From assembly GCF_001280205.1 (NCBI RefSeq), contig NZ_CP012573.1, positions 434,001-498,000 of the forward strand: DNA of 64,000 nt, read 5' to 3'. The notes under the pieces are model-generated. The model was not told where the DNA came from and did not search any database. It saw only the letters and a list, made by a program, of their open reading frames with translations. This document shows, piece by piece, positions 1 through 64,000 of this stretch; position 1 is the stretch's first letter, and each line of letters begins with the position of its first letter. The stretch is from Clavibacter capsici. Lineage in GTDB: Bacteria; Actinomycetota; Actinomycetes; Actinomycetales; Microbacteriaceae. The position numbers and the translations under genes were made by a program.

Positions 1-338
1 TAGATGTCCGGCTGCAGCGTCTCCTCGTTGCGCACCATGCCGAGGAAGCCGACCTCGGCGCTGGGCATGAGGCGCATCAGGCCGTCGAGCATGCCGAGGC
101 CCGCGCGGAGGATGGGCACCACGAGCGGCTTCGGGTCGCTGAGGGTGAGGCCCTGGGCGGGCGCGACCGGCGTCTGCACCGTGATGGTCTCGACCCGTAC
201 GTCGCGGGTGGCCTCGTAGGCGAGCAGCGTGACGAGCTCGTCGGCGAGGCTCCGGAAGACGGGGGAGGGGGTGGTGCGGTCCCGCAGCGCCGTCAGCTTG
301 TGCGTGATGAGCGGGTGGTCGGCTACGTGGACTCGCAT
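1..338 (-). CDS. upp: Uracil phosphoribosyltransferase, 5' part (runs off the window)
   Basis: Only the N-terminal 112 or so codons of a protein that is usually about 210 residues are present; the gene continues beyond base 1. The protein opens [15 protein letters not shown] and carries the Upp core [13 protein letters not shown] followed by [10 protein letters not shown], both highly typical of the family. The enzyme makes UMP from uracil and PRPP in the cytoplasm (pyrimidine salvage). The PRPP-binding loop lies in the missing C-terminal part. The ATG at 338-336 is the natural family start. The gene is divergent from tadA with only 32 bp between the start codons, an order I recall from other actinobacteria. 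Confidence 0.93.
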
Positions 339-370
339 AGGCTCCATTCAACCAGCAAGGGGGATCGCGA

Positions 371-847
371 TTGGACCTGCCCGTCCCCGACGACCACGGA
401 CGCTGGATGGCCGTCGCGCTCGCCGAGGCCCGGGCCTGCGCGACCACGGGCGACGTGCCCGTGGGGGCGGTCGTGGTGGATGCATCCGGCGCCGTCATCG
501 GGCGCGGACGCAACCTCCGCGAGGCGCGGCAGGATCCGACCGCGCACGCCGAGGTCGAGGCGCTCCGCGAGGCCGCCGCGACGACCGGCGACCGGCACCT
601 CGTGGGCACGACGCTCGTCGTCACGCTCGAGCCGTGCGTGATGTGCGCGGGCGCGATCCTCGCGGCGCGGGTGCCGCGCGTCGTGTTCGGCGCGTGGGAC
701 GAGAAGGCGGGCGCGGCCGGATCCCTCTACGACGTGCTGCGCGACCGCCGGCTGCCGCATCGCGCGGAGGTGTTCGCGGGCGTCCGGGCGGACGAGTGCG
801 CGGCGGTGCTGGACGCGTTCTTCGCCGAGCGGCGCGCGGCCCGCTGA
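371..847 (+). CDS. tadA: tRNA-specific adenosine deaminase TadA
   Basis: 158 residues with a TTG start. The zinc and catalytic signature of the cytidine deaminase fold is complete: H59-A-E61 and P-C89-V-M-C92, where E61 is the proton shuttle. TadA converts the wobble adenosine of tRNA-Arg(ACG) to inosine and is normally essential. The region after the PCxxC motif (GAWDEKAGAAGS) is the TadA-specific stretch that separates it from guanine or cytosine deaminases. TTG fits the family N-terminus; no other start lies close by. The gene is followed after 22 bp by the convergent CDF transporter. Confidence 0.94.
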   Translation: MDLPVPDDHGRWMAVALAEARACATTGDVPVGAVVVDASGAVIGRGRNLREARQDPTAHAEVEALREAAATTGDRHLVGTTLVVTLEPCVMCAGAILAARVPRVVFGAWDEKAGAAGSLYDVLRDRRLPHRAEVFAGVRADECAAVLDAFFAERRAAR

Positions 848-869
848 TCCGGCGCGCGGCCGGTCGGCG

Positions 870-1787
870 TCAGCGCGTCGCGACCCGCACGTCGGGCTCG
901 AGGTAGATGACGCGGGCGACCGGCACGGCCTCGCGCACGCGGCGCTCGATCGCGTCGATGCCGGCGGCCACGTCGCCGAGCGAGCTGGTCGCGGGCATCG
1001 CGATCTTCGCGGCGACGAGCAGCTCGTCCGGGCCGAGGTACAGCGTCTTCATGTGGATGATCGACTCGGCCTCGTGGCCCGCGGTGATGGCGGTGCGGAT
1101 GGCCGCGAGGTCCGGCTTCGAGGCGCCCTCGCCGACGAGGAGGCTGCTCATCTCGACCCCGAGGATCACGGCGACCGCCACCAGCAGCACGCCGATGAGC
1201 AGGGTGCCGATGCCGTCGTAGATGCCGTTCCCCGTGAGGATCGACGCCACGACGCCGAGGAGCGCCAGCACGAGGCCGGAGAGCGCGGCGGTGTCCTCGA
1301 GGAGGAGGACGGGCAGCTCGGGGCTCTTCGCGCGGCGCACGAACTGGACCCACGTCTGCTTCCCGCGCAGGGGGTTCGACTCCGTGATGGCCGTGCGGAG
1401 CGAGTACGACTCAAGGGCGATCGCGATGAGGAGCACGACGATCGGCAGCCAGGGCACGTCGAGCGGCTCCGGGTGCTCGATCTTGTGGATCCCCTCGTAC
1501 AGCGAGTACACGCCGCCGACCGAGAACAGGATGATCGACACGATGAAGGCGTAGACGTAGCGGACGCGCCCGTAGCCGAAGGGGTGCTCGTCGTCCGCGA
1601 CCCGCTTCGCGCGCTTGCCGCCGATGAGCAGCAGGATCTGGTTGCCGGAGTCCGCGAGCGAGTGCACGCCCTCCGCGAGCATCGACGAGGATCCGGAGAA
1701 GAACGCCGCGACGAACTTCGTGATCGCGATGCCGACGTTGGCGGTGAGCGCGGCGAGGATCGCCTTGCTGCCGTGGGATTCGCTCAA
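870..1787 (-). CDS. Cation diffusion facilitator (CDF) family metal transporter
   Basis: A TTG start at 1787 gives 305 residues and is preceded by a clear GGAGG at about 1797. A longer reading from base 1838 exists but lacks a ribosome site. About six membrane segments are visible. Transmembrane metal-site residues include H42 and D46 (VHSLADSGNQ) and a second acidic site (LLLEDTAALSG); the loop HPFGYGR at 68-74 is typical of the family. The C-terminal part has the cytoplasmic ferredoxin-like domain with an IHMKTLYLGPDE segment. It probably exports Zn2+, Mn2+ or another divalent ion by proton antiport; the metal cannot be told from sequence. A TAGGCT box at 1858-1853 gives a leader of about 60 nt. 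Confidence 0.88.
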   Translation of the reverse strand: MSESHGSKAILAALTANVGIAITKFVAAFFSGSSSMLAEGVHSLADSGNQILLLIGGKRAKRVADDEHPFGYGRVRYVYAFIVSIILFSVGGVYSLYEGIHKIEHPEPLDVPWLPIVVLLIAIALESYSLRTAITESNPLRGKQTWVQFVRRAKSPELPVLLLEDTAALSGLVLALLGVVASILTGNGIYDGIGTLLIGVLLVAVAVILGVEMSSLLVGEGASKPDLAAIRTAITAGHEAESIIHMKTLYLGPDELLVAAKIAMPATSSLGDVAAGIDAIERRVREAVPVARVIYLEPDVRVATR

Positions 1788-1852
1788 GGCGGGACCTCCT
1801 CGACCGGCGGGGACGGCTCGGGCCGCCCGGGCGCGCATGCCCCGGTCGCCTC

Positions 1853-1858
1853 AGCCTA
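1853..1858 (-). promoter_or_regulatory. Probable -10 box (TAGGCT) of the CDF transporter gene
   Basis: TAGGCT on the minus strand, about 65 nt upstream of the TTG start that carries its own GGAGG. It lies back to back with the proC -10 box. Confidence 0.5.
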
Positions 1859-1908
1859 GCCACGCGGGCGGGCGTGCCGACGGGCCGGATCCGGCGACAC
1901 CCGGTCCC

Positions 1909-1914
1909 TAGGAT
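1909..1914 (+). promoter_or_regulatory. Leaderless -10 box of proC
   Basis: TAGGAT followed by exactly 6 nt and then the ATG at 1921. Transcription should begin at or next to the start codon. No Shine-Dalgarno sequence is present, which agrees with a leaderless mRNA. Confidence 0.65.
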
Positions 1915-1920
1915 CGGGGC

Positions 1921-2796
1921 ATGCCCGACGCCTCCCGCCCCGCCCCGTCCGCCCCCGCCGACGTCGTCCGCCTCCCGTCGCTCGCGATGCTCGGCACCGG
2001 ATCCATGAACGGCGCCATCCTCGGCGGGCTGCTGCAGCCGGGCGTCGAGGTCGACGGCGACGTGCGGGTCACCACGCGCTCGGCCGCGAGCGCCGCCGCG
2101 CTCGCCGAGCGGGACGGCGTCTCGGCGTCGAGCGTCGAGGAGGACGCCGACGCGAACCGGCGCGCGGTGCGCGGGGCGCGCGTCGTCGTCGTGGGCGTGA
2201 AGCCGCACATGGTGCCCGACCTGCTCCGCGAGATCGCCGACGACCTGGACCCCGGCGCGCTCGTGATCAGCGTCGCCGCCGGCGTGACGATCGCGACCTT
2301 CGAGGAGCTGCTGCCCGAGCACGTCGCCGTCGTGCGCTCGATGCCGAACACGCCGTCGCTCGTCGGCCGCGGGGTCGCGGGGCTCGCGGCCGGCACGCGC
2401 TCGACGCCGGAGGACCTCGCGCTCGCGCGCTCCGTCTTCGCCACCGTCGGCGACGTCGTGGAGGTGCCGGAGGGCCGCATCGACGCGCTCAGCACGATCT
2501 CCGGATCCGGCCCCGCCTACGTCTTCCTGCTCATCGAGGAGCTGACGCGCACGGCCGAGGCCAAGGGCTTCAGCCCGGACGAGGCGCGCGTGCTCGTGCA
2601 GGGGACCTTCCGCGGCGCGGTGGAGCTGCTCGCGGCGTCCGACGACGAGCCCGCGGAGCTGCGGCGCCGGGTCACGAGCCCCAAGGGCACGACCGAGCGG
2701 GCCGTCGAGGTGCTGCAGGCGGCGGACCTGTCGGGCCTCTTCGACCGCGCCACCGACGCCGCGCTCGCCCGGGCCCGGGAGCTCGCGGCCGGCTGA
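1921..2796 (+). CDS. proC: Pyrroline-5-carboxylate reductase
   Basis: 291 residues. It performs the last step of proline synthesis, NAD(P)H-dependent reduction of 1-pyrroline-5-carboxylate. The N-terminal Rossmann domain shows MLGTGSMN at 23-30, the GVKPHM segment at 92-97 and MPNTP at 141-145. The C-terminal dimerisation domain opens with SGSGPAY at 194-200 and continues through the SPKGTT and E-x-L segments of the family signature. The N-terminus is about 20 residues longer than in most homologues, but the leaderless -10 box at 1909 supports this ATG. The gene is monocistronic and convergent with trkA. Confidence 0.95.
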   Translation: MPDASRPAPSAPADVVRLPSLAMLGTGSMNGAILGGLLQPGVEVDGDVRVTTRSAASAAALAERDGVSASSVEEDADANRRAVRGARVVVVGVKPHMVPDLLREIADDLDPGALVISVAAGVTIATFEELLPEHVAVVRSMPNTPSLVGRGVAGLAAGTRSTPEDLALARSVFATVGDVVEVPEGRIDALSTISGSGPAYVFLLIEELTRTAEAKGFSPDEARVLVQGTFRGAVELLAASDDEPAELRRRVTSPKGTTERAVEVLQAADLSGLFDRATDAALARARELAAG

Positions 2797-2811
2797 GCGC
2801 AGCCCGGCCGC
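2785..2811. terminator. Hairpin between convergent proC and trkA
   Basis: A perfect 8-bp GC stem (GCGGCCGG at 2785-2792, CCGGCCGC at 2804-2811) with an 11-nt loop spans the proC stop codon. There is no T run, so the terminator call is tentative; it could serve both convergent genes. Confidence 0.35.
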
Positions 2812-2824
2812 GGATCACGCCGGC

Positions 2825-3493
2825 TCAGGACAGCGAGGCGAACCGCTCGATGTCGGCCGACGTGCCCGACACGATGATGAGGTCGTGGTTCGAGACGACG
2901 GTCTCGGCGGTCGCGTAGGTGAACGGCTTGCCGGGGGTCTTCACGCCGACCACCGTGATCCGGTAGCGGCGCCGCACCGACGACTCCGCGAGCGCCATGC
3001 CCCGGATGGGCTTCGGCGGGTACATCTTGGCCAGCACGAAGTCGTCGTCGAACTCGATGAAGTCGAGCATCCGGCCCGACACGAGGTGCGCGACGCGCTC
3101 GCCCGCCTCCGCCTCCGGGTAGATGACGTGGTTCGCGCCGATGCGCTCCAGGATCTTGCCGTGCGACTGGCTGATGGCCTTGGCCCAGATCTGCGGGATC
3201 TTGAGGTCGACCAGGTTCGCCGTGATGAGCACGCTGGCCTCGATGGACGACCCGACCGCGACGACCGCGATCGAGAAGTCCTTCGCGCCCAGCTGCTGCA
3301 GCGCCTCGATGTTGCGGGCGTCGGCCTGGACGGCGTGCGTGACCCGGTCGGACCACTTCTGCACGAGCCCCTCGCTCGCGTCGATCGCGAGCACCTCGCG
3401 GTCGAGCCGCGCGAGCTGCCCGGCGGTCGCCGCGCCGAAGCGGCCCAGCCCGATCACGAGCACGGGGGCGTTGTGGGGGATGCGTTCGCCCAT
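2825..3493 (-). CDS. TrkA/KtrA-type potassium channel regulatory subunit (RCK protein)
   Basis: 222 residues: an N-terminal RCK_N/TrkA_N Rossmann domain with the nucleotide motif G15-L-G-R-F-G20 and an acidic residue after the second strand (VLAIDAS), then a C-terminal RCK_C domain from about residue 135. It is a single-RCK protein, so it is closer in size to KtrA than to the double-length E. coli TrkA. It should sit on the cytoplasmic face and gate the membrane subunit encoded immediately upstream (53 bp gap, same strand) in response to ATP, ADP or NAD(H). The start is the ATG at 3493, preceded by GAGAGG. Confidence 0.9.
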   Translation of the reverse strand: MGERIPHNAPVLVIGLGRFGAATAGQLARLDREVLAIDASEGLVQKWSDRVTHAVQADARNIEALQQLGAKDFSIAVVAVGSSIEASVLITANLVDLKIPQIWAKAISQSHGKILERIGANHVIYPEAEAGERVAHLVSGRMLDFIEFDDDFVLAKMYPPKPIRGMALAESSVRRRYRITVVGVKTPGKPFTYATAETVVSNHDLIIVSGTSADIERFASLS

Positions 3494-3546
3494 GAGGGGC
3501 CTCTCTGGTCGGGTCTCGCGGTGGTCGGGTCGTGCGCGTCGTCGGC

Positions 3547-4971
3547 TCAGCCGACGATCGGCCGCTCCTCGGAGCGCTGGAAGAGCTGCCGGCGCGTGCT
3601 CGCGGCGAGGGCCGCCGCGAGGGTCACGGTGCCGACGCGCCCCAGGAACATGGTGGCCGCGAGCACGTACTTCGCGGGATCCGTGGCCTCGGCCGTGAAG
3701 CCCGTGCTGAGGCCCGAGGTGGCGAACGCGCTGATGGCGTCGAAGAGCACGTAGTCGAGGCGCTCGCCGGAGATCTGGAGGAGCACGATGCTGCTGAGCG
3801 CCACGGTCGTCGCGCCCCACAGCACGATGCTCACCGCGAGGCGGAGCACGTCGCTCGGGATGCGGCGCTCGAACACCTCCATCGACTCGCTGCCGCGCGC
3901 CTCGGCGAACGCCGCGAGGAACAGGATGGCGAGGGTGGTGACCTTGATGCCGCCGGCCGTCGAGGCGGATCCGCCGCCGATGAACATGAGCATGTCGGTG
4001 ACCAGCAGGCTGGCGTTGCCGAAGTCCGCCATGTCGAGCGTCGAGAAGCCGCCGGAGCGCGTCATGACCGAGAGGAACAGCGCCTGGAAGCCGTGCTGCA
4101 CGGGGTCCATGAGCGCGAACGTCTTCCTGTTGTCCCACTCCAGCACGACGTACGCGAGGGTGCCCAGCACGATGAGGATGAGCGACGTCCAGAGCGTGAG
4201 CTTCACGTGCACGGAGAAGCGCCGCGGCTTCCGCCACCCCCGGTACACGGCGTAGATGACCGGGAAGCCGATGCTGCCGAGGAAGACGCCGACCATGAGC
4301 AGGCTGAGGAACCAGTAGTCCTGGTGGTAGAGCTCGAACCCGGCCTCGCTGAAGACGAAGCCCGTGTTCGTGAATGCCATGAGCGAGTAGTAGAACGCGT
4401 CGAGGGCGGCCTGTCCGACCGGGATGCCCTCGAGCAGGATCCGCGGGAACAGCAGCGCCGCGATCGACAGCTCGATGACGAGGGCGCTGATGGCGACCGT
4501 GAGCAGCAGCGTGCCGATCTCGCCGAGCTTCACGGCCTGGCCCTCGGCGACGGGCCCGTGGTGGATCCGCAGCGGGTTGCTGTCGCTCGCCGCCATGAGC
4601 CGGGCCTTGAGGCCGAGGCGGCGCGAGACGATGAGCCCCATGATCGACGCGAGCGTGAGCACGCCGATGCCGCCGATCTGCACGCCGAGCGCGATGAAGG
4701 CGTGGCCGAGCGGCGTCCAGTACGTCGCCATGTCGACGGTCGCGAGGCCCGTGACGCAGATGGCGGACACGGCAGTGAAGAGCGCGTCGGCGAAGGGGGC
4801 GTGGTCGCCGGTCGACGTCATGCCGGGGAGCATGAGGATCGTCGTGAGCGTCAGGACGAGCGCCGCGAAGATGAGGATCGCGAAGCGCGCGGGGGTGGAG
4901 TGCGCGAAGTAGTCGAGGAAGTCGCGGATGCGGCCCAGCAGGGGACGGCCCTTCTCCGGCTTGACGCGCAT
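3547..4971 (-). CDS. TrkH/KtrB-type potassium uptake membrane subunit
   Basis: 474 residues from the ATG at 4971; an ATG at 5013 adds 14 residues but neither has a strong ribosome site (AGGGG precedes the inner one). The four selectivity-filter repeats of the Trk/Ktr/HKT fold can be read in order: CVTGLATVD, TNTGFVFSE, RSGGFSTLD and TSGLSTGFT, each with the key glycine. Eight or more membrane segments are evident. It forms the K+ or Na+-coupled K+ pore and works with the RCK subunit encoded 53 bp downstream. Together they make a complete KtrAB-like system for K+ homeostasis and osmotic adjustment. Confidence 0.9.
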   Translation of the reverse strand: MRVKPEKGRPLLGRIRDFLDYFAHSTPARFAILIFAALVLTLTTILMLPGMTSTGDHAPFADALFTAVSAICVTGLATVDMATYWTPLGHAFIALGVQIGGIGVLTLASIMGLIVSRRLGLKARLMAASDSNPLRIHHGPVAEGQAVKLGEIGTLLLTVAISALVIELSIAALLFPRILLEGIPVGQAALDAFYYSLMAFTNTGFVFSEAGFELYHQDYWFLSLLMVGVFLGSIGFPVIYAVYRGWRKPRRFSVHVKLTLWTSLILIVLGTLAYVVLEWDNRKTFALMDPVQHGFQALFLSVMTRSGGFSTLDMADFGNASLLVTDMLMFIGGGSASTAGGIKVTTLAILFLAAFAEARGSESMEVFERRIPSDVLRLAVSIVLWGATTVALSSIVLLQISGERLDYVLFDAISAFATSGLSTGFTAEATDPAKYVLAATMFLGRVGTVTLAAALAASTRRQLFQRSEERPIVG

Positions 4972-5036
4972 GGTCCCCTGTCCGATCCGTGGCCTGTCGG
5001 CCCGGATCGTCATGGTACTGCGAGCGCGCGACGGAA

Positions 5037-5042
5037 TAGCCT
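5037..5042 (+). promoter_or_regulatory. Leaderless -10 box of the ArsR-type regulator
   Basis: TAGCCT, 6 nt, then the ATG at 5049. It has the same geometry as at proC and lies between the divergent potassium transporter and the regulator. Confidence 0.62.
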
Positions 5043-5048
5043 TCGGGG

Positions 5049-5591
5049 ATGGCTGACATCTTCGACGTCGTGTCGGATCCCACCCGACGCGACCTCCTCC
5101 GCGTGCTGCTCGACCGACGCGCGGTGCGCGAGGCCCCCACGGGGGAGATCAGCGTCTCCGAGCTCGTGCAGACCCTCGGGATCAGCCAGCCGACCGTCTC
5201 CAAGCACCTGCGCGTCCTGCGGGACATCGGCCTCGTCTCCGTGCGCGAGGAGGGCCAGCACCGGTACTACCGGCTCGAGCCCGCGCCGCTCGCGCAGCTC
5301 GACGACTGGGTGGCGCCGTTCGTGTCCGTCGACCGCGACGACGAGGACGACGACCGCGCGGATCCCGACACCGGCCTGCTCGGCGGCGGCCTCTCCGCGG
5401 ATCCCGACGGGGACGACGAGCACGACCCCGCCGGCTACCCGTTCGCCGCGTCGCTCGGCCGGATCTGGGCGGACACCCGGTACCAGGCGGCGGCCGCGGT
5501 GCACGACGCGACGCGCGTCGCGGGCAGCGCGGGCCAGGCGTCGCTCGGCCGTCTGCGCGGACGGAAGCAGGGGAACTCGCGGGACGCGTGA
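5049..5591 (+). CDS. ArsR/SmtB-type winged-helix transcriptional regulator
   Basis: 180 residues. The winged helix-turn-helix fills residues 1-80: FDVVSDPTRRDLLRVL at 5-20, recognition helix ISQPTVSKHLRVL at 45-57 and wing HRYYRL at 71-76. There is no CxCxxC or similar metal site, so metal sensing is unlikely. The second half is acidic and low-complexity (a run of Asp and Glu near 95-105) and then carries an alanine-rich helix (YQAAAAVHDATRVAGSAG). It may act on its own gene or on the divergent potassium system; nothing in the sequence proves either. Confidence 0.82.
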   Translation: MADIFDVVSDPTRRDLLRVLLDRRAVREAPTGEISVSELVQTLGISQPTVSKHLRVLRDIGLVSVREEGQHRYYRLEPAPLAQLDDWVAPFVSVDRDDEDDDRADPDTGLLGGGLSADPDGDDEHDPAGYPFAASLGRIWADTRYQAAAAVHDATRVAGSAGQASLGRLRGRKQGNSRDA

Positions 5592-5608
5592 TGCAGGATG
5601 TGACACGA

Positions 5609-5638
5609 TGGACAGGCGTCCATCCGGGCCCCTAGAAT
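5609..5638 (+). promoter_or_regulatory. Promoter upstream of the BldC-like gene
   Basis: TGGACA at 5609-5614, an 18-bp spacer and TAGAAT at 5633-5638: the best complete -35/-10 pair I see in the window. The leader to the ATG at 5714 is about 70 nt and carries GAGGAG. The -35 overlaps a short inverted repeat (TGGAC-AGGC-GTCCA, 5609-5622) that could be an operator. Confidence 0.6.
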
Positions 5639-5713
5639 CGCGCACCAGCGCCCGCATCGCGGGGGCTCGAAGGTCCGTGAGCCGGTCACGCAGAACGAGG
5701 AGTCGATCCGCCC

Positions 5714-5953
5714 ATGTCGCGTGACCTGTCCGACGTCCGATTCCTCACGGTGGCCGAGGTGGCCGAGATGATGCGCGTCTCCAAGATGACCGTCTACCGC
5801 CTCGTGCACTCGGGCGACCTCCCCGCCATCCGCTTCGGCCGCTCGTTCCGCGTGCCCGAGTCGGCCGTGCTCGCGGCCATCGACCCGTCTAACGCGCTGC
5901 CCGGCCAGCCGGGTGAGGCGACGCGTCACACCGGCATGTCGGATGTCGGCTAG
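5714..5953 (+). CDS. BldC-like MerR/excisionase-type helix-turn-helix protein
   Basis: 79 residues. Residues 8-55 form an excisionase/MerR-type DNA-binding domain: FLTVAEVAEMMRVSKMTVYR, then the wing LPAIRFGRSFRVPESAV. The rest is a short polar tail. It resembles the small developmental regulator BldC of streptomycetes in size and helix layout, but this lineage does not sporulate, so the role here is unknown. The neighbour 72 bp downstream is bS22, a pairing I recall from other actinobacteria. GAGGAG precedes the ATG. Confidence 0.82.
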   Translation: MSRDLSDVRFLTVAEVAEMMRVSKMTVYRLVHSGDLPAIRFGRSFRVPESAVLAAIDPSNALPGQPGEATRHTGMSDVG

Positions 5954-6025
5954 ACTCCTCTGAGGCTATTTTCCGCGGGTCACCAGAGCCCGCGTGTTCC
6001 GTCCGGCAACAGATGAGGTGCCCCT

Positions 6026-6124
6026 ATGGGTTCAGTGATCAAGAAGCGTCGCAAGCGCATGGCGAAGAAGAAGCACCGCAAGCTGCTTCGCAAGACGCGC
6101 CACCAGCGTCGCAACAAGAAGTAG
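6026..6124 (+). CDS. Small basic ribosomal protein bS22 (AURKAIP1/COX24 domain)
   Basis: Only 32 residues: it starts MGSVIKKRRKRMAKKKHRK and ends HQRRNKK. More than half the residues are Lys or Arg. This matches the short actinobacterial 30S protein named bS22 from mycobacterial ribosome structures, which lies at the small-subunit decoding side. GAGGTG lies 5 nt before the ATG. A strong hairpin terminator follows 35 bp after the stop. A candidate TATTTT -10 box lies at 5967-5972. The gene is short enough to be missed by many gene callers. Confidence 0.9.
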   Translation: MGSVIKKRRKRMAKKKHRKLLRKTRHQRRNKK

Positions 6125-6158
6125 CGCGCACGCGTCCACGAGGGCGCCGAACGTGACG

Positions 6159-6199
6159 AGAGGACGCCGACCCGGTGACGGGGCGGCGTCCTCTTCCTC
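6159..6199 (+). terminator. Terminator after bS22
   Basis: A perfect 11-bp stem, AGAGGACGCCG (6159-6169) with CGGCGTCCTCT (6184-6194), plus three inner C-G pairs, followed by a pyrimidine-rich CCTCTTCC. It lies between bS22 and the convergent HAD gene and can serve both. Confidence 0.7.
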
Positions 6200-6222
6200 T
6201 TCCCCCGGCGGCGCGGTGCCGC

Positions 6223-6975
6223 TCAGCGTCCGGTCGCGCCGCCCGCCTGCTGGGCCTCACGACGCACACGACGGCGGGCGTCGCGGATGCTCGCGCGCCG
6301 CAGCCGCATCGACGGCCAGCCGGACTCGCGCGCGTGCGCGGCCAGGCCCTGGTCCGGGTTCACCACCACGGGATGGCCGACGAGGGTCAGCAGCGGGATG
6401 TCGTGGCGCGAGTCGGAGTACGCCCAGCACGCGGCCGGATCCGCTCCCGTGCGGGCCAGGAGCCCCCGCGCGGCCGCCGCCTTGTGCGTGCCGTGCAGGA
6501 ACTCGCCCTCGAGCCGGCCCGTGTACGCGCCGTCGCGCACCTCGAGCGCGCTGCCGAGCGCGCCCGTGAGGCCGAGGCGCCGCGCGATGACGTCGGCGAG
6601 GAACGAGGGCGACGCCGTCACGAGCCACACCTGGTGGCCCTGGGCGAGGTGCTCCTGCGCGAGGCCGAGCGTCTCCGGCCAGACCATGGGCGCCGTGTGC
6701 CGCTCGTAGATGTCGTCCGCGAGGCGCGCCATGTCGGCCACCGTGACGCCGGTGACGACCTCGAGGCCGCGGGCGCGGGCGGACGCCAGGTGCCGGTCGT
6801 TCTCGCCGCGGGCCTTGAAGCGCGCGTGCTTCCAGCCGGCGCCGACGATGTCGCGCACGGTGAGGAGGCCGGCCGCGCGGAGCCCGCGCACGAGGTGGAA
6901 GACGCTGGCGCCGTGGATCAGGGTGTTGTCGACGTCGAAGAACGCGAGGACCGGTGCTGCCGCCTGCTCGACCAT
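6223..6975 (-). CDS. HAD-IB family phosphatase (SerB-like)
   Basis: 250 residues from the ATG at 6975. The HAD motifs are complete: nucleophile D14 and acid-base D16 (FFDVDNT), motif II T120-A-S, motif III K165 and motif IV S187-DSRHD192. The insertion between motifs I and II is helical, as in subclass IB (phosphoserine phosphatase and related lipid phosphatases). The substrate is not evident; actinobacterial relatives are often labelled SerB2-like or glycerophosphate phosphatases. Upstream of the start is TACGCT with a 9-nt gap, so the transcript may be nearly leaderless. It is divergent from the glutaredoxin-like gene. Confidence 0.85.
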   Translation of the reverse strand: MVEQAAAPVLAFFDVDNTLIHGASVFHLVRGLRAAGLLTVRDIVGAGWKHARFKARGENDRHLASARARGLEVVTGVTVADMARLADDIYERHTAPMVWPETLGLAQEHLAQGHQVWLVTASPSFLADVIARRLGLTGALGSALEVRDGAYTGRLEGEFLHGTHKAAAARGLLARTGADPAACWAYSDSRHDIPLLTLVGHPVVVNPDQGLAAHARESGWPSMRLRRASIRDARRRVRREAQQAGGATGR

Positions 6976-7040
6976 GATCGGCTCAGCGTAGGCGACGCTC
7001 CTGCGCCGCCGTGCGGGGCGGGACGCCGGGGGCGTTCGCC

Positions 7041-7046
7041 TACGCT
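7041..7046 (+). promoter_or_regulatory. Leaderless -10 box of the glutaredoxin-like gene
   Basis: TACGCT, 6 nt, then the ATG at 7053. It decides the start: an in-frame upstream codon at 7011 would lie before the promoter. Confidence 0.63.
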
Positions 7047-7052
7047 GGGCGG

Positions 7053-7316
7053 ATGAGCGCAACGGTCCTCACCCTCGTCGGCAAGCCCGGCTGCCACCTC
7101 TGCGACGACGCGCGCGAGGTCGTGACCGGGGTGCTCGGGAGCCTGGACGCGGATCGCGCCGCCCGGGTGACGCTGGAGGAGAGGAGCATCCTCGACGACC
7201 GGGAGCTCGCCGACCGCTTCGCCGAGGAGATCCCGGTGCTGCTCATCGACGGGCGCGTGCACAACTACTGGCGCATCGACGCCGACCGGCTGCGCGCGGC
7301 GCTCGACGCGCGCTGA
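7053..7316 (+). CDS. Glutaredoxin-like (DUF836/thioredoxin-fold) protein
   Basis: 87 residues with the dithiol motif C14-H-L-C17 in GKPGCHLCDDA and a cis-proline region EIPVLLIDGR. This is the small glutaredoxin-like family common in actinobacteria. It probably reduces disulfides or mixed mycothiol disulfides in the cytoplasm; its physiological partner is unknown. The start is set by the leaderless box at 7041. It is followed after 32 bp by the separately promoted Dabb gene. Confidence 0.85.
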   Translation: MSATVLTLVGKPGCHLCDDAREVVTGVLGSLDADRAARVTLEERSILDDRELADRFAEEIPVLLIDGRVHNYWRIDADRLRAALDAR

Positions 7317-7336
7317 CCCGGGCGGGCGACCGCGGA

Positions 7337-7342
7337 TAGGGT
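7337..7342 (+). promoter_or_regulatory. Leaderless -10 box of the Dabb-family gene
   Basis: TAGGGT, 6 nt, then the ATG at 7349. Confidence 0.62.
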
Positions 7343-7348
7343 CGTCGC

Positions 7349-7651
7349 ATGACCCTCCGCCACGTCGTCTCCTGGAAGCTCGCCGACCGCGATCCCGCCG
7401 CCATCGACCGGGACGCCGCCCGCGTCCGGGAGGCGCTCGAGACGCTGCCCGACCTGGTGCCCGGCATCCGCTCCTTCCAGGTCGGACGCGACGTCGTCGG
7501 ATCCGCCCGCAGCCACGACGTCGTGCTCATCGCCGACTTCGACGACCGCGCCGGCCTCGAGGCCTACGACGTGCACCCCGAGCACCAGCGCGTCGCCGCG
7601 CTCGTGCGCAGCCTCGTGGCGTCGGCCGCGTCGGTCGACTTCGAGGTCTGA
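7349..7651 (+). CDS. Dabb family (stress-responsive alpha/beta-barrel) protein
   Basis: 100 residues starting MTLRHVVSWKL, with the family features: an N-terminal H-V strand, a central LPDLVPGIRSFQVGRDV segment, the VVLIADFDD strand and a C-terminal YDVHPEHQRVAALVR helix. These dimeric ferredoxin-like proteins have varied or unknown roles. It lies 19 bp upstream of the LacI-type regulator and may be co-transcribed with it from the leaderless promoter. Confidence 0.85.
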   Translation: MTLRHVVSWKLADRDPAAIDRDAARVREALETLPDLVPGIRSFQVGRDVVGSARSHDVVLIADFDDRAGLEAYDVHPEHQRVAALVRSLVASAASVDFEV

Positions 7652-7670
7652 CGTCGCCGACGACGCGCGC

Positions 7671-8744
7671 GTGACGGACGGGACGGACGCCGCGCGCGCC
7701 TCCCGACGGCGCGTGACCCTGGCGCAGGTGGCCGAGCGGGCCGGGGTGTCGCGGTCCGCGGTGTCCTTCGCGCTCACGGGCCGCACCGACCAGCGCCTCT
7801 CGGCCGAGACGATCGAGCGGATCCAGCGGGCCGCCGACGAGCTCGGCTACCGCCCGAACATGACCGCCCGGACCCTGCGCACGGGCCGCTCCGGCACGGT
7901 CGCGCTCGTCTCCGACTTCGTCAGCAGCACGTCGCACGCCAACTCGATGGTGCGCGGGGCCCTCGATGCGCTGCGGGAGCGCGACACGATCCTCTTCACC
8001 GTCGACACGCAGGGCGACGCCCGGCAGGAGGAGCAGCTCCTCGAGAGCCTCCTCGGCCGCACCATCGACGGCGTGCTCTACGCGTCGATGTTCACGCGGG
8101 TCGTGCGGACGCCGGCGCTGCTCGACCAGGTGCCGCACGTGCTGCTGAACTGCGTGCCCGAGACGGGGACCGCGCACGCCGTCGTGCCCGACGAGGACGC
8201 GGCCGGGCACGACGCCGCGCGGGCGCTCCTCGACCTCGGGCACCGCGACCGGATCTGGTTCGTCGGGAGCCTGCCCGACGGCGTCACGGGCGGGCCGGCG
8301 TGGCGCGGCTGGGCGCCCCTGGCGCTCGAGGAGCGGCTCGCGGGGGTGCGGCGCGCGCTCGCCGAGGCGGGGGCGGAGCTCGCGGGCGTGCAGGAGGTGG
8401 CCCGCGACTGGGAAACCGCGGACGGGCGCGAGGCCGTGGAGCGGCTGATCGCATCCGGCGCCCGGCCGACCGCGCTCGTCTGCGCGAACGACGCCGTGGC
8501 GTCCGGCGCCTACCAGGCGCTGCACCGCGCGGGGCTGCGCGTGCCGGAGGGCGTGTCGGTCGTCGCGTTCGACGGCAGCGCGATCAGCCGGGCGCTGGAT
8601 CCGCCGCTCGCCTCCGTCGCCCTGCCCCAGCTCGAGCTCGGCCGGCTCGCGGTGGAGCTGCTCGTCGACCGCCGCGCCGAGCCCGCGGTGCACCGCGTCC
8701 CGATGGCGCTGGTGCCGGGCGGATCGCTCGGACCGGCGCGCTGA
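7671..8744 (+). CDS. LacI family transcriptional regulator
   Basis: 357 residues, GTG start. The LacI helix-turn-helix is at about 16-36 (TLAQVAERAGVSRSAVSFALTG), followed by the hinge helix RPNMTARTLR at 61-70. The C-terminal part is a periplasmic-binding-like sensor domain, with the effector-cleft strand IWFVGSLPDG and a dimer segment CANDAVASGAYQALH. It sits upstream of and co-directional with an MFS transporter and two esterases, so it is most likely the local repressor, released by a sugar or sugar ester. A candidate operator lies at 8780-8796. The GTG lacks an obvious ribosome site. Confidence 0.9.
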   Translation: MTDGTDAARASRRRVTLAQVAERAGVSRSAVSFALTGRTDQRLSAETIERIQRAADELGYRPNMTARTLRTGRSGTVALVSDFVSSTSHANSMVRGALDALRERDTILFTVDTQGDARQEEQLLESLLGRTIDGVLYASMFTRVVRTPALLDQVPHVLLNCVPETGTAHAVVPDEDAAGHDAARALLDLGHRDRIWFVGSLPDGVTGGPAWRGWAPLALEERLAGVRRALAEAGAELAGVQEVARDWETADGREAVERLIASGARPTALVCANDAVASGAYQALHRAGLRVPEGVSVVAFDGSAISRALDPPLASVALPQLELGRLAVELLVDRRAEPAVHRVPMALVPGGSLGPAR

Positions 8745-8779
8745 GCCGCCGGTCCCCATGCGTGCTGTCGCGCGGAGCT

Positions 8780-8796
8780 AGATCGTTGTAGCATCT
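8780..8796. promoter_or_regulatory. Candidate operator over the MFS gene -10 box
   Basis: AGAT-N9-ATCT inverted repeat that encloses TAGCAT (8789-8794), a likely -10 box for the transporter gene at 8861. The position is right for repression by the LacI-type protein encoded just upstream. The arms are only 4 bp, so the call is weak. Confidence 0.35.
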
Positions 8797-8860
8797 CCTC
8801 CGCGAGCCCCCGCACGACCGTCCGGGCGCCGATCGCACGACGCATACGAAGGGGTATGAC

Positions 8861-10171
8861 ATGACGACGACTGCGGCCCGCAGGGGCCCGAACGCCTGGT
8901 GGGTGGGATTCGTGTGCGGGATGGCGACCTTCGTGGACGCCGCCGCGACGACGGGCGTGGGCATCGCGCTCGTGCTCTTCCTCGCGCCGCCCACCGGAGG
9001 ACCCGGCCTCACGGGCGACGAGGTCGGCTACCTCACGGCCGTGCTGACGGCGGGCGTCGCGGCCGGCTCCCTCCTCGGAGGGTGGGCGGGCGACCGGTTC
9101 GGCCGGCGCCGCGTCTTCCTCGTCACGATGACGCTCATCGTGATCGGGTCCGTCACCCCGTTCCTCGGGGTCTCGTTCGCGGCGCTGCTCCCCGGCATCG
9201 CGCTCATCGGCGTCGGCGTGGGCGCCGACCTGCCCGTCGCCCTCGCGACCATCTCGGAGGCGGCGACCGACCGGAACCGCGGCAAGATCCTCGTGTTCTC
9301 GAACCTGCTGGGCGGCTTCGGCATCCTGCTGGCCGTGGTCATCGGGATCGCCTTCGGGCAGGCGGGCCCCACGGGCGGCCACGTGATGTTCGGCGCGTTC
9401 GGCGGAGTCGGGCTCCTCGTGCTGCTGCTGCGCATGACCGTCCCCGAGTCGGCGTCCTGGCTGGTCGCGCGGAGCGAGCGGGCGGACGGCGCGCGCACGG
9501 TGCGGGCGCAGCGGGGGCGGATCCGCGACCTCGGCCGCCCGGCCTACCGCCGCCCCTTCGTCACGCTGCTCGTCTACTACACGCTCGCGTCGCTCGCGAT
9601 CAGCGTCGCGGGGAGCTTCGGCACCTACGTCGCCGTGAGCGTCGCCGGCGTGCCCGTGGACCAGTACCAGTCGTGGACGATCCTCGCGATGCCCGCCGCC
9701 GTGCTCGGCGCGCTGTGGTTCATGTCGGTGGCGGACACGCGCTTCCGCATGCCGTACTTCGTCGTCGGATCCGTGGCCGTGGTGGTCTCGAACCTCATCC
9801 CCGTCGTCCTCGGCTTCAGCCTGACGACGCTCGTCGTGTCGGTCGTGCTCTCCACCTTCGCGGGCGCGTTCTGCTTCGAGACGATCATGAAGGTCTGGAC
9901 GCAGGAGTCGTTCCCGACGCTGCTGCGCTCGACCGCGCAGGGCACCGTGTACGGGGTGGCGCGCTTCGCGACCGCCGGGTTGAACGCCGTGACCCCCGCG
10001 CTCCTCGCGCTGAACCCGCAGGGCGTCTACGTGGGCGTCTCGGTGGTCGCGGCGGCCGGCTTCCTCGTGGGGTGGATCGGGTTCCGCCGCGTGCGCGGGA
10101 CGGCCTTCGACGTCGAGGGCGACACCGTGCCCGCGACCGCGTCGGTGCGCACCGTCGAGGCCGCCGCGTGA
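8861..10171 (+). CDS. MFS transporter, sugar-porter-like
   Basis: 436 residues with about 12 membrane segments. The loop 2-3 signature GDRFGRRR is at 77-84 and the domain-end motif PESASWL near 195; these are features of the sugar porter and metabolite:H+ symporter groups. It is preceded by GAAGGGG at a good distance. It begins a run of three tightly spaced genes (transporter, alpha/beta hydrolase, SGNH esterase) behind the LacI regulator. The likely substrate is a sugar or acylated sugar released from plant material; this is inferred from context only. Confidence 0.88.
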   Translation: MTTTAARRGPNAWWVGFVCGMATFVDAAATTGVGIALVLFLAPPTGGPGLTGDEVGYLTAVLTAGVAAGSLLGGWAGDRFGRRRVFLVTMTLIVIGSVTPFLGVSFAALLPGIALIGVGVGADLPVALATISEAATDRNRGKILVFSNLLGGFGILLAVVIGIAFGQAGPTGGHVMFGAFGGVGLLVLLLRMTVPESASWLVARSERADGARTVRAQRGRIRDLGRPAYRRPFVTLLVYYTLASLAISVAGSFGTYVAVSVAGVPVDQYQSWTILAMPAAVLGALWFMSVADTRFRMPYFVVGSVAVVVSNLIPVVLGFSLTTLVVSVVLSTFAGAFCFETIMKVWTQESFPTLLRSTAQGTVYGVARFATAGLNAVTPALLALNPQGVYVGVSVVAAAGFLVGWIGFRRVRGTAFDVEGDTVPATASVRTVEAAA

Positions 10172-10188
10172 GCGGCGGGGCGGGGACC

Positions 10189-10986
10189 ATGCGGATCCGG
10201 CCGTTCGAGGCGCGCGTGCGCGGGCTGGCGCTCCGGGGGTCGCAGCACCTGGCGGACGCGGCCGGACCGCGGCCGACCGCGGTGCTGATGCACGGCTTCG
10301 GCGGGTCGCGCGTGGAGACGACGGGCGTCTTCGTGGCGCTCGCGCGGCGCCTGGCGGCCGCGGGGATCGGCGTGGTCGCCTACGACCGCGCGGGCCACGG
10401 CGAGAGCGACGGCGAGTTCCTCGACACCACCGTGACGGGCGACGTGGCCGACGCGCGGCGTGTGCTGGAGGCCGTCCGGCACCTGCCGGAGGTGGATCCG
10501 GGCGACGTGCACCTCGTGGGCATGAGCCTCGGCGCGGTGGTGGCGTCGGTGGTCGCGGCCGAGGAGGGCGCGGTGGGGACGGGGATCCGGTCGCTGACGA
10601 TGTGGTCGACCGCGGCCGTGTTCGTCGACGACATCCGGTCGGGCACCATCCAGGGGCGCTCGCTCGCCTCCCTCGACGCCGACGGCTGGTTCGACTTCGC
10701 CGGGATGCGCATGGGCCCGGCCATGCGGGACGACGCGCTCGCGTTCGACCCGTACGCGCGCGCGGCCGGCCACCGGGGACCCGCGCTCCTCCTGCACGGC
10801 ACGGAGGACTTCGTGCCCGTCGGCTACGCGCGGCGGTACCTCGCCCCCGAGGTGCTCGGCGACCGGGCCGAGCTCGTGGTGGTGGAGGGCGCCGACCACG
10901 GCTGGGCCCAGCTGCCGCAGCGCGACGAGGTGATCGACCGGACCGTCGGGTTCGTGCGGGCCCACGCGGCGGGTGGGGCGGCGTGA
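10189..10986 (+). CDS. Alpha/beta hydrolase (esterase-like)
   Basis: 265 residues from the ATG at 10189, which is preceded by a G-rich tract. A GTG at 10168 overlapping the transporter stop would add seven residues. The catalytic triad is visible: S113 in GMSLG (111-115), D207 in HGTEDFVP and H237 in GADHGW; the oxyanion segment is HGFGG at 35-39. It looks cytoplasmic with no signal peptide. It probably cleaves an ester bond of the compound taken up by the MFS protein. It overlaps the downstream SGNH gene by 4 bp, which implies translational coupling. Confidence 0.86.
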   Translation: MRIRPFEARVRGLALRGSQHLADAAGPRPTAVLMHGFGGSRVETTGVFVALARRLAAAGIGVVAYDRAGHGESDGEFLDTTVTGDVADARRVLEAVRHLPEVDPGDVHLVGMSLGAVVASVVAAEEGAVGTGIRSLTMWSTAAVFVDDIRSGTIQGRSLASLDADGWFDFAGMRMGPAMRDDALAFDPYARAAGHRGPALLLHGTEDFVPVGYARRYLAPEVLGDRAELVVVEGADHGWAQLPQRDEVIDRTVGFVRAHAAGGAA

Positions 10987-12197
10987 GCGCGGGCGGTGCT
11001 GCGGCCGGGGGCTCGGTCGTCGAGCTGGACGGCGGATCGGTGCGCGTGCACGGGCACCTCGAGCTGATGCGGGTGCCGGGCGGCGTCCGGCCGATCCGGC
11101 TGCCCGCGGCGGCGTGGCGCGACTTCCCGCCCGCCGGCGAGCTGCTGCGGGCGCAGGTGTCGACGGCGGCGGGGGTGCGGATCCGGTTCGCGACCGAGGC
11201 GGACGAGGTGCGGCTCCGGGTGCGCTGCACGCGGATCCTGTTCGACGAGGTCCCGGGGCCGCGCAACTCGTTCGTCGCGGAGGTCGACGGCGTGGACCTG
11301 CCGCCGGTCGCGTCGCCGGTCGATGTGACGCGGCGCATCTCGCCGTCGGGGGACGCGGCCGCGGAGACCGACGCGGCCACCGGCGGCGCGTCCGTGGTCG
11401 TGCTCGGCGGCCTCGGCCGGGGCCCCACGACGGTGACGGTCTGGCTGCCGCAGGGGATGCTCGTCGACCTCCTCGGCATCGAGGCGGACGCGCCCGTGCG
11501 GGCCGCTGACCCGCTCGGGCTGCCGCGCTGGATCCACCACGGCAGCTCCATCAGCCACTGCGTGGAGGCGCCGGACCCGACGGGCGCCTGGCCGGTGGTC
11601 GCGGCGCGGCGCACGCACCTCGACCTCGTGAACCTCGGCTTCGGCGGGCAGTGCATGCTCGACCCGTTCGTCGCCGACGCCATCGCCCGCGAGCCGGCCG
11701 ACGTGATCTCGCTGAGCGTCGGCATCAACATCGTGGGCGCCCGGTCGATGGACCAGCGCACCTTCGTGCCCGCGCTGCACGGCTTCCTCGACCGGGTGCG
11801 GCGCGGGCATCCGGACACGCCGCTCGTGCTGGCCTCGTCGATCGTCTGGCCGGGCAGCGAGCACGTGCCCGGCCCGCCCGGCGTGGAGGTCCGTGACGAC
11901 GGATCCGTGCGCTGCTTCGCCGCGGGCGACCTGGCCGACGTGCCGCGCGGGGCGCTCACGCTCGCGGAGTCGCGGGTGCACGTCGCGCACGTCGCGCGGG
12001 TGCGGGCGGACGCGGGCGAGCGGATCGCCCACGTCGACGGGCTCGCGCTGCTCGGACCGGATGACGTCGCACGGCACCCGCTGCCGGACGGCCTGCACCC
12101 GGACACGGAGCTCTACGCGGAGATGGCCGGCCGGTGGGTCGACCGGGTGTTCGCGGAGGGCGGGCTCGTGCCGCGGTCCGCGCTCGGCGGGCGCTGA
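10983..12197 (+). CDS. Two-domain SGNH/GDSL-type esterase
   Basis: 404 residues, GTG start inside the preceding stop codon (GTGA). Residues 1-170 form a beta-rich N-terminal domain (possible jelly roll). From about 180 an SGNH hydrolase follows: block I HHGSSIS with presumed nucleophile S189, block II G at FGG near 221, block III N249 in VGIN, and the C-terminal D-x-x-H in DGLHPD. In block I the usual GDS is GSS. The layout recalls carbohydrate esterase family CE2 and related deacetylases. There is no signal peptide, so deacylation would happen after import. It is the last gene of the LacI-MFS-hydrolase cluster. Confidence 0.82.
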   Translation: MSAGGAAAGGSVVELDGGSVRVHGHLELMRVPGGVRPIRLPAAAWRDFPPAGELLRAQVSTAAGVRIRFATEADEVRLRVRCTRILFDEVPGPRNSFVAEVDGVDLPPVASPVDVTRRISPSGDAAAETDAATGGASVVVLGGLGRGPTTVTVWLPQGMLVDLLGIEADAPVRAADPLGLPRWIHHGSSISHCVEAPDPTGAWPVVAARRTHLDLVNLGFGGQCMLDPFVADAIAREPADVISLSVGINIVGARSMDQRTFVPALHGFLDRVRRGHPDTPLVLASSIVWPGSEHVPGPPGVEVRDDGSVRCFAAGDLADVPRGALTLAESRVHVAHVARVRADAGERIAHVDGLALLGPDDVARHPLPDGLHPDTELYAEMAGRWVDRVFAEGGLVPRSALGGR

Positions 12198-12245
12198 CGG
12201 GGAGCCGCCGCTCGTGGTGGTCCGCGTGTCCGACGCGGGACGCGC

Positions 12246-12818
12246 CTAGCCGCGCGCGGCGACGGTCGTCCGCCGTCCGCGCATCGCCGCCGCCGCGACG
12301 AACGCGACCCCGAGGACGATCTCGAGGGTCCAGTAGACCGGGCTGGTCGTGTCCGCGACGACGGTGAGGCCGTAGACGCCCTCGGCGACCAGCACGAGGC
12401 TGAGCGTCGCGGCGCCCGCGATCGTCCACCGGCGCGACGCGTGCCGCACGAGCGCCGCGGCCAGGCCGATGACGGGGCCGGCGACGAGGCCGATCGGGAT
12501 CCACATGGAGGAGAGCGGCTCCGCGAAGAAGTGCCCGCGCCACAGGCTGACGACGCCGTACGCCTCCACCATCGCGACGAAGGAGAGGGCGCCGAGCACG
12601 GCGCCCGGCAGCGGGCGCGCCCCGGAGAGCCACACGCCGAGGAAGGCGAGCATGCTCCAGCCGCCCGAGGAGTTCGCGAACGAGGCCACGCTGTCGGGCA
12701 GGACGCCCTGCGCCGGGCTGGTGAGGCCGCCGAGGAGGAGGCTGAAGGCGAGCACGACCGCGGTCGCGCGGAGGAGGCCGAGGGCGGTGCGGGCGGGGGC
12801 GGCGTCGGGTCGCGTCAT
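12246..12818 (-). CDS. Integral membrane protein of unknown function
   Basis: 190 residues with about six hydrophobic segments, the first directly after a short polar N-terminus (ALGLLRATAVVLAFSLLLGG). Motifs such as SVASFANSSGGWSMLAFLGVWLSG and VEAYGVVSLWRGHFFAEPLSSMWIPIG suggest a defined family (perhaps that listed as DUF6518), but I cannot confirm this. GAGGGT lies 6 nt before the ATG, a variant of the leaderless box seen elsewhere. No partner gene is evident. Confidence 0.7.
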   Translation of the reverse strand: MTRPDAAPARTALGLLRATAVVLAFSLLLGGLTSPAQGVLPDSVASFANSSGGWSMLAFLGVWLSGARPLPGAVLGALSFVAMVEAYGVVSLWRGHFFAEPLSSMWIPIGLVAGPVIGLAAALVRHASRRWTIAGAATLSLVLVAEGVYGLTVVADTTSPVYWTLEIVLGVAFVAAAAMRGRRTTVAARG

Positions 12819-12897
12819 GCCCTCACCCTCGCAGCGGGAGTCGCGCCGGTCGTCGGCCGGGCGGGTGATCCGCGTACGCACCCGGATGCAGGTCGCG

Positions 12898-13113
12898 TCA
12901 GCCGCGCGGGCGGGCCTCGTCGAGGATCCGCGCGGCCACGTCGGCGGGCACCGTGTAGGTGACGGTCGCGGTCACGCGCGCGACGCTGTCCGCGGAGACG
13001 CTCGTGCTCGCGAAGTCGACGGAGACGTCGCGCACCTCCCGGGCGATGACCGTGGCGGCCTCGGCCGCGGCGAGGATCGCGTCGTCGTCGTAGGGGAGGT
13101 TCGTGAGTGCCAT
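12898..13113 (-). CDS. Small hypothetical protein
   Basis: 71 residues beginning MALTNLPYDDDAILAAAEAAT. It is predicted mixed alpha/beta, soluble and acidic, with no motif I recognise. AAGGA lies before the ATG, and a GGGTGC tandem repeat occupies the leader just upstream. It shares strand and a 64-bp gap with the next small gene, so the two may be co-transcribed. Confidence 0.6.
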   Translation of the reverse strand: MALTNLPYDDDAILAAAEAATVIAREVRDVSVDFASTSVSADSVARVTATVTYTVPADVAARILDEARPRG

Positions 13114-13124
13114 GGGCGTCCTTG

Positions 13125-13154
13125 GGGTGCGGGTGCGGGTGCGGGTGCGGGTGC
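13125..13154. repeat. Tandem hexamer repeat (GGGTGC) x5
   Basis: Five perfect head-to-tail GGGTGC copies, then a G run. It lies in the short leader 12 bp upstream of the start codon of the 71-residue protein, next to its ribosome site. Copy number could vary by slippage. Confidence 0.85.
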
Positions 13155-13177
13155 GGGGGTCGAGGGGAGGCGCGTCG

Positions 13178-13510
13178 TCAGTCGGCGCGCGGCTCGGCGT
13201 GCGCCGTCGTCCCGGGCGGCGGCTCCGGCACCAGGTGCAGGCCGGCGCCGGTGTTCGCGCTGTCCATGAGCAGGTCCACCCAGGCGGGGTTGATCGCGGG
13301 GGAGCGGCTGCCCGAGAAGCGGAAGTGCAGCGGCAGCTCGGGCGCGACCCACACGGTGCTCCGGCCGTCGCCCTCGGAGGCCGGGTACTTCCACGAGAAC
13401 GCGAAGCTCTCCCGGCGGCGGAGCTTGTTGAGCATCACGATCTGCAGGTGCGCGAGGGCGCGGTCGTCGATGGTGGTGCGGGTGGTGCTGTCGAAGATCA
13501 GCTGGCCCAT
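13178..13510 (-). CDS. Small conserved protein of a Microbacteriaceae-type family
   Basis: 110 residues. The pattern MGQLIFDSTTRTTIDDRALAHLQIVMLNKLRRRESFAFSW is one I recall from many Microbacteriaceae genomes, often mislabelled 'ATP-dependent DNA ligase' and more recently placed in a DUF family (DUF7882, from memory). No ligase motif (KxDG) is present. The protein is soluble, with an APELPLHFRFSGS strand region and a Pro-rich tail. A GGAGG-type ribosome site precedes the ATG. Confidence 0.72.
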   Translation of the reverse strand: MGQLIFDSTTRTTIDDRALAHLQIVMLNKLRRRESFAFSWKYPASEGDGRSTVWVAPELPLHFRFSGSRSPAINPAWVDLLMDSANTGAGLHLVPEPPPGTTAHAEPRAD

Positions 13511-13682
13511 GCCGGCCCTCCTCCGTGTCCCGTCCTGGTGCCCGTCGAGGGCGGGGATCCGGGGGATCCCGCGGCTTCCACGGCTCGGCGACCCGCGGGT
13601 GAGGGCATCGAGTGGTGGTCCAGATATTACGGCAACGGCGGAAATGCTCGGCGCGCGGCGAGCGATCGCGTCGCCCCGCGGA

Positions 13683-14225
13683 TCACCGGGGAGCGCCCGC
13701 GTCGAGCACGGCGAGCGCGGCGACGGCCACCTGCCGCGGAGTGCGCCCGTCGGTCGCGATCTCCGTCTCGTCGAGGTCCGCCGCCCGCAGCCGCGTGGCC
13801 AGCTCGGCGTGGCGGGCCAGGTGCCAGTCCCGCGCCGCCCGGCGGTCGGCGTCGTACCGGGACCGCAGGCGGGCCTCGACGGCCGCGGGCGATGCGGTGA
13901 GGCGCACGCACCGCACGTCGATCCCGAGCGCGTCGCGGTACCGGTCGAGGTCGGCCCGCTCCGCGACCACCCCGCTGACGACGAGCTGCCGCGGCCCCGC
14001 CTCCTGGAAGAGCGTCCACGCGGCCGCCATGGCCCGCGCCTCGACGACGACGTTCTCCGGATCCCACGCCGCGGGCGGCCACGACCGGTGGTACCAGTCG
14101 ACGTCCATGAGGCTGAACGGCCGCCCGGCCTCGGCGAGCAGGTCGCCGACGTGGTCGAGCACGGCGCTCTTGCCGACGCCGTAGGTGCCGTTGAGGAGGA
14201 GGGCGGGTGGACTCGCGTCAGCCAT
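13683..14225 (-). CDS. P-loop kinase-like ATPase
   Basis: 180 residues. Walker A is GTYGVGKS near 13-20, followed by a substrate-side strand with D-V-D-W-Y and a basic lid-like helix (RLRSRYDADRRAARDW). The size and layout match small-molecule kinases of the AAA_33/nucleoside-kinase group. The substrate is unknown. Its ATG at 14225 overlaps the end of the upstream gene by 8 bp, which predicts translational coupling with that small disordered protein. Confidence 0.78.
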   Translation of the reverse strand: MADASPPALLLNGTYGVGKSAVLDHVGDLLAEAGRPFSLMDVDWYHRSWPPAAWDPENVVVEARAMAAAWTLFQEAGPRQLVVSGVVAERADLDRYRDALGIDVRCVRLTASPAAVEARLRSRYDADRRAARDWHLARHAELATRLRAADLDETEIATDGRTPRQVAVAALAVLDAGAPR

Positions 14226-14505
14226 TCGAGCAGGTCTCCTCCGAGGCCGTCTGGCCCGTCACGCCCTCCGGGAGCACCGCCGGGGCGGACGGATCCGCGG
14301 AGGGGGCGGCACCCGCGTCGGGTGTCGGCGTCGACGGCGTCGGGGCAGGGGCCTCGGGGGCCGCGACGCCCTGGCCGGTGCTGCCCGGCGCGAGGGAGAA
14401 GTCGGCGTCGGCCGCGACGAGGCGGATCACCTCGTCGCCCTTCGCGACGTCCTGCGCCACGCGCTGGTTCTCCAGCCGGCGGTCGGGTCGGGTCTCCTGG
14501 GACAT
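14218..14505 (-). CDS. Small Pro/Ala/Thr-rich protein coupled to the P-loop kinase
   Basis: 95 residues. The first 40 are charged and helical (RPDRRLENQRVAQDVAKGDE); the rest is an Ala-Pro-Thr-Ser-Gly low-complexity tail that ends SEETCSNG with a single cysteine. There is no signal peptide. GAGGAG precedes the ATG at 14505. The 8-bp overlap with the downstream kinase gene indicates a two-gene unit. I do not recognise the family. Confidence 0.6.
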   Translation of the reverse strand: MSQETRPDRRLENQRVAQDVAKGDEVIRLVAADADFSLAPGSTGQGVAAPEAPAPTPSTPTPDAGAAPSADPSAPAVLPEGVTGQTASEETCSNG

Positions 14506-14646
14506 GGGGCTCCTCGGCGTGGGGCGCGGTTCGTGCGGCCGTCCCCAGCGGGACGACGATGCCCCCCCCACGCTACGGACGCGTCATCGTCCGCGGTTCC
14601 CCCGAGCGATGTAGATCCTCGCCCCCGATTCCGCCACCCACGCGGA

Positions 14647-14680
14647 ACGGCCCGACCCCCTGCTGAGGGGATCGGGCCGT
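14647..14680 (-). terminator. Terminator after the aspartyl-tRNA synthetase gene
   Basis: Stem ACGGCCCGA / TCGGGCCGT (9 bp) extended by CCCC/GGGG, 16 bp after the stop codon at 14696. It has no long T run, as is common in high-GC actinobacteria. Confidence 0.6.
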
Positions 14681-14695
14681 CCGGAGGAGCGGGAC

Positions 14696-16006
14696 CTACG
14701 GCGCGAGCCGGTTCGGGCCGCGGAAGAGGTAGGTGACCTCGCGCAGGTTCGACTGGTGCAGCAGCAGCATCAGCACGCGGTTGAGGCCCATGCCGAAGCC
14801 GCCGTGCGGCGGGACGCCGTAGCGGAAGAAGTCGAGGTACGAGCCGAGCTCCTCGGGGTCGAGGCCCTTCTCGCGGGCCTGCGCCTCGAGCACGTCGACG
14901 CGGTGCTCGCGCTGGGCGCCCGTGGTGATCTCGACGCCGTTCCAGATGAGGTCGTAGCTGTTCGTGATCGTCGGGTCCTCGGCGTTCCGCATGTGGTAGA
15001 ACGGCCGGATCGACGACGGGTAGTCGGTGAGGAACACGAACTCGTGGCCGAACTCCTCCATCACGTGCGCGGCGATCTGGCGCTCGCCCTCGGGGTCGAG
15101 GTCGTCGTCGGCGCGGTCGATCACGTGGCCGCGCTTCGCGACGATGTCCTTGGCCTCGAGCAGCGGGATCCGCGGGAACGGGATGCTCGGCACGGTCACC
15201 TCCACGTCGAACAGCTCGCGGATCTCGTCGCCGTGCTTCTCCTTCACCGCGGTGAGCGCGGCGACGATGAGCTCCTCCTGGAGGCGGGCGACGTCCTCGT
15301 GGCTCTCGATCCAGCTGATCTCCGCGTCCACCGAGGTGAACTCGGTCGCGTGGCGCGAGGTGAAGGACGGGTCGGCGCGGAACGCCGGGCCGACCTCGAA
15401 CATCTTGCCGAAGCCCGCGGACTGCGCCATCTGCTTGAAGAACTGCGGGCTCTGCGCGAGGTACGCGACGCCGTCGAAGTAGTCGACCTTGAACAGCTCG
15501 GCGTTCGACTCGGAGGGCGTGGCCATGAGCTTGGGGGAGAAGACCTCGATGAAGTCGTGCTCGACCCAGTAGGTGCGCAGCGCGTGGACCAGGGTGGTCT
15601 GCACGCGGAAGATCAGGGAGTTGCGGGGCGCGCGCAGGTCGATGAAGCGCCAGTCGAGGCGCTTGTCGATGGAGGAGTCGGCCGCGATGGGCGTCTCCGG
15701 GATGGCGGCGCCCGCGACCTCGATGCCGGACAGGCCGATCTCCAGGCCGCCGAGCTTCACGCGCTCGTCGTGCTTGAGCGTGCCGGTCGCGGTGAGGAAG
15801 GTGCCGGCCGCGAGGCCCGAGATGGTGTCGGCGGTCGGGTCCTCGTCGCCCTGGCGCTTGTAGGTGAGCTGCACCGCGCCGGACTCGTCGCGGAGGATCA
15901 CGAACTGGATCTTCTTCTGATCCCGGACGGTCTCGACCCAGCCGGAGACGGCCACGTCCCCGTCGTCGAGGGCGGCCAGGTTCTTGATGAGGGTTCGGGT
16001 GGTCAC
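14696..16006 (-). CDS. aspS: Aspartyl-tRNA synthetase, short archaeal/eukaryal-type
   Basis: 436 residues, GTG start. An OB-fold anticodon domain (about 15-105: VSGWVETVRDQKKIQFVILRD) is followed by a class II core: motif 2 KMFEVGPAFRAD at 201-212 and motif 3 GFGMGLNR near 403-410. Bacterial-type AspRS is about 590 residues with an inserted GAD domain between motifs 2 and 3; that domain is absent here, so this is the archaeal-type enzyme. Such enzymes are often non-discriminating and can also charge tRNA-Asn for GatCAB, but this cannot be decided from sequence. TAGACT lies 8 nt before the GTG. It seems to be transcribed alone. Confidence 0.92.
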   Translation of the reverse strand: MTTRTLIKNLAALDDGDVAVSGWVETVRDQKKIQFVILRDESGAVQLTYKRQGDEDPTADTISGLAAGTFLTATGTLKHDERVKLGGLEIGLSGIEVAGAAIPETPIAADSSIDKRLDWRFIDLRAPRNSLIFRVQTTLVHALRTYWVEHDFIEVFSPKLMATPSESNAELFKVDYFDGVAYLAQSPQFFKQMAQSAGFGKMFEVGPAFRADPSFTSRHATEFTSVDAEISWIESHEDVARLQEELIVAALTAVKEKHGDEIRELFDVEVTVPSIPFPRIPLLEAKDIVAKRGHVIDRADDDLDPEGERQIAAHVMEEFGHEFVFLTDYPSSIRPFYHMRNAEDPTITNSYDLIWNGVEITTGAQREHRVDVLEAQAREKGLDPEELGSYLDFFRYGVPPHGGFGMGLNRVLMLLLHQSNLREVTYLFRGPNRLAP

Positions 16007-16014
16007 GGTCGTCG

Positions 16015-16020
16015 AGTCTA
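16015..16020 (-). promoter_or_regulatory. Near-leaderless -10 box of aspS
   Basis: TAGACT on the minus strand, 8 nt upstream of the GTG at 16006. Confidence 0.5.
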
Positions 16021-16058
16021 TCCGCGGCGCTGTCGGGCCGGTCGCCCCGCGGGCCGCC

Positions 16059-16064
16059 TAGCCT
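16059..16064 (+). promoter_or_regulatory. Probable -10 box of the pxpABC operon
   Basis: TAGCCT about 55 nt upstream of the pxpA ATG, which has its own GGGGAGA ribosome site. Confidence 0.45.
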
Positions 16065-16119
16065 GGTCGGGACGGCGACCGCGGCGCGCGGCCGCCGCGC
16101 CCGGTGCAGGGGAGACGCC

Positions 16120-16944
16120 ATGCAGATCGACCTCAACAGCGACCTCGCCGAGTCCTTCGGCCGCTGGACCCTCGGCGACGACGACGCGATGCTCGACGTC
16201 GTCTCGAGCGCGAACGTGGCCTGCGGGTTCCACGCGGGGGATCCGCTCGTCATGCTGCACGCGCTGGAGCGCGCGGCCGGGAACGGCGTCGCGGTCGGCG
16301 CGCACGTCGCCTACCGCGACCTCGCGGGCTTCGGCCGCCGCGACCTCGACGCGTCGCCCGCCGAGCTCACGGGCGACGTGCTCTACCAGCTCGCGGCGAT
16401 CTCCGGCATGGCGCGGACGGTCGGCGCGCGCGTCAGCTACGTCAAGCCGCACGGCGCCCTCTACAACCGCATCGCGCACGATCCCGTGCAGGCGCAGGCC
16501 GTGGTGGACGCGATCGTCGCGCTGGACCCGACGCTCCCCGTGCTGGGCCTCCCCGGCTCCGAGATCCTGCGCCTGGCCGACGCGGCCGGCCTGCCGACGC
16601 GCGTCGAGGCGTTCACCGACCGCGCGTACACGCGCGAGGGCGCGCTCGTGTCGAGGCGGCAGGAGGGCGCGGTGATCCACGACCCCGCCGAGGTCGCGGC
16701 GCGCTCGGTGCGCATGGCGACGGAGGGCACGGTCGTCGCGATCGACGGATCCGTGGTGCGGCTCGACCCCGACTCCCTCTGCCTGCACAGCGACACCCCG
16801 GGCGCCGTGGGGCTGGCCCGCGCCGTGCGCGACGCGCTCGAGGCGGCCGGTGTGGAGATCCGGCCGGTGCCCGACGCGGAGGCCCCGGACGCGGATCGCG
16901 CGACGCCCCGCGCCGCCGCCCCGGTCCAGCGGCTCACGCTGTGA
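16120..16944 (+). CDS. pxpA: 5-oxoprolinase subunit A
   Basis: 274 residues of the LamB/YcsF family. The N-terminus MQIDLNSDLAESFGRWTLGDD and the segment ANVACGFHAGDP are diagnostic. PxpA with PxpB and PxpC hydrolyses 5-oxoproline (pyroglutamate) to glutamate with ATP, clearing a damage product of glutamine and glutathione-like metabolism. The protein is cytoplasmic. The C-terminal 25 residues are an Ala-Pro-rich extension beyond the conserved fold. The gene overlaps pxpB by 4 bp. A TAGCCT box and GGGGAGA precede it. Confidence 0.95.
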   Translation: MQIDLNSDLAESFGRWTLGDDDAMLDVVSSANVACGFHAGDPLVMLHALERAAGNGVAVGAHVAYRDLAGFGRRDLDASPAELTGDVLYQLAAISGMARTVGARVSYVKPHGALYNRIAHDPVQAQAVVDAIVALDPTLPVLGLPGSEILRLADAAGLPTRVEAFTDRAYTREGALVSRRQEGAVIHDPAEVAARSVRMATEGTVVAIDGSVVRLDPDSLCLHSDTPGAVGLARAVRDALEAAGVEIRPVPDAEAPDADRATPRAAAPVQRLTL

Positions 16945-17561
16945 CCCTCCGGCTGCTGCCGTGCGGCGACGCGGCCGTCATGCTCGACCTCGACTCCCTC
17001 GACGAGGTCCTCCGCCTGCAGCCTGTGCTCGACGCGACGCGGCCCGCGGGCGTCGTCGACGTCGTGCCGGGCGCGCGCAGCATCCTCGTCACGGTGGATC
17101 CGGGCGTGCTGCCCCTCGCCGCCGCCCGCTCCTGGGCGCTCGCCGCGGAGCCCGCCCCGGAGGCCGGCGCGCGCGGCGGGGAGCCGGTGGAGATCGAGGT
17201 GGTCTACGACGGCGAGGACCTGGCCGACGTGGCCGCGCTCCTCGGCGTCGGCGTGCGCGAGGTGGTCGAGCGGCACACCTCCGGCACGTGGACCGTCGCG
17301 TTCGGCGGCTTCGCGCCCGGCTTCGGGTACCTCGCGGGGGTGCCCGGCCTCGAGGTCCCGCGCCGCACGTCGCCCCGGCCGCGGGTCCCGGCCGGCGCGG
17401 TCGCGCTCGCGGGCGAGTTCAGCGGGATCTACCCGCGTGCCTCCTCGGGCGGCTGGCAGCTCATCGGCACCACGCGCGCCGTCCTGTGGGATCCGGCGCG
17501 CGAGCCGGCGGCGCTCCTCCAGCCTGGATCCGCCGTGCGCTTCCGCGAGGTGCCGGCGTGA
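16941..17561 (+). CDS. pxpB: 5-oxoprolinase subunit B
   Basis: 206 residues, GTG start overlapping the pxpA stop. It belongs to the KipI/PxpB family: LLPCGDAAVMLDL at the N-terminus and the conserved FGGFAPGFGYLAG in the middle. Known B. subtilis KipI also binds the KinA sensor kinase, but with pxpA and pxpC adjacent the metabolic role is the obvious one. It forms the oxoproline kinase part together with PxpC. The 4-bp overlaps on both sides imply coupled translation. Confidence 0.94.
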   Translation: MTLRLLPCGDAAVMLDLDSLDEVLRLQPVLDATRPAGVVDVVPGARSILVTVDPGVLPLAAARSWALAAEPAPEAGARGGEPVEIEVVYDGEDLADVAALLGVGVREVVERHTSGTWTVAFGGFAPGFGYLAGVPGLEVPRRTSPRPRVPAGAVALAGEFSGIYPRASSGGWQLIGTTRAVLWDPAREPAALLQPGSAVRFREVPA

Positions 17562-18475
17562 CCGCCGAGCCGGCCGGCCGCCGTGGTCGCCGCGCGTCCG
17601 CTCCCGCTGCCGCCGCGCTCGTGGTCGAGCGCACCGGCCCGCTCATGCTCGTGCAGGACGCCGGCCGGCCGGGTCACGGCGGCATCGGCGTCTCGCCGTC
17701 CGGCGCGCTGGATCCCCGCGCCCTCGCCGACGCGAACCTCCTGGTCGGCAACGCGCCGGGCGCCGCGGGCCTCGAGATCGTGCTCGGCGGCGCGACGCTC
17801 CGCGCGACCGCGGCGGTCTGGGTCGCGGTGACGGGCGCGGTCGGCCCGCTCGTCCGCACCGCGGGCCGCCTGGCGCGGCCCGCGCCCTGGTCGGCGGCAC
17901 TGCTGCTGGACGCCGGCGACGTCCTCGAGATCGGGGCGGCCGAGGCGGGCATCCGCTGGTACCTCGCCGTCCGCGGCGGCGTCGACGTCGCGCCCGTCCT
18001 CGGCTCGCGCGCCACCGACATGCTCTCGCGCGTGGGGCCGGCTCCCGTCGCGGTCGGCGACGTGCTGCCCGTCGGATCCGCGCCCGCGGGTCCCGTGCCG
18101 CCGGTCGACGCGCTCGCCGTGTCCGCCCCCGCGGACGGCGAGGTGCTCCTGCGCGTCTCGCCGGGCCCGCGCCTCGACTGGTTCGCCGACGGATCCTGGG
18201 CGGCGCTCCTCGACCGGCGGTGGGAGGTGACCGCCGAGGCCGACCGCGTGGGCGTCCGCCTCGACGGCGAGCCCCTGGAGCGGCGGATCCCCGGCGAGCT
18301 CCCCAGCGAGGGCGTCGTCACGGGCGCGCTCCAGGTGCCGCCCTCGGGTCGACCGATCCTCTTCCTCGCCGACCATCCGATGACGGGCGGCTACCCGGTG
18401 ATCGGCGTGGTCGCGCGCGACGACGTCCGACTCGCCGCGCAGCTGCGCCCCGGGCAGCGCATCCGCTTCGCGTGA
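17558..18475 (+). CDS. pxpC: 5-oxoprolinase subunit C
   Basis: 305 residues, GTG start overlapping the pxpB stop by 4 bp. It belongs to the KipA/biotin-dependent carboxylase-like family: the signature DAGRPGHGGIGVSPSGALD near residues 33-52, WYLAVRGGVDV, and the closing LADHPMTGGYPVIGVV. It partners PxpB in ATP-dependent ring opening of 5-oxoproline. It completes the three-gene operon; the next gene is convergent. Confidence 0.94.
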   Translation: MTAEPAGRRGRRASAPAAAALVVERTGPLMLVQDAGRPGHGGIGVSPSGALDPRALADANLLVGNAPGAAGLEIVLGGATLRATAAVWVAVTGAVGPLVRTAGRLARPAPWSAALLLDAGDVLEIGAAEAGIRWYLAVRGGVDVAPVLGSRATDMLSRVGPAPVAVGDVLPVGSAPAGPVPPVDALAVSAPADGEVLLRVSPGPRLDWFADGSWAALLDRRWEVTAEADRVGVRLDGEPLERRIPGELPSEGVVTGALQVPPSGRPILFLADHPMTGGYPVIGVVARDDVRLAAQLRPGQRIRFA

Positions 18476-18527
18476 GCGGATGCGCCGGCCGGGGCGCAGG
18501 GGAGCGGCGGTCGGGGACGCCGGTGGA

Positions 18528-19292
18528 TCAGTAGCGGCCGGGGCCGTACATCGGCAGGACGGCGGACACCGCGGCGACCAGCTTGATGGTCACGACGAAC
18601 AGAGCCACCACGTTGATCGCGGCCCAGACCCAGATCGGGGTGAGCGCGGACGCGGGCGAACCGGTGATGCGGCGGCGCACGATGATCGAGCGGCCGATGA
18701 CGTACACCCCGCCGCCGAGGAAGCTCCACGCCCAGTGGAACGGCCGCACGATGCCGCGACGGCCCACGTCGCGCCAGTCGAAGTACGCGACGACCACGGT
18801 GGCGGCGTAGACGAGGAAGCCGAGCAGCTGCATCAGCACGTAGCCGCCGTCGACGTCCACGCGCCCGCTCATGGAGGCGCGCATGTAGTCGCGGAAGTCG
18901 TAGCTCGCGGCGGCGAGGAGGGAGATGGCCGGGAGCGCCGCGACGACCCAGATGCCCCAGGTGAAGGGCGAGGTGCCCGCGGGCACCTGCGGCGGCGGGG
19001 TGGGAGCGGAGTAGGGCGCCCCCGGGTACGTCTGCTGCGAGTAGGGCTGCTGCGCGGGCTGACCGTACGCGGGCTGCCCGTGCGCCTGCTGCCCGTACGC
19101 GGGCGGCGCGACCGGCGGCACGTGCGGGCGGTCCGGGGTGGCAGCGGGAGCGGGAGCCGCGGCCGTCGCCGTCGGCGCGTCCGTCAGGTGGTCGGTCCAG
19201 CGCGTGCCGTCCCACCAGCGCAGGCGGTCGGATCCGGCGGGGTCCGCGTACCAGCCCGCGGGCGTGGAGGGTGTTCCGGTCGAGTCAGTCAC
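18528..19292 (-). CDS. DUF2510 domain membrane protein
   Basis: 254 residues, GTG start with AGGAGC before it. Residues about 10-38 form the DUF2510 element (PAGWYADPAGSDRLRWWDGTRWTDH), a short Trp-rich cytoplasmic module frequent in actinobacterial membrane proteins. A 70-residue Pro/Gln/Ala/Tyr linker with repeated PAYGQ-like units follows, then four membrane segments from about residue 105. The function is unknown. A TAGTCT box at 19368-19363 is the likely promoter. Confidence 0.82.
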   Translation of the reverse strand: MTDSTGTPSTPAGWYADPAGSDRLRWWDGTRWTDHLTDAPTATAAAPAPAATPDRPHVPPVAPPAYGQQAHGQPAYGQPAQQPYSQQTYPGAPYSAPTPPPQVPAGTSPFTWGIWVVAALPAISLLAAASYDFRDYMRASMSGRVDVDGGYVLMQLLGFLVYAATVVVAYFDWRDVGRRGIVRPFHWAWSFLGGGVYVIGRSIIVRRRITGSPASALTPIWVWAAINVVALFVVTIKLVAAVSAVLPMYGPGRY

Positions 19293-19362
19293 GAGGTGCT
19301 CCTAGCGAGGTGCGGGATGCCGATGCGCGTCGGACGCGCGCGGGGCGCGGACGCTGGACGTC

Positions 19363-19368
19363 AGACTA
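19363..19368 (-). promoter_or_regulatory. Probable -10 box of the DUF2510 gene
   Basis: TAGTCT on the minus strand, about 70 nt upstream of the GTG at 19292. Confidence 0.4.
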
Positions 19369-19408
19369 CCCAGGTCGCCCTGGGGCCGCGCCGACGCGCG
19401 CGGCCCGC

Positions 19409-21898
19409 TCAGGATGCGTCGAGCCGCCGGGCGAGGTACGGCGCGGTGCGGCTCCCGGCGGCGTCCGCGACCTCGCGCGGCGTGCCCTGCGCGACGATCC
19501 GCCCGCCCTGGTCGCCGCCCGACGGCCCGAGGTCGATGACCCGGTCGGCGTCGGCCACCACGTCCATCTCGTGCTCCACCACGACGACCGTGTTGCCCGC
19601 GTCCACGAGCCCCTGCAGCTGCCGCAGGAGGAGCACCACGTCGGCCGGGTGCAGCCCCGTCGTCGGCTCGTCCAGCAGGTAGAGGGTGTGCCCGCGGGGT
19701 GCGCGCTGCAGCTCGGTGGCCAGCTTGATCCGCTGGGCCTCGCCGCCCGACAGCTCCGTCGCGGGCTGGCCGAGCCGCAGGTAGCCGAGGCCGACGTCCC
19801 GCAGGGTCGCGAGGGCGCGCGCGGCGAGCGGCACGTCGGCGAGGAAGCCGCGCGCCTCGTCGACCGTCATCCCGAGCACGTCCGCGATCGAGCGTCCGTG
19901 GTACTCGATCTCCAGCGTCGCCGGCTCGTACCTGGCCCCGTGGCAGGTGGGGCACGGCCCGTAGGAGCCCGGGAGGAAGAGGAGCTCGACGGTCACGGAT
20001 CCCTCGCCCTGGCACGTCTCGCACCGCCCGCCCGCGACGTTGAACGAGAACCGGCCGGCGCCGTAGCCGCGGGCCCGCGCCTCGTCGGTCGCGGCGTACG
20101 TGCGGCGGACCGCGTCGAAGAGCCCGGTGTAGGTGGCGAGCGTGGAGCGCGGCGTCCGGCCGATCGGCCGCTGGTCCACCGACACGAGCCGATCCACCGC
20201 CTCGGCGCCCTCGACCCGCGCGATGCGCGCGGGTCCGGCCGCGTCGTCGTCCCCGTCCGCGTCGTCGGCGGCCTCGACCACCACGCGGTCGGGCGCGAGC
20301 GAGGCGCGGAGCAGGTCGGGCAGCACCCGGCTCACGAGCGTCGACTTGCCGGACCCGGAGACGCCCGTCACGGCCACCATCACGCCGAGCGGGATCTCCA
20401 CGTCGAGGTCGACGAGGTTGTGCAGCGTCACGCCCGTCGCCCGGATGCTCCCGGTGGGCGTCCGCGGCGTCCGCTCCTCGCGCGGCGGCGCGAGGTCGGG
20501 GAAGAGGTGCGGCCGCGTCGCCGAGGCCCCGACCTCGCGGAGCCCCGCGACGGGACCGGAGTAGAGGACGGATCCGCCCGCCTGCCCCGCGCCCGGCCCC
20601 ACGTCCACGATCCAGTCCGCCCGCCGGACGACGTCCATGTCGTGCTCGACCACGAAGACGGAGTTGCCCGAGTCGCGCAGCTGCTCGAGCACCTCGAGGA
20701 GCGGCTCCGCGTCGGCGGGGTGCAGCCCCGCGGACGGCTCGTCGAGCACGTAGACGACGCCGAACAGGCCCGACCGCAGCTGCGTCGCGAGCCGGAGCCG
20801 CTGCATCTCGCCGGGCGACAGCGTCGTGGTGACGCGACCGAGGCTGAGGTAGCCGAGCCCGAGGTCCACGAGCACGGCGAGGCGCGCGACGAGGTCGGTC
20901 GTGATGGTCACGGCCACGTCGCCCATGCCGTCCGCCGGCGCGATGGCCCGGGCGAGGTCCGCGAGCGTCAGGGCGTTGAGCTCCTGGATGCTGCGACCCG
21001 CGAAGGTCACGGCCAGCGCCTCGGGCGTGAGCCCGCTCCCGCCGCACCGCTCGCACGTGCCTGAGACCATGTGCGCGAGCGCCGCCTCGCGCAGCCGCGG
21101 GCTCGCGGAGTCGGCCAGCGTGTGCAGCACGTAGGAGCGCGCGCTCCAGAAGCGCCCGTTGTACGGCTTCGCGACGCGGTCGCGCTGCGGCGTGATCTGC
21201 ACGACCGGCTGCTCCTCGGTGAAGAGGATCCAGTCGCGCGCCTCCTGCGGCAGCTCCCGCCACGGCACGTCCACGTCGTACCCGAGCGCGATGACGATGT
21301 CCCGCAGGTTCTTGCCCTGCCAGGCGCCCGGCCACGCGGCGATGGCGCCGTCGCGGATCGACAGCGACGGATCCGGCACGAGGGACGCCTCGGCCACGGT
21401 GTGCGCGACGCCGAGGCCGTGGCAGACGGGGCACGCGCCCGCCGCCGTGTTGGGGGAGAAGGCGTCGGAGTCGAGCCGCCCCTGGCCCACCGGGTAGGTG
21501 CCCGCGCGCGACATCAGCATGCGCAGCGAGTTGGACAGCGTGGTCACGGTGCCGACGGTGGAGCGCGTGCTGGGCGCGCCCCGCCGCTGCTGCAGGGCGA
21601 CGGCCGGCGGCAGGCCGGTGATGCTCTCGACGTGCGGCGTCTGCTCCTGCCGGATCAGCCGGCGCGCGTACGGCGCCACCGACTCGAAGAAGCGCCGCTG
21701 CGCCTCGGCGTAGACGGTGCCGAAGGCGAGCGACGACTTGCCGGATCCCGAGACGCCGGTGAAGGCCACGATCCGGTCGCGCGGGATGTCGACGTCCACG
21801 TCGCGGAGCGTGTTCTCCGACGCGCCGCGGACGCGCAAGAAGCCGTCGGCGCGGTCGTCGGGGGCGGATGCGGGCGGGGTCGTTCCGGGAGCGGGCAC
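19409..21898 (-). CDS. UvrA-like ABC ATPase (paralogue of excinuclease subunit A)
   Basis: 829 residues from a GTG at 21898 placed 7 nt after a TAGGGT box. It has two nucleotide-binding domains: Walker A GVSGSGKS at 48-55 and again near 530; signatures LSPGEMQRL and LSGGEAQRI; Walker B with [10 protein letters not shown] and [10 protein letters not shown]. Zinc-finger pairs [16 protein letters not shown] and [17 protein letters not shown] are kept. True UvrA has about 950 residues; the shortfall is in the first half, where the UvrB-binding region normally lies, so this is probably a class II UvrA (UvrA2/DrrC-like), linked elsewhere to resistance against DNA-binding drugs. The first signature LSPGE deviates from LSGGE. 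Confidence 0.88.
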
Positions 21899-21905
21899 CT
21901 GCTCG

Positions 21906-21911
21906 ACCCTA
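21906..21911 (-). promoter_or_regulatory. Leaderless -10 box of the UvrA paralogue
   Basis: TAGGGT on the minus strand, 7 nt, then the GTG at 21898. It selects this start over longer readings that extend upstream. Confidence 0.58.
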
Positions 21912-21968
21912 TGCCCGTCCGGCGGCGGCCCGGGGCCAGGGCCGCGATGGGCCCGACGGCCGTGCGGG

Positions 21969-22181
21969 TCAGCCCAGCGCGCCGCGCGCCTCCTGCAGCG
22001 TGGGGAAGTCCCCGACGTCGCGTCCGAGGCGGTCGGTGACGTGGAAGCCCACGCCCCACCTCTCCTCGGACATGCCCGCGAACTCGTCGCCGCGGCGGGC
22101 GACCCAGAGTCCAGCGGCGACGGGGGACCAGCTGATGCCGGGGATGTCGGTCTGACCGGGTGCGGTCTGCGTGAGAGCCAT
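21969..22181 (-). CDS. Small hypothetical protein
   Basis: 70 residues: MALTQTAPGQTDIPGISWSP, then VAAGLWVARRGDEFAGMSEE and a Gly/Asp-rich end. GGAGGAGCC precedes the ATG at 22181 at ideal distance, which is the best support for the gene. It is soluble with no known motif. A candidate TACAGT -10 box lies at 22279-22274. It resembles short actinobacterial proteins that pair a W-x-V strand with a helical end, but I cannot name a family. Confidence 0.6.
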   Translation of the reverse strand: MALTQTAPGQTDIPGISWSPVAAGLWVARRGDEFAGMSEERWGVGFHVTDRLGRDVGDFPTLQEARGALG

Positions 22182-22364
22182 GGCTCCTCCTCCTCGCGGC
22201 TCGTCGTCGAGCCGCATGCTGTCGTCGCCGACGTGGATGCGCGCCGCGACGCCACCCGTCCGGGTGGACCTCGACTGTATGCGCACTAACGACTAGTGGG
22301 CGCAGTTCCGGGCGGATCCGCAGGATCGCGGGGATCCTGCCACCGTCCGAGCGCCGGCGGACGA

Positions 22365-22403
22365 CGGAGGGGCCACCCGCGACGTGCGGGGACGGCCCCT
22401 CCG
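22365..22403 (-). terminator. Terminator after the sigma factor gene
   Basis: Long interrupted stem: CGGAGGGGCC (22365-22374) with GGCCCCTCCG (22394-22403), and inner CCCGC with GCGGG. It starts 12 bp after the stop codon at 22416. A second hairpin, GCAGGATC / GATCCTGC (22320-22340), lies further on. Confidence 0.6.
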
Positions 22404-22415
22404 GGATGCGGCGGA

Positions 22416-23459
22416 TCAGCCGCGGATGTACGTCTCCAGCTCCGGGATGCGCAGCTTGGCGAGCACCTTCTTCTCGATCTGGCGCACGCGCTCCCGCGTC
22501 ACGCCCAGCTGCTGGCTCACGAACGCGAGCGAGCGCGGCTCGAGCCCGGCGAGGCCGAAGCGCATCCGCACGACCTCGGCGTCGCGCTCGGCGAGCCCGT
22601 CGATGAGGCGCGTGACGTGCGCGGCCATGAGCTGCTGCGTCACGACGTCGATGGGCTGCGTGACGTCCGCGTCCTCGATGAGGTCGGCCATCTCGGTGTC
22701 GCCGTCGCCGCCGCTGCCGCCCACGAGGACCTGCAGCGACATGGGCTCCTGCGCGCGGTCGAGGAGGTAGCGCACCTTCGTGACGGGGGTGTCCGACTCG
22801 CGTGCGATCTCCTCCATGGAGGGGTCGCGCCCGAGCTCCACCGCGAGCTCGCGCTGCACGGCGTTGATGCGGTTGATGTGCTCCACCGTGTGCACGGGGA
22901 TGCGGATGGTGCGGCTCGTGTCGGCCATGCCGCGGGTGATAGACTGCTTGATCCACCACGACGCGTAGGTCGAGAACTTGAAGCCGGCCTGGTAGTCGAA
23001 CTTCTCGACCGCCCGCACGAGGCCCATGTTGCCCTCCTGGATGAGGTCCAGGAACGGCAGGCCGCGGCCCGTGTAGCGCTTGGCGATGCTGACGACGAGG
23101 CGCAGGTTCGCGTTGACGAGGTGCTGCTTGGCGCGCATCCCGTCCTGGGCGAGCGTCTGGTACTCGCGGCGCTCGGACGCGGTGAGGTCGGTGCGGGTGT
23201 CGAGGACCTCCTGCGACAGCACGCCCACCTCGATGCGGCGGGCGACGCTCACCTCGAGCTCGGCGGTGAGCAGCGGCACGCGGCCGATCTGGCGCAGGTA
23301 GTCCTTGACGGCGTCGGTGCTGGCACCGGGGGTGACGAGCGACGGCTCGGGGAGGTCGGAGTCCGCGTAGGGATCGACCGGTCCGATCGTCTCGACCTGG
23401 TCGAGGGCGGCGTCGCTGGTGCTGTCGGTGGCCGTGGGCCTGGTCGGTGTCATCGTCAT
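22416..23459 (-). CDS. RNA polymerase sigma factor, sigma-70 group 2 (SigB/HrdB-like)
   Basis: 347 residues. Region 1.2 (DAVKDYLRQIGRVPLLTAE), region 2 (RLVVSIAKRYTGRGLPFLDL through FKFSTYASWWIKQSITRGMA), region 3 and region 4 (FVSQQLGVTRERVRQIEKK near the C-terminus) are all complete. The long region 1.1 of the primary sigma factor is missing and the N-terminus is short and Thr-rich, so this is a group 2 factor, likely for stress or stationary phase. AAGGA lies 9 nt before the ATG. The promoter TTGGGC-N18-TAAGTT gives a leader of about 125 nt. Confidence 0.92.
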   Translation of the reverse strand: MTMTPTRPTATDSTSDAALDQVETIGPVDPYADSDLPEPSLVTPGASTDAVKDYLRQIGRVPLLTAELEVSVARRIEVGVLSQEVLDTRTDLTASERREYQTLAQDGMRAKQHLVNANLRLVVSIAKRYTGRGLPFLDLIQEGNMGLVRAVEKFDYQAGFKFSTYASWWIKQSITRGMADTSRTIRIPVHTVEHINRINAVQRELAVELGRDPSMEEIARESDTPVTKVRYLLDRAQEPMSLQVLVGGSGGDGDTEMADLIEDADVTQPIDVVTQQLMAAHVTRLIDGLAERDAEVVRMRFGLAGLEPRSLAFVSQQLGVTRERVRQIEKKVLAKLRIPELETYIRG

Positions 23460-23591
23460 GGTGCCCGTTCCTTCCGCGCCGTCCCGGACGGCATCGTCAT
23501 GCGGGCCCGCGCCCGTCGGACGGGGGTCTCTGCGAGGTCCCGTGGTCCACGGGGCTCTCGCCGGGAGGCCGGATCACGACCTCGAGCACCT

Positions 23592-23621
23592 AACTTAGCG
23601 TGCGATTCCTTTGGGGCCCAA
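23592..23621 (-). promoter_or_regulatory. Promoter of the sigma factor gene
   Basis: On the minus strand: TTGGGC (23621-23616), 18 bp, TAAGTT (23597-23592). The long leader to 23459 could allow post-transcriptional control. Confidence 0.5.
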
Positions 23622-23763
23622 ACGTTCGTATACGCACGTAACATCCGGCCGGAGTCGGTCGCGAGAGCACGGCCCCCGCCGGTGCGCACAATCGTATTGC
23701 GGGCTAACGATTCGCGCAGGGGGTTGCGCGCTTTGCTCGGCGGTTGTACATCTGCACGCCACC

Positions 23764-23769
23764 TACACT
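23764..23769 (+). promoter_or_regulatory. Leaderless -10 box of the phosphatase-ccs operon
   Basis: TACACT, 6 nt, then the GTG at 23776. Confidence 0.62.
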
Positions 23770-23775
23770 TGTCGC

Positions 23776-24420
23776 GTGGTCGCCTCACGAATCCATCTCG
23801 TCCGTCACGGCGAGGTGCACAACCCGCACGGAGTCCTCTACGGACGCATCCCGGGATACGGCCTCTCCGAGCTCGGCCACCGCATGGCCGACGCCGCCGC
23901 CCGCGCGCTCGAGGAGGAGGGCGCTCCGGTCAACCGCGTCATCGCGTCGCCGCTGCAGCGCGCGCAGGAGTCCGCCGCCCCGTGGGCCGAGCGCTTCGCC
24001 CTCGAGGTCACGACCGACGAGCGGGTCATCGAGCCCACCAACCGCTTCGAGGGATCCCGCTTCCCCTCTCCTGCGCGCCTCGCGCGCTCGCCGCGGCTCT
24101 GGCCGCTCGTCGTCGACCCCATCCGCCCGAGCTGGGGTGAGTCCTACCGGTCCATCGCCGCGCGCATGGCCGAGGCCGTGAAGGCGGCGCACCGCTCGGT
24201 GCCCGACGGCGACGTGGTCATCGTGAGCCACCAGCTGCCCATCTGGATGGTGCACCTCTCCCTCGCGGGCGAGCGCCTCTTCCACGACCCGCGCCAGCGC
24301 CGCTGCGCGCTCTCGAGCATCACCACGGTCGAGCGCGTCGGCGACCGCTTCGTCGAGACGGGCTACATCGACGCGGCGGCCGGCCTGTCCGACCTCGCGG
24401 TCGACCAGGGGGCCGTGTGA
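23776..24420 (+). CDS. Histidine phosphatase superfamily protein
   Basis: 214 residues, GTG start. The catalytic motif is R10-H11-G12 in HLVRHGEVHNPHG; the second histidine is in IVSHQLPIW. These are the two phosphate-pocket histidine sites of phosphoglycerate-mutase-like phosphatases. The substrate is unknown. It is the first gene of a unit that continues with four cytochrome c maturation genes (stop overlapping the next start), an association I recall as conserved in actinobacteria and which hints at a role in thiol or haem handling. Confidence 0.86.
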   Translation: MVASRIHLVRHGEVHNPHGVLYGRIPGYGLSELGHRMADAAARALEEEGAPVNRVIASPLQRAQESAAPWAERFALEVTTDERVIEPTNRFEGSRFPSPARLARSPRLWPLVVDPIRPSWGESYRSIAARMAEAVKAAHRSVPDGDVVIVSHQLPIWMVHLSLAGERLFHDPRQRRCALSSITTVERVGDRFVETGYIDAAAGLSDLAVDQGAV

Positions 24421-25031
24421 TGCCCCGCGTCCGCCGCCCGCGCCGCCTCCTCGGCGTCGCCGCGACCGCGGCGCTCGCCGCCGTCGTCCTCGCGGGCTGC
24501 GCGGAGGATCCGCTCGCCGCCCAGTACCGCAGCGGCAACAACGAGCGCTACATCGCCGGCGACGGCACCTTCACCGAGGTCCCGCTCGCCGACCGCGACG
24601 CCCCCGTCGACTTCTCGGGCACGCTCGCCGACGGCACCGAGATCTCGTCCGCCGACTACCGCGGCTCCGTGACGGTCCTCAACTTCTGGTACGCCGAGTG
24701 CCCGCCGTGCCGCCTCGAGGCGAAGGACCTGCAGGCCGCGAGCGAGGAGCACGCGCCCGAGGGCGTGCGGTTCCTCGGGGTGAACACCCGCGACCGGCGG
24801 CCGAACGTCGACTCCTTCGACAAGACCTACGGCATCACCTACCCGTCCGTCCTCGACGTCGAGGACACGTCCATGCAGCTCGCGTTCGCCGGCACCATCG
24901 CGCCGAACGCCGTGCCCGCCACCATCGTGCTCGACCGCCAGGGACGCGTCGCGTCGCGGGTGCTCGGGCAGATCGACCCCGGGGTGCTCCGCACGCTCGT
25001 CTCCGACACGGTCGCGGAGCCGGCGGGCTAG
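24420..25031 (+). CDS. TlpA/ResA-like thioredoxin lipoprotein
   Basis: 203 residues. The N-terminus is Arg-rich, then hydrophobic, with lipobox LAGC and lipidated C27. The thioredoxin fold carries the redox motif C94-P-P-C97 in FWYAECPPCRLE and a cis-Pro segment NAVPATIVL. It should sit outside the membrane and reduce the CXXCH cysteines of apocytochrome c before haem attachment, recharged by CcdA. The ATG overlaps the preceding TGA; a GTG three bases upstream is the alternative. The next gene, ccdA, starts directly after its stop. Confidence 0.9.
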   Translation: MPRVRRPRRLLGVAATAALAAVVLAGCAEDPLAAQYRSGNNERYIAGDGTFTEVPLADRDAPVDFSGTLADGTEISSADYRGSVTVLNFWYAECPPCRLEAKDLQAASEEHAPEGVRFLGVNTRDRRPNVDSFDKTYGITYPSVLDVEDTSMQLAFAGTIAPNAVPATIVLDRQGRVASRVLGQIDPGVLRTLVSDTVAEPAG

Positions 25032-25772
25032 GTGGACCAGATCCAGAGCGCCCTCTCCGGCCAGCTCCTCGTCGCGGTGCCCCTGGCCCTGCTCGCGGGC
25101 CTGGTCTCGTTCGCGTCGCCCTGCGTGCTGCCGCTCGTTCCGGGCTACCTCGGGTACATCGGCGGCATGGCCGAGGCGCGGGGCGGATCCGCGACGCGTC
25201 GTCGCCTGCTCCTCGGCACCGCGCTCTTCGTGCTCGGATTCTCCGCGGTCTTCATCGTGACCACGCTCGTCTCGGCCACCGCCGGGTTCTGGCTCCTGCG
25301 CTGGCAGGACCTCATCACCCGCATCCTCGGGGTCGTCCTCATCGTCATGGGGCTCGTCTTCACCGGCCGGCTCGGCTTCCTCCAGCGGCAGGTCAAGAGC
25401 TCGTGGCGTCCGGCGACGGGGCTCGCGGGCGCGCCGCTCCTGGGGATCGTGTTCGGCATCGGCTGGGCGCCCTGCATCGGCCCGACCCTCGCGGTCGTCA
25501 TCTCCATGAGCCTCACCTCGGCCGACGCGGGCCGCGGCGTGCTGCTCGGCGTCGCCTACTGCATCGGGCTCGGCGTGCCCTTCCTCCTCGTGGCCCTCGG
25601 CCTCGGCTGGATGACGCGCACCGTCGGGTTCCTCCGCCGTCACATCCGCACCGTGAACCTCGTCGGAGGAGCGCTCCTCGTCCTCATCGGCGTGCTCATG
25701 GTCTCCGGCATCTGGTCGGCGTGGATGCTCCAGCTCCAGGGGGTGATCGCCACGTATGTCCCGGCCATCTGA
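25032..25772 (+). CDS. ccdA: Cytochrome c biogenesis transmembrane protein CcdA
   Basis: 246 residues, GTG start with no gap after the previous stop. Six membrane segments hold the two redox cysteines: FASPCVLPLVPGYLGY in segment 1 and GWAPCIGPTLA in segment 4. It moves electrons from cytoplasmic thioredoxin across the membrane to the TlpA/ResA-like partner encoded just upstream. It overlaps resB by 17 bp. It is a core part of cytochrome c maturation System II. Confidence 0.94.
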   Translation: MDQIQSALSGQLLVAVPLALLAGLVSFASPCVLPLVPGYLGYIGGMAEARGGSATRRRLLLGTALFVLGFSAVFIVTTLVSATAGFWLLRWQDLITRILGVVLIVMGLVFTGRLGFLQRQVKSSWRPATGLAGAPLLGIVFGIGWAPCIGPTLAVVISMSLTSADAGRGVLLGVAYCIGLGVPFLLVALGLGWMTRTVGFLRRHIRTVNLVGGALLVLIGVLMVSGIWSAWMLQLQGVIATYVPAI

Positions 25773-27414
25773 CCACGTCGACTCGCCCCGGCAGGCGCCG
25801 CGTCCGTCGTCCGCCGACGGTGCGCCCATCGTGCAGCCCAAGCTCGGGTTCCTCGGCACCCTGCGCTGGTTCTGGCGGCAGCTGACGAGCATGCGGACGG
25901 CGCTGTTCCTCCTGCTGCTGCTCGCGTTCGCCGCCATCCCCGGATCGCTCGTGCCGCAGCGCAGCTCCGACCCGAACGGCGTCACGCAGTACCGCGCGGA
26001 CAACCCCGACCTGTACCCGATCCTCGACAAGCTCCAGGTGTTCGACACCTACAGCTCGGTGTGGTTCTCCTCCATCTACCTGCTGCTGTTCATCAGCCTC
26101 ATCGGCTGCGTCGTGCCGCGCGCCAAGCACCACCTCGACGCGCTCCGGCAGGCGCCGCCCAAGACGCCCGCGCGCCTCTCGCGCCTCGCCGGGTACACCA
26201 CGCGCACGACGTCCGCGGATCCCGTCGACGCCATCCGCCAGGCGCGCGCGCTGCTCAAGCGCCAGCGGTACCGCACGCTCCTCGTCGACGACGCGTCGGC
26301 GGCGGGCGGGGTGCTCTCCGTCTCGGCCGAGCGGGGCTACCTGCGCGAGACCGGCAACCTCGTGTTCCACTCGGCGCTCGTGGGCATCCTCATCACCGTC
26401 GGGATCGGCGGCGGCTTCGGCTACTCGGGGCAGAAGGTGCTCGTGGAGGGCCAGTCGTTCGTCAACACGCTGTCGACCTTCGACTCGTTCAACCCCGGCC
26501 GGTTCTTCGACGACTCGGCGCTCACCCCGTACCGCGTGAAGCTGAACGCGCTGCACGTGCAGTACGAGCAGGAGAACCCGAACGCCATCGGCCAGCCGCT
26601 CGACTTCACGGCCGACGTGACCGCCGACGTGCCGGGCGGCCAGCCGCAGGACCGCGAGGTGAAGGTCAACGACCCGCTCGCCATCGGCGGCACCGACATG
26701 TACCTGCTCGGCAACGGCTACGCGCCGCACGTGACGGTGCGGGATCCCGAGGGGAACAGCGTCTACAGCGCCGACGTGCCGTTCCTCCCGCAGGACGCGA
26801 AGCTCACCTCGCTCGGCGTCGTCAAGGTGCCCGACGGCCTGCGCGAGCAGGTCGGCATGCTCGGCTTCTTCTACCCCACGCAGGGCGCGGAGAAGGCGCC
26901 GTTCTTCTCCTCGTACCCCGACCTCGACAACCCGCTGCTGACGCTCAACGTGTACACGGGCGACCTCGGGATCGACGGCGGCGTGCCGACCTCGGTCTAC
27001 ACGCTGGACACCGGGAACCTCACGCAGCTCACGGGCGGCAAGACGGGCGTCGCGTCCATCGAGCTGGCCCCCGGCCAGACGGTGGACCTGCCCGACGGCC
27101 TCGGCACCGTGAGCCTCGACTCCGTCCCGCGCTTCGTCTCCTTCGACGTCCACCACGACCCGACGCAGGGCTGGGTGCTGCTGTTCGCGATCCTCGTGCT
27201 CGGCGGGCTGCTCACCTCCCTCTTCGTGCCGCGCCGGCGCGTGTGGGTGAAGGCGGTGCCGCAGGCGGACGGATCCACCACCCTCGAGTACGCCGGGCTC
27301 GCCCGCGGCGAGGACCCCACGCTGGAGGCCGCCGTCGCGGCCCTGGCCGACAAGCACGTGGCGGGCCTCGCGCCTGCTGCGGTGTCCGATGCAGAAGTTA
27401 GGCTCGACTCGTGA
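25756..27414 (+). CDS. resB: Cytochrome c biogenesis protein ResB (Ccs1)
   Basis: 552 residues. Membrane segments lie near 45-65 (TALFLLLLLAFAAIPGSLVP), near 100-120, near 200 and near the C-terminus (WVLLFAILVLGGLLTSLFVP), with a large outside domain between the last two. The opening FLGTLRWFWRQLTSMRTALFL and the GSLVPQRS loop are family-typical. With CcsB it forms the System II haem-handling and attachment complex for c-type cytochromes. It overlaps ccdA by 17 bp and ccsB by 4 bp. A leaderless promoter for ccsB sits inside its last codons. Confidence 0.93.
   Translation: MSRPSDHVDSPRQAPRPSSADGAPIVQPKLGFLGTLRWFWRQLTSMRTALFLLLLLAFAAIPGSLVPQRSSDPNGVTQYRADNPDLYPILDKLQVFDTYSSVWFSSIYLLLFISLIGCVVPRAKHHLDALRQAPPKTPARLSRLAGYTTRTTSADPVDAIRQARALLKRQRYRTLLVDDASAAGGVLSVSAERGYLRETGNLVFHSALVGILITVGIGGGFGYSGQKVLVEGQSFVNTLSTFDSFNPGRFFDDSALTPYRVKLNALHVQYEQENPNAIGQPLDFTADVTADVPGGQPQDREVKVNDPLAIGGTDMYLLGNGYAPHVTVRDPEGNSVYSADVPFLPQDAKLTSLGVVKVPDGLREQVGMLGFFYPTQGAEKAPFFSSYPDLDNPLLTLNVYTGDLGIDGGVPTSVYTLDTGNLTQLTGGKTGVASIELAPGQTVDLPDGLGTVSLDSVPRFVSFDVHHDPTQGWVLLFAILVLGGLLTSLFVPRRRVWVKAVPQADGSTTLEYAGLARGEDPTLEAAVAALADKHVAGLAPAAVSDAEVRLDS
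27399..27404 (+). promoter_or_regulatory. Internal leaderless -10 box of ccsB
   Basis: TAGGCT, 6 nt, then the GTG at 27411. It lies inside the resB 3' end, so ccsB may have its own transcript as well as the operon message. Confidence 0.5.
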
Positions 27415-28433
27415 ACACGGCCATGCTCGACGACGTCTCCCTCATCGCGCTCCTCGTCGCGATGGGGCTCTACGCGGCCGCGTTCATCGCGTTCGCCCTC
27501 GACCTCGCGCGCCGCTCGGCGCTCGTCGCCGACGCGGCCACCGCCGCGGCCCGCCAGCCCTCCGCGGTCGGCGCCACCGCCGCGCGACGCGGCGGCACCG
27601 CCACCCTCGAGCGCGAGCCCGGGTCGTCGGGCCGGGATCGCGCCACCGGGCCGGACGCGCCCGTCGCCGCCGGCCGCTCGATCAGCCTCAACGTCGCCAT
27701 GGTGCTGCTCGTCGTCGGCTTCGTCGCGCACGCGGTGGCCACCGTGCTCCGCGGCCTCGCCGCCTCGCGCGTGCCGTGGGCCAACATGTACGAGTTCGCC
27801 ATGACGGGCACGCTGCTCATCCTCAGCGTCTACCTCATCGTGCTCACGCGCCGCGACCTCCGCTTCCTCGGCACGTTCGTCACCGGGCTCATCCTCATCC
27901 TGCTGGGCATCGCCGTCGTGCAGTACCGCGTCGAGGTGGCGCCCCTGCCGCCGTCGCTGCAGTCGTATTGGCTCGTGATCCACGTCTTCGTCGCCGCGCT
28001 CGGCACGGGGTTCTTCGCCCTGGCCTTCGCGCTCTCCGGCGTGCAGCTCCTGCAGTTCCGGCGCGAGTCGCTCGCGGCCGACGCGCAGGCCGCGAAGATG
28101 CGCTTCCTCGCGACGCTGCCCGACTCCGTCACGCTCGAGTCGATGGCCTACCGCCTCAACATCGTGGGCTTCATCTTCTGGACCTTCACGCTCATGGCCG
28201 GCGCCATCTGGGCCGAGCGCGCGTGGGGCCGCTACTGGGGCTGGGACACCAAGGAGGTCTGGACCTTCATCATCTGGGTGCTCTACGCCGGGTACATCCA
28301 CGCGCGGGCCACGCGCGGCTGGCGCGGATCGCGCTCGGCGTGGCTGGCCATCATCGGGTTCTCCGCCGTCATGTTCAACTTCGGCGTCGTGAACGTGTTC
28401 TTCAAGGGCCTGCACACCTACAGCGGGCTGTAG
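27411..28433 (+). CDS. ccsB: Cytochrome c biogenesis protein CcsB (CcsA/ResC family)
   Basis: 340 residues, GTG start overlapping the resB stop. It is a multi-pass membrane protein with the tryptophan-rich haem-binding signature WGRYWGWDTKEVWTFIIW, and with conserved histidines (VAHAVA, VIHVFVA, GYIHARA) that ligate haem during export. It works with ResB to bring haem to the outside and ligate it to apocytochrome c. The loop near residues 45-80 is an Ala/Arg-rich insertion. It is the last gene of the ccs unit; menC follows convergently. Confidence 0.94.
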   Translation: MNTAMLDDVSLIALLVAMGLYAAAFIAFALDLARRSALVADAATAAARQPSAVGATAARRGGTATLEREPGSSGRDRATGPDAPVAAGRSISLNVAMVLLVVGFVAHAVATVLRGLAASRVPWANMYEFAMTGTLLILSVYLIVLTRRDLRFLGTFVTGLILILLGIAVVQYRVEVAPLPPSLQSYWLVIHVFVAALGTGFFALAFALSGVQLLQFRRESLAADAQAAKMRFLATLPDSVTLESMAYRLNIVGFIFWTFTLMAGAIWAERAWGRYWGWDTKEVWTFIIWVLYAGYIHARATRGWRGSRSAWLAIIGFSAVMFNFGVVNVFFKGLHTYSGL

Positions 28434-28469
28434 GCGTCCGGCCGCCCGGCCCGCGCCGCGCCCGCTGCG

Positions 28470-29453
28470 TCAGGCGCGGGCGAGCAGGGCGTGCGTGCGG
28501 CGGATCCGGTCGAGCCACCAGTCGCGGCGCTCGGCGTCCGCGGCGTGGGCGTCGAGCAGGCGCGGGTCCGGCGTCACGCGACGCACGGGGATCCGGCCGT
28601 CGACCGGCACGAGCGGGTCGGCCGTGACGTCCTCGACGAAGAGCGAGACCGTGCCGAGGCCGCAGTCGTACGGCAGGTCGGGGATCGCCGCGGCGAGGTG
28701 CGCGGCCATGGAGATGCCGACGCTGGTGTCCAGCGCGCTCGAGACGACCACCGGCAGGCCCGCGTCCTGCGTGATGCGCAGCGCGCGGTGGGTCCCGCCG
28801 AGCGGCTGGGCCTTGATCACGAGGAGGTCGGCCGCGCCGGCCCGCGCCACCCGCAGCGGGTCGTCGGCCTTGCGCACGCTCTCGTCGGCGGCGACGGGCA
28901 CCCCGAGGTGCCGGATCCGCTCCCGCAGCTCCGCCAGCTCCTCCACGCTCGCGCACGGCTGCTCCACGTACTCGAGGTCGTGCTCGGCGAGGGCGTGGAT
29001 CGCGTGCTCGGCCTCGTCCACGTTCCAGGCCGCGTTCGCGTCGACGCGCACGCGGCCCTCGGGACCCAGCAGGCGGCGGACCTCGGCGACGCGCGCCACG
29101 TCGTCCGCGAGCGTCGTGCCGCGCTCGGCGACCTTGACCTTCGCGGTGCGGCAGCCGGGGAAGCGGGCGAGCACCTCGGCCACGCGCGACGCCTCGACCG
29201 CGGGGATCGTCGCGTTCACGAGCACGTGGTCGCGCGAGCGGGCGGGCGGCTCCGTCCAGCCGAAGTCGACCGCGGCCTCGAGCCAGGCGGCGGACTCGGC
29301 GTCGTCGTACTCGACGAACGGCGAGAACTCGGTCCACCCGAGCGGGCCCTCGAACAGAGCTGCCTCGCGCACGTCGAGGCCGCGGAAGCGCGTGCGGAGG
29401 GGGAGGGCGACGACGCGGGCGGTGGCGAGCAGGTCGTCCAGGGCGGGGAGCAT
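28470..29453 (-). CDS. menC: o-Succinylbenzoate synthase
   Basis: 327 residues of the enolase superfamily (muconate-cycloisomerase subgroup). The barrel residues are visible in order: the K-V-K acid/base pair (TAKVKVAE), the metal ligands in VDANAAWN, EQPC and ADES, and the second lysine in VIKAQPLGG. It dehydrates SHCHC to o-succinylbenzoate in menaquinone synthesis. GAGGCT, 6 nt, then the ATG at 29453 resembles a leaderless promoter. It is divergent from menB, so the pathway genes are split by a bidirectional promoter region. Confidence 0.93.
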   Translation of the reverse strand: MLPALDDLLATARVVALPLRTRFRGLDVREAALFEGPLGWTEFSPFVEYDDAESAAWLEAAVDFGWTEPPARSRDHVLVNATIPAVEASRVAEVLARFPGCRTAKVKVAERGTTLADDVARVAEVRRLLGPEGRVRVDANAAWNVDEAEHAIHALAEHDLEYVEQPCASVEELAELRERIRHLGVPVAADESVRKADDPLRVARAGAADLLVIKAQPLGGTHRALRITQDAGLPVVVSSALDTSVGISMAAHLAAAIPDLPYDCGLGTVSLFVEDVTADPLVPVDGRIPVRRVTPDPRLLDAHAADAERRDWWLDRIRRTHALLARA

Positions 29454-29495
29454 GGATCCAGCCTCGCACCCGCGGGCGGTGAGCGGGGCGCCGCC

Positions 29496-29501
29496 TAGGC
29501 T
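29496..29501 (+). promoter_or_regulatory. Leaderless -10 box of menB
   Basis: TAGGCT, 6 nt, then the ATG at 29508. Confidence 0.65.
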
Positions 29502-29507
29502 GGACGC

Positions 29508-30419
29508 ATGGTGAAGCAGGTCTCCGACATCCACGATCCCACCCGCTGGCGCGACGTCCCCCTCGCGGAGGGCTTCACCGACATCACGTACCACCACGAC
29601 CTCACGGGGCGCATCGCGCGCATCGCGTTCGACCGGCCGGAGGTGCGGAACGCGTTCCGCCCGCGCACGGTCGACGAGCTCCACCAGGCGCTCGACGACG
29701 CCCGGCAGGATCCGCGCATCGGCGTGGTGCTCCTCACCGGCAACGGCCCGAGCCCGAAGGACGGCGGATGGGCGTTCTGCAGCGGCGGCGACCAGCGGAT
29801 CCGCGGGCGCGACGGCTACAAGTACGGCGAGGGCGAGACCGCGGAGGGCGTCGACCCGACGCGAGCCGGTCGCCTCCACATCCTCGAGGTGCAGCGGCTG
29901 ATCCGCTTCATGCCGAAGGTCGTCATCGCGGTCGTCCCCGGCTGGGCGGCCGGCGGCGGGCACTCGCTGCACGTGGTCTGCGACCTCACGATCGCCTCCG
30001 CCGAGCACGGCCGCTTCAAGCAGACCGACGCGGACGTCGGCTCGTTCGACGGCGGGTACGGATCCGCGTACTTCGCCCGCCAGGTCGGCCAGAAGGCCGC
30101 GCGCGAGGTGTTCTTCCTCGCGGAGGAGCACAGCGCCCAGCGCATGTACGAGATGGGCGCCGTGAACCGCGTCGTGCCGCACGCCGAGCTGGAGGCGACC
30201 GCTCTGGAGTGGGCCGAGACGATCCTCGGCAAGTCGCCCACCGCGATCCGCATGCTCAAGTACGCCTTCAACGCGGTGGACGACGGCATGGTCGGCCAGC
30301 AGGTGTTCGCGGGCGAGGCCACGCGCCTCGCCTACGGCACCGACGAGGCCGTCGAGGGGCGCGACTCCTTCCTCGAGAAGCGCGCGCCCGACTGGTCGCC
30401 GTTCCCGTGGCAGTTCTGA
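29508..30419 (+). CDS. menB: 1,4-Dihydroxy-2-naphthoyl-CoA synthase
   Basis: 303 residues of the crotonase fold. Diagnostic parts: FDRPEVRNAFRPRTVDEL, the oxyanion-hole strand GWAFCSGGDQRIRG, the active-site segment QTDADVGSFDGGYGSAY with the MenB-type Asp/Ser, and the C-terminal KRAPDWSPFPWQF. It closes the second ring of the naphthoquinone from o-succinylbenzoyl-CoA. It is followed after 19 bp by menE, which makes that substrate. The start is fixed by the leaderless box at 29496. Confidence 0.96.
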   Translation: MVKQVSDIHDPTRWRDVPLAEGFTDITYHHDLTGRIARIAFDRPEVRNAFRPRTVDELHQALDDARQDPRIGVVLLTGNGPSPKDGGWAFCSGGDQRIRGRDGYKYGEGETAEGVDPTRAGRLHILEVQRLIRFMPKVVIAVVPGWAAGGGHSLHVVCDLTIASAEHGRFKQTDADVGSFDGGYGSAYFARQVGQKAAREVFFLAEEHSAQRMYEMGAVNRVVPHAELEATALEWAETILGKSPTAIRMLKYAFNAVDDGMVGQQVFAGEATRLAYGTDEAVEGRDSFLEKRAPDWSPFPWQF

Positions 30420-30438
30420 TCCGCGCGGTTGCGCTCCC

Positions 30439-31638
30439 GTGAGGCGCCTCGAGCGGCTGACCGCCTCGGGTGCCGACGTGCTCCCGCTCCTCCGCGCGGC
30501 GCTCGCGGGAGACGGCCCGGCGTTGCTCGCCCGTCCGCTCGATGCACCCGCCGCGGCCGGGGATCCGCCGCCGCCCGCCGAGGTGGAGCGCCGGGTCGCG
30601 CTGGTGGTCGAGACGTCGGGCACCACCTCGCGGCCGAAGCGCGTCGCGCTCTCGTCGGACGCGCTGCTGGCGAGCGCCGCCGCGTCGCAGACGGCGCTCG
30701 GGGCGCCGGGGCAGTGGATCCTCGCGCTGCCCACCCACTACATCGCGGGCCTGCAGGTGCTCGTGCGCTCCATCGCCGCGGGCACGGCGCCGGCGGTCCT
30801 CGCGCCGGGCAGCTTCGACCCGCGCGCGTTCGCGGAGCTCGCGGCATCGCTGGACGCCCGGCTCGCGCGCTACACCTCGCTCGTGCCGACGCAGCTGCAC
30901 CGGCTGGTCGAGGCGGCGGAGGGCGGCGACCGCCCCGCTGACGCTGACGCCGACGCCCGGTGGATCCGCGACGCCGTCCGACGCCTCGACGCGATCCTCG
31001 TCGGCGGCCAGGCCACCCCGCCGCACCTGGTCGACCGCGCGGCCGCGCTGGGGTGGCGCGTGGTGCGCACCTACGGATCCAGCGAGACCGCCGGCGGCTG
31101 CGTCTACGACGGCGTGCCGGTCGCGACGGCCGAGGTCGCCGTCATCGACGGCCACGTGGAGCTCGCGGGACCCATGCTCGCGGAGGGCTACCTCGGGGAT
31201 CCGGCCGCGACCGACGCCGCGTTCGGCGAGCACGACGGCCGCCGCTGGTACCGCACGGGGGACGGCGGCGAGCTGGTCGACGGCGTGATGCGCATCACCG
31301 GGCGGCTCGACGACGTGGTCATCTCGGGCGGCGAGAAGCTGCGGCTGGCCGCGGTGGAGGAGGCGGTGCGGTCGCTGGCCGCCTGGCACCCGGGCCTCGG
31401 GGAGGCCGTCGTCGTGCCCGGTGAGCACGCGGGCTGGGGGCAGCGGCCGGTCGTGTTCGCGCCCGGATCCGTCGACCCGGAGCTCGCGGAGCGCGTGCGC
31501 CGCGATCTCGCGGGGCGCCTCGGCCGGGTCGCGGGCTCCGCCGCCGTGCGCGGCATCCCCGCGCTCCCGACCCTGCCGTCCGGGAAGCCCGACCGGCGGG
31601 CGCTCCGGGCGCTGGCCGACGCGGATCCGCTCGCCTGA
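30439..31638 (+). CDS. menE: o-Succinylbenzoate-CoA ligase
   Basis: 399 residues, GTG start. It is an adenylate-forming enzyme: ATP loop VVETSGTTSRPKRVA at 57-70, YGSSETAGG, the TGDGGELV motif, hinge GRLDDVVISGGEKL and the C-terminal catalytic lysine region PSGKPDRRAL. It activates o-succinylbenzoate to its CoA ester for MenB. It is shorter than most acyl-CoA ligases because the N-terminal subdomain is reduced, as is usual in actinobacterial MenE. It holds seven GGATCC sites in 1.2 kb. Confidence 0.93.
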   Translation: MRRLERLTASGADVLPLLRAALAGDGPALLARPLDAPAAAGDPPPPAEVERRVALVVETSGTTSRPKRVALSSDALLASAAASQTALGAPGQWILALPTHYIAGLQVLVRSIAAGTAPAVLAPGSFDPRAFAELAASLDARLARYTSLVPTQLHRLVEAAEGGDRPADADADARWIRDAVRRLDAILVGGQATPPHLVDRAAALGWRVVRTYGSSETAGGCVYDGVPVATAEVAVIDGHVELAGPMLAEGYLGDPAATDAAFGEHDGRRWYRTGDGGELVDGVMRITGRLDDVVISGGEKLRLAAVEEAVRSLAAWHPGLGEAVVVPGEHAGWGQRPVVFAPGSVDPELAERVRRDLAGRLGRVAGSAAVRGIPALPTLPSGKPDRRALRALADADPLA

Positions 31639-31664
31639 TCGCCGCGGACGCCGAGCGGGCATGA

Positions 31665-31697
31665 CGAGGGGCCGGATGCTCGGCACCCGGCCCCTCG
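31665..31697. terminator. Bidirectional terminator between menE and the CsbD gene
   Basis: Perfect 11-bp stem CGAGGGGCCGG (31665-31675) / CCGGCCCCTCG (31687-31697), loop 11 nt, between two convergent genes. Confidence 0.65.
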
Positions 31698-31728
31698 CCT
31701 CTCGAGGAGGGACGTCCCTCCCGAAGTC

Positions 31729-31902
31729 CTACTTCTTGAAGACGTCCTTCACGTTCTCGCCGGCCTGCTTGGCGCTTGCCCCGGCCTGCTTCGCTTCGCC
31801 TTCGGCGACCTTGCTGTCGTCGCCGGTCAGCTTCCCGAAGGCCTCCTCGGCCTTCCCCGCGAGCTTCTCGCCGGTGTTCTGGGCCTTGTCGTCTGCACTC
31901 AT
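31729..31902 (-). CDS. CsbD family stress protein
   Basis: 57 residues: MSADDKAQNTGEKLAGKAEE, then GKLTGDDSKVAEGEAKQAGA and a lysine-ended tail. This is the CsbD pattern of a small, charged, poorly structured protein often induced by general stress sigma factors. AAGGAG precedes the ATG at 31902. Its biochemical role is not known. Confidence 0.85.
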   Translation of the reverse strand: MSADDKAQNTGEKLAGKAEEAFGKLTGDDSKVAEGEAKQAGASAKQAGENVKDVFKK

Positions 31903-32035
31903 TCGCGCTCCTTCGTTCGGTGGATGGGACGTCTCCGACGCTACGCCCACGAGCGCCCGTCGTCACCCCGCTCCCACCGGACGCACGGCCGGGTGCCGCC
32001 CGGGGGCCCCGCGTCCGCCGTGGGAGGATGGTCGC

Positions 32036-32341
32036 ATGGCCACCCGCACCCCCGACGCCCGCGCGAAGGGCCTCCTGTCCTGGCTCCTCCTCGCGGTCGG
32101 CGTCGTCATGGCGGCCTTCACCATCGCGATCCTCGTGGCCGCCGTGCAGGTCGACGGCGTCGGCGAGGTGACGGGGACGCTCGTCGCCGGCGGCATCGCG
32201 ACCCTGGTGGCGCTCGTCGCGTTCGTCGACCAGCGGCGCAAGGTGCGGGCGACCCGCGCGGCGGAGCTCGCACGCGGATCCCGGGCGGACGCCGCCGACG
32301 CCGCGCCGCCCGCCCCCGGGGACGACGCCGTCAGTCGATGA
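32036..32341 (+). CDS. Small two-helix membrane protein
   Basis: 101 residues. Two hydrophobic segments (about 13-35 and 44-62) are joined by a short loop and followed by RRKVRATRAAELARG and an Ala/Asp-rich cytoplasmic tail. The family is unknown. The ATG at 32036 is 6 nt after GAGGAT, a variant of the leaderless box, and there is no other ribosome site. Its stop overlaps the convergent Nudix gene by 11 bp. Confidence 0.6.
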   Translation: MATRTPDARAKGLLSWLLLAVGVVMAAFTIAILVAAVQVDGVGEVTGTLVAGGIATLVALVAFVDQRRKVRATRAAELARGSRADAADAAPPAPGDDAVSR

Positions 32342-32870
32342 GCCGGAGCGCCACGAGGCGCTCCAACGCCTCCTGACCGGCGGGCGGGCAGCGGTCCGCG
32401 TCCGCGGATCCCACGAGCTCGACCTCGGCCACCTCGCCCGACGCCACGGGCTCCTGTCGCGTCCCCGCACGCGGCTCCGCGCGGTAGACCGTCATGCTCA
32501 CGAGCCGGCCCTCGTGCACGCCGTGCGCCTCGGCCAGCACCGTGAAGAGGTCCTCGATGCTCGCGGGGTCGATGTCGAGGCCGACCTCCTCGGACGCCTC
32601 GCGCACGAGCGCCTGCCGCGCTCCCTCGCCGGGCTCGATCTTCCCGCCGGGCAGGTAGAGGACGTCCTGCCCCGCGACGCGCACCATCAGGACGCGCCGG
32701 TCGCGGATGAGCGCCAGCGCGGCGACCCGCAGCGGGCGCTCCTCGGCGGTGCGGCGTCGGGCGGCGGCGACGAGCGGATCCGTCCCGTCGGGCTCGTCGA
32801 GGTCGTCATCGTCGTCGTCGTCGAGGACGGGGACGACCGCTCGGCCGGCGGGGTCGGGGGTCGATGTCAC
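32331..32870 (-). CDS. Nudix hydrolase
   Basis: 179 residues, GTG start with AGGAGG. The Nudix box is complete at 75-98: GGKIEPGEGARQALVREASE, then EVGLD. The N-terminal 40 residues are an acidic extension with seven consecutive aspartates at 17-23. It should hydrolyse a nucleoside diphosphate derivative; the substrate is not predictable. It is followed on the same strand by nothing, and preceded by two acetyltransferase genes 10 bp upstream that may form one unit with it. Confidence 0.88.
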   Translation of the reverse strand: MTSTPDPAGRAVVPVLDDDDDDDLDEPDGTDPLVAAARRRTAEERPLRVAALALIRDRRVLMVRVAGQDVLYLPGGKIEPGEGARQALVREASEEVGLDIDPASIEDLFTVLAEAHGVHEGRLVSMTVYRAEPRAGTRQEPVASGEVAEVELVGSADADRCPPAGQEALERLVALRLID

Positions 32871-32879
32871 GCGGTCCTC

Positions 32880-33485
32880 CTACAGTCCGTCGAGGCTCTT
32901 CCGAGCCGCCCACTCCACGTCGAGCAGCGCGACGACCACGGTATCTGCCCAGGCTCCGCGATCCCATCGGTCGTGCACGAGGAGCGCCTCCCGCCGCATG
33001 CCGAGGCGCTCGGCCAGCCCGAGCGCGGTCGCGTCGGCGGCGTCGACCCGGCAGGCGACGCGGTGCACGCCCGCCTCGGCGAACGCGAGCTCGAGGACCC
33101 GGTCGGCGGCCTCGGCGGCGAGCCCCGCGCCGCGCGCGTCCTCGTGCAGCACGACGCCGAGCTCCGCCTGCCGGGCGCCCGGGTCGCGCAGGAGGAGGTG
33201 CACCTCGCCGACCACGCGCGCCGGACGCGGGCCCGCCGCGGGCAGCTCGATCGCGAGCGCGAGCCGGTCGCCCACGGCGGCCAGGCGCGTCCAGCCGAGG
33301 CGGTGGGCGAGCATGCGCGCCGGGTCGGTCGCGGATCCGGCCAGGTGCGGCCGCGCTCCCGGGGCGGCGGCGTAGGCGTCGACGGCGACCACGTCGTCCG
33401 GGGTGAAGGGGCGCAGCACGAGCCGCGCGGTGCGGAGGGGACCGCGCACCTCGACCGGGTCGAGCGCGGGCAGGTCGCTGTCCAC
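32880..33485 (-). CDS. GNAT family N-acetyltransferase (RimJ/RimL-like)
   Basis: 201 residues, GTG start. It shows the RimJ/RimL-type opening (LRTARLVLRPFTPDDVVAVD), a beta-4 strand with GVVLHEDARGAGLAAEAADR (acetyl-CoA pyrophosphate loop, here RGAGLA) and the end strand LAERLGMRREALLVHDRW. It lies 13 bp downstream of a second enzyme of the same family, probably an old duplication. The likely substrates are protein N-termini or small amines; no evidence favours one. Confidence 0.85.
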   Translation of the reverse strand: MDSDLPALDPVEVRGPLRTARLVLRPFTPDDVVAVDAYAAAPGARPHLAGSATDPARMLAHRLGWTRLAAVGDRLALAIELPAAGPRPARVVGEVHLLLRDPGARQAELGVVLHEDARGAGLAAEAADRVLELAFAEAGVHRVACRVDAADATALGLAERLGMRREALLVHDRWDRGAWADTVVVALLDVEWAARKSLDGL

Positions 33486-33498
33486 GGGGGATCCCGGG

Positions 33499-34089
33499 TC
33501 AGGTCGCGGCGGGCGTCATCGCCGCCCACTCGTCGGCCAGCACCGCGTAGTAGAGGCTGTCGACCCACTCGCCCTTCACGAGGTGCTCCTCGCGGAAGCG
33601 GCCCTCCAGGCGCATGCCGAGGCGCTCGGCCATGCGCGCGGACGAGGTGTTGCGGGCGTCGAGCTGCGCGAGGACGCGGTGGGCGCCCGCGCGCTGGAAG
33701 GCGATGTCGAGCATGGCGCGGCTGGCCTCGGTGGCGTAGCCCTTGCCGGCGAAGTCCGGGTTCATGACCCAGCCCACCTCGAGCTGCCTGGACGCGGCGT
33801 TGCGGAGGAGGAGGGAGACGTCGCCGATGACGCGGCCGGATCCCGCCCGCGCGTTCAGGCTGGGCTCGCCGGGGAGCTCGACCGCGAGCCCGAGGAAGTC
33901 GTGGCTCTGCTCGAGGCGGGTCTGCCGGCGGCGGGAGGCCAGGTGGCGCTGGGAGGCCTCGCGGTCGCGGATCGGCCAGAACATGTACTGGACCACGTCG
34001 GGCCGGCGCTGGATGTCGGCGTAGTCGTCGAGGTCGTCGGCCGTGTAGGGCCGGATCACCAGGCGCTCGGTGCGCACCGGCTCGGTCAT
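33499..34089 (-). CDS. GNAT family N-acetyltransferase (RimJ/RimL-like)
   Basis: 196 residues: VRTERLVIRPYTADDLDDYA at the start, acetyl-CoA loop NPDFAGKGYATEASRAML, and the closing MAERLGMRLEGRFREEH. The loop (GKGYAT) is closer to the consensus than in its downstream neighbour. It begins 44 bp after the hemA stop and may be read from the hemA promoter. The substrate is unknown. Confidence 0.86.
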   Translation of the reverse strand: MTEPVRTERLVIRPYTADDLDDYADIQRRPDVVQYMFWPIRDREASQRHLASRRRQTRLEQSHDFLGLAVELPGEPSLNARAGSGRVIGDVSLLLRNAASRQLEVGWVMNPDFAGKGYATEASRAMLDIAFQRAGAHRVLAQLDARNTSSARMAERLGMRLEGRFREEHLVKGEWVDSLYYAVLADEWAAMTPAAT

Positions 34090-34133
34090 CCTGAGCGGCG
34101 CGTCGAGGCGCGGGCCGCGGAGGATGCGGGGCC

Positions 34134-35453
34134 TCACGACGCCGAGCCCGCCTCGGCCGTACGCGGCAGGGCGACGGCGACGGGGGAGGAGACCGCGGCG
34201 GGCAGCTCCACGTCGAGGCCGAAGAGCGCCTGCACCGCATCCACCACGCGGGCGCCCTCGCCCTGGCGGGCGAGCTCGCGGGCGCGGACGGACGGCTGGT
34301 GCACGAGGACGCTCACGAGGTGGCGGAGCGCCTTCTCGGTCGCCTCCGAGGAGTCGCCGCGCTTGCGCACGCGCTCCAGCTCGCCCTCGAGGACGTCGAA
34401 GATGTGGGTGCGGAGCGCCACGACCGCGGGGGCGACCGCGTCCTCGGCGCTCGCGGCGCGGAACTCGGCGGCGGCGGTGCTGACGATCTCGCGGGCGTCG
34501 TCCGTGGCGGTGAGGTCGCGCAGCGGCGCGTGCAGGGAGATGGTCTCGAGGTCGAGCAGCTCGACGCCCGCGACGGTGACCACGTCCGGGTCCACGTTGC
34601 GCGGGAGCCCGAGGTCGATGACGAGGCGGCGGCGCCCGTCGCCCGAGACGGCGGCCGCGCCCTGCATGTGGTGCGCGGCGAGCACGGCGGCGGGCGCGGT
34701 GCTGCAGGTGACGACGACGTCCGACGCGGCCAGCGCCTTGAGCAGGTCGCGGCCCTCGACGGCGGGGATCCCGTGCGGGCCGGCGAACTTCCGCGCGCGG
34801 CCGGAGGGGGAGTAGACGTGCACGTCGACGACGCCGCGGTCGCGGAGGGCCGCGAGGCTCGCCCCGGCGTAGGCGCCCGTGCCGACGAGGAGGACGCGCG
34901 TGGCCGACCAGTCGGCGATGCGGCTCTCGGCGAGGTCGAGCGCGAGGCGGACCATGGAGCGCCCGGCGCTCTGCAGGCCGGTGCGGGTCTTGACGCCGCG
35001 CGAGGTGTTGGACGCGGTCTGGAAGAGGCGCTCGAGGCCCGTGCTGGTGGTGCCGCCCGTGCGGGCGCCCTCGAGGGCGCGGCGGACCTGGCCCGCGATC
35101 TCGCCCTCGCCGACGACGACGGACTCGAGGCCGGAGGAGACGGCGAAGAGGTGCTCGGCGACCGCGTCGCCGCACTTCACGTCGACGCTGCCGCGGACGT
35201 CGTCCCGGGCGATCCCGCTGGCGCCGCTGACGACGTCGACCGTCGCCTCGACGGCGAGGGCGCGGGCCGCGGTGAGGGGCTCCTCCACGTCGAGGTAGGC
35301 CTCGAAGCGGTTGCAGGTGGCGAGGACGACGGCCCCCGCGATGAAGTCGTTCCGCTCCATGAGCGTGCCGGCGACGGAGGGTGCGGCCACGGACAGCTTC
35401 TCGAGGACCTCGAAGCTGGCGTTGTGATGACTCGCCGTCAGACATATGAGCAC
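34134..35453 (-). CDS. hemA: Glutamyl-tRNA reductase
   Basis: 439 residues from a GTG at 35453; the protein start [20 protein letters not shown] aligns with the family N-terminus, so no longer form is needed. The catalytic cysteine is C47 in [14 protein letters not shown]. The NADPH domain shows [17 protein letters not shown] and the C-terminal helical domain ends near LFGLDVELP. It reduces glutamyl-tRNA to glutamate-1-semialdehyde, the committed and usually regulated haem step. It is divergent from hemE. TACCAT and GGAGC precede the start. Confidence 0.95.
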
Positions 35454-35458
35454 GCTCC

Positions 35459-35464
35459 ATGGTA
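35459..35464 (-). promoter_or_regulatory. Candidate leaderless -10 box of hemA
   Basis: TACCAT on the minus strand, 5 nt before the GTG at 35453; the intervening GGAGC could also act as a very short ribosome site. Confidence 0.4.
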
Positions 35465-35567
35465 AGCCTCCCGGCCGGGTGCTCGGGCCCGGTGAGGGCA
35501 CCCTGACTAGCGGCGCCCGACCCTGGTTCCCCTCCCCAGCGGAGCCCGCGCGCAGGCGGGGGATGCG

Positions 35568-36692
35568 ATGATCTCCCCCGTGATCACGCCCTCCTCGCCC
35601 CCTTCCGCGCCCGCCTCCGCCGCCGTCCCGCTCCCCGCGGAGCACCCGCTCAACACCCGCACCGCGTCGTCGCTGCTCGTCGAGGCGTACCGCGGACACC
35701 GCGGGGACCGCGCCCCCGTGTGGTTCATGCGGCAGGCCGGACGGTCGCTGCCCGAGTACCGCGAGCTGCGCGTGGGCACCCGCATGCTCGACGCGTGCCT
35801 CGACCCGGAGATGGCCAGCGAGATCACGCTGCAGCCGGTGCGCCGCCACCACGTGGACGCGGGCATCTTCTTCAGCGACATCGTCATCCCGCTCAAGCTC
35901 GCGGGCGTGGGCGTCGACATCGTCCCGGGCCGCGGCCCCGTGCTCGAGAAGCCCGTGCGCACCGCCGCCGACGTCGCCGCGCTGCCGTCGCTGGACCCGG
36001 CCGCCCTCGAGCCCGTCCGCCAGGCCGTCGCGCGCACGGTCGCCGAGCTCGGCGACACCCCGCTCATCGGCTTCGCGGGCGCCCCGTTCACGCTCGCCGC
36101 GTACCTCGTGGAGGGCGGGCCGAGCAAGGACCACATCGCGGCGCGCGGCCTCATGCACGCGGATCCCGACGCCTGGGACGCCCTCATGCGCTGGTGCGCC
36201 GAGATCACGGGCGTCTTCCTGCACGCGCAGGTCATGGCCGGCGCCTCCGCCGCGCAGCTCTTCGACTCGTGGGCGGGCGGCCTCTCGCTCGCCGACTACA
36301 CCCAGCGCGTCGCCCCGGCGTCCGCCCTCGCGCTCGACCACGTGCGCACGATCACGGCGGCCGACGGCCGCACCGTCCCGCTCGTCCACTTCGGCGTCGG
36401 CACCGGCGAGCTCCTCGGCGCCATGCGCGACGTGGGCGTCGACACGGTGGGCGTCGACTGGCGCATCCCGCTCGACGAGGCGTCGCGCCGGCTCGGCGGG
36501 TCCACGCCCGTCCAGGGCAACGTCGACCCGGCGCTCCTGGCGGCGCCGTGGCCGATCCTCGAGGCGCACGTGCGCGACGTGCTCGAGCGCGGGAAGGCGG
36601 CGCCCGCCCACGTCCTCAACCTCGGCCACGGCGTGCCGCCCGAGACGGACCCGACCGTGCTCACCCGCATCGTGGACCTCGTCCGTGGCTAG
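35568..36692 (+). CDS. hemE: Uroporphyrinogen decarboxylase
   Basis: 374 residues. Diagnostic: [17 protein letters not shown], the [10 protein letters not shown] strand, [17 protein letters not shown] and the closing [15 protein letters not shown]. It decarboxylates uroporphyrinogen III to coproporphyrinogen III. The first 25 residues are Pro/Ala/Ser-rich and not part of the fold. An in-frame GTG at 35580 lies 7 nt after GATGAT and could be the true leaderless start. It overlaps hemY by 8 bp and is divergent from hemA. Confidence 0.95.
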
Positions 36693-38124
36693 CGACCCGC
36701 GGCAGGCGGCCGGCGAGGTCGACCCGACCGACGTCGTGGTCGTCGGCGGCGGCGTGGGCGGCCTCATCGCCGCCCGCGCGTGCGCGCTCGCCGGCCAGCG
36801 GGTGATCCTCGTGGAGGCGTCGCCCGCGCTCGGCGGCACCGTCGGATCCCACGTGGTCGACGGCCTCCGCCTCGACAGCGGCGCCGAGAGCTTCGCCACC
36901 CGCCGCGGCACCGTCGCCGCCTACCTGCGCGAGCTCGGCCTGGCGGACCGCATCGTGCAGCCGAACCCGGACGGCGCGTGGGTGCAGCTCGCCGAGCGCG
37001 CCATCCAGCTGCCGCGCACGGGCCTGCTCGGGATCCCCGCGCACCCGTTCGACGCCACCATCGTCACCGCCATCGGCCGCGCCGGCGTCGCCCGCGCCAA
37101 GGCCGACCTCGTGCTCCCCGCCGCGATCGGCGCCAAGGAGCGCACGCTCGGCGGCCTCGTCCGCGCCCGGATGGGCGACCGCGTCGTCGACCGGCTCGTC
37201 GCCCCCATCGTCTCCGGCGTGCACAGCGCCCACCCCGACGAGGTCGACGCCGACTCCGTCGCGCCCGGCCTCCGCGCGGGCCTCGCGGAGCAGGGCTCGC
37301 TGGGCCGCGCGGTCGCGTCCATGCGCGCGGCCTCGCCCGCGGGATCCGCCGTGAGCGGGATCTCCGGCGGGGTGCACCTGCTCGTCGACGCGCTCGTCGC
37401 CGACCTGGAGCGCCTGGGCGTCGACGTCCGCACGTCGCTCGCCGTCGAGTCGGTGCACCGCCACCGCTCGCACGAGGGCGCGGCCGCGTCCGACGACTGG
37501 CACGTCGAGCTCGCCGACGGCCGTGGCATCGACGCCGGCGGCGTGGTGCTCGCCATCCCCGCCGCCGCGCTCCTGCGCCTGTTCACCGGCCTCGCGCCCC
37601 GCACCGTCACCGAGGGGTGGCCCGAGCCGTCGTCCGTCGAGCTCGTGACGCTGGTCGTCCGCGCCCCGGAGCTCGACGCGGCCCCGCGCGGCACGGGCGT
37701 GCTCGTCTCGGCCGACGCCCCGGGGATCCGCGCGAAGGCCCTCACGCACGCCACCGCGAAGTGGCCGTGGCTGAAGGAGCTGGCGGGCGACCGGCACGTG
37801 CTCCGCCTCTCCTACGGGCGGGCCGGCGGCGACGACGACACCGCCGGCGTCCCGGACGACGAGCTCACGGCCATCGCCGTGCGCGACGCGTCCGCCCTCC
37901 TCGGGGTCGACCTCGCCGGCCGTGTCACCGGGTCCGCCCGCGTGCGATGGACCAACGCCCTCCCGTTCGCCGCCTCCGGGCACCGCGAGCGCGTGCAGGC
38001 CGTGCGTGACGAGGCGGCCGAGCACCCGGGCCTCGAGATCACCGGATCCGCCGTCGCGGGCACCGGGCTCGCCTCCGTCGTGGCCGACGCGGTCGCGGCC
38101 GCCGACCGCGTCCTCGCGCGGTGA
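36685..38124 (+). CDS. hemY: Coproporphyrinogen III oxidase / protoporphyrinogen oxidase, HemY (CgoX) type
   Basis: 479 residues, GTG start inside the end of hemE. The FAD-binding motif [16 protein letters not shown] is at about 17-32, then [13 protein letters not shown] and a C-terminal FAD segment ([16 protein letters not shown]). In actinobacteria the enzyme oxidises coproporphyrinogen III to coproporphyrin III; the presence of hemQ and hemH in the same cluster supports that route. Adjacent hemE supplies its substrate. The next hem gene is 3.6 kb away, beyond an insertion of five genes. Confidence 0.94.
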
Positions 38125-38198
38125 CGGGTCCGGGACGGGCCCCGTGGCCGGTCGGCGACGGCCCCGCCGCCCCCGACCACGCCGGTGCGCCAGGGGGA

Positions 38199-38204
38199 TA
38201 CGCT
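38199..38204 (+). promoter_or_regulatory. Probable -10 box of the small envelope gene cluster
   Basis: TACGCT about 48 nt upstream of the ATG at 38252, which has its own GGAGA. It separates the inserted genes from the hemE-hemY unit. Confidence 0.45.
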
Positions 38205-38251
38205 GAACGGACGTGTGCTGCACGTGCCCCCTCAACGATCGGAGATCTCCC

Positions 38252-38593
38252 ATGAAAGGCAAGCTTCTCTTCGTCGCCGGAGCCGGTGTCGGCTACGTCC
38301 TCGGCGCCCGCGCCGGACGCAAGCGCTACGAGCAGATCCGCACGAACGCCAAGAAGGTCTGGGACGACCCGAAGGTCCAGCGCCAGGTCGACAACGCGGC
38401 CGGCTTCGTGAAGGACCACACCCCCGACGTCGCGCACGCGGTCGTGGGCGGCGCCAAGAAGGTCGTCGGCACCGTCACCGGCGGCAAGAAGGACTCCTCG
38501 AACGGCTCCACCCCCTCCAGCAGCGGCTCCTCGCACTACCCGACGATGGACCCCGCCTCGCCCGAGCCCCACGGCTCCGGCACCACCCGCTGA
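38252..38593 (+). CDS. Small YtxH-like membrane-associated protein
   Basis: 113 residues. The N-terminus MKGKLLFVAGAGVGYVLGAR is a glycine-rich membrane segment, followed at once by RKRYEQIRTNAKKVWDDPKV, a basic amphipathic region, and a Ser/Gly/Pro-rich tail. This layout occurs widely in actinobacteria and is similar to YtxH-type stress or envelope proteins. It is the first of three short genes (this, holin-like, DUF3618) that commonly occur together. Confidence 0.75.
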   Translation: MKGKLLFVAGAGVGYVLGARAGRKRYEQIRTNAKKVWDDPKVQRQVDNAAGFVKDHTPDVAHAVVGGAKKVVGTVTGGKKDSSNGSTPSSSGSSHYPTMDPASPEPHGSGTTR

Positions 38594-38625
38594 CCCGCCC
38601 GCCCATCCCCAGGAGGGAACCCCGC

Positions 38626-39042
38626 ATGACGGATCAGGATCTCAATCCGAAGAGCAAGCGCTCGCTCGTCCGGCTCGTCGCCGACCTGCCGACGCTCATC
38701 GTCAAGCTGATCAAGGACGAGATCGAGTCGTTCAAGAACGAGCTCGTCTCCAAGCTCAAGCACGCGGGGATCGGTGCCGGCTTCCTCGTCGTGGCCCTGT
38801 TCTTCGCGTTCATCGCGTTCCTGGTGCTCGTCGCCGCCGCGATCCTCGGGCTGTCCGAGGCGTTCTCGCCGTGGCTCTCCGCGCTCATCGTCGCGGGCGT
38901 CTTCCTCCTCATCACGGTGGTGCTGGCGCTGCTCGGCATCCGCTGGCTCAAGAAGGGCGTGCCGCCCACGCCCGAGGAGACCGTCGACAGCCTCAAGGAG
39001 GACGTGGACGCGGTGAAGGGGACCGGCAAGTATGACCACTGA
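38626..39042 (+). CDS. Phage holin family / DUF1469-type membrane protein
   Basis: 138 residues, AGGAGGG before the ATG. An N-terminal amphipathic helix (SLVRLVADLPTLIVKLIKDE) is followed by two membrane segments (about 48-75 and 80-105) and a charged tail. The database family name 'holin superfamily III' is based on shape; no lysis genes are nearby, so a chromosomal membrane-organising role is far more likely. It overlaps the next gene by 11 bp. Confidence 0.8.
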   Translation: MTDQDLNPKSKRSLVRLVADLPTLIVKLIKDEIESFKNELVSKLKHAGIGAGFLVVALFFAFIAFLVLVAAAILGLSEAFSPWLSALIVAGVFLLITVVLALLGIRWLKKGVPPTPEETVDSLKEDVDAVKGTGKYDH

Positions 39043-39307
39043 CCGACCCCGCCCCCAGGGACCCCGCTCCCGCACCGAGCTGAAGCTCGACATCCAGCAC
39101 ACGCGCGAGGAGATCGCGGCGACGCTGGACGCCCTCGAGGCGAAGCTGAACGTCCGCCGCCGCGCGAAGGACGGCATCGCCGACCTCCGCCGCCGCATCC
39201 GCCGCACGGCCGACGAGGACCCGCTGCTCCTCGTCGCCGTCGGGGTGGGCGCCGTCGTCGTGGTGGGCGGCGTGGTCTGGGCCGTGGCCCGCACCGCGCG
39301 TCGCTGA
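39032..39307 (+). CDS. DUF3618 family protein
   Basis: 91 residues. The motif RTELKLDIQHTREEIAATLD at about 14-33 defines DUF3618, here followed by ALEAKL; a basic helix and one C-terminal membrane segment (LLVAVGVGAVVVVGGVVWAV) follow. It is usually found beside the holin-like protein, as here (11-bp overlap), which suggests a small inner-membrane complex of unknown purpose. Confidence 0.85.
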   Translation: MTTDRPRPQGPRSRTELKLDIQHTREEIAATLDALEAKLNVRRRAKDGIADLRRRIRRTADEDPLLLVAVGVGAVVVVGGVVWAVARTARR

Positions 39308-39330
39308 CCCGCCGGACCGGAGCGCGCGCC

Positions 39331-40968
39331 ATGGTCGAGGGGGCACCCGTCCGTCCCCTCCGGCCGGAGGGGCGGGATCCGAGCGGGCTCGGCCGGCATC
39401 CGCTGATGCTGCCGGCGCTCGTCGGCCTCGGCGGCTCGCTCCTGCTGCTCGTCGCGTCGTTCGTGGTCGGCCACGCTCCCGCCCAGTCGGAGCTGTCGCG
39501 CCTGCCGCCCCTCGGCGGGCTGCGGGTGTCACCCGTCGCCACGGGCATCGCGTCGGCCGCCGTCGTCATCGGCGGCGTGATGATGATCGCCGCCTGGCTC
39601 CTGCTCGGCGCCCTGCTCCCGCGCCTCGGCGCCGGCGCCCTCCGCGCCACCCTCCGGCTCGCGGCCCTCTGGACCGCGCCGCTTCTCGTGAGCGTCCCGC
39701 TGTTCAGCCGCGACGTCTACTCGTACATCGCCCAGGGCCGCGTGCTCGGGGCCGGCCTGTCTCCCTACGAGCACGGCCCCGCGGTGCTCTCCGACTGGCG
39801 GAACACCGGCGTCGACCCGCTGTGGGCGCACAACCCGGCGCCCTACGGCCCCCTCTTCCTCGCCGTCGAGCGCGTCCTCGGCGGGATCGACACGGCCGTC
39901 GGGATCGAGGCGGCCGTCCTCGGCGCGCGCCTGGTCGCGGTCGCCGGCGTCGTCCTCATGGTCGCGTGCGGGCTCCGCATCGCCCGCCGCCGGCGCATCG
40001 ACCCGGTGCGCGCCGTGTGGTTCCTCGCGGCCAGCCCCCTCGTGATCTTCAACTTCGTGGTCGCGGCCCACAACGACGCGCTCATGATGGGCCTGCTCAT
40101 GGCCGGCATCCTCGCCGCGATCGACTCCCGCCCCGTGCTCGCCGTGGTGCTCGTCACCGCGGCGGTGGCCGTCAAGCCGATCGCGCTGCTCGCCCTGCCG
40201 ATCGTCGCCATCGTGCACGCGGAGATGCGCGCCCGCCGCGTCGACGACCGGGCGCCCGAGGGCGTGGCCGTCGACGGGTCGGCGGGAGGCGTCCCCGGCC
40301 TCCGCCCGCCCACGCGCGACCCGCGGGTCTGGGCCGCGTGGACCGCGTCCGGCATCGCGGCGATGGGCCTCCTCACGCTCGCCGGCGAGGTGCTCGGCGT
40401 GGGCCTCGGCTGGATCTCCGCGCTGTCGAGCCCCGTGTCGGTCGTCTCGTGGTTCATGCCGTTCGGCCTGGCCGCAGGCGCGTTCGGACCCCTGGTGGAC
40501 CTGCTCGGCGGCCCGGGCGACGCGGTCGAGGGCGGGATCAAGACCGCGGGCATCCTCCTCGGGTTCGCGGGAGCGGCCTGGTGCATCCTCACGAAGCGCA
40601 CGCTGTCGGGGGAGGCGCGCCTGGCGCTCGCCTTCGCCTGCATCGTCGCCATGTCGCCCGTGGTCTACCCCTGGTACGGCCTGTGGGTGCTCGTGATCCT
40701 CGCCGTGGTCGGCATCGCGGACGGCGCGGCCATGTCGCTCGCCGTCTCCGCGACGGTCTTCCTCATCGGCGTGAACCTGCTGGAGCCCATGGCCGTGGTG
40801 CACACGGTCGCCTCGGGCTGGCCCCGCCTCATCGTCGTGCTCCTCGCCGTCGTGGGGGTGCTGGGGGTGCTCGCGCCGGGGCTGCAGGGGCTCGCGGGCA
40901 CGGATCCGTTCCGCGCCCTCCGCGCGCCCCGCCACCAGTTCTCCGCCGCCCGGCAGCCCCCGGCCTGA
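39331..40968 (+). CDS. Polyprenol-phosphomannose-dependent alpha-1,6-mannosyltransferase (MptB-like)
   Basis: 545 residues with about 13 membrane segments, a GT-C type glycosyltransferase. The first outside loop carries the catalytic acidic motif in LFSRDVYSYIAQGRVLGAGL and the following SPYEHGP, matching actinobacterial MptA/MptB proteins. These add mannose from polyprenyl-phosphomannose to the lipomannan or lipoglycan core outside the membrane. It starts 23 bp after the DUF3618 gene and may share its transcript. Lipoglycans of this kind are known in Microbacteriaceae relatives. Confidence 0.83.
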   Translation: MVEGAPVRPLRPEGRDPSGLGRHPLMLPALVGLGGSLLLLVASFVVGHAPAQSELSRLPPLGGLRVSPVATGIASAAVVIGGVMMIAAWLLLGALLPRLGAGALRATLRLAALWTAPLLVSVPLFSRDVYSYIAQGRVLGAGLSPYEHGPAVLSDWRNTGVDPLWAHNPAPYGPLFLAVERVLGGIDTAVGIEAAVLGARLVAVAGVVLMVACGLRIARRRRIDPVRAVWFLAASPLVIFNFVVAAHNDALMMGLLMAGILAAIDSRPVLAVVLVTAAVAVKPIALLALPIVAIVHAEMRARRVDDRAPEGVAVDGSAGGVPGLRPPTRDPRVWAAWTASGIAAMGLLTLAGEVLGVGLGWISALSSPVSVVSWFMPFGLAAGAFGPLVDLLGGPGDAVEGGIKTAGILLGFAGAAWCILTKRTLSGEARLALAFACIVAMSPVVYPWYGLWVLVILAVVGIADGAAMSLAVSATVFLIGVNLLEPMAVVHTVASGWPRLIVVLLAVVGVLGVLAPGLQGLAGTDPFRALRAPRHQFSAARQPPA

Positions 40969-41065
40969 CCCGCGCCACGCGGGGGACGCCCGGTCGTCGG
41001 CACCCGGGGAATGCGCGCGCCCGCCGCGGACGTTCCCCCGGGACACCACCGACGGGAGCGCGACC

Positions 41066-41629
41066 ATGGACACCGACCTCGACTGGCATGACCTCCTCCG
41101 CCGCGCGCACAGCGGCTTCGCCGACCGGCTGGGAGCCGTCACCGACTGGACGGCCCCGACGCCGGACGTCGAGTGGGACGTCCGCGAGCTCGTGGCGCAC
41201 GTCATCGAGGAGCAGCAGTGGGTGCCGCTCCTCCTCGCCGGCCACACGGCCGAGACCGGCAAGCCGCTCATCCGCGAGCTGGACGACGACCTCGTCGCCG
41301 AGTGGGGCCGCTACTCCCGCGAGGCGCTGGCGGCCTGGGGCGCCGCCGACCCAGAGCGGCCCGTCGTGCTGTCGAGCGACCGGGTGCCCGCCCGCGAGTA
41401 CCTCCGCGAGCAGCTGTCCGACGTGGTGATCCACGGCTGGGACCTGGCGCGCGCCACCGGCGCCGACGAGCGCATCGACGACGAGCTCGTGCAGGCCACG
41501 TGGACGGTCTTCGCCCCGCAGAAGGACACGCTCGAGGCCAGCGGCCTGTTCGCGTCGCCCGTCCCGGTCGCGGAGGACGCCCCCCTCCAGGTGCGGCTGC
41601 TCGCGCTGACGGGCCGCGACGCCCGGTAG
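41066..41629 (+). CDS. DinB-fold protein of the mycothiol-dependent maleylpyruvate isomerase type (TIGR03086-like)
   Basis: 187 residues. Metal-site histidines occur in WDVRELVAHVIEEQQWVP and in VIHGWDLARATGAD, with the expected N-terminal His-containing helix (DWHDLLRRAHSGF). This matches the DinB/mycothiol transferase fold in which three His bind Zn2+ or Ni2+. It may transfer mycothiol to a xenobiotic or act as a metal-binding relative; a substrate cannot be named. GGAG precedes the ATG. Confidence 0.82.
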   Translation: MDTDLDWHDLLRRAHSGFADRLGAVTDWTAPTPDVEWDVRELVAHVIEEQQWVPLLLAGHTAETGKPLIRELDDDLVAEWGRYSREALAAWGAADPERPVVLSSDRVPAREYLREQLSDVVIHGWDLARATGADERIDDELVQATWTVFAPQKDTLEASGLFASPVPVAEDAPLQVRLLALTGRDAR

Positions 41630-41685
41630 CCCGGGAATGATCTGACGGGCGTCGGCCCGATGCGGGGCGGGGTCCCCGCGCGACG

Positions 41686-41691
41686 TACCAT
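41686..41691 (+). promoter_or_regulatory. Leaderless -10 box of hemQ
   Basis: TACCAT, 7 nt, then the ATG at 41699. It starts the second haem unit hemQ-H-C-D-B. Confidence 0.55.
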
Positions 41692-41698
41692 GGGGATC

Positions 41699-42469
41699 AT
41701 GAGCATCCCGGCTGCCGAGTCGGCGGCATCTCAGGTCCCCCCGATCGACCCCTCCGGAGAGGCGCGTCCCGGTGACGCGTCGACCCCCGAGGCCGGCCCC
41801 AGCGGCTACGCCCTCTGGGCCGTCCTCCGCCGTGATCCCGCCCGCCCCGACGACCTCGACGGTCGCGAGGTCCCCGGCGCGGTCGACGAGCTCGACGGCA
41901 TCGTCCACATCGTCGAGGCGGAGGGCGTCACCGTCCGCGGCTTCTACGACGTCTCGGGCATGCGCGCCGACGCCGACCTCATGGTCTGGATCCACGGCCC
42001 CCAGATGGAGACCCTCCAGTGGGCCTTCCGCGAGATCCGCCGCGCCCGCCTCATCCGCGCGCTCATCCCCTCGTGGAGCGCCGCGGGCGTGCACCGCGAC
42101 GCCGAGTTCAACCGCAGCCACGTGCCCGGCTTCCTCCGGGGCGTCGAGCCGCGGGACTGGCTCTGCGTCTACCCCTTCGTCCGCTCCTACGAGTGGTACC
42201 TGCTGCCGCCCGAGGAGCGCGGGCGCATGCTCGCGCAGCACGGCCGCCAGGGCGCGGCCTTCCGCAGCGTCATCGCCAACACGGTCTCGTCGTTCGGCCT
42301 CGGCGACTACGAGTGGATCCTCCCGCTCGAGTCGAACGAGCTCGTCGACCTGGTCGACATGATGCGCGACCTGCGCAACACCGACGCGCGCCGTCACGTG
42401 CGCGAGGAGGTCCCGTTCTACACGGGCCGCCGCATCACCACCGCCGAGCTCGTGGAGGTACTCCAGTAA
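41699..42469 (+). CDS. hemQ: Coproheme decarboxylase (HemQ/ChdC, chlorite dismutase family)
   Basis: 256 residues. The chlorite-dismutase-like double ferredoxin fold is recognisable; RDWLCVYPFVRSYEWYLLP contains Y158, the likely redox tyrosine, and MLAQHGRQG contains the proximal haem histidine H181. The enzyme decarboxylates coproheme to protohaem with hydrogen peroxide, the last step of the coproporphyrin-dependent pathway. The first 35 residues are a disordered extension. The stop TAA overlaps the hemH ATG by one base. Confidence 0.94.
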   Translation: MSIPAAESAASQVPPIDPSGEARPGDASTPEAGPSGYALWAVLRRDPARPDDLDGREVPGAVDELDGIVHIVEAEGVTVRGFYDVSGMRADADLMVWIHGPQMETLQWAFREIRRARLIRALIPSWSAAGVHRDAEFNRSHVPGFLRGVEPRDWLCVYPFVRSYEWYLLPPEERGRMLAQHGRQGAAFRSVIANTVSSFGLGDYEWILPLESNELVDLVDMMRDLRNTDARRHVREEVPFYTGRRITTAELVEVLQ

Positions 42470-43719
42470 TGGCCGCAGTGAACCTGGGTCGCAAGCCCGC
42501 CCCCGCCACCGACGCGCCCCGCGCGCCGGGCGCCCTCGTCTCCGCCGCGAGCGAGGCCGCGAAGATGGGCCCCGCCCACGTCGAGGAGCCCGTCGCGTAC
42601 GACGCGATCCTGCTCGCCTCCTTCGGCGGACCCGAGGGCCAGGACGACGTCATCCCCTTCCTCCGCAACGTCACGAGCGGCCGCGGGATCCCCGAGGAGC
42701 GCCTCGAGGAGGTCGCCCACCACTACCGCGCGTTCGGCGGCATCAGCCCCATCAACGAGCAGAACCGCGAGCTGAAGGCCGCCCTCGAGGCGCGCCTGGC
42801 CGAGCGCGGCATCGACCTGCCCGTGCTGTGGGGCAACCGCAACTGGGGCCCGTACCTCAACGACGCACTCCGCGAGGCCGAGGAGAAGGGCTACCGCCAG
42901 CTCATCGCCGTCGCCACGAGCGCGTACAGCTCGTACTCCTCCTGCCGCCAGTACCGCGAGGACTTCGCGGACGCGCTGGAGGACACGAGCCTGCAGGGCG
43001 TCGTCCGCATCGACAAGGTGCGCCAGTTCTTCGACCACCCCGGCTTCGTCACGCCCTTCATCGAGGGCACGCGCGACGGCATCCGCGACGTCGTCGCCCA
43101 CTTCGAGGCCGAGGGCTCGTCCGTCGACCTGTCGAAGGACGTCGAGATCCTCTTCTCCACGCACTCCATCCCGTCGTCGGACGCCGCCAAGTCGGGCCCC
43201 GCCGAGCGCGGCTTCGACGAGGACGGCGCCTACGCCGCGCAGCACCTCGCCGTCGCCGAGGTCGTGATGCACGAGGTGAGGAAGGAGCTCGGCATCGACC
43301 AGGACGTGCCGTGGCAGCTCGTCTACCAGTCGCGCTCCGGCCCGCCCTCCATGCCGTGGCTCGAGCCCGACGTGAACGACGCCATCGGCGAGCTGCCCGC
43401 GCAGGGCCGCCGCGCCGTCGTGATCGTGCCGCTCGGCTTCGTGAGCGACCACATGGAGGTCAAGTGGGACCTCGACAACGAGGCCACCGAGTCCGCCCAG
43501 GAGAACGGCCTGTACTCCGTGCGCGTCCCCACGCCGGGCGTGCACGCCGCGTACGTCGACGGCCTCATCGACCTCGTGCTGGAGCGCCGCGACGGCGTGA
43601 AGGCGGCCGACCGCCCCCACATGACCGACCTCGGACCCTGGTACGACGTCTGCCGACCCGGCTGCTGCGAGAACGTGCGCCTGGGCTTCAAGCCCGCCGT
43701 GTCCGGGCTGGCACCGTGA
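42469..43719 (+). CDS. hemH: Coproporphyrin ferrochelatase
   Basis: 416 residues. Family segments: DAILLASFGGPEGQDDVIPF, HHYRAFGGISPIN, VATSAYSSYSSCRQYRED, and YQSRSGPPSMPWLEPDV near the active site. It inserts Fe2+ into coproporphyrin III for the adjacent HemQ. The first 45 residues are a poorly conserved extension, and PGCCEN near the C-terminus holds two adjacent cysteines; many actinobacterial ferrochelatases carry a [2Fe-2S] cluster, and these are candidate ligands. It is joined to hemC by a 4-bp overlap. Confidence 0.95.
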   Translation: MAAVNLGRKPAPATDAPRAPGALVSAASEAAKMGPAHVEEPVAYDAILLASFGGPEGQDDVIPFLRNVTSGRGIPEERLEEVAHHYRAFGGISPINEQNRELKAALEARLAERGIDLPVLWGNRNWGPYLNDALREAEEKGYRQLIAVATSAYSSYSSCRQYREDFADALEDTSLQGVVRIDKVRQFFDHPGFVTPFIEGTRDGIRDVVAHFEAEGSSVDLSKDVEILFSTHSIPSSDAAKSGPAERGFDEDGAYAAQHLAVAEVVMHEVRKELGIDQDVPWQLVYQSRSGPPSMPWLEPDVNDAIGELPAQGRRAVVIVPLGFVSDHMEVKWDLDNEATESAQENGLYSVRVPTPGVHAAYVDGLIDLVLERRDGVKAADRPHMTDLGPWYDVCRPGCCENVRLGFKPAVSGLAP

Positions 43720-44702
43720 CGGACGGTCCCCTCACGTCGGAGGCACGCGGCACGCTGCGCATCGGGACCCGGGGGAGCGCGCTCGCCCTGGCCCAGACGC
43801 GCGCGATCGCCGCGGAGATCGCCGACGCGTCGGGACTCGAGGTCGAGCTGGTGCCCGTGACCACGCACGGCGACACGTCGCGCGAGTCCCTGGCGAGCCT
43901 CGGCGGCACGGGCGTCTTCGCGAGCGCGCTGCGGGAGTCGCTCCTGCGCGGGGAGTGCGACCTCGTGGTCCACTCGCTCAAGGACCTGCCGACCGCGGCG
44001 TACGAGGGCCTCACCGTGGCGTCGGTGCCGGCGCGGGAGGACCCCCGCGACGTGCTCTGCGCGCGCGACGGGCTCACCCTGGCGACCCTGCCGCGCGGGG
44101 CGCGCATCGGCACCGGGTCCCCGCGCCGCCGCGCGCAGATCCTCGCCGAGCGGCCCGACCTCGACGTGGTCGACATCCGCGGCAACATCGACACCCGGCT
44201 CTCCCGCGTGACCGCGGGCGACCTCGACGCCGTGATCCTCGCCGCCGCCGGCCTCGAGCGCATCGACCGCATCGAGGCCGCGACCGAGCACCTCGAGCTC
44301 GACCGCTGGCCCACGGCCCCCGGGCAGGGCGCGCTCGCGCTCGAGATCCGCACGGAGGACGCGGAGACGCACTCCGTGGTCGGCCGCGCGGTCGAGGCCG
44401 TCGACGACCCGTTCACCCACGCGGCCGTCCTGGCCGAGCGCGGCGTGCTCGCCGCCCTCGAGGCCGGATGCGCCGCGCCCATCGGCGCGTGGGCCACCGT
44501 CACGAGCGCCCGCCTCGCCCTCACCGCCGTGGTCTACCGGCCCGACGGATCCCAGCGCATGGCGGCGAGCCACGAGCTCGACACCTCGGGCCTGGACCTC
44601 GACCAGCTGGGCGCTCGCGCCTCCACGCTCTCGGGACCCGTGTCCCGCGAGCTCCTCGACGCCGGAGCGGCCGACCTCGCGCCGCTGGGAGGGACCCGAT
44701 GA
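43716..44702 (+). CDS. hemC: Hydroxymethylbilane synthase (porphobilinogen deaminase)
   Basis: 328 residues, GTG start overlapping the hemH stop. [14 protein letters not shown] at the start, the HSLKDLPT segment, the [12 protein letters not shown] loop and the cofactor cysteine C252 in [12 protein letters not shown] that carries the dipyrromethane. It polymerises four porphobilinogens to hydroxymethylbilane. It overlaps hemD by 4 bp. Confidence 0.96.
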
Positions 44703-45538
44703 CCTCGACCGACCAGAAGCCCCTGAAGGGCTGGCGCGTGCTCGTGCCCCGCGGCGGGCCGTGGGGCGACGGCGTCGCCTACGACCTCCGCACGCAGGGC
44801 GCCACGCCCGTGGTCGCGCCCATGATCAACTTCGCCGCGACGCAGGACGCGCAGGCGCTCGAGTCGGCCCTCGCCGACCTCGCCGCGGGATCCTTCGACT
44901 GGCTCACCGTCACGAGCGCCACCACGGTGGACGTGCTGTCGTCGCACCGCGCGGTCGTCCCCGCGGGCACGCGCATCGCGGCGGTCGGCGAGACCACGGC
45001 GGCGGCGCTCGTCGCGGCCGGCTACACGGTCGACTTCGTGCCCTCCATCGAGTCCTCGGCCACCGCGCTCCTCGAGGAGTGGACGGAGATGGCCGCGGGA
45101 TCCCCGCGCCGCCGCGTCCTCACGCTCCGGTCCGAGATCGCGAAGCCCACCCTCACCGACGGCCTCATCGCGCGCGGCCACGACGTGCGCTCGGTCGTCG
45201 CGTACCGCACGGTCGGCGTGCCCGTGAGCGACCGGATCCGCGAGGACGTCGCCTCGGGCCGCGTCCGCGCGATCCTCGTCACCTCGGGCAGCGTCGCGGA
45301 GCAGGTGCACGAGCAGCTCGGCGACGTGCCGGACGGCGTCGTCATCGCCTGCATCGGCCCGCGCACCGCCAAGGACGCGCGCCGCTCGGGCGTCCGCGTC
45401 GACGTGGTCGCGCCGGAGCGCTCGGCCGCGTCCCTCATCCAGTCCCTCGTCGACCTCGCCCGCCACGAGGAGCCGCGCGCCGACACCGCGGGGCTCAGCG
45501 GCCTCGCCGACCTCCTCGATCGGAACACCACGGAATGA
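44699..45538 (+). CDS. hemD: Uroporphyrinogen-III synthase
   Basis: 279 residues, ATG overlapping the hemC stop. The two-domain fold is weakly conserved as usual, but [46 protein letters not shown] and [11 protein letters not shown] are typical. It closes and inverts ring D to give uroporphyrinogen III. It ends with a 30-residue tail beyond the fold and overlaps hemB by 4 bp. It is a single-function protein, not fused to a methyltransferase. Confidence 0.92.
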
Positions 45539-46515
45539 CCTCCCCCTACTACCGCCCGCGCCGCCTGCGCACCTCGCCGGCCATGCGCCGGCTCACGGCC
45601 GAGACGCGCCTGCACGCGGCCGACCTCGTGCTGCCCATGTTCGTGCGCGAGGGCATCACGGAGGCGTCCCCCATCACGTCGATGCCCGGGGTCTCCCAGC
45701 ACTCGCTCGACAGCCTCCGCCGCGCGCTCGTCGAGGCCGCGGAGGCGGGGATCGGCGGCGTGATGCTGTTCGGCGTGCCGAGCGTGCGCGACGCCGAGGG
45801 GTCCGGCGCGAGCGACCCGGAGGGCATCCTCAACGTCGCCACGCGCGTCGCGGTGGAGGAGGTCGGCGACGCGCTCGTCGTGCAGACCGACCTGTGCCTC
45901 GACGAGTTCACCGACCACGGCCACTGCGGCGTGCTCGACGCGCACGGCGTCGTCGACAACGACCGCACCCTCGACCGCTACCGCGCCATGGGCCTCGCCC
46001 AGGCGGAGGCGGGATCCCACCTCCTCGGCCTCAGCGGCATGATGGACGGCCAGGTCGGCGCGGTCCGCGAGGCCCTCGACGACGCCGGGCACCACGACGT
46101 CGCGATCCTCGCCTACGCGGCCAAGTACGCGAGCGCCTTCTACGGCCCCTTCCGCGAGGCCGTCGACTCGCAGCTCGTCGGCGACCGCCGCACCTACCAG
46201 ATGGACAACGGCAACCGCCGCGAGGCCCTCCGCGAGGTGGAGCTCGACATCGAGGAGGGCGCCGACGTCGTCATGGTGAAGCCCGCCATGAGCTACCTCG
46301 ACATCCTCGCCGACGTCGCCGCGACCAGCAGCGTGCCCGTCTGGGCGTACCAGATCTCGGGCGAGTACGCGATGATCGAGGCCGCCGCGCAGAACGGCTG
46401 GATCGACCGCGAGCGCGCCATCGAGGAGAGCGTCCTCGGCATCAAGCGCGCCGGCGCCGACGCCATCCTCACCTACTGGGCCGTCGAGCTGGCCGAGCGC
46501 CTCGCCCGCCGCTGA
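45535..46515 (+). CDS. hemB: Delta-aminolevulinic acid dehydratase (porphobilinogen synthase)
   Basis: 326 residues. Both Schiff-base lysines are visible, in [14 protein letters not shown] and [15 protein letters not shown]. The metal loop reads [14 protein letters not shown], with two of three possible zinc cysteines and an aspartate in the middle. The active-site segment LGLSGMMDG keeps the serine but has Gly where many homologues have Asp (SDMMDG); as far as I recall this is common in actinobacteria. It condenses two ALA to porphobilinogen. It overlaps hemD by 4 bp. Confidence 0.95.
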
Positions 46516-46528
46516 CCCACCCGCCCCC

Positions 46529-46546
46529 GCCGGACCCGCGTCCGGC
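46529..46546. terminator. Hairpin between hemB and hemL
   Basis: Perfect 7-bp stem GCCGGAC / GTCCGGC with a 4-nt loop in the 76-bp gap. It may weaken read-through from hemB into hemL or act as an mRNA processing site. Confidence 0.35.
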
Positions 46547-46591
46547 CCGCAGCATCCGAGCGCATCGGCGCCCGGCACCGAAGGACTCACC

Positions 46592-47959
46592 GTGACCCAC
46601 TCCCAGGACCTCTTCGACCGCGCACGCGACGTCATCCCCGGCGGCGTGAACTCGCCCGTCCGGGCCTTCGGCTCGGTCGGCGGCACGCCGCGCATGATGG
46701 TGAAGGCCGCCGGCCCCTACGTGACCGACGCCGACGGCGTCGAGTACGTCGACCTCGTCAACTCGTGGGGCCCCGCGATCCTCGGCCACGCCCGACCGGA
46801 GGTCGTGGAGGCCGTGCAGGACGCCGCCGCCCTCGGCCTCGGCTTCGGCGCGACCACGCCCGCGGAGACGGAGCTCGCCGAGCTCGTCACGGAGCGCGTG
46901 CGCGTCGCGGGCGTCGACGGATCCCCGGACCGCCGCCCCATCGAGAAGCTGCGCCTCGTGTCCACCGGCACCGAGGCCACCATGACCGCGATCCGCCTGG
47001 CGCGCGGGTTCACGGGCCGCGACCTCCTCGTGAAGTTCGCCGGCCACTACCACGGGCACTCCGACAGCCTCCTCGCCGAGGCGGGCTCGGGCGTCGCGAC
47101 GCTCGCGCTGCCCGGCTCCGCGGGGATCCCCGAGGCCGTCGCCGCGCAGACCATCGTCGTGCCCTACAACGACCTCGAGGCCGTGCGCGCCGTGTTCGCC
47201 GAGCACGGTCCGCGCATCGCCGCCGTGATCACCGAGGCCGCCGCGGCGAACATGGGCGTCGTGCCGCCGCTGCCCGGCTTCACCGCCGAGCTCGCGCGCA
47301 TCGCCCACGACAACGGATCCCTGCTCATCTCCGACGAGGTGCTCACCGGCTTCCGCGTGCACCCGGCCGGCTACTGGGGCCTCGACAACGCCGGGCTCGC
47401 CGCCGACCACCCCGACGCCTGGACGCCCGACCTCGTCACCTACGGCAAGGTCATCGGCGGCGGCCTCCCCGTCGCCGCGCTCGGCGGCCGGGCCGACGTG
47501 ATGGACCACCTCGCGCCCCTCGGTCCCGTCTACCAGGCGGGCACGCTCTCCGGGAACCCGGTGGCCGTCGCCGCGGGCCTCACCACGCTCCGCCTCGCCG
47601 ACGCCGACGTGTACCGCGCGCTCGACATCGCCGCGGACATCCTCATCTACGCCGTCGAGCTCGCGTTCGACCGCGCTGGGCTCGCCTACTCGGTGCAGCG
47701 CGCGGGGAGCCTCTTCAGCTTCACGTTCGGCACGCCGCCCGAGCACGGGATCACCGACTACGCCACCGTGCAGGCGCAGGAGACCTGGCGCTACCCGGCC
47801 TTCTTCCACTCCATGCTCGACCAGGGCGTCAGCCTGCCCCCGTCGGTCTTCGAGGCGTGGTTCGTCTCGGCCGCCATGGACGAGGCCTCGCTCGACCGCG
47901 TGATCCGCGCCCTCCCGGCCGCCGCCCGCGCGGCCGCCGCGGCGACCCCGCCCGCCTAG
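46592..47959 (+). CDS. hemL: Glutamate-1-semialdehyde 2,1-aminomutase
   Basis: 455 residues, GTG start preceded by GAAGGA. It is a PLP class III aminotransferase: [13 protein letters not shown] at the N-terminus, the phosphate-binding [18 protein letters not shown], and the catalytic lysine K286 in [17 protein letters not shown]. It turns the HemA product into 5-aminolevulinate. It is the last hem gene here, so the cluster holds every enzyme from glutamyl-tRNA to haem. Only 4 bp separate it from the convergent endonuclease gene. Confidence 0.96.
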
Positions 47960-47963
47960 CCCG

Positions 47964-48785
47964 TCAGAGCGTGATCGCCGCGAACCGCTCCAGCTCGACC
48001 CACCCGTCGCGGCCGTCCGCGGGCGTGCCGGTGCGCGCGGTCGCGGGCACGCCGAGCCGGTCGGCCGCGGCGAGCTGCGCCACGTCGTAGCCCGTCAGCG
48101 CGCCGATCTCCGCCACCGCCACCTGGTAGGTGCGGTACGGCCCGAGCTCGGGCGCGTCCGCGGTCGCGGTCTGTCGGTCGAGGTCGCCGAGCTCCGGCGC
48201 CTGGTCGAGCAGGTACGCGGTGGCGGCGAGCTCGTCGCCGGACACCCAGGCCGCGATCTTCCAGAACATCAGCGGGATCCGCACCCCGCGGTACACGGGG
48301 TCGTCGTCCGAGAGGACGGGACCCGTGAGGACCGTCATGCGCCGGTCGCCGAGGTCGGCGTTGTCGAGCACGTAGTCCTCGAGGCCGAGCCACAGCTCCT
48401 TGGACTGGTTGAACTCCGCCGCCTGCGGGGCCGCGTTCGTGTACGCGAAGGTGTCGGCGCTCGCGCGGGCGGCGGTGGCGATGTCGCCCCACACCGGATC
48501 CCGTCGGCGCACCAGGTGCCCGCGGTCGATGTCGTTGCGGGCGTACAGCTCGGGGCCGCACTGCTGCTCCTCGGGGAGGCGCGGATCCAGGTGCCAGTCG
48601 TCCGTGCGCTCCACGTCGACGAGGTGCGCGCCGTCGATGTTCACGGCGGTGAGCGCCGCGAGCCGGCGGTCGGTGTCCATGAGCACCGTGAAGTGGATGT
48701 AGTCGAGCCGCACGGGCGGGGCGTCGGCCGGGGCCCCGGGCAGCGGGAGCGGGATGGGCAGGAAGTCGAGGTCGTAGCCGTCCAT
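47964..48785 (-). CDS. DNA/RNA non-specific endonuclease (beta-beta-alpha-metal type)
   Basis: 273 residues. The catalytic signature D-R-G-H is near residues 85-88 (NDIDRGHLVRR), and the metal asparagine is in TNAAPQAAEFNQSKELWLGLE, as in NucA/EndoG nucleases. No signal peptide is visible, so it would act inside the cell or leave by another route; no inhibitor gene lies next to it. The start ATG is 6 nt after TAGGCT. Confidence 0.87.
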   Translation of the reverse strand: MDGYDLDFLPIPLPLPGAPADAPPVRLDYIHFTVLMDTDRRLAALTAVNIDGAHLVDVERTDDWHLDPRLPEEQQCGPELYARNDIDRGHLVRRRDPVWGDIATAARASADTFAYTNAAPQAAEFNQSKELWLGLEDYVLDNADLGDRRMTVLTGPVLSDDDPVYRGVRIPLMFWKIAAWVSGDELAATAYLLDQAPELGDLDRQTATADAPELGPYRTYQVAVAEIGALTGYDVAQLAAADRLGVPATARTGTPADGRDGWVELERFAAITL

Positions 48786-48791
48786 GCCCGG

Positions 48792-48797
48792 AGCCTA
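48792..48797 (-). promoter_or_regulatory. Leaderless -10 box of the endonuclease gene
   Basis: TAGGCT on the minus strand, 6 nt before the ATG at 48785. Confidence 0.6.
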
Positions 48798-48826
48798 TGC
48801 CCGGCCGGCGACGCGCGGCCGGCCGG

Positions 48827-49486
48827 TCAGGCTCGGCGCAGGGGAGCCGTCGCGCGACCGCGTGCGAGCTCGGCGAACACGTCGGTCGTGAGCCGGTACG
48901 CGTGCTCGACCTCGGCGACCACGCGGGCGCGCTCGTCGTCGTCCCACGGCACCTGGTCGAGCGCCTCGCGGTACGTGCTGCAGAAGCGGCGGGGCTCCGC
49001 GATCTCGGCGAAGAGGTACAGGCCGACGCCGTTGGTGTCGAAGCCGAACTGCCGCTGCAGGAGGGAGCGGAGGAGGCGGCCGCCGGAGAGGTCGCCGAGG
49101 TAGCGCGTGTAGTGGTGCGCGACGAAGCCGCCGACCCAGACGGACGCGACCTGCTCGATCCGCTCGACGTACGCGGTCGTGCTCGCGAGCGGGCGGACCA
49201 CGTCGCGCCAGTCGGGCCCGACCAGGAAGTCGAGGTCGGCCTCGATGGCGGGGAGGCGCGTGAGGCGGGGGCTGATGAAGCGCGCGGCGACGGGATCCGC
49301 CACCATCCGCTCGGTCGCCTGCTCGATGGCGCGGTAGACGAAGTAGTGCTGGGCGACGAGCGCGACGTAGTCGTCGCGGCAGCCGCGGCCGGTGACGAGC
49401 GCGGTCATGAACTCGTCCGCGTCCTGCGCCTCGGCGCGCGGTCGTGCGCGGTCGCGGAGGGCCTCGGTGAGGGAGACGACGGTCAT
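48827..49486 (-). CDS. Biliverdin-type haem oxygenase homologue lacking the proximal histidine
   Basis: 219 residues. The distal helix is fully conserved (FVAHHYTRYLGDLSGGRLL), and the overall length and segments such as DYVALVAQHYFVYRAIEQA and YREALDQVPW match bacterial haem oxygenases like corynebacterial HmuO. In the first helix (LRDRARPRAEAQDADEFM) the position of the proximal haem histidine appears to be A18 when aligned on the FM pair, and no other histidine lies in the first 40 residues. A DtxR/IdeR box covers its promoter, so expression should rise when iron is scarce. It may use another ligand, bind haem for transport or sensing, or be inactive. Confidence 0.87.
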   Translation of the reverse strand: MTVVSLTEALRDRARPRAEAQDADEFMTALVTGRGCRDDYVALVAQHYFVYRAIEQATERMVADPVAARFISPRLTRLPAIEADLDFLVGPDWRDVVRPLASTTAYVERIEQVASVWVGGFVAHHYTRYLGDLSGGRLLRSLLQRQFGFDTNGVGLYLFAEIAEPRRFCSTYREALDQVPWDDDERARVVAEVEHAYRLTTDVFAELARGRATAPLRRA

Positions 49487-49489
49487 GAT

Positions 49490-49508
49490 GTAGGTGAGCC
49501 TAACCTCA
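49490..49508 (-). promoter_or_regulatory. DtxR/IdeR iron box over the haem oxygenase promoter
   Basis: Minus strand TGAGGTTAGGCTCACCTAC matches the DtxR consensus TTAGGTTAGGCTAACCTAA at 16 of 19 positions. It contains the TAGGCT -10 box and lies 3 bp from the start codon, so the iron-loaded repressor would block polymerase. Confidence 0.85.
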
Positions 49509-49565
49509 TCTCCAGGCCGGACGGAAGAGCCGTCGGGCGCTGTCCTGCCGACCCTCGGCCGCGGC

Positions 49566-49958
49566 TCAGGAGGCGGCGGCGAAGAACACGAGGCCGAGCA
49601 GCGGCGGCACGCCCTGCACGAGCGCGGGGACGAGGTACTTCTTGCCGGTGCTCGCGATGATGATCGACGCCAGCACCATGCACGCGGTCGTGAAGAGCAC
49701 GAGCGTGAGCCCGGCGGGCACGTTGCCGACGAAGTAGAGGATCAGCCCGAGGCCGGCGCCGAGCGCGAGGAACAGGTTGTAGAAGCCCTGGTTGTAGGCC
49801 CACGGCTTGATGATGAGGGCCTTCTCCTGGTCGGCGACGCCGAAGCGCTTCCAGGCGAACGGCTTCTCGAACCAGACGCTCTCGAGGAGGAAGAAGAAGA
49901 CGTGCAGCAGGGCCGCGAGCGCGACGAAGATGGTTCCGGTGGCGGCTACTGCGGTCAT
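49566..49958 (-). CDS. DUF1304 family membrane protein
   Basis: 130 residues with four membrane segments. The first helix pair contains LLHVFFFLLESVWF, and KPWAYNQGFYNLFLALGAGLG is the DUF1304 signature. Function is unknown. GAGGGAT lies before the ATG at 49958 and a TAGCCT box at 50002-49997 is the probable promoter. Confidence 0.86.
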   Translation of the reverse strand: MTAVAATGTIFVALAALLHVFFFLLESVWFEKPFAWKRFGVADQEKALIIKPWAYNQGFYNLFLALGAGLGLILYFVGNVPAGLTLVLFTTACMVLASIIIASTGKKYLVPALVQGVPPLLGLVFFAAAS

Positions 49959-49996
49959 GATCCCTCGCTCCGGCGGCAGCGTGCCGCGTCGCGCCC

Positions 49997-50002
49997 AGGC
50001 TA
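49997..50002 (-). promoter_or_regulatory. Probable -10 box of the DUF1304 gene
   Basis: TAGCCT on the minus strand about 40 nt upstream of the ATG at 49958. Confidence 0.42.
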
Positions 50003-50042
50003 GCGCGCCGGGGTCGCCCGCGGCTCGCGGAGGCGGCGGGTG

Positions 50043-51068
50043 CTAGGCGCGGACGTCCACCACCACGCGCCCGCTGGAGGCGCCCGCGAGGATCCGCTCG
50101 CCCGCCGCGACGGCGCCGTCGAGCGGCACGGTCGTGGTGATGGAATCGAGGAGCGCGGGGTCGAGGTCGGTCGCGAGCCGGGCCCAGGCCTCGCGGCGGA
50201 GCGCGGCGGGCGCCTCGACGGAGTTGATGCCCGCGAGCGTGACGGCCCGGAGGATGAAGGGGAGCACGGTGCCCGGCAGGTCGGGTCCCTGCGCGAGGCC
50301 CGCCGCGGTGACGACGCCGCCCCATCGCGTCTGCGCGAGGACGTTGACGAGCGTCGCGCTGCCCACGCTGTCGACGGCGCCCGCCCAGCGGACGCTCTGC
50401 AGCGGTCGGCCCGGCTCGCCGAGCTCCGAGCGGTCGATCACCTCGGCGGCGCCGAGCGCGCGCAGCCGGTCGCCGAGCTCGTCGACCCGGCCGGTCGACG
50501 CGACCACGCGGTGGCCGAGGCGGGCGAGGAGCGCGACCGCGACGGATCCGACCCCGCCACCCGCGCCCGTGACGAGCACGTCGCCGGATCCGGGCTCCAC
50601 GCCGCCGCGCTCGAGCGCGAGCACCGCGAGCATCGCGGTGAAGCCCGCGGTGCCGATGGCGGCGGCGCGCGCCGCGGGCATCCCCTCGGGCACGCGCACG
50701 AGGGACGCCGCCGGGACGCGCACGCGCTCCGCCAGCCCGCCGTCGCGGCTCTCGCCGAGGCCGGCGCCGTTCAGCACGACCAGGTCGCCGGGGGAGAAGG
50801 CGTCGGATCCGCTCGCCGCGACCGTGCCGACGGCGTCGATCCCGGCGACGAGCGGGCTCGTGCGCGCGATGCCGGGCCGGCCGCCGAGCAGCATGCCGTC
50901 CTTGTAGTTGACGCTCGAGAAGAGGACGTCGAGCACGACCTCGCCGTCGCCGGGACCGGCCGCGCCGCCCGTCGCCCGCTCGTCGGGGAGGTCGCGCAGC
51001 GCGACCTCGATGCCCTTCGTGCCGTCGTCGGCGACGGTCTGCTCGGCCACGAGCGCGCGGTACGTCAT
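50043..51068 (-). CDS. Zinc-independent MDR oxidoreductase, AcuI/YhdH-like (acryloyl-CoA reductase type)
   Basis: 341 residues of the medium-chain dehydrogenase/reductase family. YhdH/AcuI features: LFSSVNYKDGMLLGGRPG, PLVAGIDAVGTV and the NADPH loop VTGAGGGVGSVAVALLARLG. Zinc-ligand cysteines of alcohol dehydrogenases are absent. Homologues reduce acryloyl-CoA or related enoyl compounds and protect against toxic electrophiles. The ATG at 51068 is 6 nt after TAGCGT. Confidence 0.87.
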   Translation of the reverse strand: MTYRALVAEQTVADDGTKGIEVALRDLPDERATGGAAGPGDGEVVLDVLFSSVNYKDGMLLGGRPGIARTSPLVAGIDAVGTVAASGSDAFSPGDLVVLNGAGLGESRDGGLAERVRVPAASLVRVPEGMPAARAAAIGTAGFTAMLAVLALERGGVEPGSGDVLVTGAGGGVGSVAVALLARLGHRVVASTGRVDELGDRLRALGAAEVIDRSELGEPGRPLQSVRWAGAVDSVGSATLVNVLAQTRWGGVVTAAGLAQGPDLPGTVLPFILRAVTLAGINSVEAPAALRREAWARLATDLDPALLDSITTTVPLDGAVAAGERILAGASSGRVVVDVRA

Positions 51069-51074
51069 GCCGTC

Positions 51075-51080
51075 ACGCTA
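51075..51080 (-). promoter_or_regulatory. Leaderless -10 box of the AcuI-like gene
   Basis: TAGCGT on the minus strand, 6 nt before the ATG at 51068. Confidence 0.6.
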
Positions 51081-51124
51081 CGCCCGGGCGGCGAGCCGAC
51101 GCGAGCGACGGCGACCCGAGGGGA

Positions 51125-52150
51125 TCAGCCGAAGAGGATCGCGGCCTCGTCGTAGCGGTGCTGCGGCACCGTCTTCAGGCGGCCGAGCGCCTCCTCGAAC
51201 CCGACGTGCACGATGTCGGTGCCGCGGAGGGCGACCATGCGGCCCCAGTGCCCGTCGCGCACGCTGTCGACCGCGGCGAGGCCGAGGCGGGTCGCGAGCA
51301 CGCGGTCGTAGGAGGACGGGGTGCCGCCGCGCTGGATGTGGCCGAGGGTCGTGGCGCGCGTCTCGATGCCGGTGCGCTCCTCGATGATGGGCGCGATCTG
51401 CTCGCCGATGCCGCCGAGCCGGGGGCGGCCGAAGGCGTCCAGCCCGCGCTCGCCGTGCGCGTCCGAGGCGTGCTCGGGGATGAAGCCCTCCGCGACGACG
51501 ACGAGCGGCGCGCGCCCCCGGTCGTAGGCCGAGCGGACCCAGCCGACGATCTCGTCCATCGACGTCTTCTGCTCGGGGATGAGGATCGCGTGCGCGCCCG
51601 CGGCCATGCCCGAGTGCAGCGCGATCCAGCCGACGTGGCGGCCCATGACCTCGGCCACCATGCAGCGGCTGTGCGAGTCGCCCGTGGTGCGGAGGCGGTC
51701 CATGGCGTCGGTCGCGATCTGCACCGCGGTGTCGAAGCCGAACGTGTAGTCGGTGGCGTCGAGGTCGTTGTCGACCGTCTTGGGGACGCCGACGATCTTG
51801 AGCCCGGCGTCGGTGAGGCGCTTCGCGGCCGCGAGCGTGCCCTCGCCGCCGATGGCGAGGATCGCGTCGATGCCGAGGCGGTCGAGGTTCTCCTGGATCC
51901 GCTCCACGCCGCCGTCGCCCTCGAACGGGTTCGTGCGGCTGGTGCCGAGGATCGTGCCGCCCTGCTTGCCGATGCCCTGGATGTCGCGGCGGGCGAGCGG
52001 CATGACGTCGCCGTCGACGACGCCCCGCCAGCCGTCGCGGAAGCCCACGAACTCCTGCTTGTGGATGGTCGTTCCCTTGAGCACCGCCCCGCGGATCACC
52101 GCGTTGAGTCCGGGGCAGTCTCCGCCTGAGGTGAGGATTCCGATGCGCAC
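51125..52150 (-). CDS. pfkA: 6-Phosphofructokinase
   Basis: 341 residues, GTG start giving MRIGILTSGGDCPGLNAVIR. The nucleotide-site motif is GGEGT at 101-105, where the central Gly indicates ATP rather than pyrophosphate as phosphoryl donor, while PKTVDNDL (K124) in the fructose-6-phosphate site is of the kind seen in pyrophosphate-linked and actinobacterial enzymes. IQRGG and MGRHVGWIALHSG are conserved. It catalyses the committed glycolytic step. It lies tail-first beside the ketose ROK regulator (53 bp gap), so sugar uptake and glycolysis genes meet here. Confidence 0.94.
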   Translation of the reverse strand: MRIGILTSGGDCPGLNAVIRGAVLKGTTIHKQEFVGFRDGWRGVVDGDVMPLARRDIQGIGKQGGTILGTSRTNPFEGDGGVERIQENLDRLGIDAILAIGGEGTLAAAKRLTDAGLKIVGVPKTVDNDLDATDYTFGFDTAVQIATDAMDRLRTTGDSHSRCMVAEVMGRHVGWIALHSGMAAGAHAILIPEQKTSMDEIVGWVRSAYDRGRAPLVVVAEGFIPEHASDAHGERGLDAFGRPRLGGIGEQIAPIIEERTGIETRATTLGHIQRGGTPSSYDRVLATRLGLAAVDSVRDGHWGRMVALRGTDIVHVGFEEALGRLKTVPQHRYDEAAILFG

Positions 52151-52203
52151 ACGTCCATCATGGGGCACGGTCCGCGGCTCCGGCCGAGGCGGGCGGGCAG
52201 GGA

Positions 52204-53394
52204 TCACGCCTCCGCCTCCTCGAGCCGCCCCGCGGAGGGGTCGCGGTCGAGGCGCTCGCGGCTGAACACCTGGTCCGCCGTCGTGAGCGCGAGGCCGATG
52301 ATGCCGGCGCGGTCGCCGAGGTCGGACGTGCGGATCACGAGCTCCCGGGTCGCGAGCGGGTGCGTCCGGAGGTACACGCGCTCCCGGAGGCCGGACATGA
52401 GGACCTCGCCGCACTCGCCGAGCTGACCGGAGATGACGATCATGCGCGGGTTCAGGATGTTGACGAGGTCGGCCACGGCCTCGCCGAGGATCCGGCCCGC
52501 CTGCCGGACGGCCTGCGTCGCGCGCATGTCGCCGCGGAGGACGCCCGCGGCCACGTCGGCCACGTGGCGGATCGACGGGTCGGCCTCGGACAGGTCCCGC
52601 ACGAGCGCCCAGCCGCCCGCGTACGCCTCGACGCAGCCGGAGTTGCCGCAGCGGCAGGGGAGCGGGGACGTGTCGACGCCGTCCGCGACCGCGCGCGTGT
52701 GCCCGACGTCGCCCGCCGCGCCGACCGCGCCGCGGATCGTCTGCCCGTTGAAGACGAGGCCGGAGCCGATGCCCGTGCCGAGCTTGAGGCTGATGAGGTC
52801 GTCCGCGCCGTGGTGGTGCGCCTCGGCCCGGGCCCGCGCGTTCGCGTCGTTCTCGATGACCACGGGCGCGTCCGGGAAGGGCCCCTGGAGGAAGCCGGCG
52901 ATGTCGAAGCCGTCCCAGCCGGTCATGATCGGCGGGTTGCGCACGCGACCGGCGGCGAACTCGACCGGCCCGGGCACGCCGATCCCGATCCCGACCACGC
53001 GGCCCTCCGACATGAGGCGCTGGAAGGCCGCGACGACGAGGGAGAGCACGGCCTCCGGGCCGTCCCAGACGTCGACCTCGATCGTCTCGCGGCGCAGCGG
53101 GGTGCCGCGCAGGTCGCATGCGGCGGCGATGAGGCCGCTCGCCCCGATGTCGGCGGTGAGGAGGACGGGGCCGTCGAGGTTGACGGCGAAGACGGTGGAG
53201 GGGCGGCCGCCCGTGGACGCGCCGCCGGACGTGGGCACCAGCAGCCCGCGCTCGACGAGCGTCGCCAGGCGCTGGTTCACCGTCGACCTGCTGAGGCCCG
53301 TGCGCTCCATAACCGCGGTGCGCGACAGCTCGCCGTGCTCGCGGAAGAGGGCGAGGACGTCGGCCAGGTGCGCCGCCTGCTCGGTCTGCTTCAT
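52204..53394 (-). CDS. ROK family transcriptional repressor
   Basis: 396 residues. An N-terminal winged helix (about 10-65) has LSRTAVMERTGLSRSTVNQR as its helix-turn-helix; the ROK sugar-kinase-like domain follows with LLTADIGASG, GIGVPGPV, ENDANARARAEAHHHG and GTGIGSGLV, and the zinc loop CRCGNSGCVEAYAG. It is divergent from the ketose ABC operon, with a perfect 10-bp inverted repeat in the 157-bp gap between start codons. The likely role is sugar-responsive repression of that operon and perhaps of itself. Confidence 0.92.
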   Translation of the reverse strand: MKQTEQAAHLADVLALFREHGELSRTAVMERTGLSRSTVNQRLATLVERGLLVPTSGGASTGGRPSTVFAVNLDGPVLLTADIGASGLIAAACDLRGTPLRRETIEVDVWDGPEAVLSLVVAAFQRLMSEGRVVGIGIGVPGPVEFAAGRVRNPPIMTGWDGFDIAGFLQGPFPDAPVVIENDANARARAEAHHHGADDLISLKLGTGIGSGLVFNGQTIRGAVGAAGDVGHTRAVADGVDTSPLPCRCGNSGCVEAYAGGWALVRDLSEADPSIRHVADVAAGVLRGDMRATQAVRQAGRILGEAVADLVNILNPRMIVISGQLGECGEVLMSGLRERVYLRTHPLATRELVIRTSDLGDRAGIIGLALTTADQVFSRERLDRDPSAGRLEEAEA

Positions 53395-53466
53395 CGGATC
53401 CCCCGCTCATCGCCCCGCTCGTCTCACCGATCGTAGCCTTTCCGATGTCCACGTCACGAGAACGAT

Positions 53467-53497
53467 GCACTTTCGTGTTGCGTCGATACGAAAGTGC
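53467..53497. promoter_or_regulatory. Operator of the ketose operon (perfect 10-bp inverted repeat)
   Basis: GCACTTTCGT (53467-53476) and ACGAAAGTGC (53488-53497), arms identical in inverse, 11 nt apart, so the arm centres are 21 bp (two helical turns) apart. The right arm lies between the -35 and -10 boxes of the transporter operon. This is the expected target of the divergent ROK repressor. Confidence 0.78.
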
Positions 53498-53506
53498 CGC
53501 TAGTTT
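53479..53506 (+). promoter_or_regulatory. Promoter of the ketose ABC operon
   Basis: TTGCGT (53479-53484), 16 bp, TAGTTT (53501-53506). The operator overlaps both boxes. The leader to 53552 is about 40 nt and carries GAGG. Confidence 0.6.
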
Positions 53507-53551
53507 GCATCTACCGGCACGCAGTGGTGCCCTATATCTCCGAGGATGAAG

Positions 53552-54595
53552 ATGACCCACACCAAGTCGGCGCGTCGGGCGCTCACGCTCCTGGTCCCGG
53601 TGACGGCCGTCGCGCTGTCCCTCGCCGCCTGCTCCGGCGGCTCGACCGGCGACGCCGGCGCCTCGGGCGGCAGCTCGAGCACCAAGGTCGCCGCCGTCAT
53701 CAAGGGGCTCGACAACCCCTTCTTCCAGGCGATGGAGGACGGGATCCAGGACACGGCCGACGCGGACGGCGTCGACGTCTCCATCCAGGCCGCCGCCGAC
53801 ATCGGCGACACCACCGGCCAGGCCGACAAGCTCACCGCCCTCGCGGGACAGGACCTCGGCTGCCTCATCGTCAACCCGATCAGCGGCACCAACCTCGTGC
53901 AGGCGCTCGCCGCGGCCTCGGGGAAGACCATCGTCAACATCGACAGCCCGCTCGACCCCGACGCCGTGTCCGCCGCGAGCCTCGACGTCGCGACGTACAT
54001 CGGCACCGACAACGAGGCCGCGGGCGGCAAGGCCGGCGACTTCCTGAAGGGGTCCCTGCCGGCGGGCGCCAAGGTCGCCGTCATCGGCGGGATCTCCGGC
54101 GACGTGACGAGCGCCGCCCGCGTCGACGGCTTCACGGCCGCGATCGGATCCGACCTCGACGTCGTGCAGGAGGCCGCGGCCGACTGGAAGCGCGAGGTCG
54201 CGCTCACCAAGGCGACCGACATCATCGCGGCGGAGCCCGACGTCGCCGCCTTCTTCGCGGCGAACGACGACATGGGCCTCGGCATCGTCAAGGCGGTGGA
54301 GAACGCCGGGCGCACCGGCCAGATCCAGGTCGTGAGCGTCGACGGCAACAAGGACGCCCTCGAGAGCGTCGAGGCCGGCGGGCTCACCGCGACGGTCGCC
54401 CAGTACCCGTTCGCCATCGGCCAGCTCGGCCTCCAGGCCTGCGAGGTCGCGACCTCCGGCGGCACCCTGCCCGCCGACGTCGAGTCGCCCACCGCGCTCG
54501 TGACGACGGACAAGGCCGCGGACGCCATCGCCGCGTTCCCGCAGCCGTTCGAGGAGTTCGACAACCCCCTCACGGAGCTCCTCCCCGCGAGGTGA
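53552..54595 (+). CDS. Sugar ABC transporter substrate-binding lipoprotein (FrcB/RbsB-like)
   Basis: 347 residues from the second ATG at 53552, which is 6 nt after GAGG; the first ATG at 53546 is too close to it. The lipobox LAAC gives lipidated C27. The mature part is a pentose/hexose-binding protein of peripl_BP_4 type: VAAVIKGLDNPFFQAMEDGI, DLGCLIVNPISGTN, YIGTDNEAAGGKAGDFLK and VVSVDGNKDALESVEAG. It captures a ketose or other monosaccharide outside the membrane and delivers it to the permease and ATPase encoded downstream. Confidence 0.93.
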   Translation: MTHTKSARRALTLLVPVTAVALSLAACSGGSTGDAGASGGSSSTKVAAVIKGLDNPFFQAMEDGIQDTADADGVDVSIQAAADIGDTTGQADKLTALAGQDLGCLIVNPISGTNLVQALAAASGKTIVNIDSPLDPDAVSAASLDVATYIGTDNEAAGGKAGDFLKGSLPAGAKVAVIGGISGDVTSAARVDGFTAAIGSDLDVVQEAAADWKREVALTKATDIIAAEPDVAAFFAANDDMGLGIVKAVENAGRTGQIQVVSVDGNKDALESVEAGGLTATVAQYPFAIGQLGLQACEVATSGGTLPADVESPTALVTTDKAADAIAAFPQPFEEFDNPLTELLPAR

Positions 54596-54716
54596 CCCGG
54601 TGCGGCGCTCCACGGGAGCGCCGCACCCTCCCTCCCGCCACCCGCCCGCTCCGGCGCGGCGGCCCCTTCCGGCGCGCCGCGCCGCGCCCGCACCGCCGAG
54701 CCCCACGGAGATCCGC

Positions 54717-55706
54717 ATGACCATCGCCCCCACCCGCGCCCCGCGCAGCGACGCCGCCCCCGCGGCCCGGCTCCCGCAGCTGCGCCAGCTCTCCTTCTGG
54801 GCGGAGAACGCCGCCCCCATCGGCCTCGTCGCCCTCGTGATCGTGTTCTCGATCCTCACGCCGACGTTCCTCAGCCTCGGCAACGTCAAGGCGATGCTCG
54901 TCGCCGCGGCGATCCTCGTGATCCTGTCCGTCGGGCAGTCGTTCGTCATCACGACGGGCGGCATCGACCTCTCGATCTCCGCGACCATGACGGTCGGCGC
55001 CGTGGGCTTCGGCATCGGCTGGGGCGCGGGCTGGGGCTTCTGGCCCTCCGCGCTCGCCGCCCTCGCCTTCGCGGGTGCCATCGGCGTGATCAACGGCCTG
55101 CTCATCGCGAAGGGGAAGGTCACCGACTTCATCGCGACCCTCGGCACGCTCTCGGTCGCGACGGGCCTCGCCCTCATCGCCTCCGACGGCAAGCCGATCA
55201 CCGTGGGGAGCCCGGAGCTGCTGCGCCTCACGACCGGGTCGATCGGGATCGTCGGCTACCCGATCATCCTCGCGGCCGTCATCGGCGTCATCGCCTGGAT
55301 CGTCATGTTCCGCACGCGCTTCGGCCTGCACGTGCAGGCGGTCGGCGGCGACGAGGAGGCGGCCGTCGCGAACGGCATCGCGGCGGGACGCGTGCGCATC
55401 GCCGTCTACGTCATCGCGGCGGGGCTCGCCGGCATCGCGGCGCTGCTGCTCGTGGCGCGCGTCGGCGCCGCGGAGCCCGCCATCAACACGCAGTACCTGC
55501 TCAACTCCATCGCGGCGGTCGTGCTCGGCGGGGTCAGCCTCACGGGCGGCAAGGCCAAGATCGTCGGCCCGATCATCGGCGCCTTCCTGCTCACCGCCCT
55601 CACGAACGGCCTGACGCTGCTCGGCGTCTCGCAGTTCTACCAGCCGCTCGCGGTCGGCCTGGTGGTCGTCCTCGCCGCCCTCATCACGCGCTACCAGAAG
55701 AAGTGA
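54717..55706 (+). CDS. Sugar ABC transporter permease (FrcC/RbsC-like)
   Basis: 329 residues, about nine membrane segments. Family signatures: GQSFVITTGGIDLSISATM, the EAA-like loop GLHVQAVGGDEEAAVANGI, and VLGGVSLTGGKAKIVGPIIG. It works as a homodimer with the ATPase encoded next. GGAG precedes the ATG. A 121-bp gap after the binding-protein gene is rich in G and C and could hold a weak processing or attenuation hairpin, which is common behind genes for binding proteins. It overlaps the ATPase gene by 4 bp if that starts at GTG 55703. Confidence 0.93.
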   Translation: MTIAPTRAPRSDAAPAARLPQLRQLSFWAENAAPIGLVALVIVFSILTPTFLSLGNVKAMLVAAAILVILSVGQSFVITTGGIDLSISATMTVGAVGFGIGWGAGWGFWPSALAALAFAGAIGVINGLLIAKGKVTDFIATLGTLSVATGLALIASDGKPITVGSPELLRLTTGSIGIVGYPIILAAVIGVIAWIVMFRTRFGLHVQAVGGDEEAAVANGIAAGRVRIAVYVIAAGLAGIAALLLVARVGAAEPAINTQYLLNSIAAVVLGGVSLTGGKAKIVGPIIGAFLLTALTNGLTLLGVSQFYQPLAVGLVVVLAALITRYQKK

Positions 55707-56464
55707 GCCCCTCCATGACCGACGACATCCTCCTCGAGGCCCGCGACATCACGAAGTCCTTCGGCGGCGTCCACGCGCTCAAGGGCGCGACCATGCGGAT
55801 GCGCCGCGGCGAGATCACCGCCCTCATCGGCGACAACGGCGCCGGCAAGTCCACGCTCGTGCGCTGCCTCTCGGGCGTCCACCCGCCGGACTCCGGCACC
55901 ATCACGCTCGAGGGCGAGGCCGTGTCCTTCGGCACGCCGCTGCAGGCCCGCGACGGCGGCATCGAGACGGTCCACCAGACCCTCGCCCTCGTCGAGGACC
56001 TCACCGTCTGGCAGAACTTCTTCCTCGGCCGCGAGCTCGTGAAGGGGATCCCGGGGATCCGCTTCCTCGACCGGGCGAAGATGCGCAAGACGGCCCAGGA
56101 CCTCCTCGGCGACCTGGCGGTGAACGTGCCGCCCGTCACGAGCCGTGTGCGGCGCCTGTCCGGCGGCCAGCGCCAGGCGGTCGCCATCGCGCGCGCCGCG
56201 GGGTGGGGGAGCCGCATCGTGATCATGGACGAGCCGACCGCGGCGCTCGGCGTGCAGGAGACCGCGCGCGTCGAGAGGATCATCCTCAAGCTCCGCGACT
56301 CCGGCGTGGCCGTGCTCCTCATCAGCCACAACTTCGACCAGGTGATGCGCCTCAGCGACCAGGTCTGGGTGATGCGGGCGGGTCTCGCGGTCGCCGAGCG
56401 CCGCACGACCGAGACGTCGGGCCCCGAGCTCGTCGAGCTCATCACCGGCGCGAAGGCCGCGTGA
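55703..56464 (+). CDS. Sugar ABC transporter ATP-binding protein, single domain (FrcA-like)
   Basis: 253 residues from the GTG overlapping the permease stop; an ATG at 55715 is the alternative. Walker A GDNGAGKST is at 43-51, signature LSGGQRQAV, Walker B VIMDEPTAALG, and the switch histidine in LLISHNFDQ. Ribose-type importers normally have a fused double ATPase of about 500 residues; a single-domain ATPase is the pattern of the Sinorhizobium fructose system FrcBCA. This supports a fructose-like ketose as substrate. Confidence 0.93.
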   Translation: MSPSMTDDILLEARDITKSFGGVHALKGATMRMRRGEITALIGDNGAGKSTLVRCLSGVHPPDSGTITLEGEAVSFGTPLQARDGGIETVHQTLALVEDLTVWQNFFLGRELVKGIPGIRFLDRAKMRKTAQDLLGDLAVNVPPVTSRVRRLSGGQRQAVAIARAAGWGSRIVIMDEPTAALGVQETARVERIILKLRDSGVAVLLISHNFDQVMRLSDQVWVMRAGLAVAERRTTETSGPELVELITGAKAA

Positions 56465-57405
56465 TGCGCGCGCCGCTCCGGATGCACCGCACGTCGCCCG
56501 CGCGGACGTCGCCGATCGGGGTCCACGCTGGCCTCCTCACGCCCGACTGGACCCCCGGGTCCGCCCGGCGCGCGATCGCGACGGCCGCCGGCATCGGGTA
56601 CGACCTCGTCGAGGTCCCCGCGCCCGGCCGGGACGACGGGTCGGCCTCGGCGGCCGAGACGTCGGCGCTGCTCGACGAGCACCGCATCGACGCGGTCGTC
56701 TCCCTCGCGCTCGACGCGGCCTCCGACATCCACACCGCGGATCCGGCCGCCTCCGCGCGCGGGGAGGCCCGGCTCGCGGACGCCGTGCGGTTCGCGGCCG
56801 GCATCGGGGCGGGGTACGTGGGCGGCGTCACGCACTCGGCGATGCGCAAGAACCCGCATGGCGGGGGACCCGCCGAGCGGGCGAACGTCGTCCGGGTGCT
56901 CCGCGACGTCGCGGCGCGCGCGGCAGCCGACGGGATCGTCGTCGGGCTGGAGTACGTGAACCGCTACGAGAGCAACCTCCTCAACACCGCGGCGCAGACC
57001 GTCGCGCTGATCGAGGAGGTGGGCGCGGCGAACCTCGTCGTGCACATCGACGCCTTCCACGCGCACATGGAGGAGGTGGACCTCGCGAGCGCCGTGCGCG
57101 ACGCCGGCGACCACCTCGCCTACGTCCACGCCTCGGAGAACCACCGCGGCGAGCTCGGCACCGGCAGCACCGACTGGGACGGCCTCCTCGGCGCCCTCCG
57201 CGCGGCGTCCTTCGCCGGGCCGCTGACCGTCGAGACGTTCTCGCCTGCCGTGCAGTCCGCGGCCGTGGCCGACGACATCGGGCTGTGGCGCGAGCTCTGG
57301 TCGGATCCCGTCGCCGTGGCGACCGCGGGACACCGCTTCCTCGCGGACCGGCTCGACGTCGTCCCGACCGAGGCCGACGCGGCGCCCGCCGCGACCCGCG
57401 CCTGA
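56464..57405 (+). CDS. Ketose 3-epimerase-like sugar isomerase (paralogue 1)
   Basis: 313 residues, ATG overlapping the ATPase stop. It is an AP-endonuclease-family-2 TIM barrel. The metal tetrad of D-psicose/D-tagatose 3-epimerases is intact: E163 (GLEYVNRYES), D196 (HIDAFHAHMEE), H222 (YVHASENHRG) and E257 (TVETFSP), with the spacing 33-26-35 identical to the second paralogue. It has 20 more N-terminal residues than paralogue 2. It probably interconverts C3 epimers of ketohexoses (for example D-allulose and D-fructose) with Mn2+ or Co2+. Confidence 0.85.
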   Translation: MRAPLRMHRTSPARTSPIGVHAGLLTPDWTPGSARRAIATAAGIGYDLVEVPAPGRDDGSASAAETSALLDEHRIDAVVSLALDAASDIHTADPAASARGEARLADAVRFAAGIGAGYVGGVTHSAMRKNPHGGGPAERANVVRVLRDVAARAAADGIVVGLEYVNRYESNLLNTAAQTVALIEEVGAANLVVHIDAFHAHMEEVDLASAVRDAGDHLAYVHASENHRGELGTGSTDWDGLLGALRAASFAGPLTVETFSPAVQSAAVADDIGLWRELWSDPVAVATAGHRFLADRLDVVPTEADAAPAATRA

Positions 57406-57433
57406 CCCCATCCACCCAGAAAGCAGGAGAACC

Positions 57434-58306
57434 ATGCCCACGAACGCACTCGGAGTGCACGCCCTCGTCTTCGCCGGCGGCACGACCCCGGACGAGATCA
57501 CCCGCACGGTGGAGCAGACGAAGGCGGCCGGCTTCGACCTGCTCGAGCTCTCGCTGCACGACGTGGTCAACCTCGACACCGCGCACGCGAAGGCCGCCCT
57601 CGACGCCGAGGGCCTCGACGTCGTCTGCTCGCGCGGCCTCGCGTTCTCGGCCGACGTGTCGAGCGAGGACCCGGACACCGTGGCGCGCGGCGCGGAGCTC
57701 CTCGCTGACAGCCTCGACGTGGTCGAGGCGCTCGGCGGCACGCACTTCACGGGCGCCCTCTACAGCGCGCTCGGCAAGTACGGCGCGCCCCTGTCGGCGA
57801 AGGGACGCGCCAACGTCGTCGGCGTGCTGACGGACCTCGCGGCGGACGCGGGCCGTCGCGGCATGACGCTCGGACTCGAGATCTGCAACCGCTACGAGAC
57901 CAACGTGATCAACACCGCGGCCGACGCGCTGCGCCTCGCCGACGACATCGGGGCGGACAACGTGCTCATCCACCTGGACACTTATCACATGAACATCGAG
58001 GAGGACGACCTCGCCCGGCCCGTGCGGCTCGTCGGCGACCGGCTCGGCTACGTCCACGTGGGCGAGAACCACCGGGGCTACCTCGGCAGCGGGCACCTCG
58101 ACTTCACGAGCTTCTTCCACGCCCTGGCGGAGATCGACTACCGCGGCGCCATCACGTTCGAGTCGTTCTCGTCGGCCGTCGTCTCGCCGACCCTGTCGAA
58201 CGACCTCGCCATCTGGCGGAACCTCTGGGACGACGGCCCCGCGCTCGCCCGCCACGCGGGCGACTTCCTCCGCGCCGGGCTGGAGGGCAGCCGTGCCCGC
58301 GTCTGA
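57434..58306 (+). CDS. D-psicose/allulose 3-epimerase-like protein (paralogue 2)
   Basis: 290 residues, AGGAGA before the ATG. The active-site residues E149, D182, H208 and E243 match, offset by one, the E150, D183, H209 and E244 metal ligands known for Agrobacterium D-psicose 3-epimerase. The sequences around them also agree: GLEICNRYETNVINTA and HLDTYHMNIEE. It lies 28 bp after paralogue 1. Having two non-identical epimerases suggests either two substrates or sequential epimerisation. It overlaps the kinase gene by 14 bp. Confidence 0.88.
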   Translation: MPTNALGVHALVFAGGTTPDEITRTVEQTKAAGFDLLELSLHDVVNLDTAHAKAALDAEGLDVVCSRGLAFSADVSSEDPDTVARGAELLADSLDVVEALGGTHFTGALYSALGKYGAPLSAKGRANVVGVLTDLAADAGRRGMTLGLEICNRYETNVINTAADALRLADDIGADNVLIHLDTYHMNIEEDDLARPVRLVGDRLGYVHVGENHRGYLGSGHLDFTSFFHALAEIDYRGAITFESFSSAVVSPTLSNDLAIWRNLWDDGPALARHAGDFLRAGLEGSRARV

Positions 58307-58961
58307 CCTCGACGCCCTCGCCCGCCGCGCCCTCGGGCTCGTGCGCGACGGGCGCCGCGCGATCCTCGCCATCGCGGGCAGCCCGGGCGCCGGCAAGACG
58401 ACGCTCGCGCGGGCGCTCGTGGCGCGGGTCGACGCGCTGGCGGGCGACGGCACCGCGGCGTACGTGCCCATGGACGGCTTCCACCTCGCGAACGCGACGC
58501 TCGACCGGCTCGGCCGGCACGACCGCAAGGGCGCGATCGACACCTTCGACGGGTGGGGCGTGCTCGCGCTCGTGCGGCGGATCCGCGCGGAGACGGACCA
58601 CACGGTGTACGCGCCGTCGTTCGACCGGGCGGTCGACGAGGGGGTGGCCGGCGCGATCGCGGTGGATCCCGGCGCCCGGCTCGTCGTGGTCGAGGGCAAC
58701 TACCTGCTCGTCGACGAGGATCCGTGGGCGCAGCTCGCCGCGGAGTGCGACGAGGCGTGGTTCTGCGAGACGCCCGCCGACGCGCGGTTCTCGCGCCTGG
58801 TCGACCGGCACACCGCGGGCGGGCGCGATCCGGACGCCGCGGCGGCGTGGGCACGTGAGGTCGACGGCGCCAACGCGGTCCTCATCGAGGGCACGCGCGG
58901 CCGCGCCGACCTCGTGGTGGACGGCACGGCCGCCGCGGTCCGCGACGCCGTGGGCGGCTGA
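58293..58961 (+). CDS. P-loop sugar kinase, FrcK/PanK-like
   Basis: 222 residues, GTG start inside the end of epimerase 2. Walker A GSPGAGKT is at 29-36; MDGFHLANATLDRLGRHDRK and VEGNYLLVDEDPWAQL are the substrate segments of the uridine kinase/PanK-like family that includes FrcK of the Sinorhizobium fructose operon frcBCAK. It probably phosphorylates the imported or epimerised ketose before glycolysis. It is the last gene of the ABC-epimerase unit. The exact sugar is an inference. Confidence 0.85.
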   Translation: MPASDLDALARRALGLVRDGRRAILAIAGSPGAGKTTLARALVARVDALAGDGTAAYVPMDGFHLANATLDRLGRHDRKGAIDTFDGWGVLALVRRIRAETDHTVYAPSFDRAVDEGVAGAIAVDPGARLVVVEGNYLLVDEDPWAQLAAECDEAWFCETPADARFSRLVDRHTAGGRDPDAAAAWAREVDGANAVLIEGTRGRADLVVDGTAAAVRDAVGG

Positions 58962-58989
58962 CGCGGATCCGGCGGTCGGTGGCCTTCCG

Positions 58990-58995
58990 TAGCCT
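58990..58995 (+). promoter_or_regulatory. Leaderless -10 box of the AlkA-like gene
   Basis: TAGCCT, 6 nt, then the ATG at 59002. Confidence 0.62.
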
Positions 58996-59001
58996 GAGGG
59001 G

Positions 59002-59967
59002 ATGGACGACGGCGGCGCGGAGGTGACGGCCCCCGACGCGCGGACGACCTACCTCCCCGACCGCGAGGTCGACCTCCGGCTGGTCCTCCGCCCGCTGTTC
59101 CGCGGCGTCGTGGATCCGACCTGCCGCTGGGATCCCGCCCCGCCCGGCTCCCGCCGCATCGGCATGTGGCGCACCGCCCGCACACCCCTCGGTCCGGCGT
59201 CGCTCCGGTTGGACCCGCGGGCCGACGGCGGCGTCGAGGCGCGCGCCTGGGGCCCGGGCGCCGAGTGGGCGATCGACGGCGTGCCGGAGCTGCTCGGCGA
59301 AGGCGACGACTGGTCCGACCTCGACGTCTCCGCGCATCCGCTCCTCCGCGACGCGCACCGCCGGCTGCCCGCGCTCCGGCTGATGCGCACGAACCACGTG
59401 TTCGAGGCGATGGCCTCCGCGGTGCTCGAGCAGAAGGTCACCGGACTCGAGGCCCGGCGGGCGTGGCGGCAGCTGATCCTCGCGCACGGCGACCCGGCAC
59501 CCGGCCCCGTGCCCGTCGGCATGCGCGTGCTCCCGTCGCCGGAGCGCTGGCGCCTCATCCCGTCCTGGGAGTGGCACCGCGCGGGCGTCGACCCGAAGCG
59601 GTCGCGCACGCTCATCGCCGTCGCGACCTCGGCGGCGGGGCTCGAGCGCACGCTCGCGCTCGGCCGGGGGAGCGAGGAGATCACCCGGCGGCTGCGGTCG
59701 ATCCCGGGCGTGGGGATCTGGACGGCGGCGGAGACCACGCAGCGCGCCCACGGGGATCCGGACTCGGTGAGCGTCGGCGACTACCACGTGCACGACACGG
59801 TCGGGTGGGCGCTCGTCGGCCACGCGGTCGACGACGACGGGATGCTGGAGCTGCTCGAGCCGTGGCGCGGCCACCGTCAGCGGGTGATGCGCCTCATCGA
59901 GGCGAGCGGGTTCCGGAAGCCGCGCTTCGGCCCGCGCATGACGGTGCAGGACCACCGCGCGCACTGA
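59002..59967 (+). CDS. DNA-3-methyladenine glycosylase II-like (HhH-GPD family)
   Basis: 321 residues. The helix-hairpin-helix IPGVGIWTAAE near residues 234-244 is followed by the catalytic aspartate D260 in SVGDYHVHDTVGW, the HhH-GPD arrangement of AlkA. The N-terminal 100 residues form the AlkA-type beta domain with a reduced strand set. FEAMASAVLEQKVTGLEARR is the conserved first GPD helix. It should remove alkylated or deaminated purines. No Ada-type regulator lies nearby. Confidence 0.86.
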   Translation: MDDGGAEVTAPDARTTYLPDREVDLRLVLRPLFRGVVDPTCRWDPAPPGSRRIGMWRTARTPLGPASLRLDPRADGGVEARAWGPGAEWAIDGVPELLGEGDDWSDLDVSAHPLLRDAHRRLPALRLMRTNHVFEAMASAVLEQKVTGLEARRAWRQLILAHGDPAPGPVPVGMRVLPSPERWRLIPSWEWHRAGVDPKRSRTLIAVATSAAGLERTLALGRGSEEITRRLRSIPGVGIWTAAETTQRAHGDPDSVSVGDYHVHDTVGWALVGHAVDDDGMLELLEPWRGHRQRVMRLIEASGFRKPRFGPRMTVQDHRAH

Positions 59968-60024
59968 GCCGGGCGGTGGTCCGCGACCGTCGGATCGGCC
60001 GTCGTCGGATCGGCCGCCGCCGGA

Positions 60025-60825
60025 TCAGCTGTCGGCGGCGATGCCGTCGGGCAGGTCCGCGCCGGCGCCCTTCAGCGCGTCCACGAGGTCCTGGCCGGCG
60101 ACCGTCTTCACGATGTCGCCCTGGATCCGGAGCGTCGGGGTGCCCGTGACGCCCGCGGAGGTCGCGTCGGAGGTGTTGCCCGTGATCCACGACGAGTACC
60201 GGCCCTCGGCCACGCACGTGCGCGCCGCGTCGGAGGAGACGCCCTCGGTCGTGAGCCACGTGACGAAGTCGGCGTGGGTCCACGAGTCGGTGACGGTGGA
60301 GTGGTTGTCGAACAGGGCCGAGTGCACGGCCGGCCACTTGTCGGGCTCCTCCGCGAGGACGCACGCGGCGGCGCTGCCCGCGACCTGCCCGTACTTCGTG
60401 ACGATCTGGATGGGGTGGTAGACGATGCGCACCTGGCCGGTGGCGGCGATCCGGTCGAGCAGCGGGCCCGTCTCGGCCTCGTACTGCGCGCAGTGGGGGC
60501 ACGAGTAGTCCTCGAAGACGTCCATGGTGACCGGGGCGTCGGCCGCCCCGACGCTCACGCCCGTGGGCTCGGACGCGACGCGCACCTGGTCGCCCGTGGA
60601 CAGCGGCGCGGTCGCGTCGGCGACGGGGCCCGCGGCGCTCGCCGCCTGGGACTGGCCGAGGAGGTAGACGCCGCCGGCGATGGCCGCGATGACGAGGACG
60701 AGGCCGCCCGCGACGGAGAACTGGACCATGAGGCGACGGCGCTTGCGGCGACGGTCGTCGAGGGCCCTCTCGATGCGTGCCTTCTCGCGGATCGCGCGTA
60801 CCTTCTCGTTCTCATGCCGGGCCAT
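60025..60825 (-). CDS. Membrane-anchored DsbA-family thiol oxidoreductase
   Basis: 266 residues. A basic coil (about 1-33), one membrane anchor (34-56) and an outside thioredoxin domain with C109-P-H-C112 in FEDYSCPHCAQY, a helical insertion with a second cysteine pair (AACVLAEEP, ARTCVAEG) and the cis-Pro segment GVTGTPTLRI. It probably forms or reshuffles disulfides in exported proteins, like actinobacterial MdbA/DsbA-type proteins. The ATG at 60825 is 7 nt after TAGGAT. Confidence 0.9.
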   Translation of the reverse strand: MARHENEKVRAIREKARIERALDDRRRKRRRLMVQFSVAGGLVLVIAAIAGGVYLLGQSQAASAAGPVADATAPLSTGDQVRVASEPTGVSVGAADAPVTMDVFEDYSCPHCAQYEAETGPLLDRIAATGQVRIVYHPIQIVTKYGQVAGSAAACVLAEEPDKWPAVHSALFDNHSTVTDSWTHADFVTWLTTEGVSSDAARTCVAEGRYSSWITGNTSDATSAGVTGTPTLRIQGDIVKTVAGQDLVDALKGAGADLPDGIAADS

Positions 60826-60832
60826 GCGCACG

Positions 60833-60838
60833 ATCCTA
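60833..60838 (-). promoter_or_regulatory. Leaderless -10 box of the DsbA-like gene
   Basis: TAGGAT on the minus strand, 7 nt before the ATG at 60825. Confidence 0.58.
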
Positions 60839-60888
60839 GGGATCGGCGCGTCCGTGCCCCTGGGAGGCGCCACAGCGCACCGTATGGA

Positions 60889-60894
60889 TAGGCT
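60889..60894 (+). promoter_or_regulatory. Leaderless -10 box of the aldose epimerase gene
   Basis: TAGGCT, 6 nt, then the GTG at 60901. It forms a back-to-back leaderless pair with the DsbA-like gene. Confidence 0.62.
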
Positions 60895-60900
60895 CGGCGG

Positions 60901-61854
60901 GTGCCCGAAGACGTGTCGTACATCCCCCGCCTCCCCACCGGACAGCAGCACGAGCTCGTCGCGGAGGTGGACGGCCGCACCCAGCGCATGGTGATCGCGG
61001 AGGTCGGCGCCGCGCTCCGCGTGCTCCAGGTGGACGCCACCGACCTCGTCCAGTCCTATCCCGACCGGGCGCGGCCCCCGTTCTGCAGCGGCATCGTGCT
61101 CGCGCCCTGGCCCAACCGGATCCGCGACGGCATCTGGCAGCAGGGCGACGTGGTGCACCAGCTCGACATCACCGAGGTCGACCGGGAGAACGCGATCCAC
61201 GGGCTCCTCGAGAACGCGCCGTACCGCCTCGTCGAGCGCGACGAGGTCTCCGTGACGCTCGCCGCCGACGTCCACCCGCAGCGCGGCTACCCGTTCGCCC
61301 TCGAGACGACCGTGCGGTACGAGCTCACGGGATCCGGCGTCCGCGTGACGCACGGGATCCGCAACGTCGGCGACGCGGACGCGCCCGTCGCCGTCGGCAC
61401 GCACCCCTTCCTCCGCGTGGGCGACGTGCCCACCGAGGACCTCGAGGTCGTCATCGACGCGCCCACCCACATCGAGGTGGATCCCGTGCGCCTCAACCCC
61501 ACGGGCGCCCAGACCCCGGTCGAGGGCACCCGCTTCGACCTCCGCCAGGGCGTCCGCGTGCGCGACGCGCAGCTCGACGACGCGTGGGCCGACGCCCGCG
61601 TGGTCGACGGCGTCACGCGCCACGGCGTGCAGGCGCCCGACGGCCGCCGCACCGAGATCTGGGCGGACGGCGAGTTCACCTACTGGCAGGTCTTCGTGAC
61701 GCCGTGGTACCCGGTCGCCGACGGCCACGTGTGGGCGGTCGCGGTCGAGCCGATGACGGCGCCGGCGGACGCCTTCAACTCGGGCGACGGCCTCATCACC
61801 CTCGCGCCCGGATCCGAGTGGTCCGGCACCTGGGGCATCGACCTGCACGACTGA
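60901..61854 (+). CDS. Aldose 1-epimerase family protein (GalM-like)
   Basis: 317 residues, GTG start. Galactose-mutarotase fold: PWPNRIRDGIW for the sugar arginine, AIHGLLENAPY with the first catalytic-site histidine, GTHPFLRVGD with the second, and the base glutamate in VAVEPMTAPADAF. It interconverts alpha and beta anomers of hexoses in the cytoplasm. It is transcribed alone. It may serve the nearby sugar modules but no direct link is visible. Confidence 0.88.
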   Translation: MPEDVSYIPRLPTGQQHELVAEVDGRTQRMVIAEVGAALRVLQVDATDLVQSYPDRARPPFCSGIVLAPWPNRIRDGIWQQGDVVHQLDITEVDRENAIHGLLENAPYRLVERDEVSVTLAADVHPQRGYPFALETTVRYELTGSGVRVTHGIRNVGDADAPVAVGTHPFLRVGDVPTEDLEVVIDAPTHIEVDPVRLNPTGAQTPVEGTRFDLRQGVRVRDAQLDDAWADARVVDGVTRHGVQAPDGRRTEIWADGEFTYWQVFVTPWYPVADGHVWAVAVEPMTAPADAFNSGDGLITLAPGSEWSGTWGIDLHD

Positions 61855-61940
61855 TCCGCACGGGCCGCCCGGAGCCGGGCGCGCCCGGTGCACGCTGGTC
61901 GGAGAACGAACCCGCCCGGGACGCGTCGCGCCGACCGTCC

Positions 61941-61946
61941 TAGCGT
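61941..61946 (+). promoter_or_regulatory. Leaderless -10 box of the VOC gene
   Basis: TAGCGT, 6 nt, then the ATG at 61953. Confidence 0.6.
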
Positions 61947-61952
61947 CGGACC

Positions 61953-62402
61953 ATGACCGACACCGACCCGACCACCGCTCCCCTCGACAGCATCACGGGC
62001 GTGCACCACGTGCGCCTCTCCGTGACCGACCTGGCCCGCTCGCGCGCCTTCTACGAGGGCGTGCTCGGGCTCACCCCCGCCATCGAGAGCGAGGGCGACC
62101 CGAGCGACCCGGCCGTGCGGCAGGATCCCGCGCAGTACTTCGGCGGCGTGATCTACGGCGTCGGCTCGCAGCTCCTCGGCCTGCGCCCCGTCACGGCCGG
62201 CGGCGCGTTCGACCCCGAGACGCGCGGCCTCGACCACGTCAGCCTCCAGGTCGGCTCGCGCGACGACCTCGTGCGCGCGGCCGCGGTGCTCGAGGAGCGC
62301 GGCATCGTCCACGGCGAGGTCATCGACTTCCCGACGGGCATGTCGATCCTCTCCGTGCAGGACCCCGACGACATCAACGTCGAGCTCGTCGCGGCGGGCT
62401 GA
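61953..62402 (+). CDS. VOC family (glyoxalase/bleomycin-resistance-like) protein
   Basis: 149 residues. GVHHVRLSVTDLARSRAFYE opens the first beta-alpha-beta-beta-beta unit and GLDHVSLQVGSRDDLVRAAA the second; the putative metal ligands are H19-like and H-like histidines at the start of each unit and a final Glu (INVELV). The substrate is unknown; a glyoxal, catechol or drug could be bound. It is monocistronic. Confidence 0.86.
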   Translation: MTDTDPTTAPLDSITGVHHVRLSVTDLARSRAFYEGVLGLTPAIESEGDPSDPAVRQDPAQYFGGVIYGVGSQLLGLRPVTAGGAFDPETRGLDHVSLQVGSRDDLVRAAAVLEERGIVHGEVIDFPTGMSILSVQDPDDINVELVAAG

Positions 62403-62435
62403 CCCATCGACGACCCCCGGGCCCCGGCGCCTGCG

Positions 62436-62441
62436 TAACAT
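62436..62441 (+). promoter_or_regulatory. Leaderless -10 box of the OhrR-like gene
   Basis: TAACAT, 7 nt, then the ATG at 62449. It favours this start over the internal ATG codons at residues 15 and 17. Confidence 0.52.
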
Positions 62442-62448
62442 CTATCGC

Positions 62449-63009
62449 ATGCGCCGGGCCCGGCCGGACGCGACGGTCGAGGAGGACGCGATGGCGATGG
62501 ATCCGCTGGCGCTCGAGAGCCAGGTCTGCTTCCAGGCGGTGGTCGCCGCGCGCACGGTGGTCGCCGTCTACCGGCCGATCCTCGAGCCGCTCGGCCTCAC
62601 GCACACGCAGTACCTCGTGATGCTCGCCCTCTGGGAGCGCGACGACCGCTCCGTCTCCGACCTCGGGGCGACCCTGCAGCTGGAGCCCGCGACGCTCACG
62701 CCGCTGCTCAAGCGCCTCCAGGGCGCCGGGTTCGTGGACCGCGCCCGCAGCAGCGCGGACGAGCGCGTCGTCCTCGTCTCCCTCACGCCCGCGGGCCGCG
62801 AGCTCCGCGACCGCGCCATGGACGTGCCCGCCCGGGCGGCCGCGCGCACCGGCATGACGGTGGAGGAGCTCGTGATGCTGCGGGACTCGCTCACCGACGT
62901 GGTGGGGCGGCTGACCGGCTCGGTCGCGGACGGCGACGGCGACGGGGGAGCCGGGGCCGACGCGGAGAACCGCGGGGCCGACGCCGGCGCGGACCACCGC
63001 GCCGCCTGA
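62449..63009 (+). CDS. MarR family regulator, OhrR-like peroxide sensor
   Basis: 186 residues. The winged helix core includes LTHTQYLVMLALWERDDRSV and the recognition helix LEPATLTPLLKRLQGAGFV, then the wing SSADERVVLVSLTPAG. The reactive cysteine of OhrR is present as C27 in LESQVCFQAVVAARTVV, followed by the Y-R-P element, so it probably senses organic hydroperoxides. No ohr peroxidase gene is adjacent. A Gly/Asp/Ala-rich tail of 30 residues follows the fold. It is convergent with the GH32 gene (7-bp gap). Confidence 0.86.
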   Translation: MRRARPDATVEEDAMAMDPLALESQVCFQAVVAARTVVAVYRPILEPLGLTHTQYLVMLALWERDDRSVSDLGATLQLEPATLTPLLKRLQGAGFVDRARSSADERVVLVSLTPAGRELRDRAMDVPARAAARTGMTVEELVMLRDSLTDVVGRLTGSVADGDGDGGAGADAENRGADAGADHRAA

Positions 63010-63016
63010 CCGGCCG

Positions 63017-64000
63017 TCAGCGGGCGGCGTCGAAGGGCGTCCAGCTCGCGTCGGTGACGCGCGTCGTACCGTCGACGGCCTCGACGGAGAGGGCCGCGCC
63101 GCCCAGCGCCCCGACGGTCGCCGTCGTGAGCACCGCGCGGTCGCCGTCGACGAAGGCCTCGATCGTGCGGTCGTCGACGACGAGGTCGAGCGTCACGGGA
63201 TCCCCGGGCGCCATATCCGGCAGCGGCGCCGTCGCCGGCCGCTCGTAGGGGTCCGGCATGATCCCGTCCGGGTCGTCGTCGCGGACGACGAAGGCCTGCC
63301 GCCGCTCCCGGTCGTAGCCGACCGTCACCGAGCCGCCCTCGGGGGACGCGAGCCGCACGCGGGTCTCGCGCGCGGGATCCGCCGGGTCGGGCGTGAGCGT
63401 GAGGCGGAGGCGCGAGGGGCCGCCCGGACCGTCGGCGAGCGGCGTCGAGGCGTCGACCCGGGCGTCGGCGATGGGTCGCGCCTCGCCCTCGCGGCCGCCG
63501 AGCGCGTCGAGCGCGGACGACCGGAGCGCCCAGCCGTCGCCGTCGGACACCAGCCGGAGCTCGCGGACCAGCGACTGGCCGCCGCCCGCGCCCCCGTCGC
63601 GCAGGGGGAGGCGGCCCGCGTAGTCCCAGCTGCTCGTCCAGCCCATCGCGTAGCGGCGGGTGGGCGCGTCGCCGTCGGCCGGATCCGCCCAGGTCACCCC
63701 CGCGTAGAAGTCGCTGCCCTGGTCGAGCCAGCGCGGGGCGTCGTCGTCGGTCGTGAAGCGCTCGCCGTCGAAGTCGCCGACCCAGTAGGCGTAGCCCGTG
63801 CCGCGGCCCTGGCCGGCGCCGTTCGCGCTCGCGCCGAGGACCCAGCGGACGCGGTCCGGATCATCGGCGCTCGCGATCGGGAACACGTCCGGGGTCTCCA
63901 GCGTGCCGAGGTCGTCGCGCCCGAAGTCGGAGCGGTAGGTCCAGTGGATGAGGTCGGGCGACGTGTAGAAGCCGATGCGCCGGCCCTCCGCGAGCGCCAT
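63017..64000 (-). CDS. Glycoside hydrolase family 32 fructanase/levanase-type, C-terminal part
   Basis: Only the last 327 or so codons lie in the window; the start is beyond base 64000. The beta-propeller part has GFYTSPDLIHWTYRSDF, the acid/base glutamate in TLETPDVFPIAS (the usual E-C-P is E-T-P here), DFYAGVTWAD and RYAMGWTSSWDYAG. The second half is the GH32 beta-sandwich ending with IEAFVDGDRAV. It hydrolyses levan, inulin or sucrose-type fructosides. Whether it has a signal peptide cannot be seen. Its fructose product would suit the ketose module 5 kb away. Confidence 0.88.
   Translation of the reverse strand: MALAEGRRIGFYTSPDLIHWTYRSDFGRDDLGTLETPDVFPIASADDPDRVRWVLGASANGAGQGRGTGYAYWVGDFDGERFTTDDDAPRWLDQGSDFYAGVTWADPADGDAPTRRYAMGWTSSWDYAGRLPLRDGGAGGGQSLVRELRLVSDGDGWALRSSALDALGGREGEARPIADARVDASTPLADGPGGPSRLRLTLTPDPADPARETRVRLASPEGGSVTVGYDRERRQAFVVRDDDPDGIMPDPYERPATAPLPDMAPGDPVTLDLVVDDRTIEAFVDGDRAVLTTATVGALGGAALSVEAVDGTTRVTDASWTPFDAAR

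What the first reader, a model, noticed from the sequence alone, without database searches (positions are those of the whole stretch)
52204..58961. Candidate rare-ketose (allulose/tagatose/fructose) utilisation system with two epimerases and its own repressor
One divergent locus encodes a ROK repressor, a FrcBCA-type ABC importer with a single-domain ATPase, two non-identical ketose 3-epimerases and a FrcK-like kinase, and it abuts pfkA. Seen directly: both epimerases keep the full metal tetrad with identical spacing (E163/D196/H222/E257 and E149/D182/H208/E243). Known: the second set matches Agrobacterium D-psicose 3-epimerase E150/D183/H209/E244 by one offset. Inferred: import of a rare ketose, C3 epimerisation to a glycolytic sugar and phosphorylation, with the paralogues serving different substrates. 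I do not recall this exact gene set as a described operon.
Basis: partly seen in the sequence, partly recalled or inferred. Interest (0 to 1): 0.72.

Follow-up and report, generated by a model that had tools for sequence, protein, structure and literature searches.

The report
Two-epimerase sugar uptake operon
A plant-associated bacterium carries a self-regulated set of genes that probably imports a rare sugar and rearranges it for ordinary sugar breakdown; many related bacteria keep the same set, with two different copies of the rearranging enzyme side by side, but the sugar itself is not proven.

Summary
The window is from a Clavibacter genome. ROK | SBP-permease-ATPase-EPI1-EPI2-kinase recurs in the same order in 28 of 28 EPI1-bearing loci examined (14 Microbacteriaceae genera, Cellulomonas, two genomes of other families). 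A conserved ~29-bp palindrome lies in 30 of 32 ROK gaps and is the only perfect match to its pattern in each of nine cassette genomes: a dedicated local regulator. EPI2 is the conserved epimerase. EPI1 is a separate, faster-evolving clade that keeps the catalytic residues; some relatives lack it. The kinase is not specific to the locus: 18 of 18 Clavibacter genomes have it, and in 14 it sits alone beside pfkA with the other six genes missing there as one ~6.1-kb block. This favours 'import, epimerise, hand over to a resident kinase' and makes the pfkA adjacency incidental. The substrate is unproven: neither epimerase reaches the curated D-psicose 3-epimerase cut-off, and EPI2's distal pocket (His42, Arg67) differs from two characterised enzymes. 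An allulose-type ketohexose is most likely, a ketopentose the main rival. A conserved variant of a known kind of sugar operon; ten literature searches found no description.

The parts
52204..53394 (-). ROK-family repressor with N-terminal HTH; dedicated regulator of the cassette
   Evidence: PF00480 162 bits, HTH_IclR; divergent from SBP in 28 of 28 loci
53467..53497 (.). Putative ROK operator GCACTTTCGT-N11-ACGAAAGTGC
   Evidence: perfect 10-bp inverted repeat; motif in 30 of 32 gaps; one zero-mismatch site in each of 9 cassette genomes
53546..54595 (+). Sugar-binding lipoprotein (SBP), allose/ribose-binding type
   Evidence: best PDB matches E. coli D-allose-binding protein 8wl5/1gub; aligned pocket residues invariant in 31 of 31
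54717..55706 (+). CUT2-type permease
   Evidence: PF02653 119 bits
55715..56464 (+). Single-domain sugar ABC ATPase
   Evidence: PF00005; matches only the first ~240 positions of RbsA/AlsA-type profiles
56464..57405 (+). EPI1: divergent, fast-evolving ketose 3-epimerase-family paralogue, catalytic residues intact
   Evidence: AlphaFold mean pLDDT 89.7 and Foldseek top hits allulose/L-ribulose 3-epimerases
57434..58306 (+). EPI2: conserved ketose 3-epimerase-family enzyme with distal-pocket His42/Arg67
58293..58961 (+). FrcK/YggC-type P-loop kinase; core Clavibacter gene, last gene of the operon here
   Evidence: NF006743 267.4 bits over cut-off 227; in 18 of 18 Clavibacter genomes (4, 14)
52177..58304 (.). 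Segment missing as one block at this spot in 14 of 18 Clavibacter genomes (ROK to EPI2)
   Evidence: blastn arms end at 52173-52176 and resume at 58305-58307 in 14 of 14

Best explanation
A self-regulated uptake and C3-epimerisation module for a rare ketose, most likely a D-allulose-type ketohexose. Without the sugar, the ROK protein sits on one palindrome between the divergent genes and represses them. When the sugar or a metabolite binds it, the lipoprotein, permease and single-domain ATPase are made and import the sugar unphosphorylated. EPI2, the core epimerase, inverts C3 by the two-glutamate/metal mechanism to give a common ketose. The paralogue EPI1 uses the same chemistry on a second, related substrate or form. 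The product is phosphorylated by the FrcK/YggC-type kinase, which the cell keeps even without the module, and enters glycolysis. Shown by computation: gene set, operator, conservation, intact catalytic residues, divergence of EPI1, independence of the kinase. Inferred: the sugar, the direction of reaction, the kinase's substrate, repression and the inducer.
For: Fixed gene order in 28 of 28 EPI1-bearing loci. Operator in 30 of 32 gaps and one perfect site in each of 9 cassette genomes. Both epimerases match ketose 3-epimerases best (fold of EPI1); metal tetrad plus His199/185 and Arg228/214 invariant in 28 of 28 EPI1 and 36 of 36 EPI2. SBP closest to the D-allose-binding protein, with ten aligned pocket positions invariant in 31 of 31. 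Kinase kept beside pfkA in 14 of 14 module-free Clavibacter genomes, which fits a downstream kinase on a generally available sugar; sugar- or polyol-type genes lie near it in 5 of 16 stand-alone neighbourhoods. The genome has a fructose PTS and 1-phosphofructokinase, so this importer is not needed for fructose itself.
Against: No epimerase or SBP passes a substrate-specific cut-off: EPI1 120.7 and EPI2 164.4 bits against 300 for D-psicose 3-epimerase; SBP 192.8 against 335 for the D-allose binder. EPI2's pocket departs from the Methylomonas enzyme (Leu45 to His in 33 of 36, Leu70 to Arg in 36 of 36, Val111 to Ala in 36 of 36). FrcK could not replace fructokinase in S. meliloti. The characterised neighbours prefer L-ribulose. 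Stand-alone kinases sit in mixed contexts; most neighbours were not scanned. EPI2 occurs without kinase or importer in L102, L103 and L105.
Confidence: 0.5

Rival explanations
1. The substrate is a ketopentose or pentose (L-ribulose, D-ribulose, xylulose, or ribose after isomerisation), and the kinase makes a pentulose phosphate.
For: AgDAE, MetLRE and MlLRE all work fastest on L-ribulose (PMC8167858, table seen as a passage); SBP has Phe60 as the ribose binder has Phe16, where ALBP has Trp16; the kinase matches the PRK/uridine kinase family.
Against: SBP keeps Lys53, aligned to ALBP Lys9, in 31 of 31 and scores better with allose than ribose binders. No further pentose gene lies within the cassette.
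Confidence: 0.25
2. Kinase first: the imported ketose is phosphorylated and EPI2 acts on a ketose phosphate (e.g. allulose-6-phosphate to fructose-6-phosphate), as in AlsK/AlsE but with other protein families.
For: Arg67 (36 of 36) and His42 (33 of 36) put polar groups at the distal end of the sugar, where the two solved enzymes compared have Leu and Leu/Met; EPI2 and kinase stay together without the importer in L100, L101 and L104.
Against: The kinase persists without EPI2 in 14 of 18 Clavibacter genomes, and relatives of it occur in 167 of 339 family genomes (E <= 1e-40, down to about 45% identity). EPI2 scores far lower with the L-ribulose-5-phosphate 3-epimerase models (32 bits or less) than with D-psicose 3-epimerase.
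Confidence: 0.12
3. EPI1 is not a C3 epimerase but an aldose-ketose isomerase or other-position epimerase, giving a linear two-step route such as D-allose to D-allulose to D-fructose.
For: Changes found in EPI1 but not in EPI2, AgDAE or MetLRE, beside the catalytic residues: Gly23 (27 of 28), Val79 (27 of 28), Ala82 (28 of 28), Tyr164 (27 of 28), Ala200 (25 of 28), Ser/Ala224 (27 of 28); allose-binder-like SBP; the superfamily includes isomerases (one search lists hydroxypyruvate isomerase as a weaker match).
Against: Best sequence and fold matches are still C3 epimerases, and all C3-epimerase catalytic residues are kept. Cassettes without EPI1 exist (L099, L112).
Confidence: 0.2
4. EPI1 is a redundant duplicate on its way out.
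For: Fastest-evolving gene of the cassette: dN/dS 0.21-0.30 against 0.00-0.12 for EPI2 in Clavibacter; absent from some cassettes.
Against: Catalytic residues invariant in 28 of 28; dN/dS well below 1 in all 6 pairs; open frames of 291-329 codons without internal stop in 28 of 28.
Confidence: 0.07

Closest known systems
Sinorhizobium meliloti frc locus (frcRS | frcB-frcCAK)
   Same: Divergent putative negative regulator, binding protein, permease, single ATPase gene and FrcK-type kinase (PMC10433430, passages)
   Different: No epimerase named in frc; kinase after two epimerases here; FrcK did not replace the fructokinase there; orthology of SBP to FrcB was not tested
Ketose 3-epimerases AgDAE (5zfs, 8yeb), MetLRE (7cj4-9), MlLRE (3vyl)
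   Same: Fold (EPI1), metal tetrad and spacing, catalytic His and Arg, Ser69 and His12 equivalents (residues compared with AgDAE and MetLRE only)
   Different: EPI2 48% and EPI1 38% identical to AgDAE; different distal pocket in EPI2; two tandem paralogues in one operon
E. coli D-allose system (als) and its binding protein ALBP
   Same: SBP is nearest ALBP among solved structures and conserves its aligned pocket residues except Trp16, which is Phe
   Different: als has a double-length ATPase (profile length 510) and works through AlsK/AlsE at the phosphate level (recalled); SBP is below the NCBIfam cut-off
Klebsiella pneumoniae psicose locus
   Same: A bacterial locus for D-allulose use with a kinase and an epimerase (PMC6020474, passages)
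   Different: Permease, ribokinase-type kinase and allulose-6-phosphate 3-epimerase are listed there, in place of the ABC importer, ketose 3-epimerases and FrcK-type kinase

Membership tests
D-psicose (D-allulose) 3-epimerase equivalog NF051856 | Score over curated cut-off 300 | tested here: not met
   EPI1 120.7, EPI2 164.4 bits
Ketose 3-epimerase (DTE/LRE) family | Metal tetrad E/D/H/E with catalytic His and Arg | tested here: met
   invariant in 28 of 28 EPI1 and 36 of 36 EPI2
Ketose 3-epimerase (DTE/LRE) family | Best sequence and fold matches are ketose 3-epimerases | tested here: met
   sequence, both; fold, EPI1 only
Ketose 3-epimerase (DTE/LRE) family | C3 epimerisation of free ketoses | not testable with these tools
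   needs an assay
5-keto-L-gluconate epimerase IolO NF041099 and hydroxypyruvate isomerase TIGR03234 | Score over curated cut-offs 300 and 353.45 | tested here: not met
   EPI2 115.1 and 67.5, EPI1 89.6 and 59.6 bits
FrcBCA-type fructose system | Divergent regulator, SBP, permease, single-domain ATPase, FrcK-type kinase | tested here: met
FrcBCA-type fructose system | SBP orthologous to FrcB and fructose transported | not tested
   no FrcB sequence was compared; transport not testable
D-allose binding protein NF007254 | Score over curated cut-off 335 | tested here: not met
   192.8 bits
ROK repressor | ROK domain plus N-terminal HTH | tested here: met
   PF00480 162.2 bits, HTH_IclR 36.5 bits
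PRK09270/FrcK-type kinase NF006743 | Score over cut-off 227, intact P-loop | tested here: met
   267.4 bits; P-loop G29, P31, G32, G34, K35 invariant in 25 aligned; the model's name is generic and gives no substrate

The most novel reading that the evidence does not exclude
The tandem pair is a conserved division of labour in which EPI1 is a new activity of the ketose 3-epimerase fold (aldose-ketose isomerase, an epimerase at another carbon, or an obligate partner of EPI2). One operon would then turn an imported rare aldose or ketose into a glycolytic ketose in two steps without phosphorylated intermediates.
Probability: 0.22. Interest if true: 0.6.

Novelty: new variant of a known kind. Interest (0 to 1): 0.42.

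Why it matters
Ketose 3-epimerases are the industrial enzymes for D-allulose, yet what they do in their hosts is mostly unclear (my reading of the literature seen). A conserved operon with a dedicated regulator, an importer and two co-inherited epimerases gives a natural context, and a clean operator, from which substrate and inducer can be read. It also offers two unexplored enzyme clades with active-site surroundings unlike AgDAE or MetLRE, and a candidate sugar sensor. The finding that the FrcK-type kinase is kept without the module helps the open question of what FrcK/YggC kinases phosphorylate.

Tried and rejected
Spacing of metal residues as evidence for allulose: rejected, it is family-wide. 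pfkA adjacency as part of the system: rejected, Clavibacter only. Kinase as an exclusive member of the rare-sugar pathway: rejected. Kinase context as a clue to its substrate: 16 stand-alone neighbourhoods fetched. A selection of neighbours was scanned, the rest not: zinc dehydrogenases of the polyol/idonate kind beside it in L192 and L195 (below every cut-off), a rhamnosidase-like protein in L197, LacI regulator and sugar-binding protein in L199, a sugar ABC operon in L201; the others showed no sugar genes to my eye. This leans towards a sugar or polyol kinase without naming the sugar. Plasmid relatives: EPI2 relatives of at most 48% identity among the 25 of 50 records listed, one rhizobial neighbourhood read; no SBP relative at E 1e-40. 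PfkB kinases of the window genome: one inositol-type, one ribokinase-like, one 1-PFK, two heptose-kinase-like, one weakly fructokinase-like far below cut-off; three further short PfkB matches were not examined.

Print searches: (ten searches of open-licence PubMed Central papers; listings seen, eight papers opened for passages only). None of the listings or passages describes this gene set; subscription papers and patents were not searched.

Full report
What is there. The window lies in a Clavibacter genome: named close relatives are C. michiganensis CFBP8019 and C. lycopersici, whose contigs match genomes that count as 'same genus'; the species was not determined. ROK is divergent from SBP-permease-ATPase-EPI1-EPI2-kinase. 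The frames are tightly packed: the EPI1 ATG overlaps the ATPase stop by one base, and the kinase GTG lies inside the end of EPI2, so one transcript is likely (inference).

Conservation. In 398 family genomes, 23 have an EPI1 relative of 49% identity or more, in 14 genera. Outside the family such relatives were seen in 2 of 396 order-level genomes (G1124, G887) and in two named Cellulomonas contigs. Of the six other hits (37-44%), the five fetched are closer to EPI2, as is the sixth, G179. In the 27 fetched EPI1 loci plus the window, all seven genes occur in the same order and directions; in L052 ROK is cut by a contig end. The sample was chosen by EPI1, so this shows linkage, not frequency. 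The locus is patchy: 4 of 18 Clavibacter genomes.

Natural variants. EPI2 at 65% identity or more is in 30 of 398 genomes; 23 carry EPI1 and 7 do not. G105 (L099) has the whole cassette minus EPI1, as does the more distant L112; L110 also lacks EPI1 and shows no kinase; L104 keeps ROK, EPI2 and kinase without an importer; L100 and L101 keep EPI2 and kinase; L102, L103 and L105 have EPI2 with no other cassette gene (distant ATPase matches aside); L106 has a shortened EPI2 beside the kinase. EPI2 is therefore the core epimerase and EPI1 an added one (inference).

The two paralogues. In a tree of 75 sequences EPI1 forms one clade (28 rows, 100/99) and EPI2 another (36 rows, 100/100); AgDAE groups with other actinobacterial enzymes and with neither (midpoint root, some long EPI1 branches). 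Over 378 pairs of loci EPI1 is always more diverged (mean identity 0.55 against 0.79; the pairs are not independent). Within Clavibacter, six pairs of four loci, dN/dS is 0.21-0.30 for EPI1, 0.00-0.12 for EPI2, 0.11-0.21 for the kinase and 0.01-0.11 for importer and ROK. EPI1 is thus under weaker but clear purifying selection. The metal tetrad, the catalytic His and Arg, Ser80/66 and His21/9 are invariant in both clades, while EPI1 has its own conserved residues close by in sequence (Gly23, Val79, Ala82, Tyr164, Ala200, Ser/Ala224). The EPI1 AlphaFold model (mean pLDDT 89.7) matches Methylomonas and A. globiformis epimerases best.

EPI2's pocket. In the Methylomonas enzyme O4 of allulose faces Leu45, Val111, Leu116 and Leu257, and O5/O6 meet Ser69 (PMC8167858, passages). 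EPI2 has His42 for Leu45 (33 of 36), Ala108 for Val111 (36 of 36) and Arg67 beside Ser66 (36 of 36), all absent from the nine other actinobacterial sequences aligned. A modelling paper on the C. bolteae enzyme places the residue I equate with Arg67 (Tyr68, in Gly67-Tyr68-Gly69) in hydrogen bond with fructose (PMC6166005, passages; the equivalence is my reading of the motif, not an alignment with that sequence). The preferred substrate of EPI2 may therefore differ from that of AgDAE.

Importer. The SBP's best PDB match is the D-allose-binding protein (E 4e-46). Lys53, Asn57, Phe59, Phe60, Asp133, Arg192, Trp214, Asn240, Asp266 and Gln286 are invariant in 31 of 31. They align with ALBP (with Phe60 for Trp16) and, Lys53 apart, resemble the E. 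coli ribose-binder pocket listed in PMC2630998 (passages; no ribose-binder sequence was aligned); that ALBP's Lys9 touches the sugar is recalled. This supports a sugar of the allose/ribose/allulose shape and does not decide among them.

Regulation. The gap holds a perfect 10-bp inverted repeat (53467-53497). The pattern CACTTTYGNNTTGCNNNNANNCRAAAGTG scores at least 16 of 21 fixed positions in 30 of 32 gaps (misses: L110 with 13, L112 with 11; of 6400 mononucleotide shuffles 0.4% reach 15; pattern built on the same set). A shortened form has one zero-mismatch site in each of the nine cassette genomes searched and none in the tenth genome; the other matches, up to two mismatches, are the same site read backwards plus one further two-mismatch site in G251; the reversed control pattern gave none. 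In the window, up to three mismatches, dinucleotide shuffles give 0.02 matches on average and only this site is found. A dedicated local regulator follows; repression and inducer are inferred.

The kinase. pfkA and the AlkA-like gene are in 18 of 18 Clavibacter genomes. In the 14 without the module the kinase alone remains between them (85-90% identity), directly beside pfkA, and no trace of the other six genes is found there at E 0.01; the window arms end at 52173-52176 and resume at 58305-58307 in all 14. Whether this is loss or gain was not tested. Relatives of the kinase (E 1e-40 or better, down to about 45% identity) are in 167 of 339 family genomes. Among 16 stand-alone neighbourhoods, sugar- or polyol-type genes lie near it in five by partial scanning, with no single recurring partner. 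In S. meliloti a frcK plasmid does not restore growth of a frk mutant and the authors leave its substrate open (PMC10433430, passages); yggC was listed as a predicted sugar/polyol kinase, test in progress (PMC3223725, passage). So the kinase is probably a general sugar kinase that receives the product, but this is the weakest step of the pathway.

Host context. The genome has a fructose PTS with a 1-phosphofructokinase about 1 kb away, so free fructose has another way in, which favours a non-fructose substrate for the importer.

Verdict. A real, conserved, self-regulated uptake and epimerisation operon, with a divided pair of epimerases as its distinctive feature. Allulose-type ketohexose 0.5, pentulose 0.25, the rest between kinase-first and a new EPI1 activity (these readings overlap in part). 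Ordinary in kind, unusual in arrangement.

Noticed in passing
L144 1798-2298; window gap 58962-59001: A 166-aa gene between kinase and AlkA-like gene was called in 9 of 14 module-free Clavibacter loci and found in the three other module-bearing ones; it is absent from the window region, an independent small loss.
   Followed up: partly
L145 1579-2541: An IS481-type transposase (PF13011 61 bits) sits between kinase and AlkA-like gene in one module-free genome, so this spot takes insertions.
   Followed up: partly
L147 1100-2275: A 391-aa AAA ATPase-type ORF (PF13191) sits between kinase and AlkA-like gene in one module-free genome.
   Followed up: partly
L106 9340-9774: A genome of the same genus as R. 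iranicus (G234) keeps only a shortened EPI2 (85% over half the protein) plus the kinase.
   Followed up: partly
L191 5972-6400: A 152-residue EPI2-like stretch of 33% identity lies directly before a stand-alone kinase, perhaps a remnant.
   Followed up: no
window 60901-61851: Aldose 1-epimerase (GalM-like) near the kinase in the four module-bearing Clavibacter loci; S. meliloti frc also has a mutarotase gene, frcS.
   Followed up: partly
G000: The window genome holds eight matches to the xylose-isomerase-like barrel family, six of them outside this locus.
   Followed up: no
L109, L113, L114, L116: AgDAE-type epimerases (52-55% to EPI2) lie beside sugar ABC transporters with paired ATPase matches, another context of this enzyme family.
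   Followed up: no
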